Below are positions 1 to 64,000 of a stretch of DNA of 64,000 nt, one piece after another; within the stretch, counting starts at the first letter, position 1, and each line of letters opens with the position of its first letter. The stretch comes from Paenibacillus sp. FSL K6-1330 (lineage in GTDB: Bacteria > Bacillota > Bacilli > Paenibacillales > Paenibacillaceae), in the NCBI RefSeq assembly GCF_037976825.1, contig NZ_CP150269.1, positions 5,531,501 through 5,595,500 on the forward strand, in the 5' to 3' direction. Position numbers and translations under genes: made by a program. The notes beneath the pieces were generated by a model. The model made no database searches. It was given only the letters and a program-made list of their open reading frames with translations, and was not told where the DNA came from.

Positions 1-772
1 TCTTGGTCTGGAGATAATGATCAATGCCGTCCAGAATGCGTTCTAACCCGAAATCAATGTCATTGCCAATCGGATTCACTTCCTCGTTGTCTTCCGTATA
101 GACCCCCGACATCACAACCGGATACAGGAACGGAAACCGATCCGGCTTCATAAGCTGTTTCAGCGCTGCCGTATAATCGATTCCACTGAACTGTTCCGGG
201 GTGGAGCCTGCCTGTATGGCGCGGTCCATATCCCGCTGCATCATGCCGCTTGATCTAGCGTAATTGCTTAACAAGAGAATCAAAGACATCCGCTCATAAT
301 CATTTAGCGGGAGATCCGTCATGAACCGCAGACCCCAATCGATAAATCGCAGATTGTTCGGCGTAATGGGAATACCCGTAATCGGAATGTCTCCAAACCA
401 GGGGTGATCCCGGAATACCTGCATCGTCGATTTGACGTAGGCCCGCATATTCTCGCGCCAGTCGGCAGAATCTTCTGGAGGAATGGGAATATCGCACGCG
501 GCGTTCTGCATTAGCAGCAAAAGGTCGTCCTTGCTGGAAATGTACCGGTACAGCGACATGGCGGTAAAACCCAAGGAGGACGCGATTCGATTCATGGAGA
601 CAGCGGAAAGCCCTTCTTTATCGGCGATATCGATAGCCGTCTCCACAATCTGCGACAGGCTCATCTCCCGTTTCGGTCCCCGCTGCGGCGGCTTTACCAA
701 TCCCCAGCTAAGAGCCGCCCCTCTGGGCAGCTTGGATCCAATATCCGAATCCATACTCTGATCGTTTGACAT
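1..772 (-). CDS. TetR/AcrR family transcriptional regulator (3' end beyond left edge)
   Basis: The reading frame opens at ATG 772 and runs off the left edge with about 257 codons visible. Residues about 35-85 form a TetR helix-turn-helix, including the segment MNRIASSLGFTAMSLYRYIS, followed by a long all-helical ligand-binding part that includes an HPWFGDIPIT stretch, as in TetR proteins with a TetR_C_1-like C-terminus. It should be a ligand-responsive DNA-binding repressor. A perfect 17-nt palindrome overlaps its -10 region (820-836), which suggests autoregulation. The regulated neighbour is unknown because the left side is cut. The family call is sure; the ligand is unknown. Confidence 0.9.
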   Translation of the reverse strand, partial: MSNDQSMDSDIGSKLPRGAALSWGLVKPPQRGPKREMSLSQIVETAIDIADKEGLSAVSMNRIASSLGFTAMSLYRYISSKDDLLLLMQNAACDIPIPPEDSADWRENMRAYVKSTMQVFRDHPWFGDIPITGIPITPNNLRFIDWGLRFMTDLPLNDYERMSLILLLSNYARSSGMMQRDMDRAIQAGSTPEQFSGIDYTAALKQLMKPDRFPFLYPVVMSGVYTEDNEEVNPIGNDIDFGLERILDGIDHYLQTK

Positions 773-819
773 AAACAGTGTATCCTTTCTGCATCCTAGC
801 TTCTGATGTCATCGATAAT

Positions 820-836
820 TGTTTATATTATAAACA
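820..836. promoter_or_regulatory. Perfect palindrome, probable TetR operator
   Basis: TGTTTATA T TATAAACA is a perfect palindrome about 50 bp upstream of the TetR start. It covers a minus-strand TATAAT (832-827). The half-site ATAAACAGT also recurs at 771-779, at the start codon. The position fits autorepression. Confidence 0.6.
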
Positions 837-916
837 GTATATCATATATGCTCATCCTTATGTACTGGGTAGCATATAAGCATCAGTGCGAGGATACCGA
901 CTTGACCCACGTATAC

Positions 917-1276
917 TCAATCATGTGACAGATGCATCAAAATGTTGACCAGCTTCCCGAACGGATCGCGGACAAAAAAGCGTCTTACTCCCCAAGGCTC
1001 ATCAACCGGTCCATATTCAATGGAAAAGTCTGCCCGCCTCATCGCATCCAGCACAGCCTCTAGCTCATCCACTTCGATCGACAGATCCGGAACGGGCGTG
1101 CCGCTGCCTCCCTCGGAAGCAAAGCTGATCTGTATGCTCATCCTCTCCTGCGAGCCATAAGTGGTGAGCCAGCCATGATCCATTAACATATCCAGACCCA
1201 GCACATCTTGATAAAACGTCTTGGCTGCGGCGACATCCTTCGTTGCGACATTTGCGACAATGCGTTTAACCCCCAA
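917..1276 (-). CDS. VOC family (glyoxalase/bleomycin resistance-like) protein
   Basis: A 119-residue single-domain vicinal-oxygen-chelate fold protein. It starts with VKRIVANVATKDVAAAKTFY, has the mid-protein segment QISFASEGG and ends with the VRRFFVRDPFGKLVNIL strand typical of the family. The start is taken as TTG 1276 because GGAGGAG lies 6-7 nt upstream. An ATG at 1291 is in frame but has no ribosome binding site, and the GGAGGAG would fall inside its own first codons. VOC proteins bind a metal and may act as dioxygenases, isomerases or drug-binding proteins; the sequence does not say which. Family confident, substrate unknown. Confidence 0.85.
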   Translation of the reverse strand: MGVKRIVANVATKDVAAAKTFYQDVLGLDMLMDHGWLTTYGSQERMSIQISFASEGGSGTPVPDLSIEVDELEAVLDAMRRADFSIEYGPVDEPWGVRRFFVRDPFGKLVNILMHLSHD

Positions 1277-1375
1277 CTTATACTCCTCCATTCATCATGC
1301 TAAAAATATCATTACATCTACGTTATACACACCCTCATGTAACTACACGACTAGTATAACAAATCCTTCCAATAG

Positions 1376-1402
1376 AAAAAACTGTTGAGGTTTACTCAAC
1401 AG
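1376..1402 (-). terminator. Rho-independent terminator of the CUT1 importer operon
   Basis: CTGTTGAG (1382-1389) and CTCAACAG (1395-1402) form an 8-bp stem with a GTTTA loop. On the minus strand it is followed by six T. It lies 19 nt after the last permease stop codon. Confidence 0.8.
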
Positions 1403-1420
1403 CTGATTCGTTAGCTTCCC

Positions 1421-2254
1421 CTATCCCTTCGTTCCGCCCTGCAGCCCGAAGCCCTTGGACATGAATTGCTGGGAGAGAATGTACATGATGATCGCCGGGA
1501 TGGCGTACAGCACCGAGAAGGCGGCCAGGCTGCCGTAATCAACCATGCCATACTGCCCGAAGAACTGATAGAGCTTCAGGGAAGCCGGGAATTTCTCAGG
1601 CGACTGCAGCAGAATATACGGAACGAAGAAATTGCCCCAACTGCCCGAGAAGGTAAATATCGCCACCGTACAAATACCCGGAACCATCAGCGGTGCCACG
1701 ACCTTGCGCATTCCCGTAAACACCGAAGCCCCGTCCACCCAGGCGGCTTCCTCCAGATCGCTCGGCACGGAATCCATGAAATTCTTCATCATCCAAATCC
1801 CGTATGGCATGGATGACGCTACATAGAACAAGATGACGCCCAAAATATTGTCATACAGCTTCAGCCCCAGAAACAGCTGGTAAACAGGCACCATCACAGC
1901 CGTAATCGGGAGCGATGTCATAAACAGAATGGTCAGCATAAAGGGTTTCTTATATTTCATCTGATAACGGGATAGCGGATAAGCTGCAAGCAGCGCCAGA
2001 AGAACAACCAATACGGCTTGGCCAAGCGACATCACCAGACCAATCAGGTAAGCGCGCTGGTTCTCGCTGCTGGTAATCACCTCAACATAGTTAGCGCCGG
2101 TAACCTTGCTGGGCATCTTCAGCGATTGCATCGCATTCGGATCGACGGAAGCCACGAGAACCCAGAGCAGCGGCAGCACAAAGCAAATGCCGATCCCCGT
2201 AAGGATCGCGTACGGCAGAATACGATAGATTAATTTACGTTGTTTGGCATTCAT
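1421..2254 (-). CDS. Carbohydrate ABC transporter permease (MalG-like, CUT1)
   Basis: A 277-residue inner-membrane permease with about six hydrophobic segments. The cytoplasmic EAA loop reads EEAAWVDGASVFTGMRKVVAP at about residues 168-188, the site where the shared ATPase docks. It is the last gene of a three-gene set (binding lipoprotein, MalF-like permease, this gene) with a 16-nt gap to the preceding permease and a terminator directly after it. No ATPase is encoded nearby, as is usual for Bacillota CUT1 systems that share an MsmX-type ATPase. The substrate is probably an oligosaccharide; its identity cannot be read from sequence. Confidence 0.92.
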   Translation of the reverse strand: MNAKQRKLIYRILPYAILTGIGICFVLPLLWVLVASVDPNAMQSLKMPSKVTGANYVEVITSSENQRAYLIGLVMSLGQAVLVVLLALLAAYPLSRYQMKYKKPFMLTILFMTSLPITAVMVPVYQLFLGLKLYDNILGVILFYVASSMPYGIWMMKNFMDSVPSDLEEAAWVDGASVFTGMRKVVAPLMVPGICTVAIFTFSGSWGNFFVPYILLQSPEKFPASLKLYQFFGQYGMVDYGSLAAFSVLYAIPAIIMYILSQQFMSKGFGLQGGTKG

Positions 2255-2270
2255 ATGATCTCACCTCTGG

Positions 2271-3161
2271 TTACTCTTTCATCGACCTGATATACAGCAG
2301 GCTTAAGACAATCCCGATCAACAGCAGCAGCAGCGAAATGGCAGTTCCATAGCCTAATTGATAGTTCACAAATGCCTGATTGTACATGAAGATCGGCAGG
2401 GTCGTCGTAGAATTGCCCGGACCGCCCCCGGTCATCGCATAGATGAGTCCGAACACCCCAAGCGTCTGCAGCGTAACCAGCATCATGTTGGTTGTAATGG
2501 TGCTTTTAATGTACGGAATAATGATACGCGTGAAGATTTTCCACTTGGAGGCTCCATCCACCACCGCCGCTTCCTCAATTTCGTTAGGCACATCATCCAG
2601 CGCAGCTTGAAATACCAGCATCGAGAAAGCCGTGCCGTGCCAAATATTCGCAAGAATGATCGTCAGCATCGGGACGGTAAACAGCCAGGTCACTTCCGAA
2701 AATCCAAAAAAAGTAATAATTGCATTGAGCGTGCCCTCATCCCCGAAGAAGCTGTACAAGCAAAGAGCGCATACAATCTCGGGCGTCACCCAGCCCGCAA
2801 GCACAATCGTTCCAATCACTCGCCGAAAAGTCTTGTTCCTCTGCTTCATCAGCAGGGCGATCAGAAATCCCAGCACCTGCTGCCCGATCACCGCCGAGCC
2901 GATAAGGAAAACCAGCGTGTTCCATATACTGATTCGAACCGTGGGGTCCTGGAACATCCGGGCATAGTTGTCAAGGCCGATAAACTTAAGCTCCCTCGCC
3001 GCTTCGCCGGTTAACGCCAGGTTGGTGAAGGAATAGAAGAATGTTAACAGAATCGGATATATAAAAAACACGAGCATAATCGCGATTGAAGGAAGCAAAA
3101 AAAAGAGCCAGGTATACGTTTTTCTTCGTTTCGGGTAAACGTCCACGGACAGACTGCTCAT
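2271..3161 (-). CDS. Carbohydrate ABC transporter permease (MalF-like, CUT1)
   Basis: A 296-residue membrane permease starting MSSLSVDVYPKRRKTYTW, with a positively charged N-terminus, a first transmembrane segment at about residues 17-40 and about six in total. The EAA loop (IEEAAVVDGASKWKIFTRI) lies at about residues 195-215. It pairs with the downstream MalG-like permease to form the channel fed by the lipoprotein encoded upstream. An SD-like GGAGAAGAC precedes the ATG. Length and order match CUT1 sugar importers. Confidence 0.92.
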   Translation of the reverse strand: MSSLSVDVYPKRRKTYTWLFFLLPSIAIMLVFFIYPILLTFFYSFTNLALTGEAARELKFIGLDNYARMFQDPTVRISIWNTLVFLIGSAVIGQQVLGFLIALLMKQRNKTFRRVIGTIVLAGWVTPEIVCALCLYSFFGDEGTLNAIITFFGFSEVTWLFTVPMLTIILANIWHGTAFSMLVFQAALDDVPNEIEEAAVVDGASKWKIFTRIIIPYIKSTITTNMMLVTLQTLGVFGLIYAMTGGGPGNSTTTLPIFMYNQAFVNYQLGYGTAISLLLLLIGIVLSLLYIRSMKE

Positions 3162-3259
3162 GTGTCTTCTCCTTCCATGCAGATGATCTGAAAAACCGCT
3201 TGCCCAAGCCTCCGCAATGAATGGAGCGCTTGAGCAAGCCGGTTCTGTGTGTATATCGA

Positions 3260-4660
3260 TTATTTCTCCACGATATGATCCGCTCCGACAATGCGGGTAA
3301 CGTCCTGCGCATATTTATTCATGGCATCCGCAGGCGACGTTCCCGTTGCCACGGACTCTACCATCGTCTGGATCTGTGTCGACACTTCCGGATACTTCTC
3401 CTGCGCCGGTCTGAACTCTGCATTCTGCAGGTATTCGGTCGCGATTTCGTTAAACGGCATTTTTGTATATTCCGGATCCTTGGCAACATCGGCACGTACC
3501 GTGATATTCCCTGAGGACATAACAAGCTTCTGCGTATTATCCTTGTTTAGCGCATATTGGATAAATTCCCAAGCCTCGTCTTTGTTCTTGGAATTGCTTG
3601 GAATCGACAGCGCCCACCCTCCGGCCAGCGTAATGGACCCAGGGTCCTGCCCTTGGCTGGTCGGCATCGGCGCGAAGCCGAGCACATCTTTGTATTCAGG
3701 CCATGGCGCCGCGCCTGATTCCATATAGTTGCCCGTAATCCATGAGCCATCAAGTGAAATCGCCAGCTTGCCCTGCGGCAGGTATTCACGGGAAGCCGTG
3801 TTGCCTGCCTGGCCGTTCAATACTTTGGAGAGCGGCGGTCCGAGTTTCTCCTTATTGACCGTCTCCACAAAGGTCAGCGCATCGAGAATGCCCTGGCTTT
3901 TCGTAATCCATTTGCCGCCGGCATTGTCATACAGTCTTTCGCCTGTTCCGTAGAGCAGCATTTCATAGGTTTGCATGGAGGTTGCTTCGCCTGTAGCTTT
4001 GCCCATGTTCATCCAGATCGGCACAACGTCAGGCGCCTTCTCCTTGATCGTTCGCGCAGCGCTTAAGACCTCCTCCCAGTTCTTAGGCTGCCAATCCTCC
4101 GGAAGACCTGCTTGTTTGAAAATGTCTTTGTTGTACCAGAGGCCCCTGGAATCCGTATTGTACGGTACGCCGTACACCTTGCCATCGCTAGCGGTAACCC
4201 CCTTCTTCATCGCTTCAATGAAGGAACCGTTGCCCCAGTCTTCCCATGCCGCCAATTTATCGTCAAGCGGTTCCAGATAGCCTGCGCTTGCATCAGAGTT
4301 CAGGATAAAGGTATCCTCTGTCACAATATCCGGCGCCGTATCTTTGGACTTGAGCGCCAAGGCCACCTTGGCAAAATAATCGCCTTCCGATGCCTGAATT
4401 GGTGTCGGCTTAATCTCTACGCTTTTGTCGGGGTAACTTGCCGATAGTTCCTTGAGCCATTTATAGAACGCTCCGTTCTCGCCGATTCCGTCATCCCGAA
4501 ACGTCACGGTAATGATTTTCTTGGCTGTCTCTCCATCCTTTCCCGGTTCCGGATCGCCGGTATCGGCTGGGGTTCCCTTACCCCCGGTACAACCGAATAA
4601 CAAAGAAACGCTTAATAAAGCCGTCGTTACTAGCCAAAAACCCCTCTTGCCTGACTTCAT
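3260..4660 (-). CDS. Sugar-binding lipoprotein of a CUT1 ABC transporter
   Basis: A 466-residue extracellular solute-binding protein (family 1). ATG 4660 is chosen because AAAGGAGGG sits 6 nt upstream; an in-frame upstream start lacks a ribosome binding site. The signal peptide KRGFWLVTTALLSVSLLFG ends in the lipobox LLFGC with the lipidated Cys at residue 24. The mature part has the usual pattern, including the segments YNTDSRGLWYNKDIFKQAGL and LAGGWALSIPSNSKNKDEAW. It is the first gene of the importer operon; the 98-nt gap to the MalF-like gene may allow differential expression. The sugar is not identifiable here. Confidence 0.93.
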   Translation of the reverse strand: MKSGKRGFWLVTTALLSVSLLFGCTGGKGTPADTGDPEPGKDGETAKKIITVTFRDDGIGENGAFYKWLKELSASYPDKSVEIKPTPIQASEGDYFAKVALALKSKDTAPDIVTEDTFILNSDASAGYLEPLDDKLAAWEDWGNGSFIEAMKKGVTASDGKVYGVPYNTDSRGLWYNKDIFKQAGLPEDWQPKNWEEVLSAARTIKEKAPDVVPIWMNMGKATGEATSMQTYEMLLYGTGERLYDNAGGKWITKSQGILDALTFVETVNKEKLGPPLSKVLNGQAGNTASREYLPQGKLAISLDGSWITGNYMESGAAPWPEYKDVLGFAPMPTSQGQDPGSITLAGGWALSIPSNSKNKDEAWEFIQYALNKDNTQKLVMSSGNITVRADVAKDPEYTKMPFNEIATEYLQNAEFRPAQEKYPEVSTQIQTMVESVATGTSPADAMNKYAQDVTRIVGADHIVEK

Positions 4661-4710
4661 ACGAATCCCTCCTTTTGGCTGCAGCAATTTGATATATTAT
4701 CCAAATTTTG

Positions 4711-4732
4711 TATACGCTTACGAGAGCGTATA
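4711..4732. promoter_or_regulatory. Inverted repeat upstream of the CUT1 operon
   Basis: TATACGCT and AGCGTATA form perfect 8-bp arms with a 6-nt spacer, 51 bp upstream of the lipoprotein start. The place fits an operator for a sugar-responsive regulator, but no regulator gene is adjacent. Confidence 0.5.
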
Positions 4733-4786
4733 TATAACTCTATTTTGAAAATAGTGTGGATATTCTGAACTTTTTTTCGTAACAAA

Positions 4787-4815
4787 TAGGCCGCTCAATA
4801 TGAAAGCGACCTATA
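4787..4815. repeat. Imperfect inverted repeat in the 4661-5064 intergenic region
   Basis: ATAGGCCGCT and AGCGACCTAT can pair with one mismatch around an 8-nt loop. There is no clear T-run on either side, so it is not called a terminator. Apart from this and the palindrome at 4711-4732, nothing else was recognised in this AT-rich gap between divergent genes. Confidence 0.35.
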
Positions 4816-5064
4816 GCAGCCATTCTTCTGCATTTTCTCATCGTATTCTTTATTTTCATAACAGGATATGTAATCAACTAATTACCAGAAATAGAAAATA
4901 TTAATATATAAATGTGAGTCTATTGATTGATATTAAGTTCCAGCCTATTTAGGTCTTTACTTTTGCTGGAAACCCAATTATATTTGTATGTACAAGCAAT
5001 TAAAAGAACATGCTGGACTGGAACCATACCAGTAATAACCTATGCCATTGGAGGTATACCATCC

Positions 5065-5550
5065 ATGAGTGACCGCTTGATTTTTTTGTTGGCTTTATTC
5101 TCGGTAACAGGCTCGGGACTCATAGCCGGGCTGTTCTTCGCTTTCTCGTCTTTTATAATGACAGCGCTGGCCCGGATTCCCAATGAACAGGGGATTCATG
5201 CCATGCAGTCCATCAATGCAACCATTCTCAATCCTTTGTTCGGCACATTGTTTACAGGTACTGCATTAACCAGTATCGTGCTTGCGGTCTTATCCATCAT
5301 GCGCTGGGGAGAACCCGGCTCGTTGTACTTGCTTGCCGCCAGCCTGCTTTATTTAGCGGGATTCATCGTAACGATGGCGTTCAACGTCCCGCTAAACGAC
5401 GCACTGGCCGCGGTTGACCCAGGTAGCGGTGCCGGAGGCGAGGTATGGATTAACTACCTGAGACGCTGGGTGCCATGGAATCATGTACGAACCATCACTT
5501 CTTTAGGGGCGATGATCCTGTTTGTTTTTGCCTTACGGCATCTCCCTTAA
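5065..5550 (+). CDS. DUF1772 (anthrone oxygenase-like) membrane protein
   Basis: A 161-residue protein with four hydrophobic segments (about residues 5-30, 53-75, 83-105 and 138-158). It has the DUF1772 pattern: FFAFSSFIMTALARIP near the first segment, FNVPLNDALA before the last loop, and a W-rich segment WINYLRRWVPWNHVRT. ATG 5065 is chosen because GGAGG lies 10 nt upstream; the frame extends further upstream without an SD. The family includes anthrone oxygenases, but most bacterial members are uncharacterised. It stands alone, and no function beyond the family is claimed. Confidence 0.85.
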   Translation: MSDRLIFLLALFSVTGSGLIAGLFFAFSSFIMTALARIPNEQGIHAMQSINATILNPLFGTLFTGTALTSIVLAVLSIMRWGEPGSLYLLAASLLYLAGFIVTMAFNVPLNDALAAVDPGSGAGGEVWINYLRRWVPWNHVRTITSLGAMILFVFALRHLP

Positions 5551-5574
5551 GACGGGATCACGGGAATGGGGCGG

Positions 5575-5868
5575 CTATAATCCATAATCCTTGAATGCCT
5601 CCCCATCGTTCCACATGTTATTAAATGCCGATTCAAAACTTGCGCCTGTCGCTTCATCCTGAATGATCACGGCAATATCATCGTTCTCTTCCACGGCCGA
5701 CTGGAAGTAATTGAATGAACCCACTTCCACCTTCGTTCCGTCAAGCAAAATTCATGCATCTGTGGGTATAACGCCCACCGCTTGTTTGATAAAATTGTAC
5801 AATTCTTTGTCCATCCCATAGGATAATGCATCATCCGGATACTCCGCATAGTACTGAATGCATCAGTA
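5575..5868 (-). pseudogene. Remnant of a phospholipase D-like protein (3' end, frameshifted)
   Basis: Minus-strand translation gives LLDGTKVEVGSFNYFQSAVE followed by ENDDIAVIIQDEATG and a natural stop (5575-5577). This resembles the conserved end of phospholipase D-superfamily proteins, where H-x-K-(x)4-D-G leads into GSFN. The preceding part, YYAEYPDDALSYGMDKELYN, is in a different frame, and the join near 5745 (CATGAATTTTGC) looks like lost bases within the H-x-K motif. The 5' end is missing: similarity stops at the palindrome at 5851-5869, where an unrelated gene fragment begins on the other strand. It is therefore a broken gene, truncated at the 5' side. Confidence 0.65.
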
Positions 5869-5869
5869 C
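5851..5869. repeat. Perfect 7-bp inverted repeat at the junction of two gene remnants
   Basis: GTACTGA ATGCA TCAGTAC lies exactly where the phospholipase D-like remnant (minus strand) ends and the Hsp33-like remnant (plus strand) begins. It may mark a deletion or rearrangement joint. Confidence 0.55.
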
Positions 5870-6121
5870 ATTTTGGCGGATAAATCCAACGGTCTCATGG
5901 AGATACCCGGCAAGATTTTCAAAGACATAGAGATTGTCGGGAGCATCCCGATTCAACATTTCTGTGGCTGTTCAAAAGAAGTGTTATACCCCATACTTCA
6001 TTCACTAGAAAAGAAAGATTTGAAGTACGCTGTTATGAAAGCAGAACCGATTGAACTTGTCTGCCATATTTGCGGCAGCAAATACGATTTCGAGCCCCAT
6101 GAAATTGCCGGACTCCTCTAG
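5858..6121 (+). pseudogene. hslO: C-terminal redox-switch domain of Hsp33 (HslO), fragment
   Basis: The 87-codon frame carries the zinc-binding C-terminal domain of Hsp33: the CxC pair in HFCGCSKE (about residues 35-38), then a spacer, then CHICGSKYDFEPHEI with the second CxxC (about residues 69-72). In intact Hsp33 (about 290 residues) these four cysteines bind zinc and form disulfides under oxidative stress, releasing the chaperone. The roughly 230-residue substrate-binding part is absent, and no SD precedes ATG 5858 or the internal ATG 5897. It is most likely a gene remnant; an independently expressed zinc domain is possible but unsupported. Confidence 0.6.
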
Positions 6122-6232
6122 CTCTCTTCATGGGTACACCAAGATCTAAACAAACTTTCTAACAGAAAACCCATACCAAATCTACCGATTCTTCATTAGA
6201 TATACTATCAATCTAGTAAAGGCGGTGGAGAT

Positions 6233-6919
6233 ATGGGGATTCCCATGATAGATAAGTGGAATCACGCATGCCAACTTGACACTTCAGCCAAGCCGCGTCG
6301 TAACATCGGATGGATTTCAAGCAATTGGAGCGGATACAGCGTCACAGGAAAAAAAGGGGCCTTCAAACGGATATCCGCCAAATGGAATGTGCCGTTTGTT
6401 CGTCCAAGCCGTGCGGCGACCTATTCCTCTGCATGGATCGGAATCGACGGGTTCCGCAACAGCCATTTGATACAGACCGGAACGGGTCATGAATTCATAG
6501 ATGGTAAGGCTTATTATTATGCCTGGTGGGAGATTCTCCCCGCCTCGGTTACGATCATTCCGCTGCCAATTCAGCCGGGGGATCGGATGCATGCCAGCAT
6601 CAGCAAGCGTAGCGGTTCTAACTGGTTAATCTGCCTTCGAAACGTATCACGAAATTGGATCTTTCGAACACTACAACGTTACAATGGTCCACAAACCTCG
6701 GCGGAATGGATCGTCGAAGCGCCGCAGGTCAATGGGGCACTTGCAACAATGGCACGGTTATCCCCTGTCGCCTTCTCCTGCTGCCGCGTCAATGGGAAAA
6801 GTCCAAAACTCACAGCCGATGACGGAGGCATTATGCTTCAGAATTTAAGCGTTACTTCCATACCTTCCAATCCGAACAGGGCAGGAGACCGGTTCGTTGT
6901 CAAAAGTGTTCCTCAATAG
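6233..6919 (+). CDS. G1 family (eqolisin-type) glutamic endopeptidase-like protein
   Basis: A 228-residue protein with the peptidase G1 pattern: SSNWSGYSV at about residues 29-37, YSSAWIGIDG at 64-73, IQTG at 80-83 (Q81 is the expected catalytic Gln), AWWE at 97-100, and SAEWIVEAP at 156-164 carrying the expected catalytic Glu. Eqolisins use a Gln/Glu dyad and are usually secreted acid proteases. Here no signal peptide is visible at the N-terminus, so the site of action is unclear. ATG 6233 follows GGCGGTGGAG closely; ATG 6245 is an alternative start. It stands as a single gene ending in a shared terminator. Confidence 0.8.
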   Translation: MGIPMIDKWNHACQLDTSAKPRRNIGWISSNWSGYSVTGKKGAFKRISAKWNVPFVRPSRAATYSSAWIGIDGFRNSHLIQTGTGHEFIDGKAYYYAWWEILPASVTIIPLPIQPGDRMHASISKRSGSNWLICLRNVSRNWIFRTLQRYNGPQTSAEWIVEAPQVNGALATMARLSPVAFSCCRVNGKSPKLTADDGGIMLQNLSVTSIPSNPNRAGDRFVVKSVPQ

Positions 6920-6993
6920 AGTCTTGACCTTCAGGCAGCGTAAAGGACGATCCTCATGATGATACGGAGCAGCTGTATACCCGATAACCAACA

Positions 6994-7044
6994 ACAGCCG
7001 CTGCACACCGGAAAAGTCCGGCATGCAGCGGCTGTTTCTTTATC
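6994..7044. terminator. Bidirectional terminator between convergent genes
   Basis: ACAGCCGCTGC (6994-7004) and GCAGCGGCTGT (7025-7035) form an 11-bp stem with an inner CCGG/CCGG stem. The plus side continues into TTTCTTTAT. It separates the G1 peptidase from the convergent amidohydrolase. Confidence 0.8.
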
Positions 7045-8269
7045 ATGATTCGTAAACCTGTTTTCCCTTGAACAGCACGGCCCGGCGCCGTGACCGTCTG
7101 GCAACGGCTTCTGCGGAGCAGCTGGCTTCTACAATCACCGCGTCTGCCGCATCCCCGACGTTAGGCCAGGCATAGCGGCCGTCCTGGTCTAATGGCGTCA
7201 CGCCTCCCGTAATAAACCCGAGAGCCTGTCCGAGGGAACGCTCATCGGACATATGGAAACGTTCGGCCAGCAAGCCCGCTTTGTCCAGATTATCCCCTTT
7301 GCCGAACGGGGACCAATGGTCCATTATGCTGTCTTGCCCAAGCGAGATGTCTACACCACGGCGGTGCAGCTGCGGAATCGGAATGGTTCGGCCAAGCGGT
7401 ACGGAAGAGGTGACCGAGATGCCCAAATCCGCCAACCGAATCGCCACCTCATCTACTTCGCTTGGTGAGACATCCGCGAAAGCCAGCGCATGGCTGAGCG
7501 TGACTCTCCCATTCCAACCCGCCTCTTCCGTAAGGTCAGCCACGCGCTTAAAGGTGTTCAGCCCAACATGTGACGACTCATGCAGGTGCAGGTCAATGCC
7601 GGCGTTGGCTTCAACAGCCAGCTCCATCACGGTGTTCAGTGATTTCTCCATGTTCTCATCCACCGTTGTAGGATCCAAGCCCCCAACCAGCGCTGCGCCG
7701 TTTCGGAGCGCATCCCTAACCAGGGATACGGACTGGCTGCGAAGCAAGCCGTGCTGAGGAAATGCTACAATCTCAACAAAAGCTTTTTCCCTGTATCCTT
7801 CAACCGCCTGCAAGGTGGCCTCTAAATTTCTCAAGCCGACAACAGGATCCACATTGCAATGGGAGCGGATATGCGTAGACCCATAGCGCAGCAACAGGTC
7901 AAGCAGTCCCTCCGCTCTTTCCTTGGCGGTAGGAAGAAGCTCCGGAAGCAGCCTCTCTTCCTCCTCGATTCGGCTGAAGATCCCATGAGCCGGACGTCTC
8001 GGTGCCTTCCATGGGCCTCCATAATAGGTTTTGTCCAGGTGGATATGCATATCCCTAAATGATGGGAGCATCAGATCCCCGTTCATGTCCCGTGTCGGCA
8101 ATAACGTATCAGGCAAAGCATCCGCAGGGCGGATCTCGGAGAAAGCCTCGTTCTCTATTTTCACATGAAAAAGTCCCGTTTCGGTTCCGATCACGACGTC
8201 ATCCTCGTAGCGATAACCCGTCTCCAGACGGACATGCAGCAGCCAATATGCATTACTCTGTTCGATCAT
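7043..8269 (-). CDS. Amidohydrolase family protein (cytosine deaminase-like)
   Basis: A 408-residue metal-dependent hydrolase of the cytosine-deaminase branch. Metal and catalytic motifs are in order: HIHLDK (about residue 75), THIRSHCNVD, GIDLHLHESSHVG, VTLSHALAF, and SLGQDSIMDHWSPFGKGD with the conserved Asp. The C-terminal strand AVLFKGKQVYES is typical. ATG 8269 is preferred because AAGGGG lies 9 nt upstream; ATG 8278 directly abuts that SD. It is the second gene behind the ankyrin lipoprotein (33-nt gap) and is opposed by a LysR regulator that probably controls the pair. Deamination of a pyrimidine-like amide is likely; the substrate is unknown. Confidence 0.85.
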   Translation of the reverse strand: MIEQSNAYWLLHVRLETGYRYEDDVVIGTETGLFHVKIENEAFSEIRPADALPDTLLPTRDMNGDLMLPSFRDMHIHLDKTYYGGPWKAPRRPAHGIFSRIEEEERLLPELLPTAKERAEGLLDLLLRYGSTHIRSHCNVDPVVGLRNLEATLQAVEGYREKAFVEIVAFPQHGLLRSQSVSLVRDALRNGAALVGGLDPTTVDENMEKSLNTVMELAVEANAGIDLHLHESSHVGLNTFKRVADLTEEAGWNGRVTLSHALAFADVSPSEVDEVAIRLADLGISVTSSVPLGRTIPIPQLHRRGVDISLGQDSIMDHWSPFGKGDNLDKAGLLAERFHMSDERSLGQALGFITGGVTPLDQDGRYAWPNVGDAADAVIVEASCSAEAVARRSRRRAVLFKGKQVYES

Positions 8270-8302
8270 AGTGTTCATCCCCTTCTCGTTTATACCTGCC
8301 TT

Positions 8303-8989
8303 CTATTTGCCTCGCTCTTCGTTTACAGCGTCCAATAAGATGCGCTCAATCTCTTGGTATCTCCGCTCCCTGGCATGCTGCAGGGGAGTTACGCCATTTC
8401 CGTCGGGAAGCCCAGCGTCCGCCCCATGCTCCAGCAGCAGCTTCACGATGCGCTGATAATGCTCACTGCCGTCACCGAGAATGACAGCCTCGAGCAGCGC
8501 GGTCCAGTTCAAGTTATTAATATGGTTCACATCGATGTCGGTCCGGGTCAGCAGCTCTTGAACAATCTCTACATGTCCGCGGTCGGAGGCCGGTATGAGA
8601 GCCGTCCCGCCAAAACGGTTGGTCAACGTCACATCCGCATCGGCTTCGATCGCCAACCGCAAAATTTCCATCATTCCTTCTGCACCGGCATACAAAAATA
8701 CATTATTTAGTTGCTTATCTCGAATATTGATATCAGCGCCAGCCTGGATCAAAGCCTCTACCGTTCCGACATGATTGTGGTAGGTTGCAGCCATTACCGC
8801 TGTTCTTCCCTGCTCATCCGTCGCATTGATGTTTGCGCCGGATTGAAGAAGCTGGCGTACTTGCTCCGTATTGCCTTGCTCGGCATATTCAATGAGTTCA
8901 TGATCCATATTCTGCACCTCTTCTTTCTCCAGATTAGGTTGACAGGCCGACAGGAGAAGGATCAATAGAATCGCTGATAAACGCAGCAC
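8303..8989 (-). CDS. Ankyrin-repeat lipoprotein
   Basis: A 228-residue protein beginning at GTG 8989 with AGGAGGG about 8 nt upstream. The signal peptide LRLSAILLILLLSA ends in lipobox LLSAC, lipidated Cys 16. The rest is about five ankyrin repeats, seen in the recurrent pattern LLQSGANINATDEQGRTAV, LIQAGADINIRD, and LLEHGADAGLPDGNGVTPL. It should be a surface-anchored protein-binding scaffold. It is the first gene of a two-gene unit with the amidohydrolase; a cytoplasmic enzyme next to an exported repeat protein is an odd combination. The function is otherwise unknown. Confidence 0.88.
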   Translation of the reverse strand: MLRLSAILLILLLSACQPNLEKEEVQNMDHELIEYAEQGNTEQVRQLLQSGANINATDEQGRTAVMAATYHNHVGTVEALIQAGADINIRDKQLNNVFLYAGAEGMMEILRLAIEADADVTLTNRFGGTALIPASDRGHVEIVQELLTRTDIDVNHINNLNWTALLEAVILGDGSEHYQRIVKLLLEHGADAGLPDGNGVTPLQHARERRYQEIERILLDAVNEERGK

Positions 8990-9046
8990 TCGATTCTCCC
9001 TCCTCTTTCTATCGTGTATATAGGTATGCTAACATGAGAGAGAACC

Positions 9047-9092
9047 ATATGAAAAATACTTAAAAAATTGAATTCACTAAGGTTTTTCATAT
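9047..9092. promoter_or_regulatory. Long inverted repeat in the divergent lysR promoter region
   Basis: ATATGAAAAA (9047-9056) and TTTTTCATAT (9083-9092) are perfect 10-bp arms separated by 26 nt, between the ankyrin-lipoprotein gene and lysR. The arrangement fits LysR regulators, which usually bind in such shared promoter regions. Confidence 0.55.
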
Positions 9093-9114
9093 ACAAGGAG
9101 GATTGTTTCAACCT

Positions 9115-9984
9115 ATGGACATCAGACAGCTCCGGTATTTTATTGCCATCGTGGAGGAAGGTACGATCTCGCTTGCCGCCAACCGGCTTCATATTTCCCA
9201 GCCGCCTCTCAGTCAGCAGCTGAAAGCGATGGAGGAAGAGCTCGGGTCCGTCTTGGTATATCGTAGAGGCAAGCGGCTCGAAATCACCGAATCAGGTAAA
9301 ACGCTGTATAAATATGCGCTCCAGATGACCCAGCTCATGGAAGAGGCCAAAGCCGAGGTTAAAGAGGTCGGGAACGGTGATAAGGGAGCACTGAGTCTTG
9401 GCATCAATACATTATCTTCGGTAGAACTGCCGTCATGGCTGCAGGAGTTCAAAGCAAGATATCCCCAAGTTTCATATAAAATTCAGCAGAACGAGTCGTA
9501 TCAGCTCTGTGAGCTCGTGAGAAACCGGTCGCTCGAATTAGCGATCGTCCGCCTGCCGCTCGAATTGGATGATTTCTCGATCCTTCATCTGCAGACGGAG
9601 CCTTTTTATATGCTCACCTCTGAGCCATCCATCGAACAAGAGATAACCCTCCCTCATATTGCGCAGTATCCGCTCATTCTGCCAAGCACGGAAGGGTTGG
9701 GCGTGTATTATACGATCCAGATGGCATTCTCGGAACAGAAACTCCAGCCGAACATCGCAGCCGAATGCTCCGACATTTCGCTGCTGCTGCGTTTGGTCGC
9801 TTCGGGTTTTGGCGTGGCGATCGTTCCCGAAACGCTGGTCAAGCAGCACTTGCCTGCTTCTGTTCATGCTTACAAAATCAAGGACACCCCGGCTGCGGCT
9901 TCCACAGCCTTGATCTGGCTGAGAGATCATCACGTCTCCAGAACGGCTCTGAACTTCATTGACTTGTTGACAAGTGCCCTATAA
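9115..9984 (+). CDS. LysR family transcriptional regulator
   Basis: A 289-residue LTTR. The N-terminal winged helix has MDIRQLRYFIAIVEEG and AANRLHISQPPLSQQLKAME (about residues 19-38), followed by a linker helix and a two-lobed substrate-binding domain (about residues 88-285). ATG 9115 gives the canonical MDIRQLRYF start; AAGGAGGA lies 13 nt upstream, while a TTG at 9103 sits too close to that SD. It is transcribed divergently from the ankyrin-lipoprotein/amidohydrolase unit and is the likely activator of that unit. The co-inducer is unknown. Confidence 0.93.
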   Translation: MDIRQLRYFIAIVEEGTISLAANRLHISQPPLSQQLKAMEEELGSVLVYRRGKRLEITESGKTLYKYALQMTQLMEEAKAEVKEVGNGDKGALSLGINTLSSVELPSWLQEFKARYPQVSYKIQQNESYQLCELVRNRSLELAIVRLPLELDDFSILHLQTEPFYMLTSEPSIEQEITLPHIAQYPLILPSTEGLGVYYTIQMAFSEQKLQPNIAAECSDISLLLRLVASGFGVAIVPETLVKQHLPASVHAYKIKDTPAAASTALIWLRDHHVSRTALNFIDLLTSAL

Positions 9985-10014
9985 CTACTTACTGCTTCCA
10001 TAATCGGCCCCTCA

Positions 10015-10051
10015 TAAAAAAGAAGACAGCGCTAATGAAAGCTCCGTCCTC
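10015..10051 (-). terminator. Terminator of the exporter operon
   Basis: Minus-strand arms at 10051-10040 and 10033-10022 pair over 11 of 12 positions, including three G-U pairs, with a short loop, and are followed by TTTTTT. It lies 20 nt after the stop codon at 10071. Confidence 0.7.
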
Positions 10052-10070
10052 TGGGAAGAATTTATAGCTG

Positions 10071-11921
10071 TTATCTTGTCCGATACAATGAACCGGCAGC
10101 CTCCTGCTCCTGCTTCTGTCCTTGGGAGTGAAGATACAGCTCTTCATAATACCCATGGGAGTCCAGCAGTTCCTGATGCGTGCCTTGCTCCACGATCCGG
10201 CCTTTGCTCATGACTAAAATCCGGTCTGCCCCCATGATGGTAGATAGGCGATGGGCAATGACTAGGGTCGTTCGCCCCTCGGCCACGAGTTGCAGCGCGT
10301 TCTGGATCAGCTGCTCCGTGTGTGAGTCCAGATTGGCGGTTGCTTCGTCAAGAATGAGAATCTTGGGCTGGAACACGATGATCCGGGCAAAGGAGATCAG
10401 CTGCCGCTCACCGGCGGACAAGCCGCTGCCCCGCTCCGACAACCGGGTATCATAGCCTTCCTTCATCCTCATGATGATCGAATCCGCACCGATAAAGCGG
10501 CAAGCCTCGATCACCCGCTCCCTCGAGATGGTCTCATCGAACAACCGTACATTGTCCAGTACCGTGCCGGAGTAGAGATACGGCTCCTGCTGAACAAGGC
10601 CTACCATCCGGTGCAGGTCAGACTGTGCCAGCTCCCTAATGTCGATTCCATCAATCCGAATGCTTCCTTCGTTCACATCATAGAAACGGCATAGGAGACT
10701 GATGAGTGAGCTTTTTCCCGCTCCGGTGGTTCCGACGATCCCGATCATCTCTCCGGGTTTGATATGGAGATCCAGGTCCTGAATGACCGGCGCCCCGCCT
10801 TCGTAACCGAACGTGATCCGGTCAAAGTCAACGCGTCCCTCAACTTTTGCTTTCTCAATAGTCACCGGCTTGCGTTGATCGGTAACCTCAGGCTGAATCG
10901 CCAGGAGGCCCCATATCCGGTTAATCGCCACCGTTGCCGATTGCAGCGTATTCCACTGCTGGGTGATCGTGTTAATCGGCTGGAAGAATAAACGGATATA
11001 CGTTATAAAGGCATACAGCACGCCGAACTCCAGCGTTGTCCCCAGGACGGCTTGTCCACCGAGCCATGTCACGAACGCAATCGCCAAGTTGTTCAATATT
11101 TCGTAGGAGCGGTTAAACAGCACATTCGTCCGGATCTCCCGAATATTGGCCTTGAAGTAAGAGCCGTTCCGTTCCTCGAACTGCTTCTCCTGCTCCTTCT
11201 GTTGATGGAAAACTTGAATCAGATTCATCCCCGAGAGATTCTCCGCCACAAAGGCCACCAGCCGGGATAACCTTGTTCTGGCCATCTGATAGGTGTGGCG
11301 CATATAACGCCGGAACGCAATGGCGATTCCTGCAATGATCGGCAGCAGGATCAAGCAGTATAAGGTCAGTGTGACATCCAGCTGGAACATCAAGACCAGA
11401 ATGAAGATCAAAGTGAATCCGTCGCGGAACAGGCTGAGCAGCACCTGGTTAAAAAACTGATTAATCGCTTCGGTATCACTGGATACATGCGTAATCAAGC
11501 TGCCGCTCGGCACTTTATCGAAATAAGACATCGACAGCTTGGATATATGGGCAAACAGCCGTTTGCGAATGCTCGCTACAATGCTCTGCCCCGCCTTTTG
11601 CAGCAAATTATTTTGCAAATAGGTGAACACCATACTGAGCAGCGATAACAAAAAATAAATGCCGCAAATGACCATCAGGCTCCGAAAATCGTTCTTGCCG
11701 ACCATCAGATTATCATCGATTGCGATTTTCATCAGGTACGGCTGCAGCAGCTCTGCCGATATGGCAATCAAGGTGCAGCCGATAAACCCGGCAAAGATCA
11801 GCCGATATTCCTTCATATAACCCGATAAAGCACGAAATGTGGATATATATTTGGGCTTGGACTGAGGGGCATTCAGATCCGCCTTCTGGTCCAGCTGCCA
11901 ATTGTTAATGGCCTGTGCCAT
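10071..11921 (-). CDS. ABC multidrug exporter half-transporter, canonical-site subunit (BmrD/YheH-like)
   Basis: A 616-residue type IV ABC exporter: six-helix transmembrane domain (about residues 35-340), then a nucleotide-binding domain with Walker A GTTGAGKSS (about residue 397), signature LSAGERQ (about 502) and Walker B ILILDEATANLD with the catalytic Glu (about 525). It overlaps the upstream partner by 17 nt. The pair, one subunit with canonical Glu and one with Asp at this position, matches heterodimeric exporters such as B. subtilis BmrC/BmrD. It should use ATP to expel drugs or lipids from the membrane. The exact substrate is unknown. Confidence 0.9.
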   Translation of the reverse strand: MAQAINNWQLDQKADLNAPQSKPKYISTFRALSGYMKEYRLIFAGFIGCTLIAISAELLQPYLMKIAIDDNLMVGKNDFRSLMVICGIYFLLSLLSMVFTYLQNNLLQKAGQSIVASIRKRLFAHISKLSMSYFDKVPSGSLITHVSSDTEAINQFFNQVLLSLFRDGFTLIFILVLMFQLDVTLTLYCLILLPIIAGIAIAFRRYMRHTYQMARTRLSRLVAFVAENLSGMNLIQVFHQQKEQEKQFEERNGSYFKANIREIRTNVLFNRSYEILNNLAIAFVTWLGGQAVLGTTLEFGVLYAFITYIRLFFQPINTITQQWNTLQSATVAINRIWGLLAIQPEVTDQRKPVTIEKAKVEGRVDFDRITFGYEGGAPVIQDLDLHIKPGEMIGIVGTTGAGKSSLISLLCRFYDVNEGSIRIDGIDIRELAQSDLHRMVGLVQQEPYLYSGTVLDNVRLFDETISRERVIEACRFIGADSIIMRMKEGYDTRLSERGSGLSAGERQLISFARIIVFQPKILILDEATANLDSHTEQLIQNALQLVAEGRTTLVIAHRLSTIMGADRILVMSKGRIVEQGTHQELLDSHGYYEELYLHSQGQKQEQEAAGSLYRTR

Positions 11922-13680
11922 GATGCTTCATCCCCTCTTCCTGAATGTCATGCAGCGTTCGGTACAGTCCGTCCTTCGACAGCAGTTCTTCATGCGTACC
12001 CCGCTGAACGATCTCTCCCTGATCCAGGACGATGATCTCATCGGCATGTTTCAATGCACTGATCCGGTGGGCAATAATGATCGTGGTCTTCCCAGCGCGG
12101 ATATCGCGAATCGTCTCCATAATTTCGGTCTCCGTCACCGCGTCGACGGCGCTTACGCTATCATCCAGAATGAGGATAGGTGCATCCTTAATCATCCCCC
12201 GTGCAAGGCTTGTCCGCTGCCGCTGTCCTCCGGACAGCGTAATGCCTCGCTCCCCAAGGCGGGTTTCGAACTTGTCCGGAAACTCCGCGATGTTGTCATA
12301 CACCCGTGCTTTTCGTGCCGCTTCCTCAACGACAGCCGGATCCGTGTCCCGTTTATAGAAGGCAATATTCTCGCGGATCGTCGAGCTGAACAGGAAGCCG
12401 TCCTGGGGAACATAGGCGATCCCTTCGCGCAGGCTTTTTAATGTAAGCTTCCGAATATCCACGCCCCCGATCAGCACTTTCCCCGGAGGCGGATCGTAGG
12501 TACGCAGCAGCAGCTTCATCAGCGTAGTCTTGCCGCTTCCCGTTCGGCCAATGATGCCCAGCGTCGATCCTGGCGGAACATCCAATTGAATGCCGCGCAG
12601 AACCTGTCTGTTCCCCTCCTCTTGACCATTCACATCATCATAGGAGAAGGATAAATCACGCACTTCGATGCCTGGAATCTCCTGATTCAGCGCCTTGGCG
12701 CCAGGCAGTTCCTTAATGTCGGCCTGCTTGCCAAGCAGGTCGTTCAATCGGTCAAGCGAAGCCCTCGCGCGCTGAACGACATTAATGACATTGCCAATCT
12801 GCTGCAGCGGATTCATCAGCATGCGGATGTAAAGCGTCAATGCGACAAAGTTTCCGACCGTAATGCGGCCCAGAATCGTCAGATAACCGCCGAATAAGAG
12901 GGCGATAATGAGTGAGGCGGCACCCAGAAACGGAATGATCGATTGAAAGAGCGATGACACGCGAACCAGCCGCAGCTGCTTGTCCCGGATGCGGTCCACC
13001 GTCGTCCCAAAGCGCCGCTTCATCGTGTCTTCCACCGCGAACTTCTTGGTGACACGGATCCCTCCAAACTGCTCCTCTGCGGATTCTGTCATCAAACCCA
13101 GCGCTTCCTGAACCTGCAGCGATCTTCTCCTGATAATCGGCCCGAGCCAAACGACAATTACCGGAATCAGCAGCAAGGGAGCGATGCTCGCAGCCACCAG
13201 ATACAGCGGTACATTCGTTATAAGCAGCATGACGATCGTGGAGACCAGAAGGATGGAGGAGTTTGCCGTCTGATTGATCCCCATCGAGATCGCTTCCCTT
13301 ACTGTCGTCACGTCATTCATGAAATAACTTAGCAGCTTGCCAACGCCATTCTTGGAATAAAATCGCTCACTGAGCCCCGTAAAGTGGACAAACAATCGGC
13401 GCCGGTTCATAAATTCGAAATACCGTCCCGTGTACATCACCAGAAACTGGCCGATGCCGCCGATGACGGCGAAGCCGACACCGATGCCCAGCAGCGTCCA
13501 ACTGTACTGCACGATACCGTCGACAGACAATAAACCATCCTTCAGTTCATCCGTGAAATTGCCCAACACCCTCGGGAAATTCACGTGAATGATGTTAGCA
13601 ACCAAATGGCAGCAAACCGACAATACATAAAACGGCCACGTCTTCCTGAAAAAATCTCCGAGTATTCGATGAGAGTCCAA
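11905..13680 (-). CDS. ABC multidrug exporter half-transporter, degenerate-site subunit (BmrC/YheI-like)
   Basis: A 591-residue exporter half: transmembrane domain about residues 15-320, Walker A GRTGSGKTT (about residue 378), signature LSGGQRQ (about 481), and Walker B ILILDDSVSAVD (about 500-511). Asp replaces the usual catalytic Glu, the hallmark of the non-hydrolytic site in heterodimers. The start is TTG 13680: an in-frame stop (TGA) lies only three codons upstream and no other start fits. In B. subtilis bmrCD is preceded by an attenuator leader gene. Here the upstream 190 nt holds two strong SD-like sequences (AGGAAGGAGG near 13798 and GGAAGGAGG near 13741) without a convincing leader gene. 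Confidence 0.9.
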   Translation of the reverse strand: MDSHRILGDFFRKTWPFYVLSVCCHLVANIIHVNFPRVLGNFTDELKDGLLSVDGIVQYSWTLLGIGVGFAVIGGIGQFLVMYTGRYFEFMNRRRLFVHFTGLSERFYSKNGVGKLLSYFMNDVTTVREAISMGINQTANSSILLVSTIVMLLITNVPLYLVAASIAPLLLIPVIVVWLGPIIRRRSLQVQEALGLMTESAEEQFGGIRVTKKFAVEDTMKRRFGTTVDRIRDKQLRLVRVSSLFQSIIPFLGAASLIIALLFGGYLTILGRITVGNFVALTLYIRMLMNPLQQIGNVINVVQRARASLDRLNDLLGKQADIKELPGAKALNQEIPGIEVRDLSFSYDDVNGQEEGNRQVLRGIQLDVPPGSTLGIIGRTGSGKTTLMKLLLRTYDPPPGKVLIGGVDIRKLTLKSLREGIAYVPQDGFLFSSTIRENIAFYKRDTDPAVVEEAARKARVYDNIAEFPDKFETRLGERGITLSGGQRQRTSLARGMIKDAPILILDDSVSAVDAVTETEIMETIRDIRAGKTTIIIAHRISALKHADEIIVLDQGEIVQRGTHEELLSKDGLYRTLHDIQEEGMKHHGTGH

Positions 13681-13880
13681 TGTCCCATATCACTTCCTGT
13701 CCCGTTGTTGGATTGATTAGTCCTTTACGTTTTCCTCCTTCCATACGTTTGCTGTGATACTCCCATATTAATAGGTTCTAGAAATAAATCGGTCCTCCTT
13801 CCTGAACGGCCATATGATTTATTCAAATTTAGACATACTAGAGTAACAATAATCGATGTAATTTCACTCCAATCATCTAA

Positions 13881-13917
13881 AGAAAAAAGCCGCAAACATC
13901 GGTCGCGACTTTTTTAA
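13881..13917. terminator. Bidirectional-looking terminator after helD
   Basis: AGCCGC (13888-13893) pairs with GCGACT (13905-13910), with A-runs and T-runs on both sides. On the minus strand the stem is followed by six T, ending the helD transcript; the exporter genes then need their own promoter in 13681-13880. Confidence 0.75.
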
Positions 13918-13971
13918 AAAGGTTTTCCTATGGATGACATGGATGACGCTATCCTGATTTTCGGCTCACGC

Positions 13972-16029
13972 TCACACGGCCAACCAAGGTGCCAGCTCGC
14001 CCGAATAGGTCAGCGATAGCTTATGCATGGCCCGGGTACAAGCAATGTAGAGTAAGCTTCGATCCATCTCGGAACGATAGTTTTCGGCGTCCGCAAAAGG
14101 AACGATAACCTGATCGAATTCCAGGCCCTTGGCCATATGGGCGAAGGTGATCGTAATCCCATCCTGAAAGCGGTCGCTGCTAAAATCGAGCAAATTTACG
14201 CTGCCCTCAAGCTCTCTGATGGACTCATACACCTGCCGGGCCTGTGAAGATGTTTTGCATAGGATCCCCATCGTCTGCATTCCGGAATCTAAAAAGTGAC
14301 GGCTAAGATCTTGTATGAACTCCAGTTCCTGCTGGGCGTCACGACACCGGATCACCTGCGGTTCTTCTCCATGCCGCTCCACGGGAATCATGGTGCTGCC
14401 CGGATGGATCCGCTTCGCAAGTCCCATAATCTCCAGCGTGGAGCGATAGCTTTTTAACAACTCAATCGTATCGGCATGTGGAAACACGCCCTTGATATCA
14501 TGCAGTGAAGTGGACGTATATACGTTGACCGACTGATTGCTGTCCCCAAGAATCGTTTTTTTGCACGAAAACCATCTAGAGAGCACGGCATATTGAATGG
14601 GTGTATAATCCTGCATTTCATCGACCAGCAGATGCTTCACCATATCGTATGACGTGCTTCCCTCCAAATACATATTGAGATACAGCAGCGGAAAAACGTC
14701 TGCATACTCGATCATTTTCCTTCCTTTCATGACAAACATGTCCGGTATGTTCCTATACGAGAAGAATTCCTTGTACATGCTGAGTGCATTTTGAGATTTG
14801 AACATTTTCTTGATCGCGGTTTTGACCTTTTTGGCTTCTGCCGCAGTCAGTCTCTCTCCATCCTCTGTACGAACCCGGCCTGACAGGATGGAGGCCGTCT
14901 TCTCCAAGCGCTGCCTGAGCGGCATGGTCATGATGCTAAGGTAAATGTCCCTGATCTCCGAAGCCAAAATACATACGCCCTTCAGCTGAATATCCGCAGG
15001 CAGGAGGAACTGCTCATCTGCATATTTCATATAAGCCTCCAGCTCGTGTACGAAGTGCATACTGGCCTTATACCGGATCCGTTCAATGACCTGCTCGTCA
15101 TGGGTGCTCACGATTTCGTTCACCTGTTCGGAGAAGGTCTGAAACTGACATAATCCACCCAGCTCTTTGGCAGCAAGCTCCTCCATCGTAACCTCCATGA
15201 TTTTCTCTTCGCCAAGCTCTGGCAGAACGTTGGATATATAATCGGAGAACACTTTATGGGGGGATATAATGAGCACGTTGCTGGAAGTCAAGGTCTCCTT
15301 ATGGCGGTACAATAGAAACGCTACCCTATGCAGAGCCACTGAGGTTTTGCCTGAGCCTGCCGCCCCCTGTATGATCATCTCATTTGCGGTTTCGTTTCGT
15401 ATGATGGCATTTTGCTCCTGCTGGATGGTAGCCACAATATTCTTCATCTTCTCGTCCGACGTGCTGCTGAGCTCCTTCTGCAGAACGTCGTCATTGATGT
15501 TCATGGCGCTCTCAATCATATATTCCATATGACCGTCTTTGATTTTGTACTGCCTTTTGACGGTAATTTCGCCTTGCATCCTGCCCATGGGCGCTTCATA
15601 CGACGCAGGACCGACATTGTAATCATAGAACAAGCTTGCCACCGGCGAGCGCCAATCATAGATGAAATGCTCCTGACTCCCTCCGTCCGTGAAAGAATGG
15701 ATGCCGATATAGTAAGCACCTTCTTCAATCGTTTCATTCGTTCGGAAATCCACCCTGCCAAAATACGGCGAGGCAAGTAGTTTGCGAATCTTTTGCAGCC
15801 TGGCCACCGTCTTCTCTCCCGTATCAATCGATAAGGAAATATCAACCCGGTTGGCCGCTCGTTCCGCCGCATCCAATTGGGCCATGTTCACCCACAGATA
15901 TTTCTTCGCTTCAATGATATCTTTGTACGAATCAGACACCTTCCCCTCTAACTCCTCCGATGCTCGATGAAGCTCCTTTAATACAAACTCTAGATACTCC
16001 CGCTCTGCGCTTTCGCTTGGATTCAGCAT
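13972..16029 (-). CDS. helD: HelD-like RNA polymerase-associated helicase (UvrD/Rep superfamily 1)
   Basis: A 685-residue protein with the HelD organisation. A helical N-terminal arm (residues 1-90) would reach into the RNA polymerase channel. Walker A GAAGSGKTS follows at about 219-227 (with the Q-motif-like ETANEMIIQ before it), then HLLVDEMQDYTPIQY at about 463-477, ILGDSNQSVN, and the C-terminal SF1 motifs ITFAHMAKGLEFDQVI and LYIACTRAMHKL. B. subtilis HelD (774 residues) recycles stalled RNA polymerase using ATP; HelD proteins in other bacteria can remove rifamycin. The ATG is preceded by GAGGGGG. It is a single gene between two exporter operons. The assignment is by motif and order; a generic UvrD-like helicase is the alternative. 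Confidence 0.85.
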   Translation of the reverse strand: MLNPSESAEREYLEFVLKELHRASEELEGKVSDSYKDIIEAKKYLWVNMAQLDAAERAANRVDISLSIDTGEKTVARLQKIRKLLASPYFGRVDFRTNETIEEGAYYIGIHSFTDGGSQEHFIYDWRSPVASLFYDYNVGPASYEAPMGRMQGEITVKRQYKIKDGHMEYMIESAMNINDDVLQKELSSTSDEKMKNIVATIQQEQNAIIRNETANEMIIQGAAGSGKTSVALHRVAFLLYRHKETLTSSNVLIISPHKVFSDYISNVLPELGEEKIMEVTMEELAAKELGGLCQFQTFSEQVNEIVSTHDEQVIERIRYKASMHFVHELEAYMKYADEQFLLPADIQLKGVCILASEIRDIYLSIMTMPLRQRLEKTASILSGRVRTEDGERLTAAEAKKVKTAIKKMFKSQNALSMYKEFFSYRNIPDMFVMKGRKMIEYADVFPLLYLNMYLEGSTSYDMVKHLLVDEMQDYTPIQYAVLSRWFSCKKTILGDSNQSVNVYTSTSLHDIKGVFPHADTIELLKSYRSTLEIMGLAKRIHPGSTMIPVERHGEEPQVIRCRDAQQELEFIQDLSRHFLDSGMQTMGILCKTSSQARQVYESIRELEGSVNLLDFSSDRFQDGITITFAHMAKGLEFDQVIVPFADAENYRSEMDRSLLYIACTRAMHKLSLTYSGELAPWLAV

Positions 16030-16185
16030 TCGTAAATTCCCCCTCTATGCTAAAGAATAGCTCTAAGTATAGGGGTTTCCCGAAAAAAATATAGACTTAT
16101 ACTTTCCGTTGTAGTATTGTGTATTTATCGTGGGTCCAAAAATAGCGATACGATTTACATCAACCATAATGACGATAAATAGATG

Positions 16186-16224
16186 AAAAACCAGGCTGCA
16201 TGCTCATGCAAACCTGGTTTTTTT
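16186..16224. terminator. Bidirectional terminator after the DrrAB-like operon
   Basis: AAAAACCAGG (16186-16195) and CCTGGTTTTT (16213-16222) form a 10-bp stem around a 17-nt loop, with T-runs in both directions. It follows the ABC-2 permease stop (16232). The rest of 16030-16231 holds the helD promoter region, in which I see no clear consensus promoter. Confidence 0.8.
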
Positions 16225-16231
16225 GTGCCTA

Positions 16232-17065
16232 TTACCGCTCGTTTTTTGTCTGGTACAGATACAGTGTAAGCGGGGTGAAAATAGCGATAAACAGCACGCT
16301 GACTCCAATTCCGGTCATAATCACAGGCATGGTTGCCGTGCCGTTCATCAGTCCCCTGACGGTGGCTGCCGCCATGCTGATCGGATTCAGATCGATGAGA
16401 ATGCCCGTCCATTTTGGCATCGTCGACGAATCCACCAGAATGTTGCTGGCGAACAGCAGCGGATATATCGCAATCATGCTGGACCCCGAAACCGTTTCCG
16501 GCCGTTTGGCCACGACGCCGATCAGCGCAAATATCCAGCTGACGCTGAATGCAAAAAATAGGATGAAAGCAATGGCGAGTACAATTTGGATGACGCTGCC
16601 CTCGGGGCGGAAGCCCAGCGCAAGCCCTGTACCCAGAGCAACGATAACGCCGACCGTATAGCGTAAACCATCCGTCAGGATGGAACCAAGCACGGAGGCG
16701 GGCTGCCAAAAGGGCAGCGTTCGAAAACGATTGTATACCCCTTTGGTAATATCCGAGCATATCGTGGTTCCGCTATACACCGTCATAGGAACGACTGTCA
16801 GGATTAGAATGCCGGGCAATAGGAATTGAATATAAGCCCCGGTTGACCCGGCCATGGCGCCGCCGAACAAGTAACTAAATATAAGCAGCAGCAAAACCGG
16901 CGACAGAACCGCGTCCATCACCAGACCAAATCCGTTATGCTTGGTATGCTGCCAGGTTCTCCACATAAAAATTCGAATTGCCATCAGGGCATTGGGAGGA
17001 TCGGTGTCGGCTTGGCGAACAGGCAGCACGCCGTCCTTATTCGCTGTATGTTGGCTCACACTCAT
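16232..17065 (-). CDS. ABC-2 type transporter permease (DrrB-like)
   Basis: A 277-residue membrane protein with about six hydrophobic segments. It has the ABC-2 pattern of a long first half (VLSPVLLLLIFSYLFGGAMA at about residues 50-70), a GILILTVVPMTVYSGTTICSDI segment after the second helix, and WTGILIDLNPISMAAATVRG before the last helices. Its start ATG overlaps the stop of the ATPase gene by 4 nt (ATGA), so translation is coupled. Together they form a drug or antibiotic exporter like the daunorubicin exporter DrrAB. The substrate is unknown. Confidence 0.9.
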   Translation of the reverse strand: MSVSQHTANKDGVLPVRQADTDPPNALMAIRIFMWRTWQHTKHNGFGLVMDAVLSPVLLLLIFSYLFGGAMAGSTGAYIQFLLPGILILTVVPMTVYSGTTICSDITKGVYNRFRTLPFWQPASVLGSILTDGLRYTVGVIVALGTGLALGFRPEGSVIQIVLAIAFILFFAFSVSWIFALIGVVAKRPETVSGSSMIAIYPLLFASNILVDSSTMPKWTGILIDLNPISMAAATVRGLMNGTATMPVIMTGIGVSVLFIAIFTPLTLYLYQTKNER

Positions 17066-18018
17066 GGAGTACCTCTGCCTCCCTTCGACTTCGCGTGGGT
17101 CAATGACAGAAAGACTTCGTCCAGACTCGGTTCGCTCAAGGCGAAATATTCAATGGCGAACCCGTTCTTCATCAGCGTACAAAGGGCCTGATTCGCAGCA
17201 CTTGCATTCTTCACCGGAATCTTATGTACCAACGGATGATTGTCCTGCAATACGTTCAGCGCGTGTTCCTCGTTTAACAAAGTACCGAGCTTGTGCTGAT
17301 TGGTCGGTTCGATGAATTGGATGGTTAACGTTCTGTTGCCAACGGAAGCCTTCAATTGCCGGGGCGTCCCTTCCGCAATCAAACTCCCTTTATCCATCAC
17401 GGCAATTCGGTCCGCCAACTGGTCAGCTTCTTCCAGATATTGCGTCGTCAGCAGCACGGTGGTTCCCCGCTTCAAAAGCGACCTTACCACCTCCCACACT
17501 TGATTGCGGCTTTGCGGATCGAGGCCAGTTGTCGGCTCATCCAGAAAAATAACGTCGGGCTCGGTAACGATACTGGCGGCAATATCCAGCCGTCTCCGCA
17601 TCCCGCCAGAGTAACGCTGTACCACGCGGTCCTTCGCTTCGCTGAGTCCAAAAGATTCGATCAACTCCTCGCTTACGAATCGAGCCATTTTCGCCGAATA
17701 ACCGTAAAGTCTTGAAATCAGCATTAAATTCTGAAGACCGGAGAGTCCTTCATCCAGTGCTGCAAACTGGCCTGTCAGGCTAATCTTTCTCCGAACGTTC
17801 CGGGCATTGCCCACGACATCAAACCCGGCCACGCTTGCGAACCCCCCATCCGGCTTAACCAGGGTGGATAACATATGGATGGTGGTTGTTTTTCCGGCGC
17901 CATTCGGCCCTAACAAGGCAAACAACTCTCCTTGTTTGACTCGTAGATCAATTCCTTGAACGACCTCCATGTCGTTGTAAGATTTGCGAAGCTCCTTCGT
18001 TTCAATGGCGTAAGGCAA
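17062..18018 (-). CDS. ABC transporter ATP-binding protein (DrrA-like)
   Basis: A 318-residue ATPase: Walker A GPNGAGKTT (about residues 38-46), signature YSGGMRRRLDIA (about 138), Walker B VIFLDEPTTGLD (about 158-169), the H-loop segment VLLTTQYLEEADQLAD, and the DrrA-type C-terminal DUF4162-like extension. The start is TTG 18018 with GAGGAG about 10 nt upstream. It sits 61 nt after the NmrA-like gene with no visible terminator in between, so it may share transcripts with the WYL regulator cluster upstream. It energises the ABC-2 permease that follows. Confidence 0.92.
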   Translation of the reverse strand: MPYAIETKELRKSYNDMEVVQGIDLRVKQGELFALLGPNGAGKTTTIHMLSTLVKPDGGFASVAGFDVVGNARNVRRKISLTGQFAALDEGLSGLQNLMLISRLYGYSAKMARFVSEELIESFGLSEAKDRVVQRYSGGMRRRLDIAASIVTEPDVIFLDEPTTGLDPQSRNQVWEVVRSLLKRGTTVLLTTQYLEEADQLADRIAVMDKGSLIAEGTPRQLKASVGNRTLTIQFIEPTNQHKLGTLLNEEHALNVLQDNHPLVHKIPVKNASAANQALCTLMKNGFAIEYFALSEPSLDEVFLSLTHAKSKGGRGTP

Positions 18019-18079
18019 GTTTCACAACTCCTCCTCTTTCTATAAATACCGACCTACAGTATGCCATGCCGGCTTATTC

Positions 18080-18898
18080 TTAAAAATCGTCCAAATGATC
18101 ACGGACCCAATCAGCAAGCGTTGCTGCCGGACGCCCCGTGACTTCCTCTACCGTCGGCAAAACTGTATAACCGATCTCGGGCGGATTTTTTCCCATTTGC
18201 ACAAAAAACTCAATCGATTCCTCGTCATAGCCTTGCCCTCTCCATTGATCCCTCGCCTGTTTCTCGGTCAGTTCGACAAAACGGATGTCCTTGCCTGTTA
18301 CCTCGCTTATGATCCGAACCGCTTCCGTTCGCGATAGGGCTTCCGGTCCCGTAAGGAAATATTCTTGGTCATGGTGACCTTCCTCAAGAAGTGCGGCGAC
18401 GGCAACCCTCGCGATATCCGCTTCATGTATTCTCGCACTCAGCGCATGGCCGAACGGCTCGCGGACAACCCCCTCCGTGCGGATCGACTCCTGCCAATCC
18501 ACCAGAATATTCGCCATAAATTCGCCTGGCTTAAGCAAGGTCCATTCCATTGCGCTCTCTCGAAGGGCGGCTTCGACAGGACCTTCTTCATAGCCCACCA
18601 ATACCGTTACCCGCTTTATGCCGGCCTTCTCGGCAAGCTCAATAATCCGCGGATCCGTCTGCAGGGTCCCATAAGCCTCATCACTGGAGATGATCAAATG
18701 CATAGCCGTCACGCCTTGCAGGGCGGGAATCAGGCTTTCCGGGTCATTGAGATTCCCGGCAACTATCTGGACGCCCTCCGGTACTTTCGCTTGCTGCGGA
18801 TTGCGAGAGATCGCTCTTACTTCTATACCTTGCTGAACAAGTTGCTGCACGATGTGCTTTCCAACGGTACCTGTAGCACCTGTTACCAAAATAGTCAT
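18080..18898 (-). CDS. NmrA-like SDR family NAD(P)-binding oxidoreductase
   Basis: A 272-residue atypical short-chain dehydrogenase: Rossmann motif ILVTGATGTVGKHIVQQL at residues 3-20 (GxxGxxG), GNLNDPESLIPALQGV after the second strand, and VTVLVGYEEGPVEAAL in place of the usual YxxxK region, as in NmrA/QorB-like proteins. Such proteins bind NAD(P)H and act as reductases or redox sensors. AAGGAGG lies 9 nt before the ATG. It is the second gene behind the WYL regulator (53-nt gap). The reaction is unknown. Confidence 0.88.
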   Translation of the reverse strand: MTILVTGATGTVGKHIVQQLVQQGIEVRAISRNPQQAKVPEGVQIVAGNLNDPESLIPALQGVTAMHLIISSDEAYGTLQTDPRIIELAEKAGIKRVTVLVGYEEGPVEAALRESAMEWTLLKPGEFMANILVDWQESIRTEGVVREPFGHALSARIHEADIARVAVAALLEEGHHDQEYFLTGPEALSRTEAVRIISEVTGKDIRFVELTEKQARDQWRGQGYDEESIEFFVQMGKNPPEIGYTVLPTVEEVTGRPAATLADWVRDHLDDF

Positions 18899-18951
18899 AT
18901 TGAACTTCCTCCTTGATCGTTGATTTACGATTCATATTTTTGGATTGCTCA

Positions 18952-19842
18952 TCATTCATAACGTTTACGTATTTCCTCCAGCTCCTGCAGCAGGTCTTCT
19001 TTCAGTTCCGGCGGGGAGATGATCTCCACCTTGGAACCGTAGCTTAAGATCACCGAGATCGCATAAGCTTTGGTATAAAAAATGGTTTGGACATCAAGAA
19101 GTCCTTCGCCGGAGATGAAGGCCTCCGGAAATTGCTCGGTCACCCGCGGTCCCGCGGAAGTATCGAAACGAAGATGAGCCTGTATACCCGGCACCACCTC
19201 CTGATCCTCCCGCTCCAGGTTTCCTCTTGGGAGGAACGTGTCAGTGGATACTTCAAGACTGGATATGCGCGATACTCTGAAGATTCGTTTTGCCTGCTTT
19301 AACAAGCAGTAAGCCTCCAAATACCACACGCCTTGTTCCCAGTACAGCTGGAGCGGCTCCACTTGCCGCTCCGAGCAGCTGCCGGATGTGCTCGTATAAT
19401 AAAGGGTCATCAGGTTCGAGCGTTCAATGGCATTTAGAATGGGCTGTACCCATGCCCGCTCATGTTCCGACGTGCTCATATCGAATAGGATTTGTTCATG
19501 ACATCCTCCGTTCAACAGGGCGGGCTGCAAGGTTCCGAGCTTCTTCATGATGGTGGTGTATCTCCCCTTCACAGTCCTTTCGATGCCCTTCAAAAGATTG
19601 TAGATCGCCAAAAAGTCATCAACGGAGAAGTGCTGCCTCGTCAGATAGAACCCGCTCATCAATTCAAAGCCGCCATCCGCACCGGGATAGGAAGCAACCG
19701 GGATTCCAGCCTGATTAATGAGGTCCACATCGCGGTAGATCGTACGAACCGAGACTTCATACCGGGCGGCAAGCGTCGTGGCCGTCACTCTTTTTTTGGT
19801 CAACAATTCCATCGTAATGCCTAGCAGCCTGTCGAGTTTCAT
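18952..19842 (-). CDS. WYL domain-containing HTH transcriptional regulator (YafY/DeoR-like)
   Basis: A 296-residue regulator: N-terminal winged helix MKLDRLLGITMELLTKKRVT followed by VSVRTIYRDVDLINQAG (recognition helix about residues 29-40), then a WYL ligand-binding domain (WVQPILNAIERSNLMTLYY and later LQLYWEQGVWYLEAYCLLK, about residues 140-210), and a C-terminal extension. ATG 19842 is chosen since GAGGAG lies 8 nt upstream; GTG 19851 would overlap that SD. A perfect 11-bp inverted repeat covers its promoter, consistent with autorepression. It probably controls the NmrA-like oxidoreductase and possibly the ABC exporter behind it. Confidence 0.92.
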   Translation of the reverse strand: MKLDRLLGITMELLTKKRVTATTLAARYEVSVRTIYRDVDLINQAGIPVASYPGADGGFELMSGFYLTRQHFSVDDFLAIYNLLKGIERTVKGRYTTIMKKLGTLQPALLNGGCHEQILFDMSTSEHERAWVQPILNAIERSNLMTLYYTSTSGSCSERQVEPLQLYWEQGVWYLEAYCLLKQAKRIFRVSRISSLEVSTDTFLPRGNLEREDQEVVPGIQAHLRFDTSAGPRVTEQFPEAFISGEGLLDVQTIFYTKAYAISVILSYGSKVEIISPPELKEDLLQELEEIRKRYE

Positions 19843-19893
19843 CGTTAACACTCCTCGCGTGTCGTACTTTTTGACTTCTGAATCGAATGATAA

Positions 19894-19926
19894 ATCATAA
19901 ATCCTGACATCTAGTATGTCAGGATT
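19894..19926 (-). promoter_or_regulatory. WYL-regulator promoter with overlapping palindromic operator
   Basis: On the minus strand CTGACA (19922-19917) and TATGAT (19899-19894) are spaced by 17 nt, a good sigma-A promoter. The perfect palindrome AATCCTGACAT ctagt ATGTCAGGATT (19900-19926) covers the -35 element and the spacer. Confidence 0.75.
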
Positions 19927-20091
19927 AAATATCGTTCCTGTTGGAATGGGGATTATTTTGGCAAGCGAAAGCCACCCGACCTCAGGCTCACCTTATGCAA
20001 GCCCCGAAGCAGAATGCGCCGGAATCTCCGGTTGTTTTTGATCTGCACGGGAGGAACGATTCGTACACGGAGCGTCTTCTAGCAGCAAGAA

Positions 20092-20133
20092 GGGGGCCTG
20101 CCGCAAGATCTAAGATCTTTTGAGACAGCCCCC
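20092..20133 (-). terminator. Probable terminator after the MBL hydrolase gene
   Basis: GGGGGC (20092-20097) and GCCCCC (20128-20133) can close a stem with an inner AGATCT pairing. On the minus strand it is followed by TTCTTGC. The rest of 19927-20157 shows no convincing gene. Confidence 0.45.
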
Positions 20134-20157
20134 CCTGCTATGCCCAGCTGTTGCGTT

Positions 20158-20922
20158 TTACGCTTTCCATTCGACCCATTCGCCATCCTGCGGAATTTCG
20201 ATTTGTGCGCGCAGACCTTCCGCTGCCAGACGGCCAGATAGCCCCTCTCTTGTCACAAGGCAGTGGTTGATGGCTTCCATATGGACCGCAACCGCCTTTG
20301 TGTGGGGAGCATAACGCAGCAGTTCGATCACATCGTCCTCATCCATGATGATCGGATCTCCCGTGAGAAACCGGGCACCGCCGGCGTTGACCACCGTCAT
20401 ATCAGGCTTGTGGGCATCCAAAACTTCTTTCACTTCATCACACCAGATGGTATCGCCTGCTATATACAGGGTCGGCTGTCCTTCTGCCTTCAAAATAAAA
20501 CCGGATACCTGCCCCATCATCTGACCGATCTCACCCGTACCGTGATGACCGCCGGTTCGGATTATCGTAACCCCTTCATATTCCAGGGTTTCCTGGACTG
20601 CCGTCACGGACGTAAAACCTTGCGATGCCAAGGTATCCTCGTCCCCCGGTTGACACAGAATCGGCGTCGTCTTTGGCAGTGCATCTCTAGCAGCTTGATC
20701 CCAGTGATCCAGGTGCAGGTGCGTGACCAGCACCGCGTTCGGACGGAGCTTGTTAGCCATGGAGAACGGCAGCGGCACAAGCGGATTCCGTCTGTCATTC
20801 GCAGTGTTGATGACCGGCGGGTTCGCCTTGGCATTGCTAAACATCGGATCGACCAGCAGTTCAAGATGGGCATACTGTATTCTTAACGTAGCATTACGTA
20901 TAAGCTGAAGTTTCACTTTCAT
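20158..20922 (-). CDS. MBL fold metallo-hydrolase (UlaG-like)
   Basis: A 254-residue metallo-beta-lactamase-fold hydrolase. The metal-binding motif VTHLHLDHWD lies at about residues 66-75, the later metal ligands in GGHHGTG (about 125) and IAGDTIW (about 150), and a terminal AVHMEAINHCLVTR (about 215) brings the last His. The first residues MKVKLQLIRNATLRIQYAHL match the UlaG/L-ascorbate-6-phosphate lactonase branch. The ATG at 20922 sits 2 nt after AAAGGGG; an in-frame GTG six bases on gives a more usual spacing. It is divergent from an Lrp/AsnC regulator, which probably controls it. Confidence 0.88.
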   Translation of the reverse strand: MKVKLQLIRNATLRIQYAHLELLVDPMFSNAKANPPVINTANDRRNPLVPLPFSMANKLRPNAVLVTHLHLDHWDQAARDALPKTTPILCQPGDEDTLASQGFTSVTAVQETLEYEGVTIIRTGGHHGTGEIGQMMGQVSGFILKAEGQPTLYIAGDTIWCDEVKEVLDAHKPDMTVVNAGGARFLTGDPIIMDEDDVIELLRYAPHTKAVAVHMEAINHCLVTREGLSGRLAAEGLRAQIEIPQDGEWVEWKA

Positions 20923-20990
20923 TTCCCCTTTGTTTCATTTAATATGGTTCTGAACCCATTATAGAGAACGCTAATATTCCCGCCTACAGC

Positions 20991-21034
20991 TTCGTGAAAG
21001 GAATTAGGGGAACTCACTTTCATCGTGAAAGGAA
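20991..21034. promoter_or_regulatory. 31-bp-spaced direct repeats in the lrp/MBL divergent region
   Basis: TCGTGAAAGGAA occurs at 20992-21003 and again at 21023-21034, spaced by 31 bp (about three helical turns). The second copy is part of the palindrome CTTTCA tcg TGAAAG. This spacing suits Lrp-type oligomers. The second copy also supplies the SD of the Lrp gene. Confidence 0.5.
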
Positions 21035-21040
21035 ATGACC

Positions 21041-21472
21041 ATGCCAAGCGCTCATGAACTCGACAAAGTCGATCTTCGCATATTACATCACCTGCTGGAG
21101 GATGCGAGCCTATCTCACAAAGCCATCGGACAGCAGGTACATTTGACAGGTCAAGCCGTCGGGGCCCGTGTTCGGAAGCTGCAGGATCTGGGTGTCATTG
21201 AAGGCTTTACGCTGCGCTGGAATCCGGACAAAATCGGTCTGACGGTTCATGCGTTTATTACCATGTTCATGGTGTTAAACACGGCTCATTCCGCCTTTGT
21301 ATCCTTTGTTCAGTCACATGACATGGTTGCCGAAACCCATCGCGTCAGTGGTGAAGGGTGTTATTGGTTAAGAGTACGGGCCAGCTCACCCAAGGAATTG
21401 AATGATTTTCTGGAAGAGCTTCTGAAGTACGGCAATTATAAAGTCAGCCTGTCCATTGATCAGGTGAAATAA
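21041..21472 (+). CDS. Lrp/AsnC family transcriptional regulator
   Basis: A 143-residue feast/famine regulator: N-terminal HTH LDKVDLRILHHLLEDASLS and HLTGQAVGARVRKLQDLGVI (about residues 5-50), then a RAM (ACT-like) domain ending in FLEELLKYGNYKVSLSIDQV. ATG 21041 gives proper spacing from AAAGGA; the ATG at 21035 abuts it. It is divergent from the MBL-fold hydrolase and followed by a terminator. It probably senses an amino acid or small metabolite and acts on its own promoter and the neighbour. Confidence 0.92.
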   Translation: MPSAHELDKVDLRILHHLLEDASLSHKAIGQQVHLTGQAVGARVRKLQDLGVIEGFTLRWNPDKIGLTVHAFITMFMVLNTAHSAFVSFVQSHDMVAETHRVSGEGCYWLRVRASSPKELNDFLEELLKYGNYKVSLSIDQVK

Positions 21473-21477
21473 AAAAG

Positions 21478-21513
21478 AAGAAGCCGCAGATCCACGAGAT
21501 CGGCGGTTTCTTC
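21478..21513. terminator. Bidirectional terminator between lrp-like gene and the Lpl operon
   Basis: GAAGAAGCCGC (21478-21488) pairs with GCGGTTTCTTC (21503-21513) with one G-U pair. On the minus strand it runs into TTTTTT. It serves the convergent genes ending at 21472 and 21565. Confidence 0.8.
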
Positions 21514-21564
21514 TTGGTATCTATTGTGAATTTTTCATATGATGTATTTTTAATATGATTTCAT

Positions 21565-22836
21565 TTATTTCACCGCGTTTTCTTCCGCCATCAATTCCCG
21601 CGCATATTCGTTCAAATTGATGGATTCGCCGTGATTCAGCCTCGATTTCTCTGCCGCGAACGCAATAAGGTGACTTCGTACGGAGGCACTGGCCGACGTC
21701 AGGCTCTCCTGCCCGTTATAGCTCCGAACCTCCTTCAGGAAGCTCGCCACAATTCCGCTGTCGCCCCCGCCATGTCCGCTGGACTGCGAAGGAATCGTGA
21801 TCTCCGTTTTCTGTCCGGTCAGGAAATCGTAAACCGTAATCTTGCCTTCCTCTCCCCGAAGCTCGCCGCGGGTGCCCATGATCTGAATTCTGCGCTCCTG
21901 TTCATACGTGAATCCGCACATGCTGAACATCGCGGTGGCACCGCCCTCAAACTCCATGTTAACGACCTGATGATCGACCACATTGTTATCGCTCCGATAT
22001 ACGCAGCGGCCATAGTCCGTATCGCGAAGCCCTTGAATGATGTTCGGCTTGGTCAGCTCCTGGGTGAAATGCCCCGCCCATCCCTTGTACTGGTCGCTCA
22101 AGTAAAACCGCGGTGCCGAATACGGACAGGTTGGTTCCACCTGGCAATCGAGGCACCGATCGGCCGAACCTTCGGGAGCCTGCTCCTCCCGGAAATGCAT
22201 CAGGGAGCCAAACGAAGTGACCTGCGTACACGGCCGGTCCATCAGCCACGACAGCACATCCATGTCATGGCAGGATTTAGCCAGTATCATCGGGCTTGCC
22301 TTGTCGGAGTTATTCCAATTCCCCCGCACAAAGCTGTGCGCGATATGCCAGTATCCCACATTCTCGTTCAGTTGGATCGAAGCCACCTCACCGATGGTCC
22401 CTTCCTGAATCACCCGTTTGATGGTACTCCAAAAAGGGGTATATCTCAGAACATGGCATATGGTCAGCAGCCGGTTGTTGCGAATGGCCGCCTGCTCCAT
22501 CTCAAGACACTCCTTCGGTTCCGGAGACATTGGTTTCTCCAGAAGCACATGATACTGTTTCTCCAGAGCTTGCATGGTTGGGCCATAGTGCATGCGATCC
22601 TGTGTACAGATGACGGCGATATCGGCAAGGCAGGGCTCCGCCAGCAGCGGCTCCCAGGATTCATAACACCGTTCCGGCGGAATTCCATGCTTCTCGGCAA
22701 AACGGATTCGCCGCGCCGGATCGGCCTCGGCCACGGCCACGAAGGTCAGCTCATGCGGATAATCCAGGGCATAGGGGGCATACCCCCCGGCGCCGCGCGC
22801 GCCTGCCCCAATCAATATGGCTTTCAATTGTGTCAT
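21565..22836 (-). CDS. Gfo/Idh/MocA family oxidoreductase
   Basis: A 423-residue NAD(P)-dependent oxidoreductase. The N-terminal Rossmann segment is KAILIGAGARGAGGYAPYAL (about residues 4-23), followed by AVICTQDRMHYGPT and HVLLEKPMSPEP with the conserved EKP (about residues 95-101), and the C-terminal alpha/beta domain with HDMDVLSWLMD (catalytic-type His). A cysteine cluster CLDCQVEPTCPYSA (about 228-241) is unusual for the basic family fold but seen in some glycan-metabolising members. AAAAGGAGC precedes the ATG. It is the last gene of the sugar importer operon, so it probably oxidises or epimerises the imported sugar or its derivative. Confidence 0.9.
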   Translation of the reverse strand: MTQLKAILIGAGARGAGGYAPYALDYPHELTFVAVAEADPARRIRFAEKHGIPPERCYESWEPLLAEPCLADIAVICTQDRMHYGPTMQALEKQYHVLLEKPMSPEPKECLEMEQAAIRNNRLLTICHVLRYTPFWSTIKRVIQEGTIGEVASIQLNENVGYWHIAHSFVRGNWNNSDKASPMILAKSCHDMDVLSWLMDRPCTQVTSFGSLMHFREEQAPEGSADRCLDCQVEPTCPYSAPRFYLSDQYKGWAGHFTQELTKPNIIQGLRDTDYGRCVYRSDNNVVDHQVVNMEFEGGATAMFSMCGFTYEQERRIQIMGTRGELRGEEGKITVYDFLTGQKTEITIPSQSSGHGGGDSGIVASFLKEVRSYNGQESLTSASASVRSHLIAFAAEKSRLNHGESINLNEYARELMAEENAVK

Positions 22837-22871
22837 ATCATGTCGCTCCTTTTAGGTTCTGCTACTCGCTT

Positions 22872-24494
22872 TTATTTGGTATATCGATCAGCCGCGGACT
22901 GGTAAATGGCCAGATAGCGCTCCGACCCCATCTTTTGCAGGTTAGCTACGTATTGATCCCAGTTATCAAAGGACTCGTTGCCAGCTATGAATTTATCCCG
23001 CATCTCATCCACGTACGTATTAATGTCGGTCTGGATACCGGTAAGCTCGGACTGCTCATCGGCGGTAAAGTTAAACGGCGGCCAGACCTTGTCTTGAGGT
23101 ATGACGTACGGCTCGGCTTTTTTTGCATTCTCTACGGACGTCGGCAGGCCTTCTGCTCCCTTGAAATACTTCTGCTTCACGAAACCCGGATAATATCCGC
23201 CAGGCCATATCAGATACTGCCCTACCGCCTGGTCCAGATTGAGACCCTCCGGATTGTTCTTGATCTCGTCCACGTAATCCACATTGCCATCAGCATCTTC
23301 CTTATACGTTTCATCTTCCCAGCCCATGAAGAACATGCGGATGCCCTCGTCACTGTAGAAGTAATCCATCCAGCGGATCAGCGCGGCTGGATTCTTCGCT
23401 TTATCGGTCAGGACAAACATCCCAATGTTCCCCAGCGGAGAGCCCGTGGCGCTGAACATCTGATCGCCGTGCGGCCCCTTCAATACCGGAAGCCCTACAT
23501 AACCCTCTTGATTGTAGATGGCGATCGGGTCCACATTATCAACGACGCCGAGAAGACCTTCCACGCCTTTGGCGTCCACCTCCGTGCTCTTCACGGACAT
23601 GATATCCTGCTCCAACAGGCCGTCCTTGTACAGCTTGTTCACGAACTGAAGCAGTTCCTTGTATCTTGGATCCGTCGGAATGAACCGGACCTTTCCGCTC
23701 GCCGGATCGGTATCCACGTTAATGTTCGAGGTTCCGTGATAATTGAGGCCGAACGAACCGCGCAAATAGTTGACGATACCGGTAGTTCCCACGCCGCCCC
23801 ATGCATATTCATCCTTCTGGCCGTTGCCGTTCGGATCCTTCTCCTTAAACGCTTTCAACATATCGTAGAATTCATCCAGCGTCTGCGGCTCTTGAAGGCC
23901 AAGCTTTGTCAGCCACTCCGACTTCACCCACGGCGTTCCGTACAGCACGGACCGGAATTCCGGATCGTACAGCGTCGGAAGCCCGTAAATGTTGCCGTCC
24001 GGCATCGTAATCCCCTTCTCGATGACAGGATATTTCTCCATCAATGCCTTGAAATTCGGCGCATATTGATCAATCAGGTCATTCAGCGGGATAAAAGCGC
24101 CCTGCTTGCCGTATTTTAGCAGATCTGGCCTCGGGAATGCGGAAGCATAGAACATTTCCGGATAATCGCCGCCGGCGAGCAGCAGATTCCGTTTTTCCGC
24201 CAAGTTGTCTTTGTGCACCGTGTCCCACTGTACCTGAATATTGGTCATTTTCTCATATTCCTGCCACAGCTTGATGTTGTTCCAGTCGGCGTTGGCAAAG
24301 AACTTTCCGGCAAATCCGGTCACCGTCATCTTGTCACTGACAATCGGAAACCCGGTCTCATTAATCGCTGTTTTCCCTTCACCCGCGGAGTCCGATTCAG
24401 CCGTTCCTCCCGAACCTTTCGAACTGCAGCCCACCGTCAACGATACCGACAACATGCAGGTCAACAGAAGACTTCCCCATTGCTTCAGCTTCAT
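22872..24494 (-). CDS. Extracellular solute-binding lipoprotein (LplA/YtcQ-like)
   Basis: A 540-residue type 2-like sugar-binding protein. ATG 24494 is preferred (GGGGAGG lies 8 nt upstream). The signal peptide KLKQWGSLLLTCMLSVSLTVG ends in lipobox TVGC with Cys 23. Conserved features include FPRPDLLKYGKQGAFIPLND, DEYAWGGVG with the calcium-like loop DPNGNGQKDEYAW, and the C-terminal PVIPQDK-like segment. Such long lipoproteins work with LplB/LplC permeases to import oligosaccharides such as rhamnogalacturonan or complex plant glycans. It is the third gene of the operon, 48 nt after the LplC-like permease. Confidence 0.92.
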   Translation of the reverse strand: MKLKQWGSLLLTCMLSVSLTVGCSSKGSGGTAESDSAGEGKTAINETGFPIVSDKMTVTGFAGKFFANADWNNIKLWQEYEKMTNIQVQWDTVHKDNLAEKRNLLLAGGDYPEMFYASAFPRPDLLKYGKQGAFIPLNDLIDQYAPNFKALMEKYPVIEKGITMPDGNIYGLPTLYDPEFRSVLYGTPWVKSEWLTKLGLQEPQTLDEFYDMLKAFKEKDPNGNGQKDEYAWGGVGTTGIVNYLRGSFGLNYHGTSNINVDTDPASGKVRFIPTDPRYKELLQFVNKLYKDGLLEQDIMSVKSTEVDAKGVEGLLGVVDNVDPIAIYNQEGYVGLPVLKGPHGDQMFSATGSPLGNIGMFVLTDKAKNPAALIRWMDYFYSDEGIRMFFMGWEDETYKEDADGNVDYVDEIKNNPEGLNLDQAVGQYLIWPGGYYPGFVKQKYFKGAEGLPTSVENAKKAEPYVIPQDKVWPPFNFTADEQSELTGIQTDINTYVDEMRDKFIAGNESFDNWDQYVANLQKMGSERYLAIYQSAADRYTK

Positions 24495-24542
24495 CCGTAA
24501 TCCTCCCCTTTTCATGTTCCATCCATATATCCATGCAAGGAA

Positions 24543-25427
24543 TTATCCTTTGATGGCCCCAATCATCACGCCTTTGACAAAATACCGCTGCAGGAACGGA
24601 TAGAGCGCCAGCACGGGAATATTAGCCACGACCAGCACCGCGTACTTAATGCCCTCCACTTCCCTTTGCTGCTTGATCGCCGATTCGGTCGACATTTTGA
24701 CCATGTCGTTCGTTTGCCCCTGAATCAGAATTTCACGCAGGATGAGCTGCAGCGGAAATTTATCTTTATCCGATAAATACAGAAGTGCATTGAAGAACGC
24801 ATTCCAATGACCGACCGCATAGAACAAAATGGTCACCGCGATAATCGGCATGGACAGCGGCAGTATAATCCGGGTCAAAATTTTAATGTTCGAGCATCCA
24901 TCGATCGTCGCGGCCTCCTGCAGCTCGCCGGGTATGGACTGCTGAAAGAAGGTACGCATAATGATGATATTCCAGATGGATACGGCATTCGGGATAATCA
25001 TGACCCAGAGCGTATTCAGCATGCCGAGGTTCTTGATCAGCAAGTATGTCGGAATGAGTCCTCCGCTAAAAAACATCGTGAAGACCAGCAGCGCCATAAT
25101 GGCATTTCGCCCGACAAAATCCTTCCGCGACAGCGGATAGGCTGCAAGGATGGTCATTGTGAGATTAATGAACGTGCCAAGCGAAGTATACACCAGCGTA
25201 TTGGTAAAACCGCTGATAATATCCTTGTTCTGGAAAATTTTCACATAGGAATTCAGGTTGACTCCCTTGGGCCACAGCAGCATCTCGCCCCTCAGAACCG
25301 CCTGCGGGTCGCTAAACGATGCGCTGAGCACAAAGACCAGCGGGTACATAACAATGATGGTGACCAGGATCAGAATCGTATAGTTGATAACATTAAAAAT
25401 GCGGTCCCCTCTGGTTTCAATTTGCAT
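24543..25427 (-). CDS. Carbohydrate ABC transporter permease (LplC/YtcP-like)
   Basis: A 294-residue MalG-type permease with six hydrophobic segments. The EAA loop IPGELQEAATIDGCSNIKIL lies at about residues 178-197. The end YPFLQRYFVKGVMIGAIKG is the signature C-terminus of the LplC/YtcP branch. GAGGGGAGC precedes the ATG. It pairs with the LplB-like permease encoded 19 nt upstream; the ATPase is presumably the shared MsmX type encoded elsewhere. Confidence 0.93.
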   Translation of the reverse strand: MQIETRGDRIFNVINYTILILVTIIVMYPLVFVLSASFSDPQAVLRGEMLLWPKGVNLNSYVKIFQNKDIISGFTNTLVYTSLGTFINLTMTILAAYPLSRKDFVGRNAIMALLVFTMFFSGGLIPTYLLIKNLGMLNTLWVMIIPNAVSIWNIIIMRTFFQQSIPGELQEAATIDGCSNIKILTRIILPLSMPIIAVTILFYAVGHWNAFFNALLYLSDKDKFPLQLILREILIQGQTNDMVKMSTESAIKQQREVEGIKYAVLVVANIPVLALYPFLQRYFVKGVMIGAIKG

Positions 25428-25446
25428 GGCTCTTTCGCTCCCCTCT

Positions 25447-26406
25447 TTACCAAAGACTGGTCTCGCTCACGCGCTTCGAAATAAAGTTCACGACAACCAG
25501 CAGGACAAAATTGATGACGGAATTAAACAATCCGATGGCTGCGGAGAAACTGTACTCGGCATTCTGAATCCCCATTCGGTAGACATAGGTGGCAATAATG
25601 TCGGAGCTATCCATATTCAGGTTGTTTTGCATCAGGAGCACCTTCTCAAACCCGATCCCCATAATGCTGCCCATGTTCAGGATCAAGAGGATGATGATCG
25701 TTGGCATAATACCTGGGATGTTAATATGCCATATGCGCTGAAGCCTGGTCGCACCATCGACACGCGCTGCTTCGTGCAGCTGGTTGTCTATGCCGGCAAG
25801 GGCTGCCAAATAGATAATGGAGCTCCAGCCCATGGTCTGCCATACATCCGATAGAACGTACAGAGATTTGAACCAGGAGGGCTCCGTCATGAAATTGATC
25901 GGCTGACCGCCAAACATTTCAATAAAATGATTGATGATGCCGTAACGGGGCGACAGGAAAATCATCATCATCCCGACAACGACCACGGTAGACAGAAAGT
26001 GAGGAGCATACGTGATGGTCTGCACGAATTTCTTGAAACGTTCAGCCCGAACCTCGTTCATGAGCAAAGCCAGAATAATCGGGATCGGAAAACCGACAGC
26101 AAGGCTGTATAAACCGATGCCCAGCGTGTTCTTAATCAGGCGCCAGAAATAATAACTGTTGAAAAAGCGATCGAAGTGCTCAAAGCCGACCCACGGACTG
26201 CCCCATATCCCTTGCGTTGCTATAAAATCCTTAAAGGCGATCTGGATGCCGTACATCGGAACATACTGGAACAGGATGTAATAGGCGATGACCGGTGAAA
26301 TCAGGGCATAAAGCTGCCAATTACGTAAAACACGATTCCACAGTAAGCGCTTACGTTTCGTTTCAGGTACCGCGGTTGCTGCGGGCTGCAGGGTCGTATT
26401 AGCCAA
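25447..26406 (-). CDS. Carbohydrate ABC transporter permease (LplB/YtcN-like)
   Basis: A 319-residue permease, the first gene of the operon. The start is TTG 26406 with GAGGTGAT just upstream; an in-frame TGA lies two codons before it. The sequence LRNWQLYALISPVIAYYILF begins the first membrane helix; YVPMYGIQIAFKDFIATQGIW and the EAA loop QLHEAARVDGATRLQRIWHI (about residues 206-225) mark the LplB branch. It ends with FISKRVSETSLW, typical of this family. A perfect LacI/CcpA-like palindrome (26343-26354) lies within its first codons. Confidence 0.93.
   Translation of the reverse strand: MANTTLQPAATAVPETKRKRLLWNRVLRNWQLYALISPVIAYYILFQYVPMYGIQIAFKDFIATQGIWGSPWVGFEHFDRFFNSYYFWRLIKNTLGIGLYSLAVGFPIPIILALLMNEVRAERFKKFVQTITYAPHFLSTVVVVGMMMIFLSPRYGIINHFIEMFGGQPINFMTEPSWFKSLYVLSDVWQTMGWSSIIYLAALAGIDNQLHEAARVDGATRLQRIWHINIPGIMPTIIILLILNMGSIMGIGFEKVLLMQNNLNMDSSDIIATYVYRMGIQNAEYSFSAAIGLFNSVINFVLLVVVNFISKRVSETSLW
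26343..26354. promoter_or_regulatory. Intragenic LacI/CcpA-type palindrome
   Basis: GTAAGCGCTTAC is a perfect 12-bp palindrome about 52 bp inside the lplB-like gene. It matches the core of LacI-family operators and most cre positions. It may act as a roadblock operator for CcpA or for the adjacent LacI regulator. Confidence 0.5.
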
Positions 26407-26489
26407 TGAGCATCACCTCGTATGTATGGATTGGGTTAACCTCGTAACACTAGCAAAGCGATCTTCACATGCCATTAAAGCATTGGGAT

Positions 26490-26508
26490 ATCCGCTCATT
26501 CAGCGGAT
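26490..26508. promoter_or_regulatory. Hairpin/inverted repeat in the Lpl leader
   Basis: ATCCGCT (26490-26496) and AGCGGAT (26502-26508) are perfect 7-bp arms with a 5-nt loop, about 85 nt upstream of the lplB-like start. There is no T-run, so it is an operator or RNA structure rather than a terminator. Confidence 0.4.
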
Positions 26509-26863
26509 CAGTTCCAATTCACATGAATGGAGCTTGGAAAGTACTCGTTTATGATTTCCCTCCTTTTCTCTGCAATCCGTCATATGACTAAGCTATCTCC
26601 ACCTCAAGCTATCCGTTAGCCAATATGGTTTTTGGAGCGCACTATATGTTAGATATAGTAACGCAACATTTTTTATAAATAAAACCCGAACAAGTCAGGT
26701 GTTATTTCATTTCTTGGATTTGTTTTGGATATTCATTTGGTTAATTCCGGATTTTATTTGGATATATATTGGTATATGAAAGGCATAACGCTGAGCAAGC
26801 GCAGGGCCTAATACATTAATAAGGGGAATTTCTTTATTTTTATAATCTATTTATATAAAGGAA

Positions 26864-26879
26864 ATGAAAGCGCAAACAA
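26864..26879. promoter_or_regulatory. Catabolite-responsive element (cre)
   Basis: ATGAAAGCGCAAACAA fits the relaxed cre consensus WTGNAANCGNWWNCAW at every position. It lies about 100 bp downstream of the consensus promoter of the Lpl operon and overlaps a second weaker promoter, which suggests CcpA repression. Confidence 0.7.
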
Positions 26880-26965
26880 AAACAAAGTGGAAATATGCGA
26901 AGTGTCGTTTATTCCGAATTCCAAAATCAGAAAATCTATTCCAAACATATCATTGATTTTCACTC

Positions 26966-26994
26966 ATAATAATATAGCAATATGACATTGTCAA
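26966..26994 (-). promoter_or_regulatory. Consensus sigma-A promoter of the Lpl-type operon
   Basis: On the minus strand TTGACA (26994-26989) and TATTAT (26971-26966) are separated by 17 nt. It lies downstream of the lacI terminator, so the importer operon is transcribed separately from lacI. Confidence 0.75.
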
Positions 26995-27049
26995 ACACTT
27001 TTTGGACTTTTTTGGCGCAAAAACCTCAAACTTTAGGTAAAACCCGCAA

Positions 27050-27086
27050 AAAAACAGCTGTCGGATTTCAAGCCGACAGCTGTTCG
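27050..27086 (-). terminator. Terminator of the LacI-family regulator gene
   Basis: AACAGCTGTCGG (27055-27066) and CCGACAGCTGTT (27075-27086) are perfect 12-bp arms with an 8-nt loop, followed by seven T on the minus strand. Confidence 0.9.
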
Positions 27087-27143
27087 ATGATCCTTTTTTT
27101 ATCTTCTAATGTTAATTAATTATACATATTGAGTCAGTTAACT

Positions 27144-28181
27144 TCACTCTCTTGTGAAACTTGAGGACTCCCGAACAATCAATGAGCATGGCAGTAATAT
27201 TTTGGTTGCCACCTTGAAATGTCCGTCCAAATAATCCACGATGGATTTGGCAGCCACCCTGCCGATCTCATATTTGGGCACGGAAACCGAGGTTAACGGA
27301 GGCGTTGTATATTGGGCTACATCAATGTTATCCATCCCCACGATTGCGATATCTTCCGGTATGCGACCTTGATTCTCGACAACGGCACGCATGGCTGGAA
27401 TGGCAAGCATGTCGCTGGCACAAAAAACAGCCGTTGGCCATAACTCTTTGGGAAGCCCTCCCAATAGCTCGGACATTTTGCTGAAGCTCCGATCCACATT
27501 CCATCCCGTATTCATCAGCCACTCCTCGCGCACTTCCAGGTTGGCTTCCAGCATAGCGAATTTATATCCGACATACCGTTCTTCGCTCTCCATCTGCTTG
27601 GAATACGCAGGCCCCCCGATATAAGCGATTCGCGTGTGCCCCTGGTCAATCAGGTGGCGTACGGCTGCCCTCGCTGATAAAATCCGGTCACAGTCTACAA
27701 CGGGCACGGTCAGCCGCTCATCATTCAAACTCACTCCCATGATGACAACCCCGGCCTGCTGTATCAGTTCAAACAGCTCCTTGTCGTACCAGCTGACGGC
27801 TACAATCCCCTGGGCTCCTGTCTCCCTAAGCATAAGGCTTATTTTGTCCGCATCGCCGATTTCCTCGCATGTACGAACGATCGCCGGAGGCTGTCCGAGT
27901 TCCTCCATTTTTTTATGGAAACCGGCTAGAACCGTTGAGAAATACGGGTGGTCGTCCATCAGGTTTTGGGGCACGACACAGACAACCCGCTTATCGGCCA
28001 TGCCGTTATCATGTACACTTTTGGATGGCTCAGGTAGTCTATATCCAAGATCAAGCGCAGCTTGCCTGATTTTCTGCTTGGTATCCTCGCTGACCGGACG
28101 GCTTGCATCATTGCTGATGGCCCGCGAAACCGTAGATATGGATACCCCGACCCGTTCGGCGATATCTTTAAGCTTAGCCAA
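27144..28181 (-). CDS. LacI family transcriptional regulator
   Basis: A 345-residue regulator. The start is taken as TTG 28181, 8 nt after AGGAGG, giving LAKLKDIAERVGVSISTVSRA, the standard LacI HTH; ATG 28187 is only 2 nt from the SD. After the hinge helix the periplasmic-binding-protein-like core (about residues 50-340) has IVAVSWYDKELFELIQQAGV, GHTRIAYIGGPAYSKQMESE and MDNIDVAQYTTPPLTSVSVP. It lies upstream of the Lpl-type importer on the same strand and is its probable sugar-responsive repressor. Candidate operators are the GTAAGCGCTTAC palindrome and the cre-like site. Confidence 0.93.
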   Translation of the reverse strand: MAKLKDIAERVGVSISTVSRAISNDASRPVSEDTKQKIRQAALDLGYRLPEPSKSVHDNGMADKRVVCVVPQNLMDDHPYFSTVLAGFHKKMEELGQPPAIVRTCEEIGDADKISLMLRETGAQGIVAVSWYDKELFELIQQAGVVIMGVSLNDERLTVPVVDCDRILSARAAVRHLIDQGHTRIAYIGGPAYSKQMESEERYVGYKFAMLEANLEVREEWLMNTGWNVDRSFSKMSELLGGLPKELWPTAVFCASDMLAIPAMRAVVENQGRIPEDIAIVGMDNIDVAQYTTPPLTSVSVPKYEIGRVAAKSIVDYLDGHFKVATKILLPCSLIVRESSSFTRE

Positions 28182-28402
28182 TCGCATCTCCTCCTTCGCA
28201 AAATTTGGAACCAAATTTTCCGCCATCCATTGATCATAGCATAAACTTTCTCATTTTGGGGCGTCAAATTGATGTCCATCTCATTGCTGAAAGGAAAGGT
28301 GATGTCTTGCCGATTCTTTGCGGATTCTTTCGTTTCCGGCAGTATGAAAATGCTGCATTTCAGGCGCCGTTACAGCATAGCTGTCACCAGCGGTTACTCA
28401 CA

Positions 28403-29587
28403 TTAAGCTTCCAATGGCACGCGCTCGGTGCTCTCCCGCTTTCCTAATCGGAAAAGTACAAACGACACTCCCACGGCTATAGCAACGCCCCCGGCACCGA
28501 TCCAGGTGATGGACGATAAGGACCATTGCTCCACGGCAACTCCTCCGATGCCTGCGCCCGCAGCCATGGCGAGCTGCATCACGGACTGGTTCAGGCCTAG
28601 CATAACCCCGGATGAATTCGGCTCCAGCTGGACGAGGTTATACTGCTGCGTCGGACCCGAAGACCAGGCGGATAACGACCATATCACAAGAATCGCAAAC
28701 ACGAAGATGACAGATACGGCTGCTTGGGTAAAGGTCAGAACGATTAGCGCGAGAATATGCAGAAGCATGCCACCGGTTAATGTAAGCGGCACTCCCCATC
28801 GATCCGTACTGAATCCGCCGAACTTGGAGCCGATAAGGCTGGCAATGCCAAAGGCAAACAGTGCTGCACTAATCAGACCTTCGTTCAGGCCGCTGACTTG
28901 AAGAAGGTAAGGAGACAGGTACGTATAGGCAATGGAGTACCCGCCTAGCCAGAAGAACGTGATCGCCAAACCGAGTGCGACTTTAGTCTTTTTGAGCAGC
29001 GCAAATTGCTGAAGCAGCGGCACGGGAGCATCTCCTTTTGTTTTTGGAATCGCCTTATGCAGCACGATCATGGAAACAACCCCTAGAATGGCAATGAAAC
29101 CAAATACGGATTTCCATCCAAAAACAGCAGCTACGACACGACCGAGGGGGACGCCAATGATCAGGGAAGCTGTGAAGCCCATGACAACCGTAGCGATTGA
29201 ACTCGCCTGTTTACCCGGCGGTGCGATTTTGGCGGCTATCCCGAGCGCCGTTACAACTACCATCCCTGCCCCCATCGCCATAATAACGCGCGCAATCACA
29301 AACGGAATATACCCCGGAAGGGCAAATGACAATAGATTCGCGATCACAAAAATACCCAATGAATAAACCAACAGCTTCCGTCTCTCCACTCTAGCGGTCA
29401 GCGCCATAAGAATAGGGGTCAAGATCGCATATACCAAAGAGAAAATCGTGATCAGCTGGCCAGCAGCGGTTATCGTAATTCCTAACGAATCCGCAATTTT
29501 ATCCAAAACCCCCGATATAATATACTCTGATGTTCCCACTAAAAAACTAACGATAGCCAAAAAATAAATCTTCCATGCACCTGTCAT
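28403..29587 (-). CDS. MFS transporter (AraJ/YdhP-like exporter)
   Basis: A 394-residue 12-helix major facilitator. ATG 29587 follows AAAGGTGG by about 11 nt and gives the canonical N-terminus KIYFLAIVSFLVGTSEYII. Other marks are RVERRKLLVYSLGIF (loop 2-3), RVIMAMGAGMVV (helix 4) and GVPLGRVVAAVFGWKSVFGF (helix 5 antiporter motif). This branch exports sugars or drugs by proton antiport. An ArsR-type regulator gene lies directly upstream on the same strand, separated by a 15-bp-arm palindrome. Similar ATATCGA-AATT words occur in both promoters. The substrate is unknown. Confidence 0.9.
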   Translation of the reverse strand: MTGAWKIYFLAIVSFLVGTSEYIISGVLDKIADSLGITITAAGQLITIFSLVYAILTPILMALTARVERRKLLVYSLGIFVIANLLSFALPGYIPFVIARVIMAMGAGMVVVTALGIAAKIAPPGKQASSIATVVMGFTASLIIGVPLGRVVAAVFGWKSVFGFIAILGVVSMIVLHKAIPKTKGDAPVPLLQQFALLKKTKVALGLAITFFWLGGYSIAYTYLSPYLLQVSGLNEGLISAALFAFGIASLIGSKFGGFSTDRWGVPLTLTGGMLLHILALIVLTFTQAAVSVIFVFAILVIWSLSAWSSGPTQQYNLVQLEPNSSGVMLGLNQSVMQLAMAAGAGIGGVAVEQWSLSSITWIGAGGVAIAVGVSFVLFRLGKRESTERVPLEA

Positions 29588-29693
29588 AATTGCTAATTCC
29601 ACCTTTACCTCAAATTTATATATTGTGAATTGTCGATATGTTAAACCAATAAAAAGACATATCGCAATATATAGATATATGGTACGGAGCAAG

Positions 29694-29728
29694 ACTGAAT
29701 ATTCCTTATTTCTTAAGGAATATTCAGT
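29694..29728. repeat. Perfect 15-bp-arm palindrome between arsR and MFS genes
   Basis: ACTGAATATTCCTTA (29694-29708) and TAAGGAATATTCAGT (29714-29728) are perfect arms with a TTTCT loop. It starts 8 nt after the ArsR-like stop codon. It has no T-run in the direction of transcription, so it may be an RNA-processing or stabilising hairpin, a weak attenuator or a DNA operator. Confidence 0.6.
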
Positions 29729-29735
29729 ACCTGCG

Positions 29736-30038
29736 TTATATCTCCTGCTTCAAATACTCTCCGATTTCTTGGATAACTTCTTCATCCCGCTTATAATACG
29801 TGAATTTTCCAAGCCGCTCCGTCTTGATCAAACCTGCCCGATGCAGAATCGATAAATATTGCGATGCGGTGGACTGCGTCATATTCAGTTTCTCGGTCAC
29901 CTGGCTTACGCATACCCCGACTTTCCTCATATCAATCCCTTCGTGGGGTGTAAAATATTGTTCCGGTTCCTTGAGCCACTGCAATATTTCAAGCCGCGAT
30001 TCATTCGACAACGCTTTAAAAACTTCGATTGGTTTCAT
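29736..30038 (-). CDS. ArsR family HTH regulator, probably leaderless
   Basis: A 100-residue winged-helix protein: MKPIEVFKALSNESRLEILQ, then VSQVTEKLNMTQSTASQYLS (recognition helix about residues 55-68), HRAGLIKTERLGKFTYYKRD (wing), and helical C-terminus. ATG 30038 begins 7 nt after a perfect TATAAT, so the transcript should start at or one base before the ATG; no SD is present. An upstream in-frame ATG (30047) lies inside the -10 element and cannot be the translated start from this promoter. No Cys-rich metal site is seen. It probably regulates itself and the MFS exporter downstream. Confidence 0.88.
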   Translation of the reverse strand: MKPIEVFKALSNESRLEILQWLKEPEQYFTPHEGIDMRKVGVCVSQVTEKLNMTQSTASQYLSILHRAGLIKTERLGKFTYYKRDEEVIQEIGEYLKQEI

Positions 30039-30045
30039 ATGTATC

Positions 30046-30073
30046 ATTATATCGAGAATTATCGATGTGTCAA
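30046..30073 (-). promoter_or_regulatory. Perfect-hexamer promoter of the ArsR-like gene
   Basis: TTGACA (30073-30068) and TATAAT (30051-30046) on the minus strand, spacer 16 nt. The spacer holds ATCGA and TCGAT half-sites (inverted, 6 nt apart), a candidate ArsR operator. Confidence 0.8.
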
Positions 30074-30083
30074 CCTATTTCCC

Positions 30084-31295
30084 TCAAATACCTCCCGATC
30101 GAATGCCATAGCGTCTCATGGCACTCGCGTAGAACCATCCATTTGCCGTATGCAGCGCCGTCTCCTCGTCGATCCAGTCAGATAGGACCCGCTCCCACAG
30201 AAACTCGGCAGCCAGCTTCTTCACAAGCAAAATCTTGCCGTAACTCCATTCCATACAGCGGGCATCGGAGACGATAATCGAGCTCTTGCTTGCCGGGAGT
30301 GCCTCCAGACGGTACTGCATGCTGTCCCGGTAGGTGCTTGCCCGGAAGTTGAACCACCACATGCCGCCAACATGAACGTTCGGGAAATTCCAGGCTGCCT
30401 GCACCGCATCAAGATTGTTGAGCTCCGATGCAAGCACAAGCTCAAATTTACAACGATACGACTCAAACAAAGCAGTCAGCTTGAGAATCCGCTCTGTATC
30501 GTTGGCCGGGAACGCCGTACCGCACCACGACCTCTCTACTCCCAGAAACAGCTGTACGAGCAGGCCGTTCCGCTCCGCAGCACCACATATGACGTGAAGC
30601 AGCTCCATCAGAATGTCGTCACGCCCGCTTGCGGGCCCAATCTCCTTACGGATGTGCGAACTCGATTCATACCGCGGCAGCGTTGTCATGATGCCCGGGA
30701 GGCCAGCTTCACGAAATCCGCCGAGCAGCAGGTCAATCTCGCCTCTCACATCCAGAAAAGTCCTGGCCGGATCATTAGAATGCACCATGCGGTCAACCCA
30801 TGGACCCAGCACCCCGTCAATCCGGGGGAGCAATACGGCATCATCCCGCATCCCTTGAAACGTTGCATGTTCCGGATGATTCACGACAAACCGGCGGATG
30901 TTCATTCGGTCTGCCGTTTGTTGTGCCCAGCCCTCTTCGGCGGACGCTTGCCGTACGCGAGCCATAGCTTCCTGCACCGAATGTTCATCCTTGATGATGA
31001 CTCCGTATAATTCACGCATAATGGAGGTAAATACCCAGTTCATCAGCGTGCTTCTCGTTGATTGATAGGCTTTTAGAAAAGCAGCAATTCGCTCCGCCTC
31101 CGGCAATTTATCCGCTTCATCCGGGTAGCCACCGGCTTGCAGCTCTCGGTAGAACCAGAAGTAATGGGCGATCTCCCAAAAGTCCCTTGCGCCAAGCCGG
31201 TCACCGATAAGATGGGTATGGGTATCGAAGACCGGCAACCCCATGATTTGCTCGAAGAATACAGCTTGTTTGCCGCTCATATCATGCAAGCTCAT
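30084..31295 (-). CDS. Amidohydrolase-superfamily protein resembling glucuronate (uronate) isomerase
   Basis: A 403-residue TIM-barrel protein. The N-terminus FEQIMGLPVFDTHTHLIGD has the HxH metal motif placed as in UxaC-type uronate isomerases, followed by a long helical insertion (FWEIAHYFWFYRELQAGGYP) and later FELVLASELNNLDAVQAAWN and VGGMWWFNFRASTYRDSMQYR, with the final DARCMEWSYGKILLVKK holding the conserved Asp. UxaC members interconvert hexuronates and ketoses. It is shorter than E. coli UxaC (about 470), so it may act on a related sugar or lactone. It lies 29 nt after the lipoprotein gene, in one operon. Confidence 0.72.
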   Translation of the reverse strand: MSLHDMSGKQAVFFEQIMGLPVFDTHTHLIGDRLGARDFWEIAHYFWFYRELQAGGYPDEADKLPEAERIAAFLKAYQSTRSTLMNWVFTSIMRELYGVIIKDEHSVQEAMARVRQASAEEGWAQQTADRMNIRRFVVNHPEHATFQGMRDDAVLLPRIDGVLGPWVDRMVHSNDPARTFLDVRGEIDLLLGGFREAGLPGIMTTLPRYESSSHIRKEIGPASGRDDILMELLHVICGAAERNGLLVQLFLGVERSWCGTAFPANDTERILKLTALFESYRCKFELVLASELNNLDAVQAAWNFPNVHVGGMWWFNFRASTYRDSMQYRLEALPASKSSIIVSDARCMEWSYGKILLVKKLAAEFLWERVLSDWIDEETALHTANGWFYASAMRRYGIRSGGI

Positions 31296-31324
31296 GTGAA
31301 CATCTCCTTCTCTTCATGAATCGG

Positions 31325-32896
31325 TTATTTCCGGTTTTCCGAGATGACAACGCCCTTCCCTTCGTTGTAGCGGTCTGTGGCTTCCTTAATAATCTCAAGG
31401 CCACCCTTCTTCTTATATTCCTCAATCACTTTCGGCCAATCCGAGATCGGCTCTCTGCCATAAATCATCTTGATCATATGATCGAGAACCAGCTTCGGCC
31501 CCACGTCATCGCCTTGCGGTGCGGTATCCGGATATTTGGAATACGCGTCCAATGCCGGGGAGAAGCGGATCGACCCCAGCCCTTCCTTGAAGACCACCGT
31601 ATCCATGAACTTGATCATGTCCTGCCCGTCCTCGGTCAACTCTTCCTTTGCCTTGTTGTACACCATATCGTGGACGAACCAGAACATGCTGCGGAAACCG
31701 TCTTCATCCATGGCTTCAGGCGTGGATGGAGGCGTAAACTTGATTGCGCCGTTCTCCCGGGTGTAAGTTTCACCTTCAATCCCGAACGAGAAATATGTCT
31801 CCGCCTCCGGCGTCAGCATCCAGTCAAAAAACTTGATAATACCGATGGCCTTCTCCTCTGAGACCTTGCTATTAATATAGTAAGACGTATTAATGCTTGA
31901 ATACAGAAGATGGCCTCCGGTGTTCTCCGGACCGCGCGGCGATGCAATGATATCAACCTTGGCGTCTGGTACGGCATTTTTCAGCTTGCCGCGGAAGCCT
32001 GCCAAAAGCTGGGCGTTGGCGGACCACATACCGGATTTACCGCTCTCAATGTTTTTGCCATAGTCACTGGAGGTCAGGGTCGCAAAATCTTTGGGAATCA
32101 GACCTTCATCGTACATGGTCTTATAGGTCTCCAGTGCTTTCGTCATATTTTCCACGTCAAAGAACTTGGGAACAACCTCCCCGTTCTGCAGTTCGTACTG
32201 GGATGGCAGCACATCAAACGCCCCCAGAATCGTGTCGGCATATTTAAAGTTCTCCCGCATTTGATACGGGAACTCAACGCCTTCCTTCTTCATCTCACGC
32301 ATTACGTCCAAAAATTCATCCACCGTTTTTGGTGCCGGGAGCCCTGTCTTTTCCAGCAGATCGGTCCGGATATACAGCCCTCTCCGGGACGGGTTGGACA
32401 GCCATGCCGGTATTCCATAAATTTTGCCGTCATAGCTTGTCTCCTGCCAGGCTTCCTTCGGCACACTCTTCATCAAATTCGGAGCATGCTCCTTGAGCAA
32501 GTCGTCAAGCGGCATAAATACGCCTGCTTCTACGGAACCGGACATCCCCTTGCTTGTAGCCCCTCCCACGTTCTGAACGACATCAGGAATATCATTAGAG
32601 GCAAACATTAAAGTCATTTTGCTATCGAAGTCCTTCAGTGGAAGCATCGTCAGTTCAATATCCGTATTGGTCAGCTTCTCAAGCTCCTTCACCCATCTCT
32701 CTTCATTTACATCCTTCGAACGCTCGACATGTTTATTTCCGCTGGTTGCCATAGACATCGTGAAGGACAGCTTGCCATCAGCGGCACCGCCCGAAGAACC
32801 GGGGGTTCCGCCATCCGCTTCCTTTGCACCGTTACAGCCGACCGCCGTTAAGGCAATTAGCGCGCTCATCAAAACCAAACTCCATCTTCTTCTCAT
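31325..32896 (-). CDS. Extracellular solute-binding lipoprotein (sugar ABC type), without adjacent permeases
   Basis: A 523-residue binding protein. The start at ATG 32896 gives the signal peptide RRRWSLVLMSALIALTAVG with lipobox AVGC (Cys 21); GGAAGG lies upstream. Typical family segments are LKDFDSKMTLMFASNDIPDV, YDGKIYGIPAWLSNPSRRGLYIR and KAIGIIKFFDWMLTPEAETY. It resembles LplA/YtcQ-type proteins. Neither strand nearby encodes LplB/LplC permeases; instead a uronate-isomerase-like enzyme follows. It must use permeases from elsewhere or act as a binding or sensing lipoprotein. Confidence 0.9.
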   Translation of the reverse strand: MRRRWSLVLMSALIALTAVGCNGAKEADGGTPGSSGGAADGKLSFTMSMATSGNKHVERSKDVNEERWVKELEKLTNTDIELTMLPLKDFDSKMTLMFASNDIPDVVQNVGGATSKGMSGSVEAGVFMPLDDLLKEHAPNLMKSVPKEAWQETSYDGKIYGIPAWLSNPSRRGLYIRTDLLEKTGLPAPKTVDEFLDVMREMKKEGVEFPYQMRENFKYADTILGAFDVLPSQYELQNGEVVPKFFDVENMTKALETYKTMYDEGLIPKDFATLTSSDYGKNIESGKSGMWSANAQLLAGFRGKLKNAVPDAKVDIIASPRGPENTGGHLLYSSINTSYYINSKVSEEKAIGIIKFFDWMLTPEAETYFSFGIEGETYTRENGAIKFTPPSTPEAMDEDGFRSMFWFVHDMVYNKAKEELTEDGQDMIKFMDTVVFKEGLGSIRFSPALDAYSKYPDTAPQGDDVGPKLVLDHMIKMIYGREPISDWPKVIEEYKKKGGLEIIKEATDRYNEGKGVVISENRK

Positions 32897-33122
32897 CCAT
32901 ATCGCTTCCTTCCATATTTCTCTCGGATTGTTTACCTTTGCCACTTCTGATAACTGCTCGAATTTCGAGCTGCTCATCTCCTTGTAAACCGGATATCCCT
33001 TTCCCCCTTGAGCATCTCACCTCAAAATCTAAAGCGCTCTCATAATAACATCCAACTTCCGGATATTAACATGTACTTTCTTCTGATCGCATGTGTTTTC
33101 ATATGCTGTCCGTCTTTCATTA

Positions 33123-33478
33123 CTAGATTTTCTTATCGGAATGCTGATGAACAAAAGCAAGTATTCTTGCATTCACCTCTTCCGGAAACTCGCCATTGAT
33201 GGCATGCGAGGCGCCAGGCCAGTTCTCGATTTGAATATTCCGCACATGGGACTTGCCCATACCTGACTCTATCAGCCTTGCAATTGGATCACTGTCATCC
33301 GCCTTGGTTCCGCTGAAATGTGGCTCATCTGAACACGGCCAAATGCCGTCTCGACATCCTTCGTTTCGGAGGGAGAAACTTCATGGCATCTTCATAAGCA
33401 GCCTCGAACTCTGCCTTTCCCTTCTCTGAGAGGTAACGCCCTTGGAGGAATTTATGGCGGGGATGACTCAGCAGTTCA
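33123..33478 (-). pseudogene. Alpha/beta-hydrolase remnant with internal deletion and frameshifts
   Basis: Three successive minus-strand frames together spell an alpha/beta hydrolase. First RYLSEKGKAEFEAAYEDAMK, then ETKDVETAFGRVQMSH, then FSGTKADDSDPIARLIESGM, ending in WPGASHAINGEFPEEVNARI with the catalytic-type His and a natural stop (33123-33125). The nucleophile region (about 150-200 residues expected between FSGTKAD and LIESG) is missing. Two frameshifts (near 33397 and 33320) plus the deletion make it non-functional. It abuts and slightly overlaps the 3' end of the MFS gene upstream. Confidence 0.7.
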
Positions 33479-34702
33479 GCTGAAAATTAGAAACCACCAG
33501 CTCCCGTTATAAACGTAGCTGGTGGTTTCAGGTAATTCATCCTTAATTGGATGACAGAGGCTGTGTCTTTCCTCCGCCCACACGGCTGGCAGCAGGGACA
33601 GCAGACCGAGAAGAGCCAAGAACGCACCGACCCATAAAGGAGAGGCCAGACCTAGCCCGGCATCTATGGTCATTCCACCCGTAGATGAGCCGACAACAAC
33701 CCCCAAGCTGATAACAGAACCATGAACCGTCGTTACAAGTGACCCCGTATCGGCGACCCTTATCACCCGGGTAGCCATCGCCGGGTTCATTGGTACACCC
33801 ACCAGACCAACAAGCACAACAGCGATCATGGCAACGACCGGGCTGTGAACGAACAGTCCAAATACCATCAAGGCAGCGGCTAAGGTAATCAGCCCTATCG
33901 TGAGAATCGGCATCATATAATGATCCGCCAGCCTGCCGGTAACCACATTGCCAAGCACCGTGGCCACGCCGTATACGCCCAGCAGGATTGGAACCGACGA
34001 AACACTGAATCCAGCAAGCCCGGTTAAGATTGGCGAGAAATAACTGAATGCGGCAAAGGTTGCGCCTATAATCAGCATGCTTGTAGTATAAGCAGCCCAC
34101 AGTCGGCGATTCTTAAAGGCAGCCAGCTCTTGCCGGATGCCAGCCTTCTCCGGCTTCGGCAAGGATGGAATCGTAAACAGCCCTACCAGTCCTGAAACAA
34201 GCAGCAGGACAACCACGGCCCAGAAGCTGGCACGCCAGCCAAGCAGCTGCTCGATCCACATCGCCAGCGGAACTCCGATCGCGGTAGCAACCATCAATCC
34301 GCCGATAACGATAGAGCTTGCGCGTCCCCGCGACTCCGGATCAACAAGGCTGAAGGAGATAGCGAGCGATACACCGAACGCGGCAGCGGAGGAAAGCCCT
34401 GTAATGATCCGCGCCGCCATCATGACTTCGTAATTCGGGGCTATGGCGCCTAAAGTCTGTCCCATTAGGAAGATAACGGACACGGTCATGAAGGCTTGTT
34501 TGGGCCTCACTTTCAACAGCCCTATCGTCAGCAGCGGCCCTCCTACGATCATCCCGACTGCATATGCGGTAATGAGATACCCGATGGCGGCAATCGAAAC
34601 GTTGAATTCCGCTGCAAGCGAAGGCATAATGCCAGCCACCATAAATTCGGAGGTGGTCATTGAGAAGATCATTAGGCCTAATACATAAATGGAAAAAGGC
34701 AA
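33476..34702 (-). CDS. MFS transporter (AraJ/Bcr-like exporter)
   Basis: A 408-residue facilitator with 12 helices. The start is TTG 34702 with TAGGAG about 9 nt upstream. The N-terminus is PFSIYVLGLMIFSMTTSEFM; RIITGLSSAAAFGVSLAISF and IGVPLAMWIEQLLGWRASFW carry the exporter signature. The last codons (TTSYVYNGSWWFLIFS) are encoded by the terminator hairpin at 33490-33529, so the present frame reads through its terminator; a neighbouring frame stops just before it. Export of sugars, drugs or metabolites is likely. Repeated GTACAAAAATA words lie upstream. Confidence 0.88.
   Translation of the reverse strand: MPFSIYVLGLMIFSMTTSEFMVAGIMPSLAAEFNVSIAAIGYLITAYAVGMIVGGPLLTIGLLKVRPKQAFMTVSVIFLMGQTLGAIAPNYEVMMAARIITGLSSAAAFGVSLAISFSLVDPESRGRASSIVIGGLMVATAIGVPLAMWIEQLLGWRASFWAVVVLLLVSGLVGLFTIPSLPKPEKAGIRQELAAFKNRRLWAAYTTSMLIIGATFAAFSYFSPILTGLAGFSVSSVPILLGVYGVATVLGNVVTGRLADHYMMPILTIGLITLAAALMVFGLFVHSPVVAMIAVVLVGLVGVPMNPAMATRVIRVADTGSLVTTVHGSVISLGVVVGSSTGGMTIDAGLGLASPLWVGAFLALLGLLSLLPAVWAEERHSLCHPIKDELPETTSYVYNGSWWFLIFS
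33490..33529 (-). terminator. Terminator hairpin inside the 3' end of the MFS coding region
   Basis: GAAACCACCAGCT (33490-33502) and AGCTGGTGGTTTC (33517-33529) are perfect 13-bp arms, followed on the minus strand by TAATTTTC. It is the likely terminator of the MFS gene but lies before the in-frame stop. Confidence 0.7.
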
Positions 34703-35045
34703 TGGGAACAGCTCCTATCATAATTATTCAATAGTTTTGTAACTTTCGGTACAAAAATAAGCGCAATAAGTCCAACCACACTTTAAACCGCACTATAGCT
34801 GGATTACACTTTCACATAAAACCAACTTCTTTACTACTCAGTACAAAAATATTCAAAAAAACATGCCTCTCTAAATTACTACATTTCGTAACGTACCATT
34901 TCGTCGTTGCAACAACATGCCCTCCATACGCTTGCGCATGGTGTTGGCTGCTCCTTTCCTAAGGGTTCCAGCTCATTATATATATTTTGTAACGGTCGGT
35001 CAATAAATGTTGTTCATTCCACAGAATTGTCCTTTACGACAGCCA
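34703..35045. promoter_or_regulatory. Intergenic region with repeated GTACAAAAATA words
   Basis: The 343-nt gap upstream of the MFS gene has no gene. A 20-nt segment ending GGTACAAAAATA (34748-34759) recurs, 15 of 20 matching, at 34832-34851 (ending AGTACAAAAATA), 92 bp apart. Further GTAAC/GTAC-type words occur at 34889-34899 and 34987-34996. They are candidate binding sites for an unlinked regulator. Confidence 0.4.
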
Positions 35046-35084
35046 AAATACCCCACTTCTACATGAAGATAGGGTGGGGTATTT
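35046..35084. terminator. Terminator downstream of leuA
   Basis: AAATACCCCAC (35046-35056) and GTGGGGTATTT (35074-35084) are perfect 11-bp arms around a 17-nt loop, with T-runs in both directions. It ends the leuA transcript. Confidence 0.8.
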
Positions 35085-35099
35085 AGCTCCGCAACAGCT

Positions 35100-35192
35100 T
35101 TACGTTGCCTTAATGACTTGCTCATTAGTGAACGTACCGAGCTTCTTTAGCTTATCAAATCAACCATCAACGATCCCAATGACGGCATTCAT
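35100..35192 (-). pseudogene. Short frame coupled to leuA, interrupted by an in-frame TGA
   Basis: An ATG overlapping the last base of the leuA stop (TAATG) opens [10 protein letters not shown], then TGA, then, in the same frame, FDKLKKLGTFTNEQVIKAT and TAA. The overlap suggests translational coupling. Either a 10-residue peptide is made or this is a 30-codon gene broken by a nonsense change. The second part looks like a protein C-terminus, but I do not recognise the family. Confidence 0.35.
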
Positions 35193-36754
35193 TATAATTC
35201 TCTCGCCGGCTCTTGCACCAGCGTATCGTGGCTGGTATCAAGCAATACCGCATTAATTCCGTTAAGAAAAGCCAACGCGCTCGCCTTAATAATATCCGTA
35301 TCCATTGCGCGCCCGGAATAGATTTTGCCCTGATATTCGATTCGAATGTTTACCCGGCCGATGGCTTCTTTTCCTCTGGACAGACTGTTGATTTTGTAAT
35401 CCTTTAACTGTACGTCCAAACCGACCAACGCCTTCATGGCGCTGTACAGCGCATCAATCGGGCCATCCCCCACCATGCTGTCCCTGAACGTCTCGCTGCC
35501 TTTTCTCAGCTTCACGGTTGCCGTCGGATACAGATCATTGGTCACGACCTGGAACGAATCCAGCTCATACAGATGACTGCTGACTTCTTCATGGGTACGA
35601 TGCTGGGTCACCAGATAAAAAACGTCATGATCATATACTTCCTTCTTAGCATCGGCAAGCTGCAGGAATTTCTCAAACAGCGCTTCAAAATCTTCGCCTT
35701 CGCCTGTCTCGAAACCAAGCTTCTCCACCGCATTCTTGAACGCATGTCTTCCGGATCGCGCAGTCAGGATCAGCTCCATGCTGTCAGCGCCAACTTCCTC
35801 CGGCGACATAATTTCGTAAACCTGTTTATCCTTAAGCAATCCATCCTGATGGATGCCGGAAGAGTGCGCGAAGGCATTCTCACCCGTAATTGCCTTATTC
35901 ACCTGAACATCCAGGCCCGTCAAATGCGTCAGCAGCCTGGAGGTTCTAATCAACTCCTTGAGCCGGATATTGGTGGAGGCCTTAAAATGATTCTCCCGGA
36001 CTTTGAGTCCCATGACCACTTCTTCAAGCGACGTATTGCCTGCGCGCTCCCCTAAACCATTGATCGTGCATTCTACTTTTTCGGCGCCGTTTCTTACTGC
36101 GCTGAGCGTATTGGCCGTAGCAAGCCCGAGATCGTTATGGCAGTGAACGCTGAGGATAACCTGATCGTTCAGATTCTTCAGGCGCTCGTTGATTTTGCGG
36201 ATCAATTCGCCGAATTCGTCCGGAACGGCATAACCGACCGTATCCGGAACGTTAATCATCGTGGCACCGGCCTTTACCACGGCCTCGATCGTTGTCCACA
36301 GATATTCGAAGTCGGACCTGGATGCGTCCTCGGTCGAATACTGTACATGAGGCAGCAGCGTTTTGGCGTACTTCACCGCATCAACACCCATCTGAAGCAC
36401 CGCATCCTTGGAGCGGTTGAATTTCTTCTCCACATGAATATTCGAGGTGCCGAGCACGATATGAATCAGCGGATTTTGCGCGAGCTTAATGCTTTCATAT
36501 ACGGCGTCGATATCGCCCTTCACCGCACGTGCAAGTGCGGTAATGGAGACGCTATCGCCTACGGTTCGGGCGATTTCCTGAACCGCTTGGAAATCCCCTG
36601 CCGAAGACGCGGGAAAACCCGCCTCGATAATATCGACATTCAGCCGCTTTAGCTGCTGTGCAAACTCGATCTTTTGCTGTACGTTCAGTTTGGCGCCCGG
36701 AACCTGCTCTCCGTCGCGCAAGGTTGTGTCCAATACGATAATGTTGCGTTCCAT
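35192..36754 (-). CDS. leuA: 2-isopropylmalate synthase
   Basis: A 520-residue LeuA that condenses acetyl-CoA with 2-oxoisovalerate, the first committed step of leucine synthesis. The catalytic TIM barrel begins [20 protein letters not shown] (DTTLRDGEQ at about residues 8-16), has [15 protein letters not shown] (HxH metal site, about 200) and [20 protein letters not shown]; the C-terminal LeuA allosteric domain (about 385-510) senses leucine. ATG 36754 follows GAGGAGG by 8 nt. It is preceded by its own promoter and a T-box leader with a CUC (Leu) specifier, so it is induced by leucine starvation. No other leu genes are adjacent. Confidence 0.97.
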
Positions 36755-36847
36755 TTGATATTCCTCCTCGATAATCGATCGTTCATTTTCCTTCATTTTC
36801 CTTCATTTATATCAAGCGGGGTTGGTTAAACCCGGAATTTAACCAAC

Positions 36848-37109
36848 AAAAAACCCCGCCTCTACATATAGAGGCGGGGTTGAACCCGCGGTACCACTCT
36901 AATTCATTTTTATGCAAAATGATCTTCTTCGATGGCCATCACCATCTATCCCTATAACGGTGGAACTCCGGCTAACCCTACATGATCAGGCAGCTGTTCA
37001 TAGACGAGTTCAAAGGGAACGACATTACCGTTTCACACCTGCCAACGGCTCTCTGAAAAGTCATTACGCTTTTACTATTTCTAATCAAAACATTTAGATA
37101 TGAATTTTG
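36848..37109 (-). promoter_or_regulatory. T-box leader (leucine) of leuA
   Basis: The minus strand carries the T-box sequence GAGTGGTACCGCGGGTT (36898-36882) followed by a strong terminator with perfect 12-bp arms (AACCCCGCCTCT 36852-36863 and AGAGGCGGGGTT 36870-36881) and six T. Upstream, CAGAGAGCCG with GGTGTGAAACGG gives the apical part of stem I, and TTTGAACTCGTC places CUC (Leu) in the specifier position. Uncharged tRNA-Leu should stabilise the antiterminator and allow leuA expression. Confidence 0.93.
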
Positions 37110-37115
37110 ATAACT

Positions 37116-37144
37116 ATCTTAAGGAAAGAGGAGGGTTTTGTCAA
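37116..37144 (-). promoter_or_regulatory. Promoter of the leuA T-box transcript
   Basis: TTGACA (37144-37139) and TAAGAT (37121-37116) on the minus strand, spacer 17 nt, directly upstream of the T-box leader. Confidence 0.65.
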
Positions 37145-37178
37145 CCCTTTATCTTCCAAAGGCAAAAGAACGCATGGG

Positions 37179-38249
37179 TTACAGCAATCCGGACTTCTTC
37201 ACATTCGCCAGGAAATCATGGAATTCCGGAATATTCAGCTGCTGCGCTGCATCGGACAACGCCGTAGCCGGATCGGGATGAACTTCAACCATCACACCGT
37301 CTGCACCTGCAGCAAGAGCCGCTCTGGCACAAGGGGCCAGGATGTCCTTACGGCCTGTGGAATGGGTCACGTCCACCAGTACTGGAAGATGTGTTTCTTG
37401 TTTCAGAATCGGTACCGCCGAGATGTCCAAGGTGTTTCTCGTCGCCTTCTCATACGTCCGTATGCCGCGTTCAATCAGCATCACCTGCGTATTGCCGCGG
37501 GATACAATGTATTCCGCAGCGTGCACGAACTCATCGATCGTAGCCGCGAGACCGCGTTTCAACAGCACCGGCGTCTGAACATCCCCTGCTGCTTTTAACA
37601 GCTCAAAGTTCTGCATGTTCCGCGCACCGATCTGAATGACGTCAATGTATTCGCACGCAAGCTCGATATGCGCAGGATCCACGATTTCGCTGATCGTCTT
37701 CAGTCCGAACTCGGACGCCACTTCCTTCAGAATTTTCAGGCCTTCAATACCCAAGCCCTGAAAATCGTAAGGCGATGTTCTTGGTTTGAACGCACCGCCG
37801 CGCATAACAGTCATGCCCGCTTCCTTAAGGGCAGCTGCAACCTGGCGTACTTGCTCATAACTCTCAACCGAGCATGGTCCTGCGATCATTACTGGCGTGC
37901 CTCCACCAATGATGGTGCTACCCAGTTGAATCAGTGTATCCTCTTGCTTCTTCTTCCGGCTCACCAGTAAATGTTTCTTGTGATCGACTTGCTGCAGCTT
38001 CAAGGATGCCTGGAAAATCTGTTTAAATAAATGACGCACCGTTTCATTATCGAAAGGACCTTGGTTATGCTCAACCAGAGTATCCAACATTTTTTTCTCA
38101 CGTACCGGGTCAAAGTCAGGAACTCCCTGCTTTTGCTTCTCCTGACCGATCTCCTGGGCGATCCGTGCCCGCTCCGACAACAGCTCCAGCAGCTGAAGAT
38201 TAACGGCATCGAGCTCCGATCTTAATTGTTCCAAACGTCCTTGACTCAT
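37179..38249 (-). CDS. aroF: Bifunctional DAHP synthase / chorismate mutase
   Basis: A 356-residue fusion. Residues about 1-85 are an AroQ chorismate mutase ([20 protein letters not shown], then [11 protein letters not shown] and DPVREKKML). Residues about 95-350 are a KDSA-like DAHP synthase ([64 protein letters not shown]). It makes the first shikimate-pathway intermediate and also converts chorismate to prephenate; the mutase domain usually mediates feedback. It is called aroA in B. subtilis. ATG 38249 follows GGGAGAG. A T-box leader controls it. Confidence 0.95.
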
Positions 38250-38285
38250 ACGAAATCTCTCCCTCACCTATTTTTCTAGTTTATA

Positions 38286-38575
38286 AAAACAAAAAGACCC
38301 CCCGCCCGGAAAGGGACGAGGAGTCGTGGTACCACCCTTATTAGATATGCCGAAAAAAGCAAACACATCTCACTTGAACCTCTTAACGCAAGGGTTACGG
38401 GTAAACCTACCATCCGCACAGAACATGCAGATTATCAGCATACCAGCTCCGGAATGAACTTCAGCGGAGAACCTTCGCCCGGGCGCTCTCAGTCGGTGGC
38501 AGCCCTTTCCTGTCAGGAACGTTCTTTCGCTTACTCTTTCCATCATCGCTTGTTATAACATATCGTGTTCGTTAA
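38286..38575 (-). promoter_or_regulatory. T-box leader of aroF
   Basis: The minus strand has AAGGGTGGTACCACGA (T-box, about 38340-38325) followed by a G-U-rich terminator stem (38325-38293) and TTTTTGTTTTT. Stem I is recognisable from GATGATGGAAAGAGTAAGCG to TTCCGG. The specifier loop reads TGAAGTTCATTCC. In the register used by the leuA leader the codon would be GUU (Val); one base later it is UUC (Phe), which fits the gene. The amino acid is therefore not certain. Confidence 0.9.
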
Positions 38576-38584
38576 TTAAGAAGC

Positions 38585-38614
38585 ATTGTAATACACCCCG
38601 GATTGAAATTGCAA
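38585..38614 (-). promoter_or_regulatory. Probable promoter of the aroF T-box transcript
   Basis: TTGCAA (38614-38609) and TACAAT (38590-38585) on the minus strand, spacer 18 nt, directly before the T-box leader. Confidence 0.5.
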
Positions 38615-38674
38615 GAGTTTTATTTAAAGCTTGGGTGCTTTGATGCAGTGAAGTTTATATAAGCGGGCTTCATG

Positions 38675-39883
38675 TCAGAGACGAACATTCACCTTCTGCC
38701 CCTGTTTTACCGGATTCCCCCAATACGTAAACAGGCGCCAGATGTATTCGAACGGTCCTATCGGGAGCCGCTTCAACCAGACTCTGCTGAAGATCGCTTG
38801 CAGAGCAAAAATGACGACAACCATCACCATCTGCCAGATCGGTTCGATCGTTCCGTACCACCCCAATCCATAGCTGTAAAAGATCAATCCGCACAGGATC
38901 GATTGGAGCAAATAGTTGGTGAAGGCCATTTTTCCGGGATAAGAAAATAAATTCAATACCTTCTGCCACGATGTATTCTGGTATAAAAGTGCAAACGCGC
39001 CGATATAGCCCAGGGTCAAGAGTGGTGCACCAACGAATAAGGCTACCGCCTCGCCCCAGGATGGAAGTCCATCCGCTAGCGACATCACGAGTTGAAGGAC
39101 AAGGCCCAAACTTCCGCCAATGACGACCAATTTGATGATCCCCTTCCGGTTCTTCTTGACCTCGTGCAAAATACGGCGCTTGCAGAAGTAGGCACCCATC
39201 AGGAACATTCCTAATACTTGTGGGTAGAAGACCACCATATTCAAGATGGAGCCGATGTAATCATTCAGCCGCTGAGCGATGATCTGGGTCATCGTCCCCT
39301 CTCCGTATATGGCTGCATCCCGCTCCTGGAAATAGATCCCCATCTGATGCGCATCCGCCTGGCTCAACGGCTCAAAAACCTGTCCGGCCGAGGAGCTCAG
39401 CAGACTTGCTCCCGTCAGCAGGACGGGAACGAGCAGCAGCAGGGACAGTGACCAGATCAGCAGCGTTCTCGGCTTGCAGCGCTGAAATAGCATCAGCAGA
39501 AAACCCATGAGTGCATAGTGGGTCAGAATGTCTCCGTACCAAATCAGGATGCCATGGATCAGACCGATCAGAAGCAAAGCCGTCAATCTGCGAGTATAGA
39601 TGCGGTTAAAGCTTCGGCCTTTGGCCTGACTGCTCTCCTGTAACAACACCATGCCAAAACCAAACAGGAAAGAGAAAATCAAAATAAATTTGCCGTCAAT
39701 AACAATTCCGCGCAGCAGCATCAGGATCTCATTGTACCAGCCTGACCATAATTCGACCCCGAAGGAAATGGTTTGTAGCGATGTTGTAAAAAACGTAATG
39801 TTCACTAAAAAGATGCCTAATAGTGCAAATCCTCTCAAGCTATCGATGAGCTGTATTCTTGGCTGTGGATTCGTTGCCATCAT
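38675..39883 (-). CDS. DUF418 domain-containing membrane protein (YeiB-like)
   Basis: A 402-residue membrane protein with about ten hydrophobic segments. It begins RIQLIDSLRGFALLGIFLVN, the signature N-terminus of the YeiB/DUF418 family (heparan-alpha-glucosaminide acetyltransferase-like fold), and its second half is the DUF418 domain (NYLLQSILCGLIFYSYGLGW, then PFEYIWRLFTYW near the end). AAGGAGG lies 5 nt before the ATG. The biochemical function is not established for the family. It is divergent from a response regulator gene, and a 19-bp sequence repeated in both promoter regions implies control by that two-component system. Confidence 0.9.
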   Translation of the reverse strand: MMATNPQPRIQLIDSLRGFALLGIFLVNITFFTTSLQTISFGVELWSGWYNEILMLLRGIVIDGKFILIFSFLFGFGMVLLQESSQAKGRSFNRIYTRRLTALLLIGLIHGILIWYGDILTHYALMGFLLMLFQRCKPRTLLIWSLSLLLLVPVLLTGASLLSSSAGQVFEPLSQADAHQMGIYFQERDAAIYGEGTMTQIIAQRLNDYIGSILNMVVFYPQVLGMFLMGAYFCKRRILHEVKKNRKGIIKLVVIGGSLGLVLQLVMSLADGLPSWGEAVALFVGAPLLTLGYIGAFALLYQNTSWQKVLNLFSYPGKMAFTNYLLQSILCGLIFYSYGLGWYGTIEPIWQMVMVVVIFALQAIFSRVWLKRLPIGPFEYIWRLFTYWGNPVKQGQKVNVRL

Positions 39884-39925
39884 CGTACCTCCTTATCATT
39901 GTGCCTTCAGGTTAAGGTACAATCA

Positions 39926-39944
39926 TAAAGAAAGGATAAAGAAA
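39926..39944 (-). promoter_or_regulatory. Putative response-regulator box upstream of the DUF418 gene
   Basis: The minus-strand sequence TTTCTTTATCCTTTCTTTA is identical over 19 bp to the plus-strand sequence at 40150-40168. It contains two CTTTCTTTA-like repeats one helical turn apart, the form expected for OmpR/PhoB-type regulators. Confidence 0.65.
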
Positions 39945-40149
39945 CTCATATTGATTTGTAAGTATACAGTAGCTTAAGCATCACTGCGCATGCGGATCAT
40001 TCTTCCGATCGCTGTTGCCCCCAGATTTCTATCAATCCATTTAAGAGTGGTTGAAATCCGGATGCAAAGGCGACCGCTGCCGCTTCTCCAGAATGATTCC
40101 GCCTGCTCCGTTGAAGTATGGATACTTCATAAGTTCAAATAACAAAACC

Positions 40150-40168
40150 TTTCTTTATCCTTTCTTTA
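40150..40168 (+). promoter_or_regulatory. Putative response-regulator box upstream of the two-component operon
   Basis: TTTCTTTATCCTTTCTTTA, identical to the box in front of the divergent DUF418 gene. It ends 11 nt before a possible -10 element TAAACT (40180-40185), a position suited to activation. The remaining part of 39884-40231 shows no gene. Confidence 0.65.
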
Positions 40169-40231
40169 GAACTTTCAGGTAAACTATCAAGATGAATTTA
40201 CGACTAGGACTTCTTGGAGGATGTAATAAAT

Positions 40232-40921
40232 ATGGCAAACGAAACGATCCTATTGGTGGATGATGAAGAAGAAATCATCGCTTTTATACAAGACGCTCTG
40301 GAGATTGAAGGCTATCACGTACTGACTGCCGGAAGTGGACGGGAGGCGCTAATCCAGAGCGAGCAGCAGCCGTCCCTGATCATCCTCGATGTGATGATGC
40401 CCGAGATGAACGGCATTGAGGTCTGCGAGCAGCTTAGGGAAAGGACGCAGTGTCCCATTGTGTTCTTGAGTGCTTGCCAAAATGAAATGGACCGGATTCG
40501 AGGGCTCGCTGCTGGCGGGGACGATTATCTGCTCAAGCCCTTTAGCCTCGCGGAATTGAAAGCCAGAATCCATGCTCATCTGCGGCGAGAAAAGAGAATC
40601 CACGCGCAAAAAGATCAAGGCGTCCTGCGATTCCAATCCCTGATGATTGATTGCAAGGGACATGCCGTTACCTGCAGCGGGCACAACATCGCTCTTACGA
40701 ATAAGGAGTATCAGATCGTAGAACTGCTGGCGATGCATCAGGGGCAGGTCTTTTCCAGAGAACAGATTTACGAGAAGTTATGGGGGTTTGACGCTGAGGG
40801 TGACGACGCTACCATTACCGAGCATATCAAGAAAATCCGGGCCAAGCTGGCCGCCCATGCCAAGGAAGGCAGCTATATTCAAACCGTATGGGGCATCGGC
40901 TACAAGTGGGATCCCAAATGA
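40232..40921 (+). CDS. OmpR/PhoB family response regulator
   Basis: A 229-residue regulator. The receiver domain (residues about 4-115) has the acidic pair in LLVDDEEEI, phosphoacceptor Asp 53 in LIILDVMMPEMNG, and the switch Lys in DDYLLKPFSLAEL. The winged-helix effector domain (about 130-227) has TNKEYQIVELLAMHQGQVFS and TEHIKKIRAKL, ending YIQTVWGIGYKWDPK. ATG 40232 follows GGAGG by 11 nt; an in-frame TTG at 40214 lies within that SD. It overlaps the kinase gene by 4 nt. Its likely targets are its own operon and the DUF418 gene. Confidence 0.95.
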   Translation: MANETILLVDDEEEIIAFIQDALEIEGYHVLTAGSGREALIQSEQQPSLIILDVMMPEMNGIEVCEQLRERTQCPIVFLSACQNEMDRIRGLAAGGDDYLLKPFSLAELKARIHAHLRREKRIHAQKDQGVLRFQSLMIDCKGHAVTCSGHNIALTNKEYQIVELLAMHQGQVFSREQIYEKLWGFDAEGDDATITEHIKKIRAKLAAHAKEGSYIQTVWGIGYKWDPK

Positions 40922-42375
40922 TGAAACAGCGTTCCATCAAAAACACGTTCGCCCGCCATTTCGTCTCCATTCTGGCCTGCAGCTTGCTGGCTACGCTTGT
41001 AACCTGGGGACTGCTCGTCATGCTGCTTGGGTACTTGTTCAACCATGACATCGTGCTCCCGGCAAATCATTACGAAGCTCAGATCCCTGTTATTTCGGAG
41101 TACGCGGTAGACCGGGGCGATTCTGTCATGAGCACGCAAGGACAAGCCGAACTTGAAAAGGTGATCCCCTCGCAGGGCATGTCCTACCTGGTTGTATCCC
41201 TTACCGGCGAACCCTTATATGGTGATCTTACTCTAAAAGAATCGCTTAGCCGGCAAAAGATACTGGCACGCTTGAACCAGACGCGCAGCAGCATGAATCA
41301 AGTCGTTAAATACATTCCGGTTGTCTCCAGTGACGGAGATCTTGCAGGAGCTCTTCTGCTTGGATATAACCTGAAGGTGACGGCAGCCAATCCGGCGCTG
41401 AATCCCGTGATAACCTTTGGCTCCCTGGCCTTTATTCTGACGCCTTTTCTGTATATCATCTTGTTCACTCTGATATTCGGAAGACGATTCAGCCGCAAAA
41501 TCAGCACTCCGCTGCAGCAGCTTCTCCAAGGAGCCGAACAGATTAAGGAGCGAAATTTACACTTTTCCATGACGGGGACATCATCCATAACGGAAGTTAA
41601 TCAGCTTACAAATGCTTTTGAGGACATGCGTCAGGAGCTGGAGCAATCCATCGAGCGGGAATGGAGATTGGAGCAGGATAGAAGCACCATGTTTGCGGCT
41701 CTCGCTCACGACCTTCGGACACCGCTTACGATTATTCAAGGACATGTTGAGGGCTTGGAGCAGATGAATGGGAAGTCTTATGGAGCTAAACAATCGCAAT
41801 ATCTGCAAGTCATCAAACGCAACACCACACGTGCTTCGAAACTCCTTCAGGATATGAACACCATCGCAGAAATTGAAAAGGTATCTTTTCGGCTCCAGCC
41901 GCTTCCCGTGGATATTGAAGAATTAGCGGATGATAAAACCATGGAATATACCGCTTTATGCAGCAATAAGAACATAACATTCCATACGGAGATCAACGAT
42001 AATCGAATGAACAAGAAGCCCGTCATCCTGGATCCCTATCGCATCATGCAGGTTCTGGATAATCTCGTTTCGAACAGCATTCGATATACCCCAGAAGCCG
42101 GACAGATTCTATGGCGGATCGAAATTACCGAGCAGGAGGTGATGATGGCTGTGACGGATAATGGAGCAGGCTTTGGGCAGCTGCAAGATCTGCAGCAGGT
42201 ATTTAAGCAGTTTTATCAAGGGGATCATCCTACCTCCAGACAAAAAGGGCATTCCGGTCTGGGGCTGTATATCGCCAAACTTCTCATTCAGCATCATGGA
42301 GGGCATATTTCTGCCGAGAACACCCCGCCTCGCGGGGCAACGGTGCGCTTCACCATACCGACCCAAACATCATAA
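40918..42375 (+). CDS. Sensor histidine kinase
   Basis: A 485-residue membrane kinase: first transmembrane helix about residues 15-37 (SILACSLLATLVTWGLLVML), extracytoplasmic sensor about 38-160, second helix about 165-188, HAMP, HisKA with H-box AALAHDLRTPLTIIQGHVEG (His 264), and HATPase_c with DNLVSNSIRYTPEAG, DNGAGFGQL and GHSGLGLYIAKLLIQHHGG. Translation starts at ATG 40918 or 40921, overlapping the regulator stop (ATGATG). The signal is unknown; the paired DUF418 membrane protein suggests an envelope-related stimulus. Confidence 0.95.
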   Translation: MMKQRSIKNTFARHFVSILACSLLATLVTWGLLVMLLGYLFNHDIVLPANHYEAQIPVISEYAVDRGDSVMSTQGQAELEKVIPSQGMSYLVVSLTGEPLYGDLTLKESLSRQKILARLNQTRSSMNQVVKYIPVVSSDGDLAGALLLGYNLKVTAANPALNPVITFGSLAFILTPFLYIILFTLIFGRRFSRKISTPLQQLLQGAEQIKERNLHFSMTGTSSITEVNQLTNAFEDMRQELEQSIEREWRLEQDRSTMFAALAHDLRTPLTIIQGHVEGLEQMNGKSYGAKQSQYLQVIKRNTTRASKLLQDMNTIAEIEKVSFRLQPLPVDIEELADDKTMEYTALCSNKNITFHTEINDNRMNKKPVILDPYRIMQVLDNLVSNSIRYTPEAGQILWRIEITEQEVMMAVTDNGAGFGQLQDLQQVFKQFYQGDHPTSRQKGHSGLGLYIAKLLIQHHGGHISAENTPPRGATVRFTIPTQTS

Positions 42376-42394
42376 CTTCTCCAAGCATCATAAA

Positions 42395-42432
42395 GAGGCA
42401 TCCTACACGATCCTATGGATCGGGGATGCCTC
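42395..42432. terminator. Bidirectional terminator between histidine kinase and yhaM
   Basis: GAGGCATCC (42395-42403) and GGATGCCTC (42424-42432) form a 9-bp stem with an inner GATC/GATC pairing. It separates two convergent genes. T-runs are short on both sides. Confidence 0.6.
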
Positions 42433-42437
42433 AATTG

Positions 42438-43394
42438 TTATACCTTTAACCGATAAATCGCCTTATTATCGAGTCCGCGGATCATCGGTGTCCACGGCTC
42501 CGTTTCAAGCGTCGTATCCAGGGCATCCTCTACCATCTGCAGCTTGGCATCCAGCAGGTCGATATGGTGCAGCGCAACGGCTTCAGCTGTTTGCGGCTGA
42601 ACCGGGCTCCCCCACTCTCCCAGGTTATGATGGGACAGTACGAGATGCTGCAATCCCAGTACCACTTCGGATTCTAACGCGATGTCGTTCTGAATGGCCG
42701 CTTCCACGATCCAGTTGGATGCCAGGGCGATATGTCCGATCAGTTTACCCTGGTTGCTGTAGTCCGTAACGATGCCCATCTGGGCGATCATCTCTTCCGG
42801 CTTTGCGATATCATGAAGGATAATGCCGGCCTTGATCAAGTCCGGATTCAGAAACGGCCGCTGCTTGCAGATGAAATCGCCAATCTCCAGCATGCGGACA
42901 ATATGATAGGCAAGTCCGGCAAAGTAAGCATGATGATAGGTTTTGGCAGCCGGATAGTGCATCAGCTTCTCTTCCACCTTTGACACACAATACTGCACGA
43001 TGCTTCGTACCTGCGGCTCTGCAATCTCATTCATCGTAAGTTTGATCGTATGTAACAGATCCACGGGACGGATTGGCGCAGCCCTCACAAAATCGGTCAA
43101 GGAAACGCCATCCTCATCCGTTGCCTTACGGATTCGGCTGATTTTGACTTGAAGCTGATCCCTGTAGCTCAGCACGGTTCCCCGGATTTTGACTAATTGC
43201 ATCGGCAGGAACGTTTCTTTATCCTGAGTGGTCACATCCCAGTACTTGGCCGAAATCTGGCCGCTCGCATCCGAGAGAATAATGTCAAAATAATCTTTCG
43301 GCGGCGTGCCGTTGGTCTGTCTCATATTTAACTCTTTCAGCAAGTAAAATCCAACAAAATCATCTTGAACGCTAAGTTTATTAATCGGTTTCAT
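42438..43394 (-). CDS. yhaM: 3'-5' exoribonuclease YhaM
   Basis: A 318-residue protein matching YhaM: N-terminal OB-fold (residues about 10-90, with YFDIILSDASGQISAKYWDV), then an HD-type phosphohydrolase domain (HHAYFAGLAYHIVRMLEIG and AGIILHDIAKPEEM with the HD pair, about residues 190-205; LVLSHHNLGEWGSPV). YhaM degrades RNA and single-stranded DNA from the 3' end with manganese. The length equals the B. subtilis protein (about 314). It is a single gene, convergent with the two-component operon. Confidence 0.95.
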   Translation of the reverse strand: MKPINKLSVQDDFVGFYLLKELNMRQTNGTPPKDYFDIILSDASGQISAKYWDVTTQDKETFLPMQLVKIRGTVLSYRDQLQVKISRIRKATDEDGVSLTDFVRAAPIRPVDLLHTIKLTMNEIAEPQVRSIVQYCVSKVEEKLMHYPAAKTYHHAYFAGLAYHIVRMLEIGDFICKQRPFLNPDLIKAGIILHDIAKPEEMIAQMGIVTDYSNQGKLIGHIALASNWIVEAAIQNDIALESEVVLGLQHLVLSHHNLGEWGSPVQPQTAEAVALHHIDLLDAKLQMVEDALDTTLETEPWTPMIRGLDNKAIYRLKV

Positions 43395-43510
43395 CTGGTT
43401 CCTCCCACGATCTTCATTCCATAAAACTACTCTATCATATTTATAACCTATTACTAAATACGATTCCCCATTCGTTCATAATTCTTGATCTGAAAGATTA
43501 CAATCTAACG

Positions 43511-43539
43511 AAAAAAACCACTTAGCAAAGTGGCTTTTT
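43511..43539. terminator. Bidirectional terminator after the aldo/keto reductase gene
   Basis: CCACTT (43518-43523) and AAGTGG (43528-43533) with an AGCA loop, flanked by seven A on one side and CTTTTT on the other. It terminates the minus-strand aldo/keto reductase transcript and may block readthrough the other way. Confidence 0.75.
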
Positions 43540-43620
43540 ACGATTTTCATATTATTTATGTCTAGATTCAAAGCCGCAGCTCATAAGATCAGCTAAAATA
43601 ATAAATGAAATCCAAGCGTT

Positions 43621-44541
43621 TTATTCCCTCCACGCACCTGGATGATCGTCCTGGACCAAATCCAGCTCCACGGCTCTTGCGTTCATCTGCACCTGCTCGA
43701 CGCTCTTGCAGCCTGGAATAACACAGCTGACAGCAGGATGCTTCAAGCACCAGGCCAACGCCCACTCGGCCATATTCACGCCCTCCGGCACTTCGTTCTG
43801 CTTAATCTCTTCCACAAGCTTCAGCTTGGCATTAATCTCATCCTGGTCACGGTTCTTGCGCACATTATCGCTGAAGACCGTCCCCGGCTTATACTTTCCG
43901 CTTAAGTACCCGCTCGCTAGCGGAACACGCGCCAATACGCCAAGATCCTGCTTCATGCATGAAGGAAGAACCTCTTCCTCCGGAGCTTGGTCCAGACGGT
44001 TATACACGACCTGAATGGCTTTGGCATTAACCTCCGCGGCCTTGTCGGTTTGATAGATATTTTTGTTGCTACCAATGGAAATGCCCAGATTACGGATGGT
44101 TCCCGCCTGAACCTGCTTGTCCAGCATCGTCCACATATCATCATTGTTGAACACTTCATCCGAGCCGGAATGGAATTGATACAGGTCGATGTAATCGGTA
44201 CGAAGCGCTTTAAGTGATTCCTCCAGTTGAATTCGGATTTGCTTCGCATCCCAAGCGTGCTCCCATTGCTCATGCCATCGATGACCAAACTTCGAGGCAA
44301 TGACCCAATCCTCGCGGCGGTCGCGCGACAAGAAATCGCCGATGAAATTCTCGGACATATGATGAGGCCCATAACATTCGGCTGTATCGAGCAGATTAAT
44401 GCCAAGTTCCTTCGCATGCGTTAAGATGGCATCGACTTCCTTTTGATTGAAATCCTTCCCCCAATCACCGCCAAACTGCCAGGTTCCCACACCGACTACC
44501 GATACTTTCAGATCCGTTTTCCCGAGACGTCTGTACTTCAT
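43621..44541 (-). CDS. Aldo/keto reductase
   Basis: A 306-residue (alpha/beta)8-barrel oxidoreductase. The N-terminus MKYRRLGKTDLKVSVVGVGT is typical. The catalytic tetrad is present: Asp in NLLDTAECYG (about residue 52) with Tyr (about 57), Lys in VIASKFGHR (about 84), and His in LYQFHSG (about 123). The NADPH-binding end is seen in NLGISIGSNKN and AVSCVIPGCKSVEQV. AGGGGTGAG precedes the ATG. It reduces aldehydes or ketones or oxidises sugars with NADP; the substrate is unknown. It is a single gene. Confidence 0.92.
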   Translation of the reverse strand: MKYRRLGKTDLKVSVVGVGTWQFGGDWGKDFNQKEVDAILTHAKELGINLLDTAECYGPHHMSENFIGDFLSRDRREDWVIASKFGHRWHEQWEHAWDAKQIRIQLEESLKALRTDYIDLYQFHSGSDEVFNNDDMWTMLDKQVQAGTIRNLGISIGSNKNIYQTDKAAEVNAKAIQVVYNRLDQAPEEEVLPSCMKQDLGVLARVPLASGYLSGKYKPGTVFSDNVRKNRDQDEINAKLKLVEEIKQNEVPEGVNMAEWALAWCLKHPAVSCVIPGCKSVEQVQMNARAVELDLVQDDHPGAWRE

Positions 44542-44756
44542 ATACTCACCCCTACTCGTAGATTTGTGCGCCTATATCTTATTTGAAATTGCAACCGTTT
44601 GCAAATCTTGCTGCAGACTCTTTTTTTTCGTCCATAAACCTTATTTTCATTCACTTGCCGCATCCTGACTGTTTAATAACAAGTCGTTATGGTGAACCCT
44701 ATAATACGTAAACATTTTGCTATAATAGAACGGAATCAGAAAGGAGGATTGCAGGC

Positions 44757-46112
44757 GTGAATACTCGGACACTGGAGCAATGGATACCGGATATTATCGA
44801 GAGTCTGAAAGCAAAAACACCAAATGACTTTCAGCGAATGATCGATGAATTTCTGCCTTATGACCTGGCCAGAATACATAGCCATCTCAGCGATACAGAC
44901 CAAACCCGCTTTCTGCAATTTCTGAACGAGGAACAGCTGGCCGATATGATTCAGGAAATGGAGCACGACCAGCAAATCGAGGTTTTGGGCAAGCTGGGCA
45001 AAGAAAAAACAGCCATCATCCTGGACTTGATGGATAACGACGACCTCGCCATTCTGCTTGACGAGCTGTCACCCGAGCAGAAAGACGAATTCCTCAAGGG
45101 AATGCGGGACGAGGAATCCCAATTTGTCCAGAACCTGATGAAATACCCGCCGGAAACTGCGGGCCGAATCATGACGAACCGTTATGTGTGGATTCCCCAG
45201 CATTACACCGTATCGGAAGTAGTCCAGAAGCTGAAAACCTACGTCTCCATTTCGGAAACGATCAACTATCTGTACGTCATTGACCAAGACAAAAAGCTGA
45301 TGGGCGTGGTGTCCTACCGTGGACTCATTTTGGCCGAGCCGGATGAATATATGGTAGATATCATGCACAGCCGGGTTCTGTCCGTACCTGTGGATGCCGA
45401 TCAGGAGGAAGTCGCCCAGATTATCCAAAAATACGATCTCGTCGCCATCCCCGTCGTTGAACAGGATAACAGGCTTGTAGGCATCATTACGGTTGACGAT
45501 ATTCTCGACGTCGTCATCAAGGAAGCCGACGAGGACATTCGGAAAATGAATGCCACTGGGGGCAAATCCATCGACTTCAACACCAAAGCAACCGTTGCCG
45601 CCTTTCGAAGATTGCCATGGCTAATCTTGCTCTTATTCATCGGTCTGATCTCCGGAACGATCATTTCCCGATTTGAAGAGACGCTGGCTCAGGTTGTGGC
45701 GCTAGCCTTCTTCATGCCCATGATTGCAGGAATGACCGGCAACACTGGCACGCAGTCCCTTGCTGTTATTGTGCGAGGCCTGACCACGAAAGAAATGACG
45801 AAATCGCTGGTGTACCGGCTATTAGCGAGAGAGCTGAAGGTCGGATTGATGATTGGGGTCACATGCGGCATTCTGATATCCTTGATCGCATATTTCTGGC
45901 AGGGCAATCTCTATCTGGGGTTTGTGGTCGGAAGCTCGTTGATTGCAACACTCATCGTGGGAACCATGGCAGGTACCATCATCCCCCTCATTCTGTTCAA
46001 ATTCAAGATCGATCCGGCCGTAGCCTCAGGACCGTTAATTACAACCATTAACGATATCCTATCGCTTGTCATCTACTTTGGTATCGCCACCCTGTTTCTT
46101 TCTTACATTTAG
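44757..46112 (+). CDS. mgtE: Magnesium transporter MgtE
   Basis: A 451-residue MgtE. The N-terminal superhelical domain (about residues 5-130) is followed by two CBS domains (about 135-255, with VWIPQHYTVSEVVQKLKTYV and IPVVEQDNRLVGIITVDDIL), a plug helix, and five transmembrane helices (about 285-450, with GNTGTQSLAVIVRG at about 340 lining the pore). It conducts Mg2+ and closes when the cytosolic domain binds Mg2+. The start is GTG 44757 with AAAGGAGG 9 nt upstream; TATAAT lies at 44721-44726. I saw no M-box or other Mg2+ riboswitch in the 215-nt upstream gap. Confidence 0.96.
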   Translation: MNTRTLEQWIPDIIESLKAKTPNDFQRMIDEFLPYDLARIHSHLSDTDQTRFLQFLNEEQLADMIQEMEHDQQIEVLGKLGKEKTAIILDLMDNDDLAILLDELSPEQKDEFLKGMRDEESQFVQNLMKYPPETAGRIMTNRYVWIPQHYTVSEVVQKLKTYVSISETINYLYVIDQDKKLMGVVSYRGLILAEPDEYMVDIMHSRVLSVPVDADQEEVAQIIQKYDLVAIPVVEQDNRLVGIITVDDILDVVIKEADEDIRKMNATGGKSIDFNTKATVAAFRRLPWLILLLFIGLISGTIISRFEETLAQVVALAFFMPMIAGMTGNTGTQSLAVIVRGLTTKEMTKSLVYRLLARELKVGLMIGVTCGILISLIAYFWQGNLYLGFVVGSSLIATLIVGTMAGTIIPLILFKFKIDPAVASGPLITTINDILSLVIYFGIATLFLSYI

Positions 46113-46145
46113 CTGGTATTTACGAATATATTCCTTTACTTTAAA

Positions 46146-46180
46146 AAGACTTCCGGTTAGCAAGCCGGAAGTCTTTTTTT
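46146..46180 (+). terminator. Terminator of mgtE
   Basis: AAGACTTCCGG (46146-46156) and CCGGAAGTCTT (46165-46175), perfect 11-bp arms, followed by a T-run to 46180. Confidence 0.9.
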
Positions 46181-46210
46181 GGACTCTGCCAAGCAAGGAT
46201 CTCCATTGGC

Positions 46211-46606
46211 TCAAGAACCTGCTTGTTCATTACCCGTGTTTCCACTATATCGATGAGCATGTGGAATCCTGCCATCTACTGTGGTATAGCCTTCAAAATA
46301 ATGATAGTGCCCGCCGCCTGCCAAGGGAATGGCGGGGCCAGTTGTTCCTCTAATCATGTGCTTGTGTTGGTCATTAAATGATGTTTGGGCATGATAATTA
46401 TGGACGTGTGGAACGCCACTTGGAGCTGGTTCAGTTACACCCACGTAATGGTGGAAATGTCCAACATCAAAGGATGTATCTCCTTTAAAGGGATGAACAT
46501 GAACATTAACGGGTCTTCCATCCCAAGATGTAAGAAAGAGTTGATGCGAGTGTTCCGAATCGGAGTCATTGGAATGAACAATAAAACCGGTTATTGGTAT
46601 TTCCAT
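46211..46606 (-). CDS. ymaF: YmaF family His-rich protein
   Basis: A 131-residue protein with repeated His-containing strands: HSNDSDSEHSHQLF, VNVHVHPFKG, VGHFHHYVGVTEP, VPHVHNYHAQTSF, GGHYHYFEGYTTVDG and IPHAHRYSG. This matches YmaF, a small spore- or metal-associated family of unknown function; the regularly spaced HxH and HxHxH pairs suggest metal binding. AAAAGGAGG lies 11 nt before ATG 46606 and 8 nt before TTG 46609; either may start it. The gene lies 18 nt after the DUF2935 gene, so both are probably co-transcribed. Confidence 0.88.
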   Translation of the reverse strand: MEIPITGFIVHSNDSDSEHSHQLFLTSWDGRPVNVHVHPFKGDTSFDVGHFHHYVGVTEPAPSGVPHVHNYHAQTSFNDQHKHMIRGTTGPAIPLAGGGHYHYFEGYTTVDGRIPHAHRYSGNTGNEQAGS

Positions 46607-46627
46607 CAAATAATAAACCTCCTTTTC

Positions 46628-47446
46628 TTAATGCATGATTTCTTTCTTGTTAACCTTCATGCCGGACAATGACCGATCGAACATGTCAAGAATAAATAAG
46701 AATCGTTCGGCTTCACGAAAAACGTGATCTGCTAATAAAGGGTGAATGATGCTTTTGATTCGACACTCCTCAATTAAGTCGCGCGCCGTCTTCTTAAAAT
46801 CTCGCAATGATTTGACTGAAACGCGGTTTTCATCAACAAATTGACTTAGTAATGGATGGGTTTGCGATTGTGGACGCATGGAACTTAAGTCAATGGCTTG
46901 AAACATCAACGTATCAAAATCTTGGCTAAACTCCCTTGCTTGTTCCACTAATTTTCGCTCGGATGGATCAAGCAGATGACCTATAAATTTTGCATGGTCA
47001 GCCATGATTTTTAGGAAAAAGACATTTTCATCGATAATCGCATCAGGTAATGGTTCAAGTCTCCCGCTATTGAGTTCCTCTAACCGATTTCTAAAGTAAT
47101 TTGCTTCTCGGCTAACATGATCTACAAGCAAAGGGAAATTGTTTCCCCCAGGAAGTTGGCACCTTAGTATAAGCCCGAGTACCTTTCTCTTAAATGCCCA
47201 AATGTGAACAGCGGCATTGTGAACTTCTGAATTAAACTGTCGAATTGTTTGGGGATCAGTATCAGCTTGAAAAGAATGTGATCTTCTTTCAATATCCTCG
47301 AAGGTTTCATGAAATTGATTAGCCTCATTAATTAACTGCGTATCTTCACACCTAAATCCTAGTCGAAGAAAAAAGGAATGTTCTTTCATAATGCGTGACC
47401 AAAAACGTATTTCGTCTAATGATCTGACTACAAAAGGATCCGACAA
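46628..47446 (-). CDS. DUF2935 domain-containing protein (ferritin-like helical bundle)
   Basis: A 272-residue mostly helical protein with two DUF2935 repeats: VRSLDEIRFWSRIMKEHSFF (about residues 6-25, with the EH pair) and DENVFFLKIMADHAKFIGHL (about 145-165). Regular E/H spacings such as LLVDHVSREANYF and LLADHVFREAERF look like metal-binding four-helix bundles. TTG 47446 is preferred because AAAGGTGG lies 8 nt upstream; the GTG at 47470 has no SD. The molecular function is unknown. It forms a two-gene unit with the His-rich YmaF, pointing to metal handling or a spore role. Confidence 0.85.
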   Translation of the reverse strand: MSDPFVVRSLDEIRFWSRIMKEHSFFLRLGFRCEDTQLINEANQFHETFEDIERRSHSFQADTDPQTIRQFNSEVHNAAVHIWAFKRKVLGLILRCQLPGGNNFPLLVDHVSREANYFRNRLEELNSGRLEPLPDAIIDENVFFLKIMADHAKFIGHLLDPSERKLVEQAREFSQDFDTLMFQAIDLSSMRPQSQTHPLLSQFVDENRVSVKSLRDFKKTARDLIEECRIKSIIHPLLADHVFREAERFLFILDMFDRSLSGMKVNKKEIMH

Positions 47447-47667
47447 ACCATATCCCACCTTTCGGCACACTTAAAAACAACCATCTTAATTGGCTTGATA
47501 GGAGAGTATATGGTGAGGGCATGTTTCAATATGCTGTCGAAAAATAAAAAATCAAGATCAATTAGATTTAAGTTAAAAAACCTCTCTGGCAAGTTGCCAT
47601 CTGAGGTGAGAAAATGATCAGGCGTAATGAATGGGACAAAAATTCACTGTATATTCGAACTGCGTGT

Positions 47668-47697
47668 TTGACGAAAAGATCGTACTTTTGTTACAAT
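47668..47697 (+). promoter_or_regulatory. Promoter of the leader peptide / CatB-like gene
   Basis: TTGACG (47668-47673) and TACAAT (47692-47697), spacer 18 nt. Transcription should begin near 47704, about 25 nt before the leader start codon. The rest of 47447-47667 shows no convincing gene. Confidence 0.7.
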
Positions 47698-47728
47698 CTC
47701 ACCAACACTTAGGAAAAGGATGAGGACG

Positions 47729-47782
47729 ATGGTTCGTCGTTTGAAAAGGTTTAAGAATGTAGCTACTGCATTAAGCTTCTGA
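47729..47782 (+). CDS. Putative 17-residue leader peptide upstream of the CatB-like gene
   Basis: ATG 47729 with GGATGAGGA just upstream opens MVRRLKRFKNVATALSF followed by TGA (47780-47782). The strongly basic N-terminus and hydrophobic end resemble drug-sensing leader peptides only in general form. The stop codon lies in the 5' arm of a long hairpin whose 3' arm ends directly before the SD of the acetyltransferase gene. A ribosome stalled on the leader would keep the hairpin from forming. The role in antibiotic-induced translation attenuation is inferred. Confidence 0.6.
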   Translation: MVRRLKRFKNVATALSF

Positions 47783-47812
47783 GTAAATAATGATTTTATT
47801 CTACTTAGAAGC
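47775..47812 (+). promoter_or_regulatory. Hairpin abutting the ribosome binding site of the CatB-like gene
   Basis: GCTTCTGAGTA (47775-47785) pairs with TACTTAGAAGC (47802-47812, one G-U pair). An inner AATAA/TTATT stem extends it past one bulged C. The GAGG SD (47813-47816) follows the stem immediately. There is no T-run, so translational rather than transcriptional attenuation is expected. Confidence 0.65.
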
Positions 47813-47823
47813 GAGGAAAAAGA

Positions 47824-48486
47824 ATGAAACAACATCGGTTTGAACACTGGTCCGAAATTAAGTATTTAAAGGATATTGTCACCAACCCCATGATTCAAGT
47901 AGGGGAATACTCTTACTATTCTGGTTATTACGATCATCATGATTTTGAAGATGGGTGCGTTAGATACCTATGGGGGGATGAAAAATCCAGAAGATTGTTT
48001 AACCCCATCGAAGACCATGGTTGGCATATAGATAAATTGATTATTGGAAACTACGTATGCATTGCAAGTGGTGTAGTTATTTTAATGGGTGGAAATCACA
48101 ATCATCATCCTGAATGGATAACCGTATATCCGTTTGTGGAGCAGATTGAAACTTCTTACCTACCAAAAGGCGATACAGTCATCGAAAGTGATGCCTGGAT
48201 TGGAATGAATGCCATGATTATGCCAGGTGTGACCATAGGCGAAGGCGCCATTGTAGCGGCTGGTTCGGTAGTTGCAAAAGATGTCCCACCATATACTATC
48301 GTAGGCGGTAACCCTGCTAAAGAGATAAGGAAACGCTTTGCGGAAGAAGAAATTGAAAAGTTAAAGGAAATGCGATGGTTTGATTGGAAGCGCGAGAAAA
48401 TTAAACGGGTCAGTCATATCTTGTCCAGTTCTTCCGTTGATCAATTATATGACTTTTATCAAAAAGAAATAAAACCATACGTTTAA
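47824..48486 (+). CDS. CatB/Vat-type xenobiotic acetyltransferase (left-handed beta helix)
   Basis: A 220-residue hexapeptide-repeat acetyltransferase. NPMIQVGEYSYYSGYYDHHDF (about residues 20-40) strongly resembles type B chloramphenicol acetyltransferases. The hexapeptide coils cover about 75-175 (LIIGNYVCIASGVVILMGG, TVIESDAWIGMNAMIMPGV, GEGAIVAAGSVVAKDVPPYT), with the loop GGNHNHHPEW carrying the expected catalytic His, and IVGGNPAKEIRKRF closes the fold. The family acetylates chloramphenicol or streptogramin A using acetyl-CoA. GAGG lies 7 nt before the ATG. A leader peptide and hairpin precede it. The exact drug is unknown. Confidence 0.88.
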   Translation: MKQHRFEHWSEIKYLKDIVTNPMIQVGEYSYYSGYYDHHDFEDGCVRYLWGDEKSRRLFNPIEDHGWHIDKLIIGNYVCIASGVVILMGGNHNHHPEWITVYPFVEQIETSYLPKGDTVIESDAWIGMNAMIMPGVTIGEGAIVAAGSVVAKDVPPYTIVGGNPAKEIRKRFAEEEIEKLKEMRWFDWKREKIKRVSHILSSSSVDQLYDFYQKEIKPYV

Positions 48487-48527
48487 TTTCAGATCTTCTC
48501 ATAGAAAAAACTAATAGTTTAAAAAGC

Positions 48528-48565
48528 AATAGTCCCTTCTTGGAATTCAAGAAGGGACTATTTTT
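48528..48565 (+). terminator. Terminator of the CatB-like gene
   Basis: AATAGTCCCTTCTTG (48528-48542) and CAAGAAGGGACTATT (48548-48562), perfect 15-bp arms, followed by TTTTT. Confidence 0.93.
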
Positions 48566-48731
48566 CTGAGCCCGATCCTCAAAGTTTTGTTTATCATTCA
48601 AAACTCTTTTGTCATCCTGTTCAAAGAAACCCATTAGCTTCGTATCCCCTTAGATTTATGTGGTTGGCATTGCTTAAACATTACCAAAAAGTAACTAGGT
48701 CACTTCAAAGTGCGTACTTCTCAATCCGAAC

Positions 48732-48773
48732 CCTAACGTGCAAAATGACATTAATCAAGAACATGTCGTTAGG
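48732..48773 (+). promoter_or_regulatory. Hairpin that can sequester the SD of the PRISE-type gene
   Basis: CCTAACG (48732-48738) pairs with CGTTAGG (48767-48773); GACAT (48747-48751) and ATGTC (48763-48767) can add to the stem. The 3' arm includes the first bases of the SD AGGAGA before ATG 48784. Upstream, CACTT CA AAGTG (48701-48712) and AAGTA/TACTT words could bind the nearby HxlR regulator. Confidence 0.4.
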
Positions 48774-48783
48774 AGATGAATTT

Positions 48784-49860
48784 ATGAATACGGATCAACA
48801 GTCACATTATTCGCAAAAGACGGCTTTGGTTGTAGGAGCCAATGGGGTGATCGGCCGCAACCTCATCGAATACCTTGCGACGCTTCCCGATTGGGATATT
48901 ATTGGTGTATCGCGCCGAGGCGGGGAATCAACGAACCGCGTTCGTTATATATCGGCCGACCTGCTTGATCGCGAGGATACGATCGCCAAATTAAGTCACT
49001 TATCGGAAGTGACGCATATCTTCTATGCTGCCTATCAGGACCGGCCAACGTGGGCCGAGCTCGTTGCACCGAATCTGGCGATGCTCGTCCATGTAGTGGA
49101 AGCTATCGAGCCGATTGCTGCCAATTTGCAGCATGTCAGCCTGATGCAGGGTTACAAGGTATACGGCGCGCATCTCGGTCCATTCAAGACGCCAGCACGG
49201 GAGTCGGATGCCAGCCATATGCCGCCAGAGTTCAATATCGATCAGCAGAACTTCCTCGAGGAACGGCAGCAAGGCAAAGCTTGGACCTGGTCAGCCCTGC
49301 GTCCATCCGTTGTCAGCGGCTTCGCCCTTGGAAACCCGATGAATCTGGCGATGGTCATTGCCGTCTATGCCTCGATTTCGAAAGAGCTCGGCATCCCGCT
49401 GCGTTTTCCAGGTAAGCCCGGGGCCTATCACACTCTGCTGGAGATGACCGATGCGGATCTGCTCGCGAAGGCTACAGTATGGGCAGCAACCGATGATCGA
49501 TGCGCCAATCAAGCATTTAATATCACGAACGGGGACCTGTTCCGTTGGAACGAGTTATGGCCGAAGATTGCGAAATACTTTGACATGGAAACCGCGCCAC
49601 CCCTGCAGATGAATCTGGAAACGGTCATGGCGGATAAAGAGCCGGTTTGGAATCGTATGGTTGAGCAGCACGGACTTGCGGAGCACACGTATCAAGAGGT
49701 TTCCTCCTGGAAGTTCGGTGATTTTGTGTTCTCCTGGGATTATGATTTCTTTGCAGACGGTTCGAAGGCCCGACGCTTCGGATTTCATGAGTATGTCGAA
49801 ACAGAGGCCATGTTCATGAACATCTTTGACGAGCTCCGGCGGCGTAAAGTCATTCCATAA
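48784..49860 (+). CDS. PRISE-like SDR family NAD(P)-dependent reductase
   Basis: A 358-residue NAD(P)-binding protein: Rossmann motif TALVVGANGVIGRNLIEYL (about residues 13-31), IIGVSRRGGES, and LMQGYKVYGAHLGPFKTPAR (about 121-140, with the conserved Lys near 125). The last element parallels the TGxKHYxGPF segment of progesterone 5-beta-reductase/iridoid synthase (PRISE) enzymes, which reduce activated C=C bonds. ATG 48784 follows AGGAGA by about 8 nt; an earlier in-frame ATG (48658) has no SD. It is convergent with an HxlR regulator that probably controls it. The substrate is unknown. Confidence 0.85.
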   Translation: MNTDQQSHYSQKTALVVGANGVIGRNLIEYLATLPDWDIIGVSRRGGESTNRVRYISADLLDREDTIAKLSHLSEVTHIFYAAYQDRPTWAELVAPNLAMLVHVVEAIEPIAANLQHVSLMQGYKVYGAHLGPFKTPARESDASHMPPEFNIDQQNFLEERQQGKAWTWSALRPSVVSGFALGNPMNLAMVIAVYASISKELGIPLRFPGKPGAYHTLLEMTDADLLAKATVWAATDDRCANQAFNITNGDLFRWNELWPKIAKYFDMETAPPLQMNLETVMADKEPVWNRMVEQHGLAEHTYQEVSSWKFGDFVFSWDYDFFADGSKARRFGFHEYVETEAMFMNIFDELRRRKVIP

Positions 49861-49884
49861 GTTATCGCGCAAGCTGCATGACGA

Positions 49885-49918
49885 AGAGCCGACTATACGT
49901 GGAATAGTCGGCTCTTTC
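49885..49918. terminator. Terminator between the PRISE-type gene and hxlR
   Basis: AGAGCCGACTAT (49885-49896) and ATAGTCGGCTCT (49904-49915), perfect 12-bp arms, followed on the plus strand by TTTCATTTAT. It serves the plus-strand gene and may insulate the convergent hxlR. Confidence 0.8.
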
Positions 49919-49932
49919 ATTTATCACACCTT

Positions 49933-50307
49933 TTAATGCCTATCCTCAAATGCCGGCTTCTCCAGCACCATGGCCGATTCGCCATACTTCCGTTCGATAT
50001 GAATATCTCCCCATCTGCACATCAAATGAAGAATTTCCTTTAAGCTCCAGCCATACTCGCTCAATTCATACTCCACCTTGGGCGGAACCTGATTATACGT
50101 CTTGCGTAATATAATGCCCTCCTCTTCCAGCTCCCGCAGATGCTGTGTCAGCATTTTTTGCGTGATCTGGGGAATCAGGCTTAAAAATTCGCTGTTGCGT
50201 CTTTTACCGAAGGTAAGATGAAAGAGAATGACCGGTTTCCACTTTCCGCCGATGACCTCCAGCGTAGCTTCGACCGCGGTGTTGTATACTTTTTCCTTAT
50301 GCTCCAT
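49933..50307 (-). CDS. HxlR family transcriptional regulator
   Basis: A 124-residue winged-helix regulator: VEATLEVIGGKWKPVILFHL (about residues 12-31, the GGKW signature), RRNSEFLSLIPQITQKMLTQ (recognition helix), LRELEEEGIILRKTYNQVPP and VEYELSEYGWSLKEILHLM. The family lacks a separate ligand domain and often responds to electrophiles or oxidants. A start-proximal AGCGAGGC-like sequence gives only a moderate SD. It is convergent with the PRISE-type reductase gene, its probable target. Confidence 0.92.
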   Translation of the reverse strand: MEHKEKVYNTAVEATLEVIGGKWKPVILFHLTFGKRRNSEFLSLIPQITQKMLTQHLRELEEEGIILRKTYNQVPPKVEYELSEYGWSLKEILHLMCRWGDIHIERKYGESAMVLEKPAFEDRH

Positions 50308-50341
50308 GAAAAGCCTCGCTCCTTCGTTCCACGATATGGCA

Positions 50342-51694
50342 TTACCAGTGATTTCCGACCTCTCGCTTTACTTCTTCCACTATAACACGAACCCCTTCCT
50401 CGATCTGTTCCAATCGCGCTCTGGAAATACTGATACGTATAAACTTCTCGCGCATAAGGTAGTCGGACAGATAAAACAGCTTGCCGGACACCACATGAAC
50501 GTTCCGCTCTTGTAGCCGCCTGATCAATCGCTCCAAGTTAACGGTCTGCGGCAGCTTAAACAGTTTATATATGCCGCCGTCGCCGGGCATGGCTTCAATG
50601 AATCCGGTTCCCTCGTACGGTTGCAAAGCGGCATTCAGGGCTTGCATTCGGGTTTCATACTGGCTATAAATCTTCTGTTTGTGCCGCTCGTACATCCCGT
50701 TGCTTATATAAATTTCGAGCGCCGCTTGGGACAGCAGCGACGTATCCCCATAACTACTGTGGGCATTAAACGTTTGGAGTAAATGTTCCGGCAGGACGAC
50801 GGCTCCCAGGCGCAATCCAGGGAAAATAATCTTGGAGAAGCTCTTCAAATACACGACATGCGAAGTTCGGTTGTAGGCATAGATGGGATCGTATCCCCGC
50901 TCCTCGCCGAGATCAGCCATATAATCGTCTTCCACAATGTAGACATTATATTTCGCCGCCAGGTTAGCAATAGCCTTCCTCTGCTCTGCACTGTAGGAGG
51001 TGCCCAGCGGATTATGATATCTTGACATCGTATAGAAAAATTTAATATGTCCGGATCGGAAATGCCCCTCCAGAGCCTGCAGGTCGATTCCCGCTGCCGT
51101 GCGGGTTATTCCGATAACGGGTATTCCTTCACTCTCCAACAACTGCAAGTAGTTATTGTAGCTTGGCTGTTCGACCAGAATGGCGGAATTTCCGCCGGGA
51201 AACGGCATTTTTGTCAAAATCTCAAGTGCCTGCTGGGCGCCCGCCGTAATCACGATCCTCTCCGCGGCAGTGAACACTTGAGCTCCTGCCAAATGGGAGA
51301 CCAGGGTATGGCGCAGTTTCTCCATCCCTTGCGGATCGCCATAGGTAAACAGTTCATATTTATAGGTATCAATCGCCTTGTTCAGGCAATGCTGAAAATC
51401 CAGATACGGGAATACATTCACATCCGGAGAGGCCGAAGAGAAATCGATCATGGTGCTGACACTCGCGTCTTCTTCCTCTTTCGGACGGTCGACCACATAA
51501 TATCCGCTCTGGGATACGGAATAGATCGCATGTCGTTTCTCAAGCTCGGCGTAGGCTCGCAGCACGGTGCTGACACTGCATCCGTACGTGAGCGCAGCAC
51601 TCCGTACGGAAGGCAGCTTCTGCCCGGGACGGTATTGTCCTTCCGATATTTTGGATTCCATATCCGAGAGGATGGACAAGTATTTTCTCATCAT
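50342..51694 (-). CDS. MocR-type GntR regulator / PLP-dependent aminotransferase-like
   Basis: A 450-residue fusion of a GntR winged helix (residues about 1-70, GQKLPSVRSAALTYGCSVST) and a fold-type I aminotransferase domain (about 85-445). Key PLP features are present: TAGAQQALEI (phosphate loop), SRYHNPLGTSYS, VEDDYMADL with the Asp, and YLKSFSKIIFPGLRLGAVV with the Schiff-base Lys. AGGAGG lies 3 nt before ATG 51694 and 6 nt before ATG 51691. It probably uses PLP as a ligand to sense an amino-containing metabolite. It is divergent from a GH43 gene, with two palindromes between. Confidence 0.93.
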   Translation of the reverse strand: MMRKYLSILSDMESKISEGQYRPGQKLPSVRSAALTYGCSVSTVLRAYAELEKRHAIYSVSQSGYYVVDRPKEEEDASVSTMIDFSSASPDVNVFPYLDFQHCLNKAIDTYKYELFTYGDPQGMEKLRHTLVSHLAGAQVFTAAERIVITAGAQQALEILTKMPFPGGNSAILVEQPSYNNYLQLLESEGIPVIGITRTAAGIDLQALEGHFRSGHIKFFYTMSRYHNPLGTSYSAEQRKAIANLAAKYNVYIVEDDYMADLGEERGYDPIYAYNRTSHVVYLKSFSKIIFPGLRLGAVVLPEHLLQTFNAHSSYGDTSLLSQAALEIYISNGMYERHKQKIYSQYETRMQALNAALQPYEGTGFIEAMPGDGGIYKLFKLPQTVNLERLIRRLQERNVHVVSGKLFYLSDYLMREKFIRISISRARLEQIEEGVRVIVEEVKREVGNHW

Positions 51695-51752
51695 GCACCT
51701 CCTGTCATTTCTATGCTTGATTATATCCGACCGAGCCTCAATCTAAAAAGAT

Positions 51753-51788
51753 CTAATATTTTTAGGTGAAAAACCTAATTTTATTAGG
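51753..51788. promoter_or_regulatory. Paired palindromes in the MocR/GH43 divergent region
   Basis: CTAATATTTTTAGG (51753-51766) and CCTAATTTTATTAGG (51774-51788) are similar palindromes with centres about 21 bp apart, two helical turns. They are probable MocR operators; MocR proteins often bind paired sites. Confidence 0.6.
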
Positions 51789-51811
51789 TTTTTTGGGAGG
51801 AAAGCGTCTGA

Positions 51812-51834
51812 TAGAATTAATACAAGCGCTTACA
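51812..51834 (+). promoter_or_regulatory. LacI/CcpA-type operator near the GH43 promoter
   Basis: TACAAGCGCTTACA (51821-51834) has the AAGCGCTT core of LacI-family operators and differs from the cre consensus at two positions. It lies just after a possible -10, TAGAAT (51812-51817), a position suited to repression. Confidence 0.5.
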
Positions 51835-51860
51835 ATGCAACGATTCAAGGAGGAAACGTG

Positions 51861-52844
51861 ATGACCAAACCCGTACAGCCTAATGAACCGATCGTAACCC
51901 ATATCTATACCGCGGACCCTTCCGCCCACGTATTCGAGGGTAAAATTTATATTTATCCATCCCATGATCTGGACCACGAGAATACCTCCAATGATAACGG
52001 CGACCAGTATGACATGGAAGATTACCATATTCTATCAATGGATGATGTGAATGCTCCATGTGTAGACCATGGCGAAGCCCTTCATGTAAAAGATGTTCCA
52101 TGGGCGAAAAAGCAAATGTGGGCACCGGATGCTGCCTTCAAGAACGATACTTACTATTTATACTTCCCTGCCAGGGATCATGACGATATTTTCCGTCTTG
52201 GCGTAGCGACAAGCTCCTCCCCTTCCGGCCCCTTTAAGCCGGAGCCTCATTACATCCCGGGCAGCTACAGCATTGACCCTGCCGTATTCGTGGACGACGA
52301 TAACCGGGCCTATATTTACTTCGGCGGCCTCTGGGGCGGACAGCTGGAACAATGGCAGACCGGATCGCATATTTCGGATGCGGAAGGACCTGCCGCAGAT
52401 GCGCCTGCCATCGGACCGCGGGTCGCAGAGCTGAGCGACGACATGCTTACTTTCAAGGAGACGCCGCGAGAAATATCCATCGTCGATGAGGAGGGCAACC
52501 CGATTGTCGCGGGGGATGAAGAGCGAAGATATTTTGAAGGACCTTGGGTCCATAAATACAACGGCACCTACTATCTTTCTTATTCTACCGGCTCAACACA
52601 CAAAATCGTCTACGGCACGAGTCAAAGTCCAACGGGGCCTTTCGAGTTCAAAGGCACGATTCTAACACCTGTTATCGGCTGGACGACCCATCACTCCATC
52701 GTTCAGTTTCAGGATAAATGGTATCTCTTCTACCATGACAGCTCCCTCTCCGGTGGGGCCGACAACAAACGCAGCGTCAAGTTCACCGAGCTGACCTACC
52801 ATGAGGACGGTACCATTCAGACGATTGATCCGTACGGTAAATAA
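51861..52844 (+). CDS. Glycoside hydrolase family 43 protein (beta-xylosidase/arabinofuranosidase-like)
   Basis: A 327-residue five-bladed beta-propeller enzyme without a signal peptide, so intracellular. The catalytic residues are in place: Asp in YTADPSAHVFEGKIYIYPSH (general base, about residue 18), Asp in YSIDPAVFVDDD (about 138, pKa modulator) and Glu in RRYFEGPWVHKYNGTYYLSY (general acid, about 226). GGAGG lies 7 nt before ATG 51861. It should cleave arabinose- or xylose-containing oligosaccharides after uptake. It is divergent from the MocR gene, with a LacI-type operator near its promoter. Confidence 0.92.
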   Translation: MTKPVQPNEPIVTHIYTADPSAHVFEGKIYIYPSHDLDHENTSNDNGDQYDMEDYHILSMDDVNAPCVDHGEALHVKDVPWAKKQMWAPDAAFKNDTYYLYFPARDHDDIFRLGVATSSSPSGPFKPEPHYIPGSYSIDPAVFVDDDNRAYIYFGGLWGGQLEQWQTGSHISDAEGPAADAPAIGPRVAELSDDMLTFKETPREISIVDEEGNPIVAGDEERRYFEGPWVHKYNGTYYLSYSTGSTHKIVYGTSQSPTGPFEFKGTILTPVIGWTTHHSIVQFQDKWYLFYHDSSLSGGADNKRSVKFTELTYHEDGTIQTIDPYGK

Positions 52845-52853
52845 GGCATACCA

Positions 52854-52889
52854 AGCTGAATTCCACGATGATGGAGTTCAGCTTTTTTT
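52854..52889 (+). terminator. Terminator of the GH43 gene
   Basis: AGCTGAATTCCA (52854-52865) and TGGAGTTCAGCT (52872-52883, one G-U pair), followed by seven T. Confidence 0.9.
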
Positions 52890-53010
52890 AGTTCATTTTT
52901 TATACAGCTGCTTCGCTGTCGTTATTTAGTGATATAATGAAAGCTGCTATCATTTTTTGATGTTAGTGTCGGCGGATCCATCTATATCATAACGAAGAAG
53001 GAATGCAACC

Positions 53011-53676
53011 ATGACAAGGCAGCTTATGAAACGATATATCATCCTCATTGTAGGTCTATTCTTAATGGGACTTGGCACGGCTCTCGTGACCAAAGCCAAT
53101 ATTGGAACCTCCCCTATTGCCAGCGTACCGTATGTGCTGAGTTTAAAATTCCCCCTCTCCATGGGACTGATGACCATCCTGTTATGCCTGCTGTTTGTGG
53201 TGATCCAGGTCCTCCTGCTCGGTAAGCAGTTTCCCAAGATGCAATATCTGCAAGTGTTTGTCGGTGTTCTGTTTGGCCTGTTTCTGGATATGGGGGCGTA
53301 TATCGTAAGTTCGCTCAACTTTACAGTGTATTTCATGAAAATTTTGGCGTTACTGACGGGCTGCATGATTCTGGCGATCGGCATCTATCTTCAAATCATC
53401 GCGAATACGATCCTGAACCCGGGTGAAGGCATCGTGAAAGTCATCTCTGAAAAGCTCGGTGCCGAATTCGGTAACATTAAGATCATGTTCGACTGGACCC
53501 TGGTATCCATCGGCATCGTCATCTCGCTGTTTGCTTTCGGTTCGATTGAAGGCGTACGAGAGGGCACGGTCATTTCGGCTTTTCTGGTCGGTTATTTTAT
53601 CAAGCTGCTGCGCCGGATCATCTTTCGTTTGCGCAGCAAAAGAGCCCGGGAAGCAGTGCTCGAGCAGAACTCGTAA
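53011..53676 (+). CDS. YczE/YyaS/YitT family membrane protein
   Basis: A 221-residue membrane protein with about five hydrophobic segments. MKRYIILIVGLFLMGLGTAL followed by VTKANIGTSPIASVPYVLSL is the YczE-type N-terminus. GIYLQIIANTILNPGEGIVK and FGNIKIMFDWTLVSIGIVIS are the other conserved segments. B. subtilis YczE is linked to surfactin production by an unknown mechanism. GAAGGAA precedes the ATG. It is a single gene followed by a terminator; its function is unknown. Confidence 0.88.
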   Translation: MTRQLMKRYIILIVGLFLMGLGTALVTKANIGTSPIASVPYVLSLKFPLSMGLMTILLCLLFVVIQVLLLGKQFPKMQYLQVFVGVLFGLFLDMGAYIVSSLNFTVYFMKILALLTGCMILAIGIYLQIIANTILNPGEGIVKVISEKLGAEFGNIKIMFDWTLVSIGIVISLFAFGSIEGVREGTVISAFLVGYFIKLLRRIIFRLRSKRAREAVLEQNS

Positions 53677-53739
53677 TTTTCATGAGAATCCTGTGGTTAA
53701 ACGATCACATTTTGATTATAATAAGTGGCAAGAGACGAA

Positions 53740-53791
53740 GAACGTCCCAGCGCATTCCTTATTTGGAGTGAGGCCGGGGCGTTCTTTTTTT
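53740..53791 (+). terminator. Terminator of the YczE-like gene
   Basis: GAACGTCCC (53740-53748) pairs with GGGGCGTTC (53776-53784, one G-U pair), followed by a run of eight T. Confidence 0.75.
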
Positions 53792-53817
53792 ATTTATATG
53801 GGGAGGTATACCGTAAG

Positions 53818-54486
53818 ATGGATTTTGAGAAGGCTCATGGGACATTTATGCATTATCATCTAAGGAACAGAACCGGAGAAAGAAGAGGTCGTCTGGAACG
53901 AGGGCATGGTGAGGCCGAAACCTTGTTTTGCCAAAATGTCTGGTGGCCGCTGCGTGGTCATTTTCGCGAATTACATCCACAATTCGAGGTGCTGGATTGG
54001 CGCGGACGATCCTATTATTGCAGCTTCGCCTTCATCACTCCGCATCTGAGGCTGATCATCGAGGTTAAACCATTTAGCACACATACAACCGAGATGGACC
54101 GGCAGAAATATTGCAACGAGCTGAATCGGGAAACCTTTTTATCCGCCATGGGTTATCAGGTGATTTCATTTGCTTGCGATGATGTGGCTCACCGCCCGGA
54201 GCTGTGCATGACGCTCCTGCGGATGGTCATAAACCGGTATCTGGCAGAACCGCATTCAACAAGTGTATCCACGGTAACAGAACGTGAAATCATCCGATTT
54301 GCATGCATGCTTGCACGACCCCTCCGCCCGATCGATGTGAAGACACATCTGCGTCTGAATCATCGGACCGCCCTTCGCTTCCTTCATTCTCTTTGCGATA
54401 AGGGACTGTTAATTCCGGTAACCGGGTCCCAGGGCAAACATGTCGTGAAGTATGAGCTCCATCCCTATGCGGCGCAGTGCCTATAG
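53818..54486 (+). CDS. Nuclease-fold (DUF559-like) protein with C-terminal winged helix
   Basis: A 222-residue protein; start ATG 53818, 11 nt after GGGGAGG (the longer frame upstream lies in the terminator region). Residues about 20-145 resemble small PD-(D/E)xK nuclease-like proteins (HGEAETLFCQNVWWPLRGHF, then LIIEVKPF), where the acidic residue usual at the start of the central strand is replaced: here YYCSFAF precedes LRLIIEVK. Residues about 155-220 form a winged helix (TEREIIRFACMLARPLRPID, then LNHRTALRFLHSLCDKGLLI). It may be a DNA-binding protein derived from a nuclease. Function unknown. Confidence 0.6.
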   Translation: MDFEKAHGTFMHYHLRNRTGERRGRLERGHGEAETLFCQNVWWPLRGHFRELHPQFEVLDWRGRSYYCSFAFITPHLRLIIEVKPFSTHTTEMDRQKYCNELNRETFLSAMGYQVISFACDDVAHRPELCMTLLRMVINRYLAEPHSTSVSTVTEREIIRFACMLARPLRPIDVKTHLRLNHRTALRFLHSLCDKGLLIPVTGSQGKHVVKYELHPYAAQCL

Positions 54487-54539
54487 CTGCTATGGGGGAG
54501 GTCTCCCGAACGGATAGACTCGCGCTTTGCCGTAAAATA

Positions 54540-54576
54540 AACAAGCTGACCCATTCGATCCTCGAGTCAGCTTGTT
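54540..54576 (-). terminator. Terminator of the sdpRI operon
   Basis: AACAAGCTGAC (54540-54550) and GTCAGCTTGTT (54566-54576), perfect 11-bp arms, followed on the minus strand by TATTTT. Confidence 0.75.
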
Positions 54577-54617
54577 GGCAGTTCGTGTAGTTTATGCTTT
54601 GGAGAACCCGCCCGTTA

Positions 54618-55256
54618 TTACACACCCTTTTTATACAAAGAGAATGAGTATATCGCTGGAGCCGCTGCAATCAGTATAATGATAGGGACAACTGCGACGG
54701 CAAGGTTCACCTTCAGAAACGCCATCAGGATCATGAACGCTCCGCCTGCCATCCATAGATACCCTGCAAAACGATGCGTTTTATTCCAATTATCCTGGCT
54801 GTTCAGCGTCCAAGGCAGCTTGATGCCCACCGTATAATTCTGTTTGCTCTTCGGCAAATAATTGCCGGTGACCACGAGAAGCATGCCCACGAGAGCCGGT
54901 GCAATCGTCTGGATCGGCAGCTCGGCCCCCATGGCCTTGAACAGCGTGATCGGCATGAGAATGAGAGACAACGCGGGGATGAGCCAAAGACCCATCGTTC
55001 TTAAAACCGGGGCAGCATTCATTTTCTTAGGATCGTTGTTAAGCGCTACATGCATAATGACGTTAATAACTGCCGTAAACAACGGAAGCACAAACGCCGC
55101 AATCGCCTTCGACACATAATTATCCGGATTGCCCGCCGCGTCCCAGTGAACAGCCACCTGCTCAGGCAATTGGCTATACAGCGTCATTGATAAAATAATC
55201 GGCAACAAACAGATCAGCGTTGTTATAACCAGCATCGAACTATTCTTTTTCCCCAT
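54618..55256 (-). CDS. sdpI: SdpI-like immunity membrane protein
   Basis: A 212-residue membrane protein. A DUF1648 N-terminal half has SSMLVITTLICLLPIILSMT and SQLPEQVAVHWDAAGNPDNY; the SdpI C-terminal half has NYLPKSKQNYTVGIKLPWTL and WNKTHRFAGYLWMAGG. About six membrane segments are visible. In B. subtilis SdpI protects against the SdpC toxin and sequesters SdpR at the membrane. ATG 55256 follows CGGGGGG and lies inside the last codons of sdpR (17-nt overlap). No sdpABC toxin genes are present in the window. Confidence 0.9.
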   Translation of the reverse strand: MGKKNSSMLVITTLICLLPIILSMTLYSQLPEQVAVHWDAAGNPDNYVSKAIAAFVLPLFTAVINVIMHVALNNDPKKMNAAPVLRTMGLWLIPALSLILMPITLFKAMGAELPIQTIAPALVGMLLVVTGNYLPKSKQNYTVGIKLPWTLNSQDNWNKTHRFAGYLWMAGGAFMILMAFLKVNLAVAVVPIIILIAAAPAIYSFSLYKKGV

Positions 55257-55524
55257 CTTGTTTCCCCCCGTTAAATTGTGAAAACCACAACATAATTTCT
55301 TCGAAAACGGACACGTTGATCTCATAGTAAATATAATTTTTATATTTCGTTTCAAATATCAGCCCGGCCTTCTTCAGCTGCGATAGATGATACGAAATAG
55401 TTGCCCCGGTCATATCGAAATGCTGGCCGATCTCTCCGGCTGACATTTTACCGCGCTTGAGCATAACGAGGATGTCCCGTCTCACCGGATCAGACAACGC
55501 CTTAAATGTTTCCGGAAACCCCAT
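55240..55524 (-). CDS. sdpR: SdpR-like ArsR family autorepressor
   Basis: A 94-residue winged-helix repressor: FPETFKALSDPVRRDILVML (residues 3-22), GEIGQHFDMTGATISYHLSQ (recognition helix about 31-50), and KAGLIFETKYKNYIYYEINV (wing). It matches SdpR, which represses its own operon until SdpI captures it. The operator TATTTAGA-6-TCTAAATA lies directly after the promoter. It overlaps sdpI by 17 nt, so translation is coupled. Confidence 0.92.
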   Translation of the reverse strand: MGFPETFKALSDPVRRDILVMLKRGKMSAGEIGQHFDMTGATISYHLSQLKKAGLIFETKYKNYIYYEINVSVFEEIMLWFSQFNGGKQDGEKE

Positions 55525-55543
55525 TGTGCATCACCCATATTTC

Positions 55544-55596
55544 TATTTAGAATTTCATCTAAATACATTATCTCTCATCCCTGCACCGAATTGCAA
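55544..55596 (-). promoter_or_regulatory. sdpRI promoter and SdpR operator
   Basis: On the minus strand TTGCAA (55596-55591) and GATAAT (55572-55567), spacer 18 nt. Just downstream, TATTTAGA (55544-55551) and TCTAAATA (55558-55565) form perfect 8-bp arms. An inverted copy of TCTATTTAGA lies at 55615-55624, about 70 bp away. Confidence 0.7.
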
Positions 55597-55694
55597 TACC
55601 TATTTTGAAAAAAATCTAAATAGAAGATAAAATGGGTATCCCGACAGGCCCCATCACCATAACCAAGAAATCGTTACTTATCTTAAAACAACAA

Positions 55695-55738
55695 AAGTCC
55701 GCTGCGGAACAGCACACGAGCTGATCCGCAGCAGACTT
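55695..55738 (-). terminator. Terminator of the GNAT gene
   Basis: AAGTCCGCTGCGGA (55695-55708) and TCCGCAGCAGACTT (55725-55738) pair with one mismatch, followed on the minus strand by TTGTTGTTTT. Confidence 0.75.
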
Positions 55739-55753
55739 ACTTTCAAGGTCTGT

Positions 55754-56263
55754 TTATCCAAGTACCTTTTCAAATACCGGAAAGCTTGCTGTTCTGCCCG
55801 GGAAGTTGACTTCTCCCCGCAGGTCATAACCTAATCCTTGATACAGCTTGAGTGCAGCGGTATTCTTGGCATAGGTATCCAACCGAAGACTCGTGTAACC
55901 CTCTCGAGCGGCATATTCTTCGGAGAAGGCTACCAATTTTCGCGCAATGCCCTGTCCGTGTGCTTCCGGATCGACGGCAAGCCGATGCATCATGAGATAC
56001 GGTCCCTCTACTTGCCTCCAATTAATGGTCTCGTACTGTTCATCCTGCGTTTCATCGAGGACAACAATCCCCAAGATGCGGCCTTCGCGCTCAGCTGCAA
56101 ACAATGTTCCTCGCTGCAAATCTTCACCGATCACCTCTCGGTTCGGATACTGATCATCCCATTGATCGCTGCCTCCGGCCTGCATGACCGCAACACAGCG
56201 GGTTATCAAAGCCATGATCTCTTGAAGATCCTCTATTCGTCCTGTCCGTATGTTCATATCCAT
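55754..56263 (-). CDS. GNAT family N-acetyltransferase
   Basis: A 169-residue GNAT fold: N-terminal MNIRTGRIEDLQEIMALITR, beta-4 LMMHRLAVDPEAHGQGIARK with the pyrophosphate-binding QGIARK loop (about residues 90-109), LRLDTYAKNTAALKLYQGLG and YDLRGEVNFPGRTASFPVFE. It transfers an acetyl group from acetyl-CoA to an amine; the substrate is not evident. AGGTG lies a few bases before ATG 56263. It is a single gene with its own terminator. Confidence 0.9.
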   Translation of the reverse strand: MDMNIRTGRIEDLQEIMALITRCVAVMQAGGSDQWDDQYPNREVIGEDLQRGTLFAAEREGRILGIVVLDETQDEQYETINWRQVEGPYLMMHRLAVDPEAHGQGIARKLVAFSEEYAAREGYTSLRLDTYAKNTAALKLYQGLGYDLRGEVNFPGRTASFPVFEKVLG

Positions 56264-56402
56264 CGATGCACCTACTATTGTTTTTTAGAACAGTTTACTA
56301 TGCTTGGACGGCTGCAACAACACCTAAACATGAAACCCAAAAGGCATCCGCGAATTACTTTGGTGGGATAGCGCCTTTAAACGTTCCAGTTAGGATGACC
56401 AT

Positions 56403-56984
56403 TTATCTAAGCAATGTAAGAGTCACCTCTATCGTATTATTTACGAATGAGCGCTCCGGACGGGATTTCAACATGACGGTCAGCCCAATTAGCGATACGA
56501 TGAGCGCTTGTGATAAAGCTTTGGCGTTTGTGTCACTCGCAAGCTCGCCCGATTGTATGCCTCGTTCAATGGTTTCTTGAAATATGACCGCCAGGTACAT
56601 CTGATGCTCCCTTGTCAGAATTTCAAATTTCTCATCATGAGGCGCAAGCTCGACCATCGTATTGATGCAAAAGCATCCTCGGCTGCGGCTTACGGAATAT
56701 TCCTCATCAACCACATTCTCAAAAAGAGCTCGAAAAGCCTCTCTGACCGATGGCTTGTTTTGAAGCCTGGTTCGCGCCTCGGAAGCATGCGACATCGTGT
56801 ATTTTCGCAGAGCGGTTTCGAACAGTTCTTTCTTGTCGCCAAAGGCTGAGTATATACTGGGCCGCTGAATACCCATTCTGGAGGTCAAATCGCTTAATGA
56901 GGTAGCCTCATATCCCTTCTCCCAAAATAACTGCATCGCGGCATCTAATACTTTCTCTTCATCAAATTCGCGGACTCGTCCCAT
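56403..56984 (-). CDS. TetR/AcrR family transcriptional regulator
   Basis: A 193-residue repressor: FDEEKVLDAAMQLFWEKGYE (residues 7-26), SLSDLTSRMGIQRPSIYSAF (HTH, about 29-48) and GDKKELFETALRKY, then a C-terminal domain with RGCFCINTMVELAPHDEKFE (TetR_C 16/AcuR-like). AGAGG precedes the ATG. It is divergent from an MFS exporter; matching sequences ACCAATCAGTAT and ATACTGATCGGT lie just after the two promoters. It most likely represses both genes until a drug-like ligand binds. Confidence 0.93.
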   Translation of the reverse strand: MGRVREFDEEKVLDAAMQLFWEKGYEATSLSDLTSRMGIQRPSIYSAFGDKKELFETALRKYTMSHASEARTRLQNKPSVREAFRALFENVVDEEYSVSRSRGCFCINTMVELAPHDEKFEILTREHQMYLAVIFQETIERGIQSGELASDTNAKALSQALIVSLIGLTVMLKSRPERSFVNNTIEVTLTLLR

Positions 56985-57059
56985 ATTGAAATACCTCTCG
57001 TTACATTTGATTTTAAAGAAATTTTATGATCACACTGGGAAGCAAACAGGTTTTTAATT

Positions 57060-57105
57060 ACCAATCAGTATAATTGATATTATGATATATGGCTGCTTTT
57101 GTCAA
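57060..57105 (-). promoter_or_regulatory. TetR promoter and operator copy 1
   Basis: Minus-strand TTGACA (57105-57100) and TAATAT (57082-57077), spacer 17 nt. The sequence ATACTGATTGGT (57071-57060, minus) lies over the expected start of transcription and matches the operator in the MFS promoter at 11 of 12 bases. Confidence 0.7.
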
Positions 57106-57178
57106 ATACCCATTCCCTTTATATTGCAGTGTTATAACTACATTTTCAAATATTACTCATACGATTGAAATAAATCCA

Positions 57179-57236
57179 TTGACATAGATTGTTATTATGG
57201 GATATATTTATCAGGCAATTTAACATACTGATCGGT
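57179..57236 (+). promoter_or_regulatory. MFS promoter and operator copy 2
   Basis: TTGACA (57179-57184) and TATATT (57203-57208), spacer 18 nt, followed by ATACTGATCGGT (57225-57236) about 10 bp after the expected start of transcription. Confidence 0.7.
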
Positions 57237-57270
57237 ACACAAAAAAACCTCGATAGGATTGGTGCATAAA

Positions 57271-58539
57271 ATGGAAAAATTGATAGCAAAAAAAGCGGTC
57301 CATAACGAAGCAGCGGCGAATGCGTCACAGGGGACGGTGAGCACGGCCGAATCCGGTAATCGTATGCCTCTGACTCGTTACGTTACGTTATTGTTTGCGA
57401 CTGCTTGCGGTATGTCAGTTGCCAATATCTACTTCGCTCAGCCGCTGCTCGATGAGCTGTCGAACGAGTTCAACATGGATTATTCCATTATTGGAATTCT
57501 GATTACCGTCACACAGATCTTTTATGCATTGGGACTGCTGCTGCTGGTGCCTCTAGGGGATTTACTGAACCAGCGTCGATTAATTATCGCTCAAATGGCG
57601 ATCTCCATGGCGGCTCTCGTTATCGTTGGAACTGCTTCGTCCGGCACGATGCTCTTTGCAGGTTTGGCTTTGGTCGGATTGCTTGCCGTAGTAACGCAGA
57701 CGATTGTGGCGTTCGTGGCGACCATAGCTGCTCCTGCTGAACGAGGGCGTGCCGTAGGTATGGTAACCAGTGGAATTGTGATTGGGATCCTTCTTGCTCG
57801 AACCATTTCAGGGGTTTTGAAGGATCTTGCAGGATGGCGTTCGGTTTATTTGGTTTCTGCTGCGTTGATGCTGCTCATGGTTTACGCATTATATAAGGTG
57901 CTGCCCAATGTTGAGCGTAAAGTAAAAACTCTTCCCTATTCTCAACTGCTTAAGTCGGTACTGATGTTGTTCCTGCAAGAACGGTTATTACGAATCCGCG
58001 CTGTTTTAGCTATGCTGATTTTTACCGCTTTCAGCATTTTGTGGACACCATTGGTGCTGCCTCTTAGCGCGCCGCCACTATCCCTTTCGCACTCTGCCAT
58101 CGGGGCGTTTGGTCTCGTGGGCGTCGTGGGTGCATTGGCTGCAGCAAAGGCCGGTAAGCTAGCCGATCGAGGTTACGGCCAAAGAACGACGGGAATTGCA
58201 TTGTCCCTGCTATTGCTGTCATGGCTGCCGATCAGCTACACGGAACAGTCCCTGTTTGCCTTAGTCATTGGTATTATTCTGCTGGACTTGGCGGTACAGG
58301 CGGTGCATGTCACGAATCAAAGTATGATATTTGTATTGCGCCCACAAGCGCGCAGTCGCATGGTTGCCGGGTATATGATTTTTTATTCCATCGGAAGTGC
58401 CGCCGGTTCCATTGCTTCGACCCATATCTATGCACAGTATGGCTGGCATGGAGTTTGCTTGCTTGGAGCCTCCGTCAGCGCTGTTGCTCTTATATTTTGG
58501 GTTATGACCAAAGGCGTTAAGGGCAATTACGGTTACTAA
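57271..58539 (+). CDS. MFS transporter (drug exporter-like)
   Basis: A 422-residue, 12-helix facilitator with a 30-residue hydrophilic N-terminus. MPLTRYVTLLFATACGMSVA begins helix 1; GDLLNQRRLIIAQMAIS is the loop 2-3 motif; ERGRAVGMVTSGIVIGILLA (helix 5 region) marks a proton-driven exporter. Start ATG 57271 is preferred, 12 nt after AGGA; GTG 57262 and TTG 57259 are in frame but closer to it. It is controlled by the divergent TetR gene through matching operators. Similar proteins give resistance to drugs or solvents; the substrate is unknown. Confidence 0.9.
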   Translation: MEKLIAKKAVHNEAAANASQGTVSTAESGNRMPLTRYVTLLFATACGMSVANIYFAQPLLDELSNEFNMDYSIIGILITVTQIFYALGLLLLVPLGDLLNQRRLIIAQMAISMAALVIVGTASSGTMLFAGLALVGLLAVVTQTIVAFVATIAAPAERGRAVGMVTSGIVIGILLARTISGVLKDLAGWRSVYLVSAALMLLMVYALYKVLPNVERKVKTLPYSQLLKSVLMLFLQERLLRIRAVLAMLIFTAFSILWTPLVLPLSAPPLSLSHSAIGAFGLVGVVGALAAAKAGKLADRGYGQRTTGIALSLLLLSWLPISYTEQSLFALVIGIILLDLAVQAVHVTNQSMIFVLRPQARSRMVAGYMIFYSIGSAAGSIASTHIYAQYGWHGVCLLGASVSAVALIFWVMTKGVKGNYGY

Positions 58540-58781
58540 AATCTAAAGGAGAGTATTTCCTAGAGGCTGGCATTACTTCGTTTGTAGAAACTAAGCGGAT
58601 GTTCACACAGGTGAAGTGAAGAGTCATGTCCCAGTTGTTGCGAAAAGTATTAGAAGAAATTGTTCTTACTGATAAAGTGGGACCCTTCATGTGTTTGTAG
58701 GCGGGCATCATCGGAAGGATTATGCGGCATCTTCGCCGACGGTTGTGATGTCCGCATGCCTTTCCTTAGAATAGCAAAAGA

Positions 58782-58799
58782 CACGCCGGTATGGGCGTG
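58782..58799 (-). terminator. Terminator of the RCC1-repeat gene
   Basis: CACGCC (58782-58787) and GGCGTG (58794-58799), followed on the minus strand by TCTTTT. The region 58540-58781 carries no gene I can support. Confidence 0.7.
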
Positions 58800-58816
58800 C
58801 CTTCATTAATCTTTCC

Positions 58817-60304
58817 TTATGGTGTTTTCCCCAGGATCACTTCGCCTGTCGCCCTATTCCAGGACATCGGAATGCCAAGCTTTGATGTGATCAACTCCAA
58901 TGGAAACATGCTCGAATCAGCCAGGAATGGAATGCTGGCATTATCTCGCGTCACCTTCCCGTTCACCAATACAACTGCAGGATCACTGGACTTAATGGAT
59001 ACGGTATTCCCTCCATAAGAGAAAGACCAAATTGGAAATCGATGATTTCCGTGTTTCGGATCCGGAGTGGACTGTCCGCGCTTCACTTTGATCCCGAGCG
59101 CTTCAAATACGCTATTATACGGTACATACAGCTTGTCTTTCACAATGGCGGATGATCCGTAGAAGCTAACCTTTTGTCCGTTTACCGACCAGGACAGAGG
59201 AGGCTGTACGAAGACTGGATTCCCATCGTTCTCGTTAAGAGAGCCGCTGCCCTGATATTTCTCTTCTCCCCAAGCCAGCACCTTACCGTCCTGATTGGTT
59301 GCATAACCTGTATATCCCTTGGTGCCCCATAACGCCGTTATACCTGTCAGACCTTTCACTTGAAAGGGCTTTGCCGTTGGGTCGTTGTAATTCCACTGCC
59401 AGACTGTGCCGTCGTTTTTAAGCATAAATAAACGGTTGGACCCTGTTCTTATCTCTCGGATTTCTTTAAGGCCCTTTACTGCAATCGGCGCTTGCTGCTT
59501 GGTATTCACATTCCACCGCAGCACCGTCCCATTCTCATGCAGCAGGAACACGTCATACCAATCCACTGCGATTCCGGTAATGGAGGAGGTAACCAGCGGT
59601 TTAACCTCGCCAAACTCACGTTCCAGGCGGAATCGATCGTAGAAACTGTTATATACCGTTAACATATCGACGCTGCCGTCTTTACCGAGAATCAATGCCT
59701 CATGTCCGGCGACCACTATTGTTTTTGCATTCGTGACTCCTTTGATAGGGAAGTATTTTACGGTCATCTTTAAATGATCATTCGGATCATACGTCGGACG
59801 CCATATCGTTGCAGTCCCATCCTTATGTAATGCGACAGAACCATGGTTTGAAATGACCAAACTGGCTACACCCTTAAGTCCTTCCAGCTTCATCAGCCCT
59901 CCCCGTTTTTGGAAAGGGTCCCCGTTAATATAAGGCGAGTAATTATCGCCCCAGGCCCACACATCCCCGTTTTTGTCCAAGGCATATGAAGAATTGTCAC
60001 CTGCCGCCACCTGAACAATATCAGTTAGACCCGCAACTTGCTTTGGCACCAATTGATGAATGCTAGTCCCGTCACCTACTTGACCTGACTTGTTATAACC
60101 CCAGGCGGTCACGGAGCCGTCGCTCCATGCCGCTACACCATGCCCGCTGCCGCCAGCCACGCTTACCGGTATGGGGCGGGAATCACCGTTCACGGCCTTT
60201 GCAGCTCCCACAACGCCCATCGCGGTACAATTGACTGCCAGCAGTATCGTCACTAACATATAAGCTACTCTACGTTTCAATACCTTCAAGTATGAGGCCT
60301 CCAT
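58817..60304 (-). CDS. Secreted RCC1-repeat protein with copper amine oxidase N-terminal-like domain
   Basis: About 495 residues. The signal peptide KRRVAYMLVTILLAVNCTAM is followed by about six RCC1-type beta-propeller repeats (about residues 45-370, e.g. SDGSVTAWGYNKSGQVGDGT and DKNGDVWAWGDNYSPYINGD) and, at the C-terminus (about 375-495), a stalk domain like the N-terminal domain of copper amine oxidases (LYVPYNSVFEALGIKVKRG, AVVLVNGKVTRDNASIPFL, GIPMSWNRATGEVILGK). Such proteins are common secreted surface proteins in Paenibacillus; the domain binds no known ligand. Start ATG 60304 follows AAGGA; TTG 60289 behind GGAGG is equally possible. Confidence 0.88.
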   Translation of the reverse strand: MEASYLKVLKRRVAYMLVTILLAVNCTAMGVVGAAKAVNGDSRPIPVSVAGGSGHGVAAWSDGSVTAWGYNKSGQVGDGTSIHQLVPKQVAGLTDIVQVAAGDNSSYALDKNGDVWAWGDNYSPYINGDPFQKRGGLMKLEGLKGVASLVISNHGSVALHKDGTATIWRPTYDPNDHLKMTVKYFPIKGVTNAKTIVVAGHEALILGKDGSVDMLTVYNSFYDRFRLEREFGEVKPLVTSSITGIAVDWYDVFLLHENGTVLRWNVNTKQQAPIAVKGLKEIREIRTGSNRLFMLKNDGTVWQWNYNDPTAKPFQVKGLTGITALWGTKGYTGYATNQDGKVLAWGEEKYQGSGSLNENDGNPVFVQPPLSWSVNGQKVSFYGSSAIVKDKLYVPYNSVFEALGIKVKRGQSTPDPKHGNHRFPIWSFSYGGNTVSIKSSDPAVVLVNGKVTRDNASIPFLADSSMFPLELITSKLGIPMSWNRATGEVILGKTP

Positions 60305-60417
60305 TCTCAATCCTTATAATGGTATATAATAACATATCAAAAGATGGTACGGAAAAAATAGTATACTGCCCGTTCTGATAGCTGGAATCAGTTACTCAAA
60401 TCATTGCTTAAGTCAGG

Positions 60418-61719
60418 TTACGTCTGCTGGAACAAGGTTGCGGTCACCTGGCAGTCCGCGCACAGGAACATATAATAAATGCCTTCTCCATACTCCTCGA
60501 TCTGTTCCCAGTCCAGCTGCCCGATGAATGTCATGCTTTTGGAACAGCAGGAGCAGGAGGGATATACGGCGTCCTGAATCCAAGCCTGATAGCCGCCGAT
60601 TTGCGAAACCGCCGGACCAAGCGCCCAATAGGCCGCATAATAGCTGTTGCGAGGATGGTCCGCAAGCCGTAAGGACTGCCCCACCGCCGAATAGTTCCTA
60701 TCATCCTTCTCGGAATTAGGCTCCGGTACATAACCCTGTCTACTATTGACTTGGCTCCATTCGGATTTCCCATGGAAATCTACGTCCATATAGATCGTAT
60801 CGTAACAGCTGCAGTTCAGACAGGTGCTCACTCGCAGCCTCTCTCCGGACACCCCCAAGAATTGAAGCTTCGGATGGCTGATGTCCAGATCCGTCAAGGT
60901 GGTTAGACTGCTTCCGCACCATGGACAGAGAGTGGAATGCTCCTTCAAAAATTTTGCGGGTTCCGGTTCTGCTACACATGTGCTTTCTGACAGCTCTATT
61001 TTTTCTATGGCGTAGCTGTCATGATAGAATAATAGGCGCTTGCTCCCTTTCTCCGTAAGCTCCCATCCCCCTTCATGCGCATAAGCTTCAGGCGGAACAT
61101 ATAGTTCCTCTGCCCATGATGGAGGCACGGCCCGCCATTCTTGAAATTGGTGCACAACCTGATCATCCCCAATCCAAGCCAGGGCAAGCAGCAGATGGTT
61201 GCGGTTATCCTTGTCCTGTTCTACTTGTTGCAGCAGCTTGTCGCGGCTATGGGCAGATGCATCTTTGAACAAAATGCCGGGATAATAGATACCGTGCTCC
61301 ATCAATGTTGGGATACAGGATTCAAGCGACTTGTTCTGATAACAGACCAGGGAAACCACAATTTCCTGGCAGGTGTCCTCATCGCCCGCTTCCAGCAGAT
61401 CAAGGGCAATAGTCAGCATGCGCTCGGCCTCACTTGGTGATAATGCTGAATATACCTCTTCTCTTTTTAGAGGATAGGGAATATATCGAATCAATGGATC
61501 CCGCCTCAGCGGGGCATGCATGATCTTAAGGATCTCTACTGGATCTGTAATCCCTTCGTATAAGTCGATGTCTCTCCGATTTTGTTCTATGTAACGCTGC
61601 CGTTCCTTGCGCTCCATTTCCTGCTTGCACGGCATGCAATAACCGCCGGTCTTGGCCGCGGTTGCCGGTAATATCGTTGCGGAACAGCCTTCGCTTCGAC
61701 ATGGCAGCCGTTCTGTCAT
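60418..61719 (-). CDS. Large zinc-ribbon-containing protein with DUF1963-like C-terminus
   Basis: A 433-residue cytoplasmic protein with three cysteine pairs: CRSEGC and CMPCK at the N-terminus (a small zinc ribbon), CPWCGSS with CLNC in the middle (about residues 285-325), and CSCCSK with CADC at the end. The C-terminal part (about 350-433; GGYQAWIQDAVYPSCSCCSK, then TFIGQLDWEQ) resembles the DUF1963/YwqG family. The middle (about 90-260) is helical and HEAT-like. AAGGAGGGG lies 6 nt before the ATG. Function unknown; DUF1963 proteins are often found near polymorphic-toxin immunity genes, but no toxin is seen here. Confidence 0.7.
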   Translation of the reverse strand: MTERLPCRSEGCSATILPATAAKTGGYCMPCKQEMERKERQRYIEQNRRDIDLYEGITDPVEILKIMHAPLRRDPLIRYIPYPLKREEVYSALSPSEAERMLTIALDLLEAGDEDTCQEIVVSLVCYQNKSLESCIPTLMEHGIYYPGILFKDASAHSRDKLLQQVEQDKDNRNHLLLALAWIGDDQVVHQFQEWRAVPPSWAEELYVPPEAYAHEGGWELTEKGSKRLLFYHDSYAIEKIELSESTCVAEPEPAKFLKEHSTLCPWCGSSLTTLTDLDISHPKLQFLGVSGERLRVSTCLNCSCYDTIYMDVDFHGKSEWSQVNSRQGYVPEPNSEKDDRNYSAVGQSLRLADHPRNSYYAAYWALGPAVSQIGGYQAWIQDAVYPSCSCCSKSMTFIGQLDWEQIEEYGEGIYYMFLCADCQVTATLFQQT

Positions 61720-61735
61720 GCTAGCCCCTCCTTGT

Positions 61736-61812
61736 TCTATGGTTAGTCAACTCGGTTCAGTTGGATTCTGGCTCTTTTTCTATGGTAAGTCCACTCAGTT
61801 TGATCCTGGCTC
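61736..61812. repeat. Imperfect tandem duplication upstream of the DUF1963-like gene
   Basis: Two copies, 61736-61774 and 61779-61812, share TCTATGGT, AGTC, ACTC, GTT and CTGGCTC in the same order. The second copy contains GTTTGATCCTGGCTC, identical to 15 nt of the 16S rRNA 5' end, but the flanks are unrelated to rRNA. They lie within the promoter region of the minus-strand gene. Confidence 0.6.
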
Positions 61813-62123
61813 CTATTCATCCTCATGGCCATAATCTCCTCTATTAACTATAACTTTCTTTTCATTCCCATATCAACAGGGGCTAAATGAATCATACCAC
61901 TGGGCCGGCAGGTATTTAGATTTCAGCATATTAGGGAGCATGATGATTGGGAGCCCTATAGCGTCTCCATTGGATTCGTGCACGCTGCTCCCTGTATGCA
62001 CGGTGCGTGGTCCGGGACATGCTCTATATGCTAATCCTTCCTTTACGGTGTCCATTGTGAATAGCATACTCCTTGTGTATGTACTCTTAACGGTGGAACC
62101 GGTTGGCGCATCGCTAAGCGCTC
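61813..62123. other. Gene-poor stretch between the DUF1963-like gene and the epimerase
   Basis: Frames are open on both strands (a minus-strand frame of about 100 codons ends at 61873), but none has an SD or a recognisable family. GCGCATCGCT (62106-62115) and AGCGAATGCGC (62131-62141) can pair over the end of the epimerase gene, without a T-run. Confidence 0.3.
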
Positions 62124-62978
62124 TCATCTCAGCGAATGCGCGAACCCTGTTCGCCACGTGGGGTGCAGCGGATGCCAACCGTACTCCTGCCGGGCTTTGG
62201 CGTTGGAAGCACCCCGTTCGCCGCGCTTACTCCCCGCTTGATATGCTGGAGCAGGCGCTTGCAGCGCCTCGGCATACACCGGTAGCCACACCGTACCTGT
62301 AGCAGGCTCGTCATCTACGATATTGACCGGACCCGCCGGCCAGTTCAATGCCTGCAGAGCGGCATTCGCCGCATCCTCGACATGGAGAAATGACATGATG
62401 CCATCCGTTGCCGGAAGAGCTCGAGTTCGTACCTTTTCCGCCATTACCCCGTTGGCGTCGTACCACGTGCCAGGGCCATAGAACATACCATACCTTAAAA
62501 TGACGTGATTCGGCATTTGTGCAACGGCATGTTCCAGCGAGACGATCCCGTCTATCGTGGACTTGCGCGGCGCAGGCGCCTGGACATCCAAGGGGACGTC
62601 TTCGGTGGCAGGATGATCTCCGGGCTCATAAGCCCAGGCAATGCTCTGGGCAATCATTCGTTTAACGCCATGGATCTGCGCGGCTTCTACCAGATGACGG
62701 GTACCCTCCATTCGAATCCTCGCATTATCCTCCAGATTCCATTGGCTTAGCGAAGTGAGCTGATGGATAACGACATCCGGCCGTATTTCCCCGATCGCGG
62801 CTATCATCCCTTCCCGATCAAAAGCATCTGCTATGATCCCCCTTGCTCCCCATGATTCGATCAACCCTTTTCGCTGAGGATGGTGGGTCATGCCTGTAAC
62901 CTCATGACCAGCTTGCACCAGCCTCGGAAGCAACCGCTGACCGATAACGCCAGTAGAGCCTGCTACGAATATTTTGAT
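62124..62978 (-). CDS. NAD(P)-dependent epimerase/dehydratase-like protein with apparent ATC start
   Basis: A 284-residue extended SDR. The Rossmann motif IKIFVAGSTGVIGQRLLPRL (GxxGxxG) is complete only if translation starts at ATC 62978, 9 nt after GGAGG; no ATG, GTG or TTG exists in frame between that SD and the motif. A start at TTG 62933 would cut off the nucleotide-binding loop. Other marks: DVVIHQLTSLSQWN, IAQSIAWAYEPGDHPATE, VSLEHAVAQMP and VILRYGMFYGPGTWYD. The catalytic YxxxK is not evident (SLEHAV in its place), so it may be a non-catalytic or altered member. Confidence 0.75.
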   Translation of the reverse strand: MKIFVAGSTGVIGQRLLPRLVQAGHEVTGMTHHPQRKGLIESWGARGIIADAFDREGMIAAIGEIRPDVVIHQLTSLSQWNLEDNARIRMEGTRHLVEAAQIHGVKRMIAQSIAWAYEPGDHPATEDVPLDVQAPAPRKSTIDGIVSLEHAVAQMPNHVILRYGMFYGPGTWYDANGVMAEKVRTRALPATDGIMSFLHVEDAANAALQALNWPAGPVNIVDDEPATGTVWLPVYAEALQAPAPAYQAGSKRGERGASNAKARQEYGWHPLHPTWRTGFAHSLR

Positions 62979-63139
62979 AAATGATAACCTCCAGTCTGCT
63001 GCATATGAAGTGGATTGGGTATCTCCCCATCAACAATGGGATATTTTCAGTTTGATCTTAGCATGATGGATAGACAGCTATAAGTACCACTTTTCATCAA
63101 GTCAACCATGCCATTTCATTCGATTGATAGATTGTGACT

Positions 63140-63300
63140 GACAGGTGGAAAGAGTACGGGGCACTCGCAGTTTGACAGGCGCGACAGGGTGCACTGTGAC
63201 AAGCGTGAATAGAGTACTCGCTGTACGTGAACAAAGCATTGTAGTTAGACAAGTGCTTAAAGCACTGTTGTTTGACAAGCACGATAGAGTACACAGCAAT
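63140..63300. repeat. Cluster of degenerate TTTGACAAGC-type repeats
   Basis: Related units begin at about 63137, 63171, 63195, 63226, 63245 and 63271, with words such as TTTGACAGGC, GTGACAAGC, TTAGACAAG and TTTGACAAGC followed by GATAGAGTAC or GCACT. Unit length is about 19-34 bp, so it is not a CRISPR array. Short open frames across the cluster on both strands have no SD and are not taken as genes. Confidence 0.5.
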
Positions 63301-63320
63301 CGCATATTCGTTCAACATAA

Positions 63321-63350
63321 AAACGCACCACATTAAGTGGTACGTTTTTA
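63321..63350. terminator. Bidirectional terminator between repeat cluster and SR1P-like gene
   Basis: AAACGCACCAC (63321-63331) pairs with GTGGTACGTTT (63337-63347) with one mismatch, with A-runs and T-runs on the two sides. It lies just after the SR1P-like stop (63373, minus strand). Confidence 0.7.
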
Positions 63351-63372
63351 TGGGAACAACCTTCTCCTATCA

Positions 63373-63528
63373 TTACTCTTCGTCTATTACATTACTTACT
63401 GATATATGCATACGGCTGTGCAGCTGCTGGCACTCCGGCTGATCGCACACGCTATAAAAAGTAACAATTCGATTCGTATCCACCGTATCGATTTGAGAGT
63501 TGCAATGCCTGCACAAGATGACACCCAT
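63373..63528 (-). CDS. SR1P-like small protein (GapA-binding peptide family)
   Basis: A 51-residue protein starting MGVILCRHCNSQIDTVDTNR with IVTFYSVC following. The pattern MGxIxCxxCxxxI, then a hydrophobic strand with Tyr and a second Cys pair (C-DQPE-C), matches the SR1P family. In B. subtilis the 39-residue SR1P is encoded on the regulatory RNA SR1 and stimulates GapA binding to RNase J1. ATG 63528 follows AAAAAGGTG; a longer frame to GTG 63555 lacks a good SD. The C-terminal extension of about 12 residues is longer than in B. subtilis. Whether the transcript is also a regulatory RNA is unknown. Confidence 0.75.
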   Translation of the reverse strand: MGVILCRHCNSQIDTVDTNRIVTFYSVCDQPECQQLHSRMHISVSNVIDEE

Positions 63529-64000
63529 ATTCACCTTTTTAATGGAATTGTTCACGCTTCACTCATCCTCTCTTGGTATCAGATTTGTGTTCGAACTTCC
63601 CAGCCATCGTCTTCCTGATTAATTGCAGGACTGAACCTCCCCTTCTCGCTTCAAACTCGTCTGGTTTCGATCCACCTCCAATAATGCATATTTTATAATC
63701 ATCTTATGTGATTAATGTACATTATAAATAAATAATACACAATATATATTCGTGTATTTGTTTAATCGCATCATATATGACGTCATATTTATTTGAACAA
63801 CATAAAAAACGCTCCCTGTAGTAACAGAAAGCGGTTCAATGACCTAATTTGAGAAGATCAGGCTTTCAGATCTTTTTAAATCAATTGGCGAACTATATCG
63901 CTGTCAAGCATAATATGAAAGCAATACCTTATTGCTAAACCCGCAAAACACGAGTTATACTAGCCATCATAACGACGTGAAGAACACGCCGCTTCTATGC
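63529..64000. other. Gene-poor right end with one terminator
   Basis: No gene was supported in the last 470 nt. The stretch 63680-63800 is very AT-rich. A minus-strand terminator-like hairpin (CGCT 63810-63813 with AGCG 63830-63833, inner CTGT/ACAG, then TTTTTT) suggests a minus-strand transcript arriving from beyond the right edge. A weak plus-strand hairpin (AAGATC 63854-63859 with GATCTT 63869-63874 and TTT) lies beside it. Confidence 0.4.
63804..63833 (-). terminator. Terminator-like hairpin near the right edge
   Basis: Minus-strand CGCT-tt-CTGT-tact-ACAG-gg-AGCG followed by six T (63809-63804). It would end a minus-strand transcript from the right. Confidence 0.55.

Follow-up and report, generated by a model that had tools for sequence, protein, structure and literature searches.

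A conserved leader peptide and hairpin upstream of CatB-related acetyltransferase genes of Bacilli: a probable phenicol-inducible translation attenuator whose leader also precedes an MFS transporter gene

The window analyzed here, a stretch of 64,000 nucleotides from the 7.43-Mb, single-contig genome of Paenibacillus sp. FSL K6-1330 (NZ_CP150269.1), contains on its forward strand a gene for a 220-aa CatB-related O-acetyltransferase of the hexapeptide-repeat family (47824..48486), together with a compact set of elements upstream of it. A promoter (47668..47697) comprises TTGACG at 47668-47673, an 18-nt spacer, and TACAAT at 47692-47697, with a TG before the -10 box. A leader Shine-Dalgarno (SD) region, AAAGG ... 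GAGG (47715..47725), recognized in the sequence and in an alignment of related loci (alignment A1), lies 5' of an ATG at 47729 that opens a leader ORF, MVRRLKRFKNVATALSF, of 17 codons with its TGA stop at 47780-47782 (47729..47782). The stop is included in the 5' arm of a hairpin (47775..47790, with 11 bp from 47775-47785 and 5 bp from 47786-47790), and the 3' arm (47796..47812) consists of 47796-47800 (5 bp), a bulged C at 47801, and 47802-47812 (11 bp). Within the 3' arm lies AGAAGC, the 5' half of a possible extended SD; the core SD of the acetyltransferase gene, GAGG (47813..47816), begins at the first base after this arm and stands 7 nt 5' of the ATG at 47824. The leader SD and the 17-residue frame ending at TGA 47780, as given in a preliminary description of this DNA, are borne out by the sequence.

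The promoter had been described as near-consensus, and it matches at 10 of 12 positions. Since the region contains 4 sites this good against 3.7 expected by chance, the call is supported by conservation and not by the score: 58 of 65 unique leaders have a TTGA[CT] -35 box with a -10 box at 16-19 nt in their upstream sequence. From position and promoter, the leader and the gene would be carried on one transcript. The promoter spacer (47671-47691) also contains an imperfect 21-bp dyad, AC.AAC.AAT.ATT.GTT.GT, in many Paenibacillus-type loci. Across the 58 loci with a promoter, a mean of 11.2 of 21 positions are self-complementary versus 5.6 in shuffled sequences, and the dyad is weaker in other clades (4-14); it is perhaps a repressor site.

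The enzyme was compared with curated models and solved structures. CatB (NCBIfam NF000490) was the best model at 209.6 bits, which agrees with the earlier designation of the protein as a CatB-like acetyltransferase, though the score lies below the equivalog cut-off of 350 bits and we therefore use the term "CatB-related". Among solved structures, type B chloramphenicol acetyltransferases scored 179 bits versus 112 bits for VatD. Many relatives are named CatB-related O-acetyltransferase in their source records, and Paenibacillus sp. EZ-K15 has a counterpart of 99% identity. In plasmid and phage collections, the best-ranked places among the matches listed are 49% and 44% identical, respectively; beyond those listed, 31 plasmid and 6 phage records contain some place of 60-80% identity, which must span a smaller part of the query. 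The next-best curated model, Vat_ABCDEFH, reached 153.7 bits, below the curated cut-offs of 300-475 bits for Vat streptogramin A acetyltransferases. This score and the VatD match leave some room for an enzyme that is Vat-like in substrate, under an attenuator of the same kind that responds to another inducer acting at the peptidyl-transferase center (streptogramin A, a lincosamide, a pleuromutilin, or a natural product). We consider this unlikely, though deserving of some weight: the CatB model and the type B structures score higher, and an Ala or Ser at leader residue 12, described below, is what chloramphenicol requires.

To establish how widely the leader accompanies this gene, we scored 68 close CatB-related loci, 66 of them distinct, which comprised L001-L062 of 79 contig matches, the window, and whole-genome loci L081-L085; the 17 distant matches L063-L079 were left out. 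The motif filters partly fix positions 3, 4, 5, 9, and 11 and, for this count, also position 12 to A or S; L058 was the only distinct locus that they removed. By this measure, 65 of 66 distinct loci carry the leader, or 67 of 68 with duplicates. The sole exception, L058, has a shortened gene match; it lacks both the leader and the 5' stem arm, and TTAGAAGCGAGG of the 3' arm and the SD persist. At L061 and L085, the CatB-related match is split in two pieces, with leader and hairpin intact. According to record titles, the hosts of the leader belong to Paenibacillus, Cohnella, Brevibacillus, Peribacillus, Sporosarcina, Lysinibacillus, Oceanobacillus, Metabacillus, Bacillus, Enterococcus, Vagococcus, and Erysipelothrix. 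The motif-plus-SD filter found the leader at none of 24 more distant acetyltransferase loci (L086-L109). Genomes partly recur between our screens, so that all tallies stand per screen and are not additive. The preliminary description had proposed an alignment of homologous loci, in which loss of the leader frame or of compensatory changes in the hairpin would speak against attenuation; the frame is kept, and the proposal survives the comparison.

The hairpin is likewise a general feature of these loci. The fold of 47700-47860 has a free energy of -38.9 kcal/mol (z -3.09), and 3 of 200 shuffles were as good. All 65 unique loci have a stem of at least 9 consecutive pairs and fold better than shuffled sequences, with z of -2.1 or lower (mean, -3.9). 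In alignment A1 (32 sequences), ACTTAGAAGCGAGG is near-invariant, 97.7% of cells are paired, and the compensatory changes looked for are present as double changes in 4 of 11 pairs. None of 500 shuffles and no slid version of A1 attained its covariation score, and a second alignment, A2, showed the same trend; the arms are near-invariant in most loci, which limits what covariation can show. Pairs of loci were also compared at the fourfold sites of their CatB genes. Below 70% CatB identity, the fourfold sites are 30% identical, which is near random, versus 76% for leader codons 16-18, part of the 5' stem arm; at 80-90% identity, the values are 54% and 97%, respectively. As leader and hairpin both persist while fourfold sites fall to these levels in pairs below 90% protein identity, their conservation exceeds chance. 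Leader codons 16-18 are conserved as RNA and not as peptide, because the stem is kept while the 3' reading frame is not. Thus, L013 and L035 have a TGA at codon 15 before an intact stem, an early stop that they possibly share through one event, and L051 reads the stem in a shifted frame. At L210 (1501-1634), the leader is in register with ATC in place of the start codon, and the altered stem keeps its pairing and includes GGAG (from alignment A2).

The relation of the stem to the SD was examined in predicted folds. The hairpin of 11 plus 5 bp with the leader stop in its 5' arm, and the contact of its 3' arm with GAGG, stand as they were first described; the blocking of the SD calls for a qualification, as the core GAGG of the window is predicted to be mostly unpaired (0.79-0.98) and the paired element is the AGAAGC immediately 5' of it. 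In most loci, the core GAGG adjoins the stem and is at least partly unpaired, with parts of it paired in, for example, L034 and L039-L045. GGAG itself lies inside the stem at L055, and at L056 (Erysipelothrix) a stem of very different sequence has an arm overlapping the SD. The SD:anti-SD duplex is worth -9.3 kcal/mol with AGAAGC versus -5.9 kcal/mol for the core alone, and extended SD pairing matters in Staphylococcus aureus, as described in part of PMC13009471. Since at least part of the core is free of pairing in most loci, steric hindrance and the loss of the AGAAG pairing would have to account for repression; we think, from these models, that the stem may remove the 5' half of the SD and crowd the platform. 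SD blocking is the weakest part of the mechanism proposed below. The accessible core in many predicted folds would also suit a constitutive gene whose leader ORF and hairpin merely couple translation or stabilize the mRNA. Coupling, however, needs neither a peptide constraint that ends at codon 12 or 13 nor a near-constant spacing between codon 12 and the stem, both of which are documented below, and we give this explanation almost no credence.

The leader is not confined to acetyltransferase genes. A covariance model built from CatB leaders only (R1; Infernal E-values are rough, with short calibration) gave matches at an E-value of ≤0.01 in 33 of the 295 genomes screened from the family, 8 of 299 from the class, and 3 of 299 from the phylum, where L199 is a chance match. 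In the Enterococcus family, R1 matched 18 of 105 genomes, 5 of them by chance matches only. At L143, L146, and L147, R1 matches (E-values of 1.2e-7, 1.3e-8, and 6.7e-6) lie upstream of a gene for an unrelated major facilitator superfamily (MFS) transporter of 386-388 aa. Among 32 genomes of one genus, 13 contain an ortholog of this transporter at ≥70% identity, and the leader precedes all 13. A joint model built later (R2) matched, at an E-value of 0.001, 23 of 200 genomes in the family of Sporosarcina genome G634 and 9 of 348 in the class. Every fetched match with a readable leader precedes a CatB-related or an MFS gene, and no third gene type was seen among these matches. The leader was found at none of 29 MFS relatives examined at ≤44% identity, and among MFS loci L149-L178 the filter matched 1 of 30, the already known L149. 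The MFS leader loci are L143:1635-1747 (minus strand), L149, L219-L230, L243, L244, L250, L251, and L253. The transporter had no match above cut-off in curated models and weakly resembles NorA; its named relatives are from Paenibacillus thiaminolyticus, P. larvae, Peribacillus, Viridibacillus, and Bacillus atrophaeus (by name).

MFS leaders take the form TTG-xKKLR[QR][FLY]R[NDK]V[SA]V..., with GCTTCTAA.../...TTAGAAGCGAGG as stem arms. All 16 unique ones begin with TTG, and they carry Lys at position 3 and mostly Lys at position 4. The register from the start codon to residue 12 equals that of CatB leaders; the stem starts 1 nt later, so that its reading frame and the stop differ (LLI*-type ends). 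The peptide RLRQLKNVSV of Enterococcus CatB leaders is nearly identical to KLRQLKNVSV of the L143 MFS leader. Near-identical peptides and an identical stem-SD core favor common descent of the two leader groups over convergence.

We then evaluated which leader residues are constrained by counting changes by parsimony on a single FastTree topology, a CatB tree of 64 sequences (1 of 65 was dropped for a short downstream frame, here as in the fourfold-site comparison). At codons 3, 4, 5, and 9-12, 46 codon changes were accompanied by only 5 amino-acid changes, and codon 11 alone showed 14 codon changes and no residue change. Conversely, 35 of 39 codon changes at codons 14-15 altered the residue. 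Codons 2, 6, 7, 8, and 13 were intermediate (73 codon and 43 amino-acid changes), and CatB columns showed, for comparison, means of 12.45 codon and 3.77 amino-acid changes. Taken as a whole, residues 3-12 do not exceed CatB in conservation when the most distant pairs are compared (65% versus 66%); leader conservation is concentrated in particular positions. Judged from these substitutions, selection on the leader peptide extends to codon 12 or 13 and stops there. As residue changes are scarce at codons 3-5 and 9-12 and dominant at 14-15, selection on the peptide would end at the stall site predicted next.

When position 12 was left free, the 98 unique leaders (82 CatB and 16 MFS) had Ala in 71 cases, Ser in 26, and Ile in 1. 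A ribosome with codon 13 in its P site places residue 12 at position -1 of the nascent chain; in the window, the predicted stall site (47762..47767) comprises Ala12 (GCT), the -1 residue, and Thr13 (ACT) in the P site. Passages of PMC8987054 describe that chloramphenicol and linezolid stall best with Ala, and less with Ser or Thr, at -1, with the Ala dependence of chloramphenicol stalling shown in L. plantarum and B. subtilis, and part of a review ranks the -1 residues as Ala, then Ser, Gly, and Thr (PMC13410324). An Ala or Ser would stand at -1 of the predicted stall in 97 of the 98 unique leaders, the exception being L208. The shared preference of linezolid means that the rule is not specific to chloramphenicol, a point in favor of the other inducers considered above (PMC8987054). 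L208, the sole leader with a residue other than Ala or Ser at 12 (Ile), has Ala at 14.

The geometry of the leader was examined by a stall scan in which the mRNA was masked as far as 15 nt beyond the first P-site base, taken as the ribosome footprint, and the rest was folded. The scan covered 74 of 78 leaders, the 4 others lacking AG[AG]AGCGAGG. In the free mRNA, the mean unpaired probability of AG[AG]AGCGAGG was 0.29, and it remained at 0.26-0.38 for P-site codons 3-11. It rose to 0.65 for a stall at codon 12, 0.77 at codon 13, and 0.73-0.76 at codons 14-16. Thus, in silico, the SD region opens for P-site codons 12-16 and stays closed for 3-11, which lends support to the initial suggestion that a drug-stalled ribosome would free the SD. 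Codon 12 ends 10 nt before the stem in 80 of 82 CatB leaders (9 and 8 nt in the other two) and 11 nt before it in 16 of 16 MFS leaders, a nearly constant spacing. The Ala/Ser at residue 12, the end of the peptide constraint, and the geometry converge on a predicted stall in which codon 13 occupies the P site, which would be expected of chloramphenicol.

Some features count against a strict chloramphenicol reading. A Gly at the A-site codon weakens chloramphenicol arrest, and Gly is found at codon 14 in 3 CatB leaders; Ile12 in 1 leader and the common basic-X-basic (+X+) triplets are to be added. A +X+ triplet at residues 4-6 is present in 90 of the 98 unique leaders (76 of 82 CatB and 14 of 16 MFS leaders), and some +X+ within residues 3-10 in 81 of 82 CatB and 14 of 16 MFS leaders. 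As the motif is nearly universal, it would by itself leave room for a macrolide-inducible attenuator in which +X+ at residues 4-6 or nearby arrests macrolide-bound ribosomes. Such a leader would be ErmDL-like, Arg-Leu-Arg being the ErmDL arrest motif according to part of PMC13410324. However, the SD region stays closed in silico when the ribosome stalls at codons 5-8 (mean, 0.26-0.27), and the constraint on N10, V11, and Ala/Ser12 would be left unexplained. Moreover, the hexapeptide acetyltransferase family of this enzyme is not known to act on macrolides, and we regard macrolide induction as improbable.

The richness of the leader in Arg and Lys could alternatively point to a sensor of arginine or of general translation stress, with the hairpin opening when ribosomes decode the basic leader slowly. 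One arginine-sensing leader, rbfL, is known from PMC13009471, but it is of another kind. We find such a sensor very improbable here, as Arg codons 3-4, mostly CGT, sit too far 5' for a ribosome there to open the hairpin, MFS leaders have Lys at 3 and mostly at 4, and N10, V11, and Ala/Ser12 are constrained as much as the basic residues. Transcription attenuation was also considered and rejected, as the hairpin has no U tract and is absent from the terminator scan.

We therefore propose that the leader and hairpin probably form a phenicol-inducible translation attenuator, with chloramphenicol as the most likely inducer and the stall at codon 13. Without drug, ribosomes would complete the 17-codon leader and the hairpin would re-form, its 3' arm holding AGAAGC and adjoining GAGG, so that the 30S subunit would be kept off the acetyltransferase start. 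In the presence of a peptidyl-transferase drug, most likely chloramphenicol, the ribosome would stop when codon 13 occupies the P site and Ala/Ser12 is at -1, and the RRLxxxKNV peptide upstream of the -1 residue may aid the arrest. The leading edge of the stalled ribosome would cover the 5' arm, thereby releasing the 3' arm; AGAAGCGAGG would become free and the enzyme would be made.

This arrangement can be compared with known systems. In cat-86 and catA112, a short leader ORF with its own SD has a stall codon immediately 5' of a stem-loop that lies at the SD of the gene. Here also, a conserved leader ORF with an SD lies upstream of the gene, and in silico the stall codon is placed to open the stem (74 of 78 leaders). 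The leader described here appears to differ from those in sequence and to be longer, with 17 codons and a predicted stall at codon 13; in addition, the downstream enzyme is of the hexapeptide type (CatB-related), and the stem adjoins the core SD in most loci instead of covering it. What cat-86 and catA112 of Bacillus and Staphylococcus would share with our loci is chloramphenicol-inducible attenuation, described for them in parts of PMC5418344 and PMC5331189. The catB gene of Agrobacterium tumefaciens is likewise a type B acetyltransferase gene under chloramphenicol-inducible translation attenuation (Rogers et al. 2002, as cited in a passage of PMC5331189), but from a Gram-negative organism, and the likeness lies in the mode of control. 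Phenicol acetyltransferases and exporters are established targets of translation attenuation, the chloramphenicol-inducible exporters cmlA and fexA included, according to a table in PMC5418344; acetyltransferase and exporter genes under this type of control thus have a precedent. The difference is that one leader family here would serve both kinds of gene. The erm, msrD, and vmlR-type leaders also rely on drug-dependent stalling on a short leader, and +X+ triplets are present here too, but a stall at +X+ would not open this hairpin.

None of 4227 Rfam models matched over the leader at gathering thresholds, the nearest having E-values of 5.1 and 5.5 when E ≤10 was allowed. Five forms of the leader motif had no match in the text of 5.39 million open papers, and topic searches gave no paper on this leader among the matches listed. 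The main text of a uORF tool paper (PMC10219788) contains neither "chloramphenicol" nor "acetyltransferase." Our best reading is that of a new leader family within a known type of phenicol-inducible attenuator, the cat-86/cmlA kind.

The -1 rule alone leaves the conservation of R3, L5, K9, N10, and V11 unexplained. As a tentative extension, about which we are somewhat doubtful, [RK][RK]Lxxx[KR]NV[AS] might be a portable arrest peptide with tunnel contacts of residues 3-11, the leader and hairpin having moved together, as a cassette, from one resistance gene to another of unrelated type. If so, residues 3-11 would enhance chloramphenicol arrest over and above what the -1 Ala/Ser rule provides, and the MFS protein would be an undescribed phenicol exporter. 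A shared sensor predicts a shared drug, which offers a handle on the MFS family. The leader-peptide family adds to the drug-responsive attenuators; it spans Bacilli and is seen also in Erysipelothrix. It names the residues and the codon to examine and suggests that nascent-chain residues far from -1 may matter for arrest. Genes under such control may look silent in susceptibility tests performed without induction.

Several matches of the covariance models were set aside. L144 and L201 are chance matches upstream of an unrelated signal-peptide-like protein, the match at L199 lies inside a ligase-like frame, and the weak matches L211-L217 were dropped as chance. Many of the weak second matches (E-values of 0.01 to 1) were the hairpin on the opposite strand. 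Elsewhere in the window, a T-box leader is found on the minus strand at 36867-37097 (121.2 bits).
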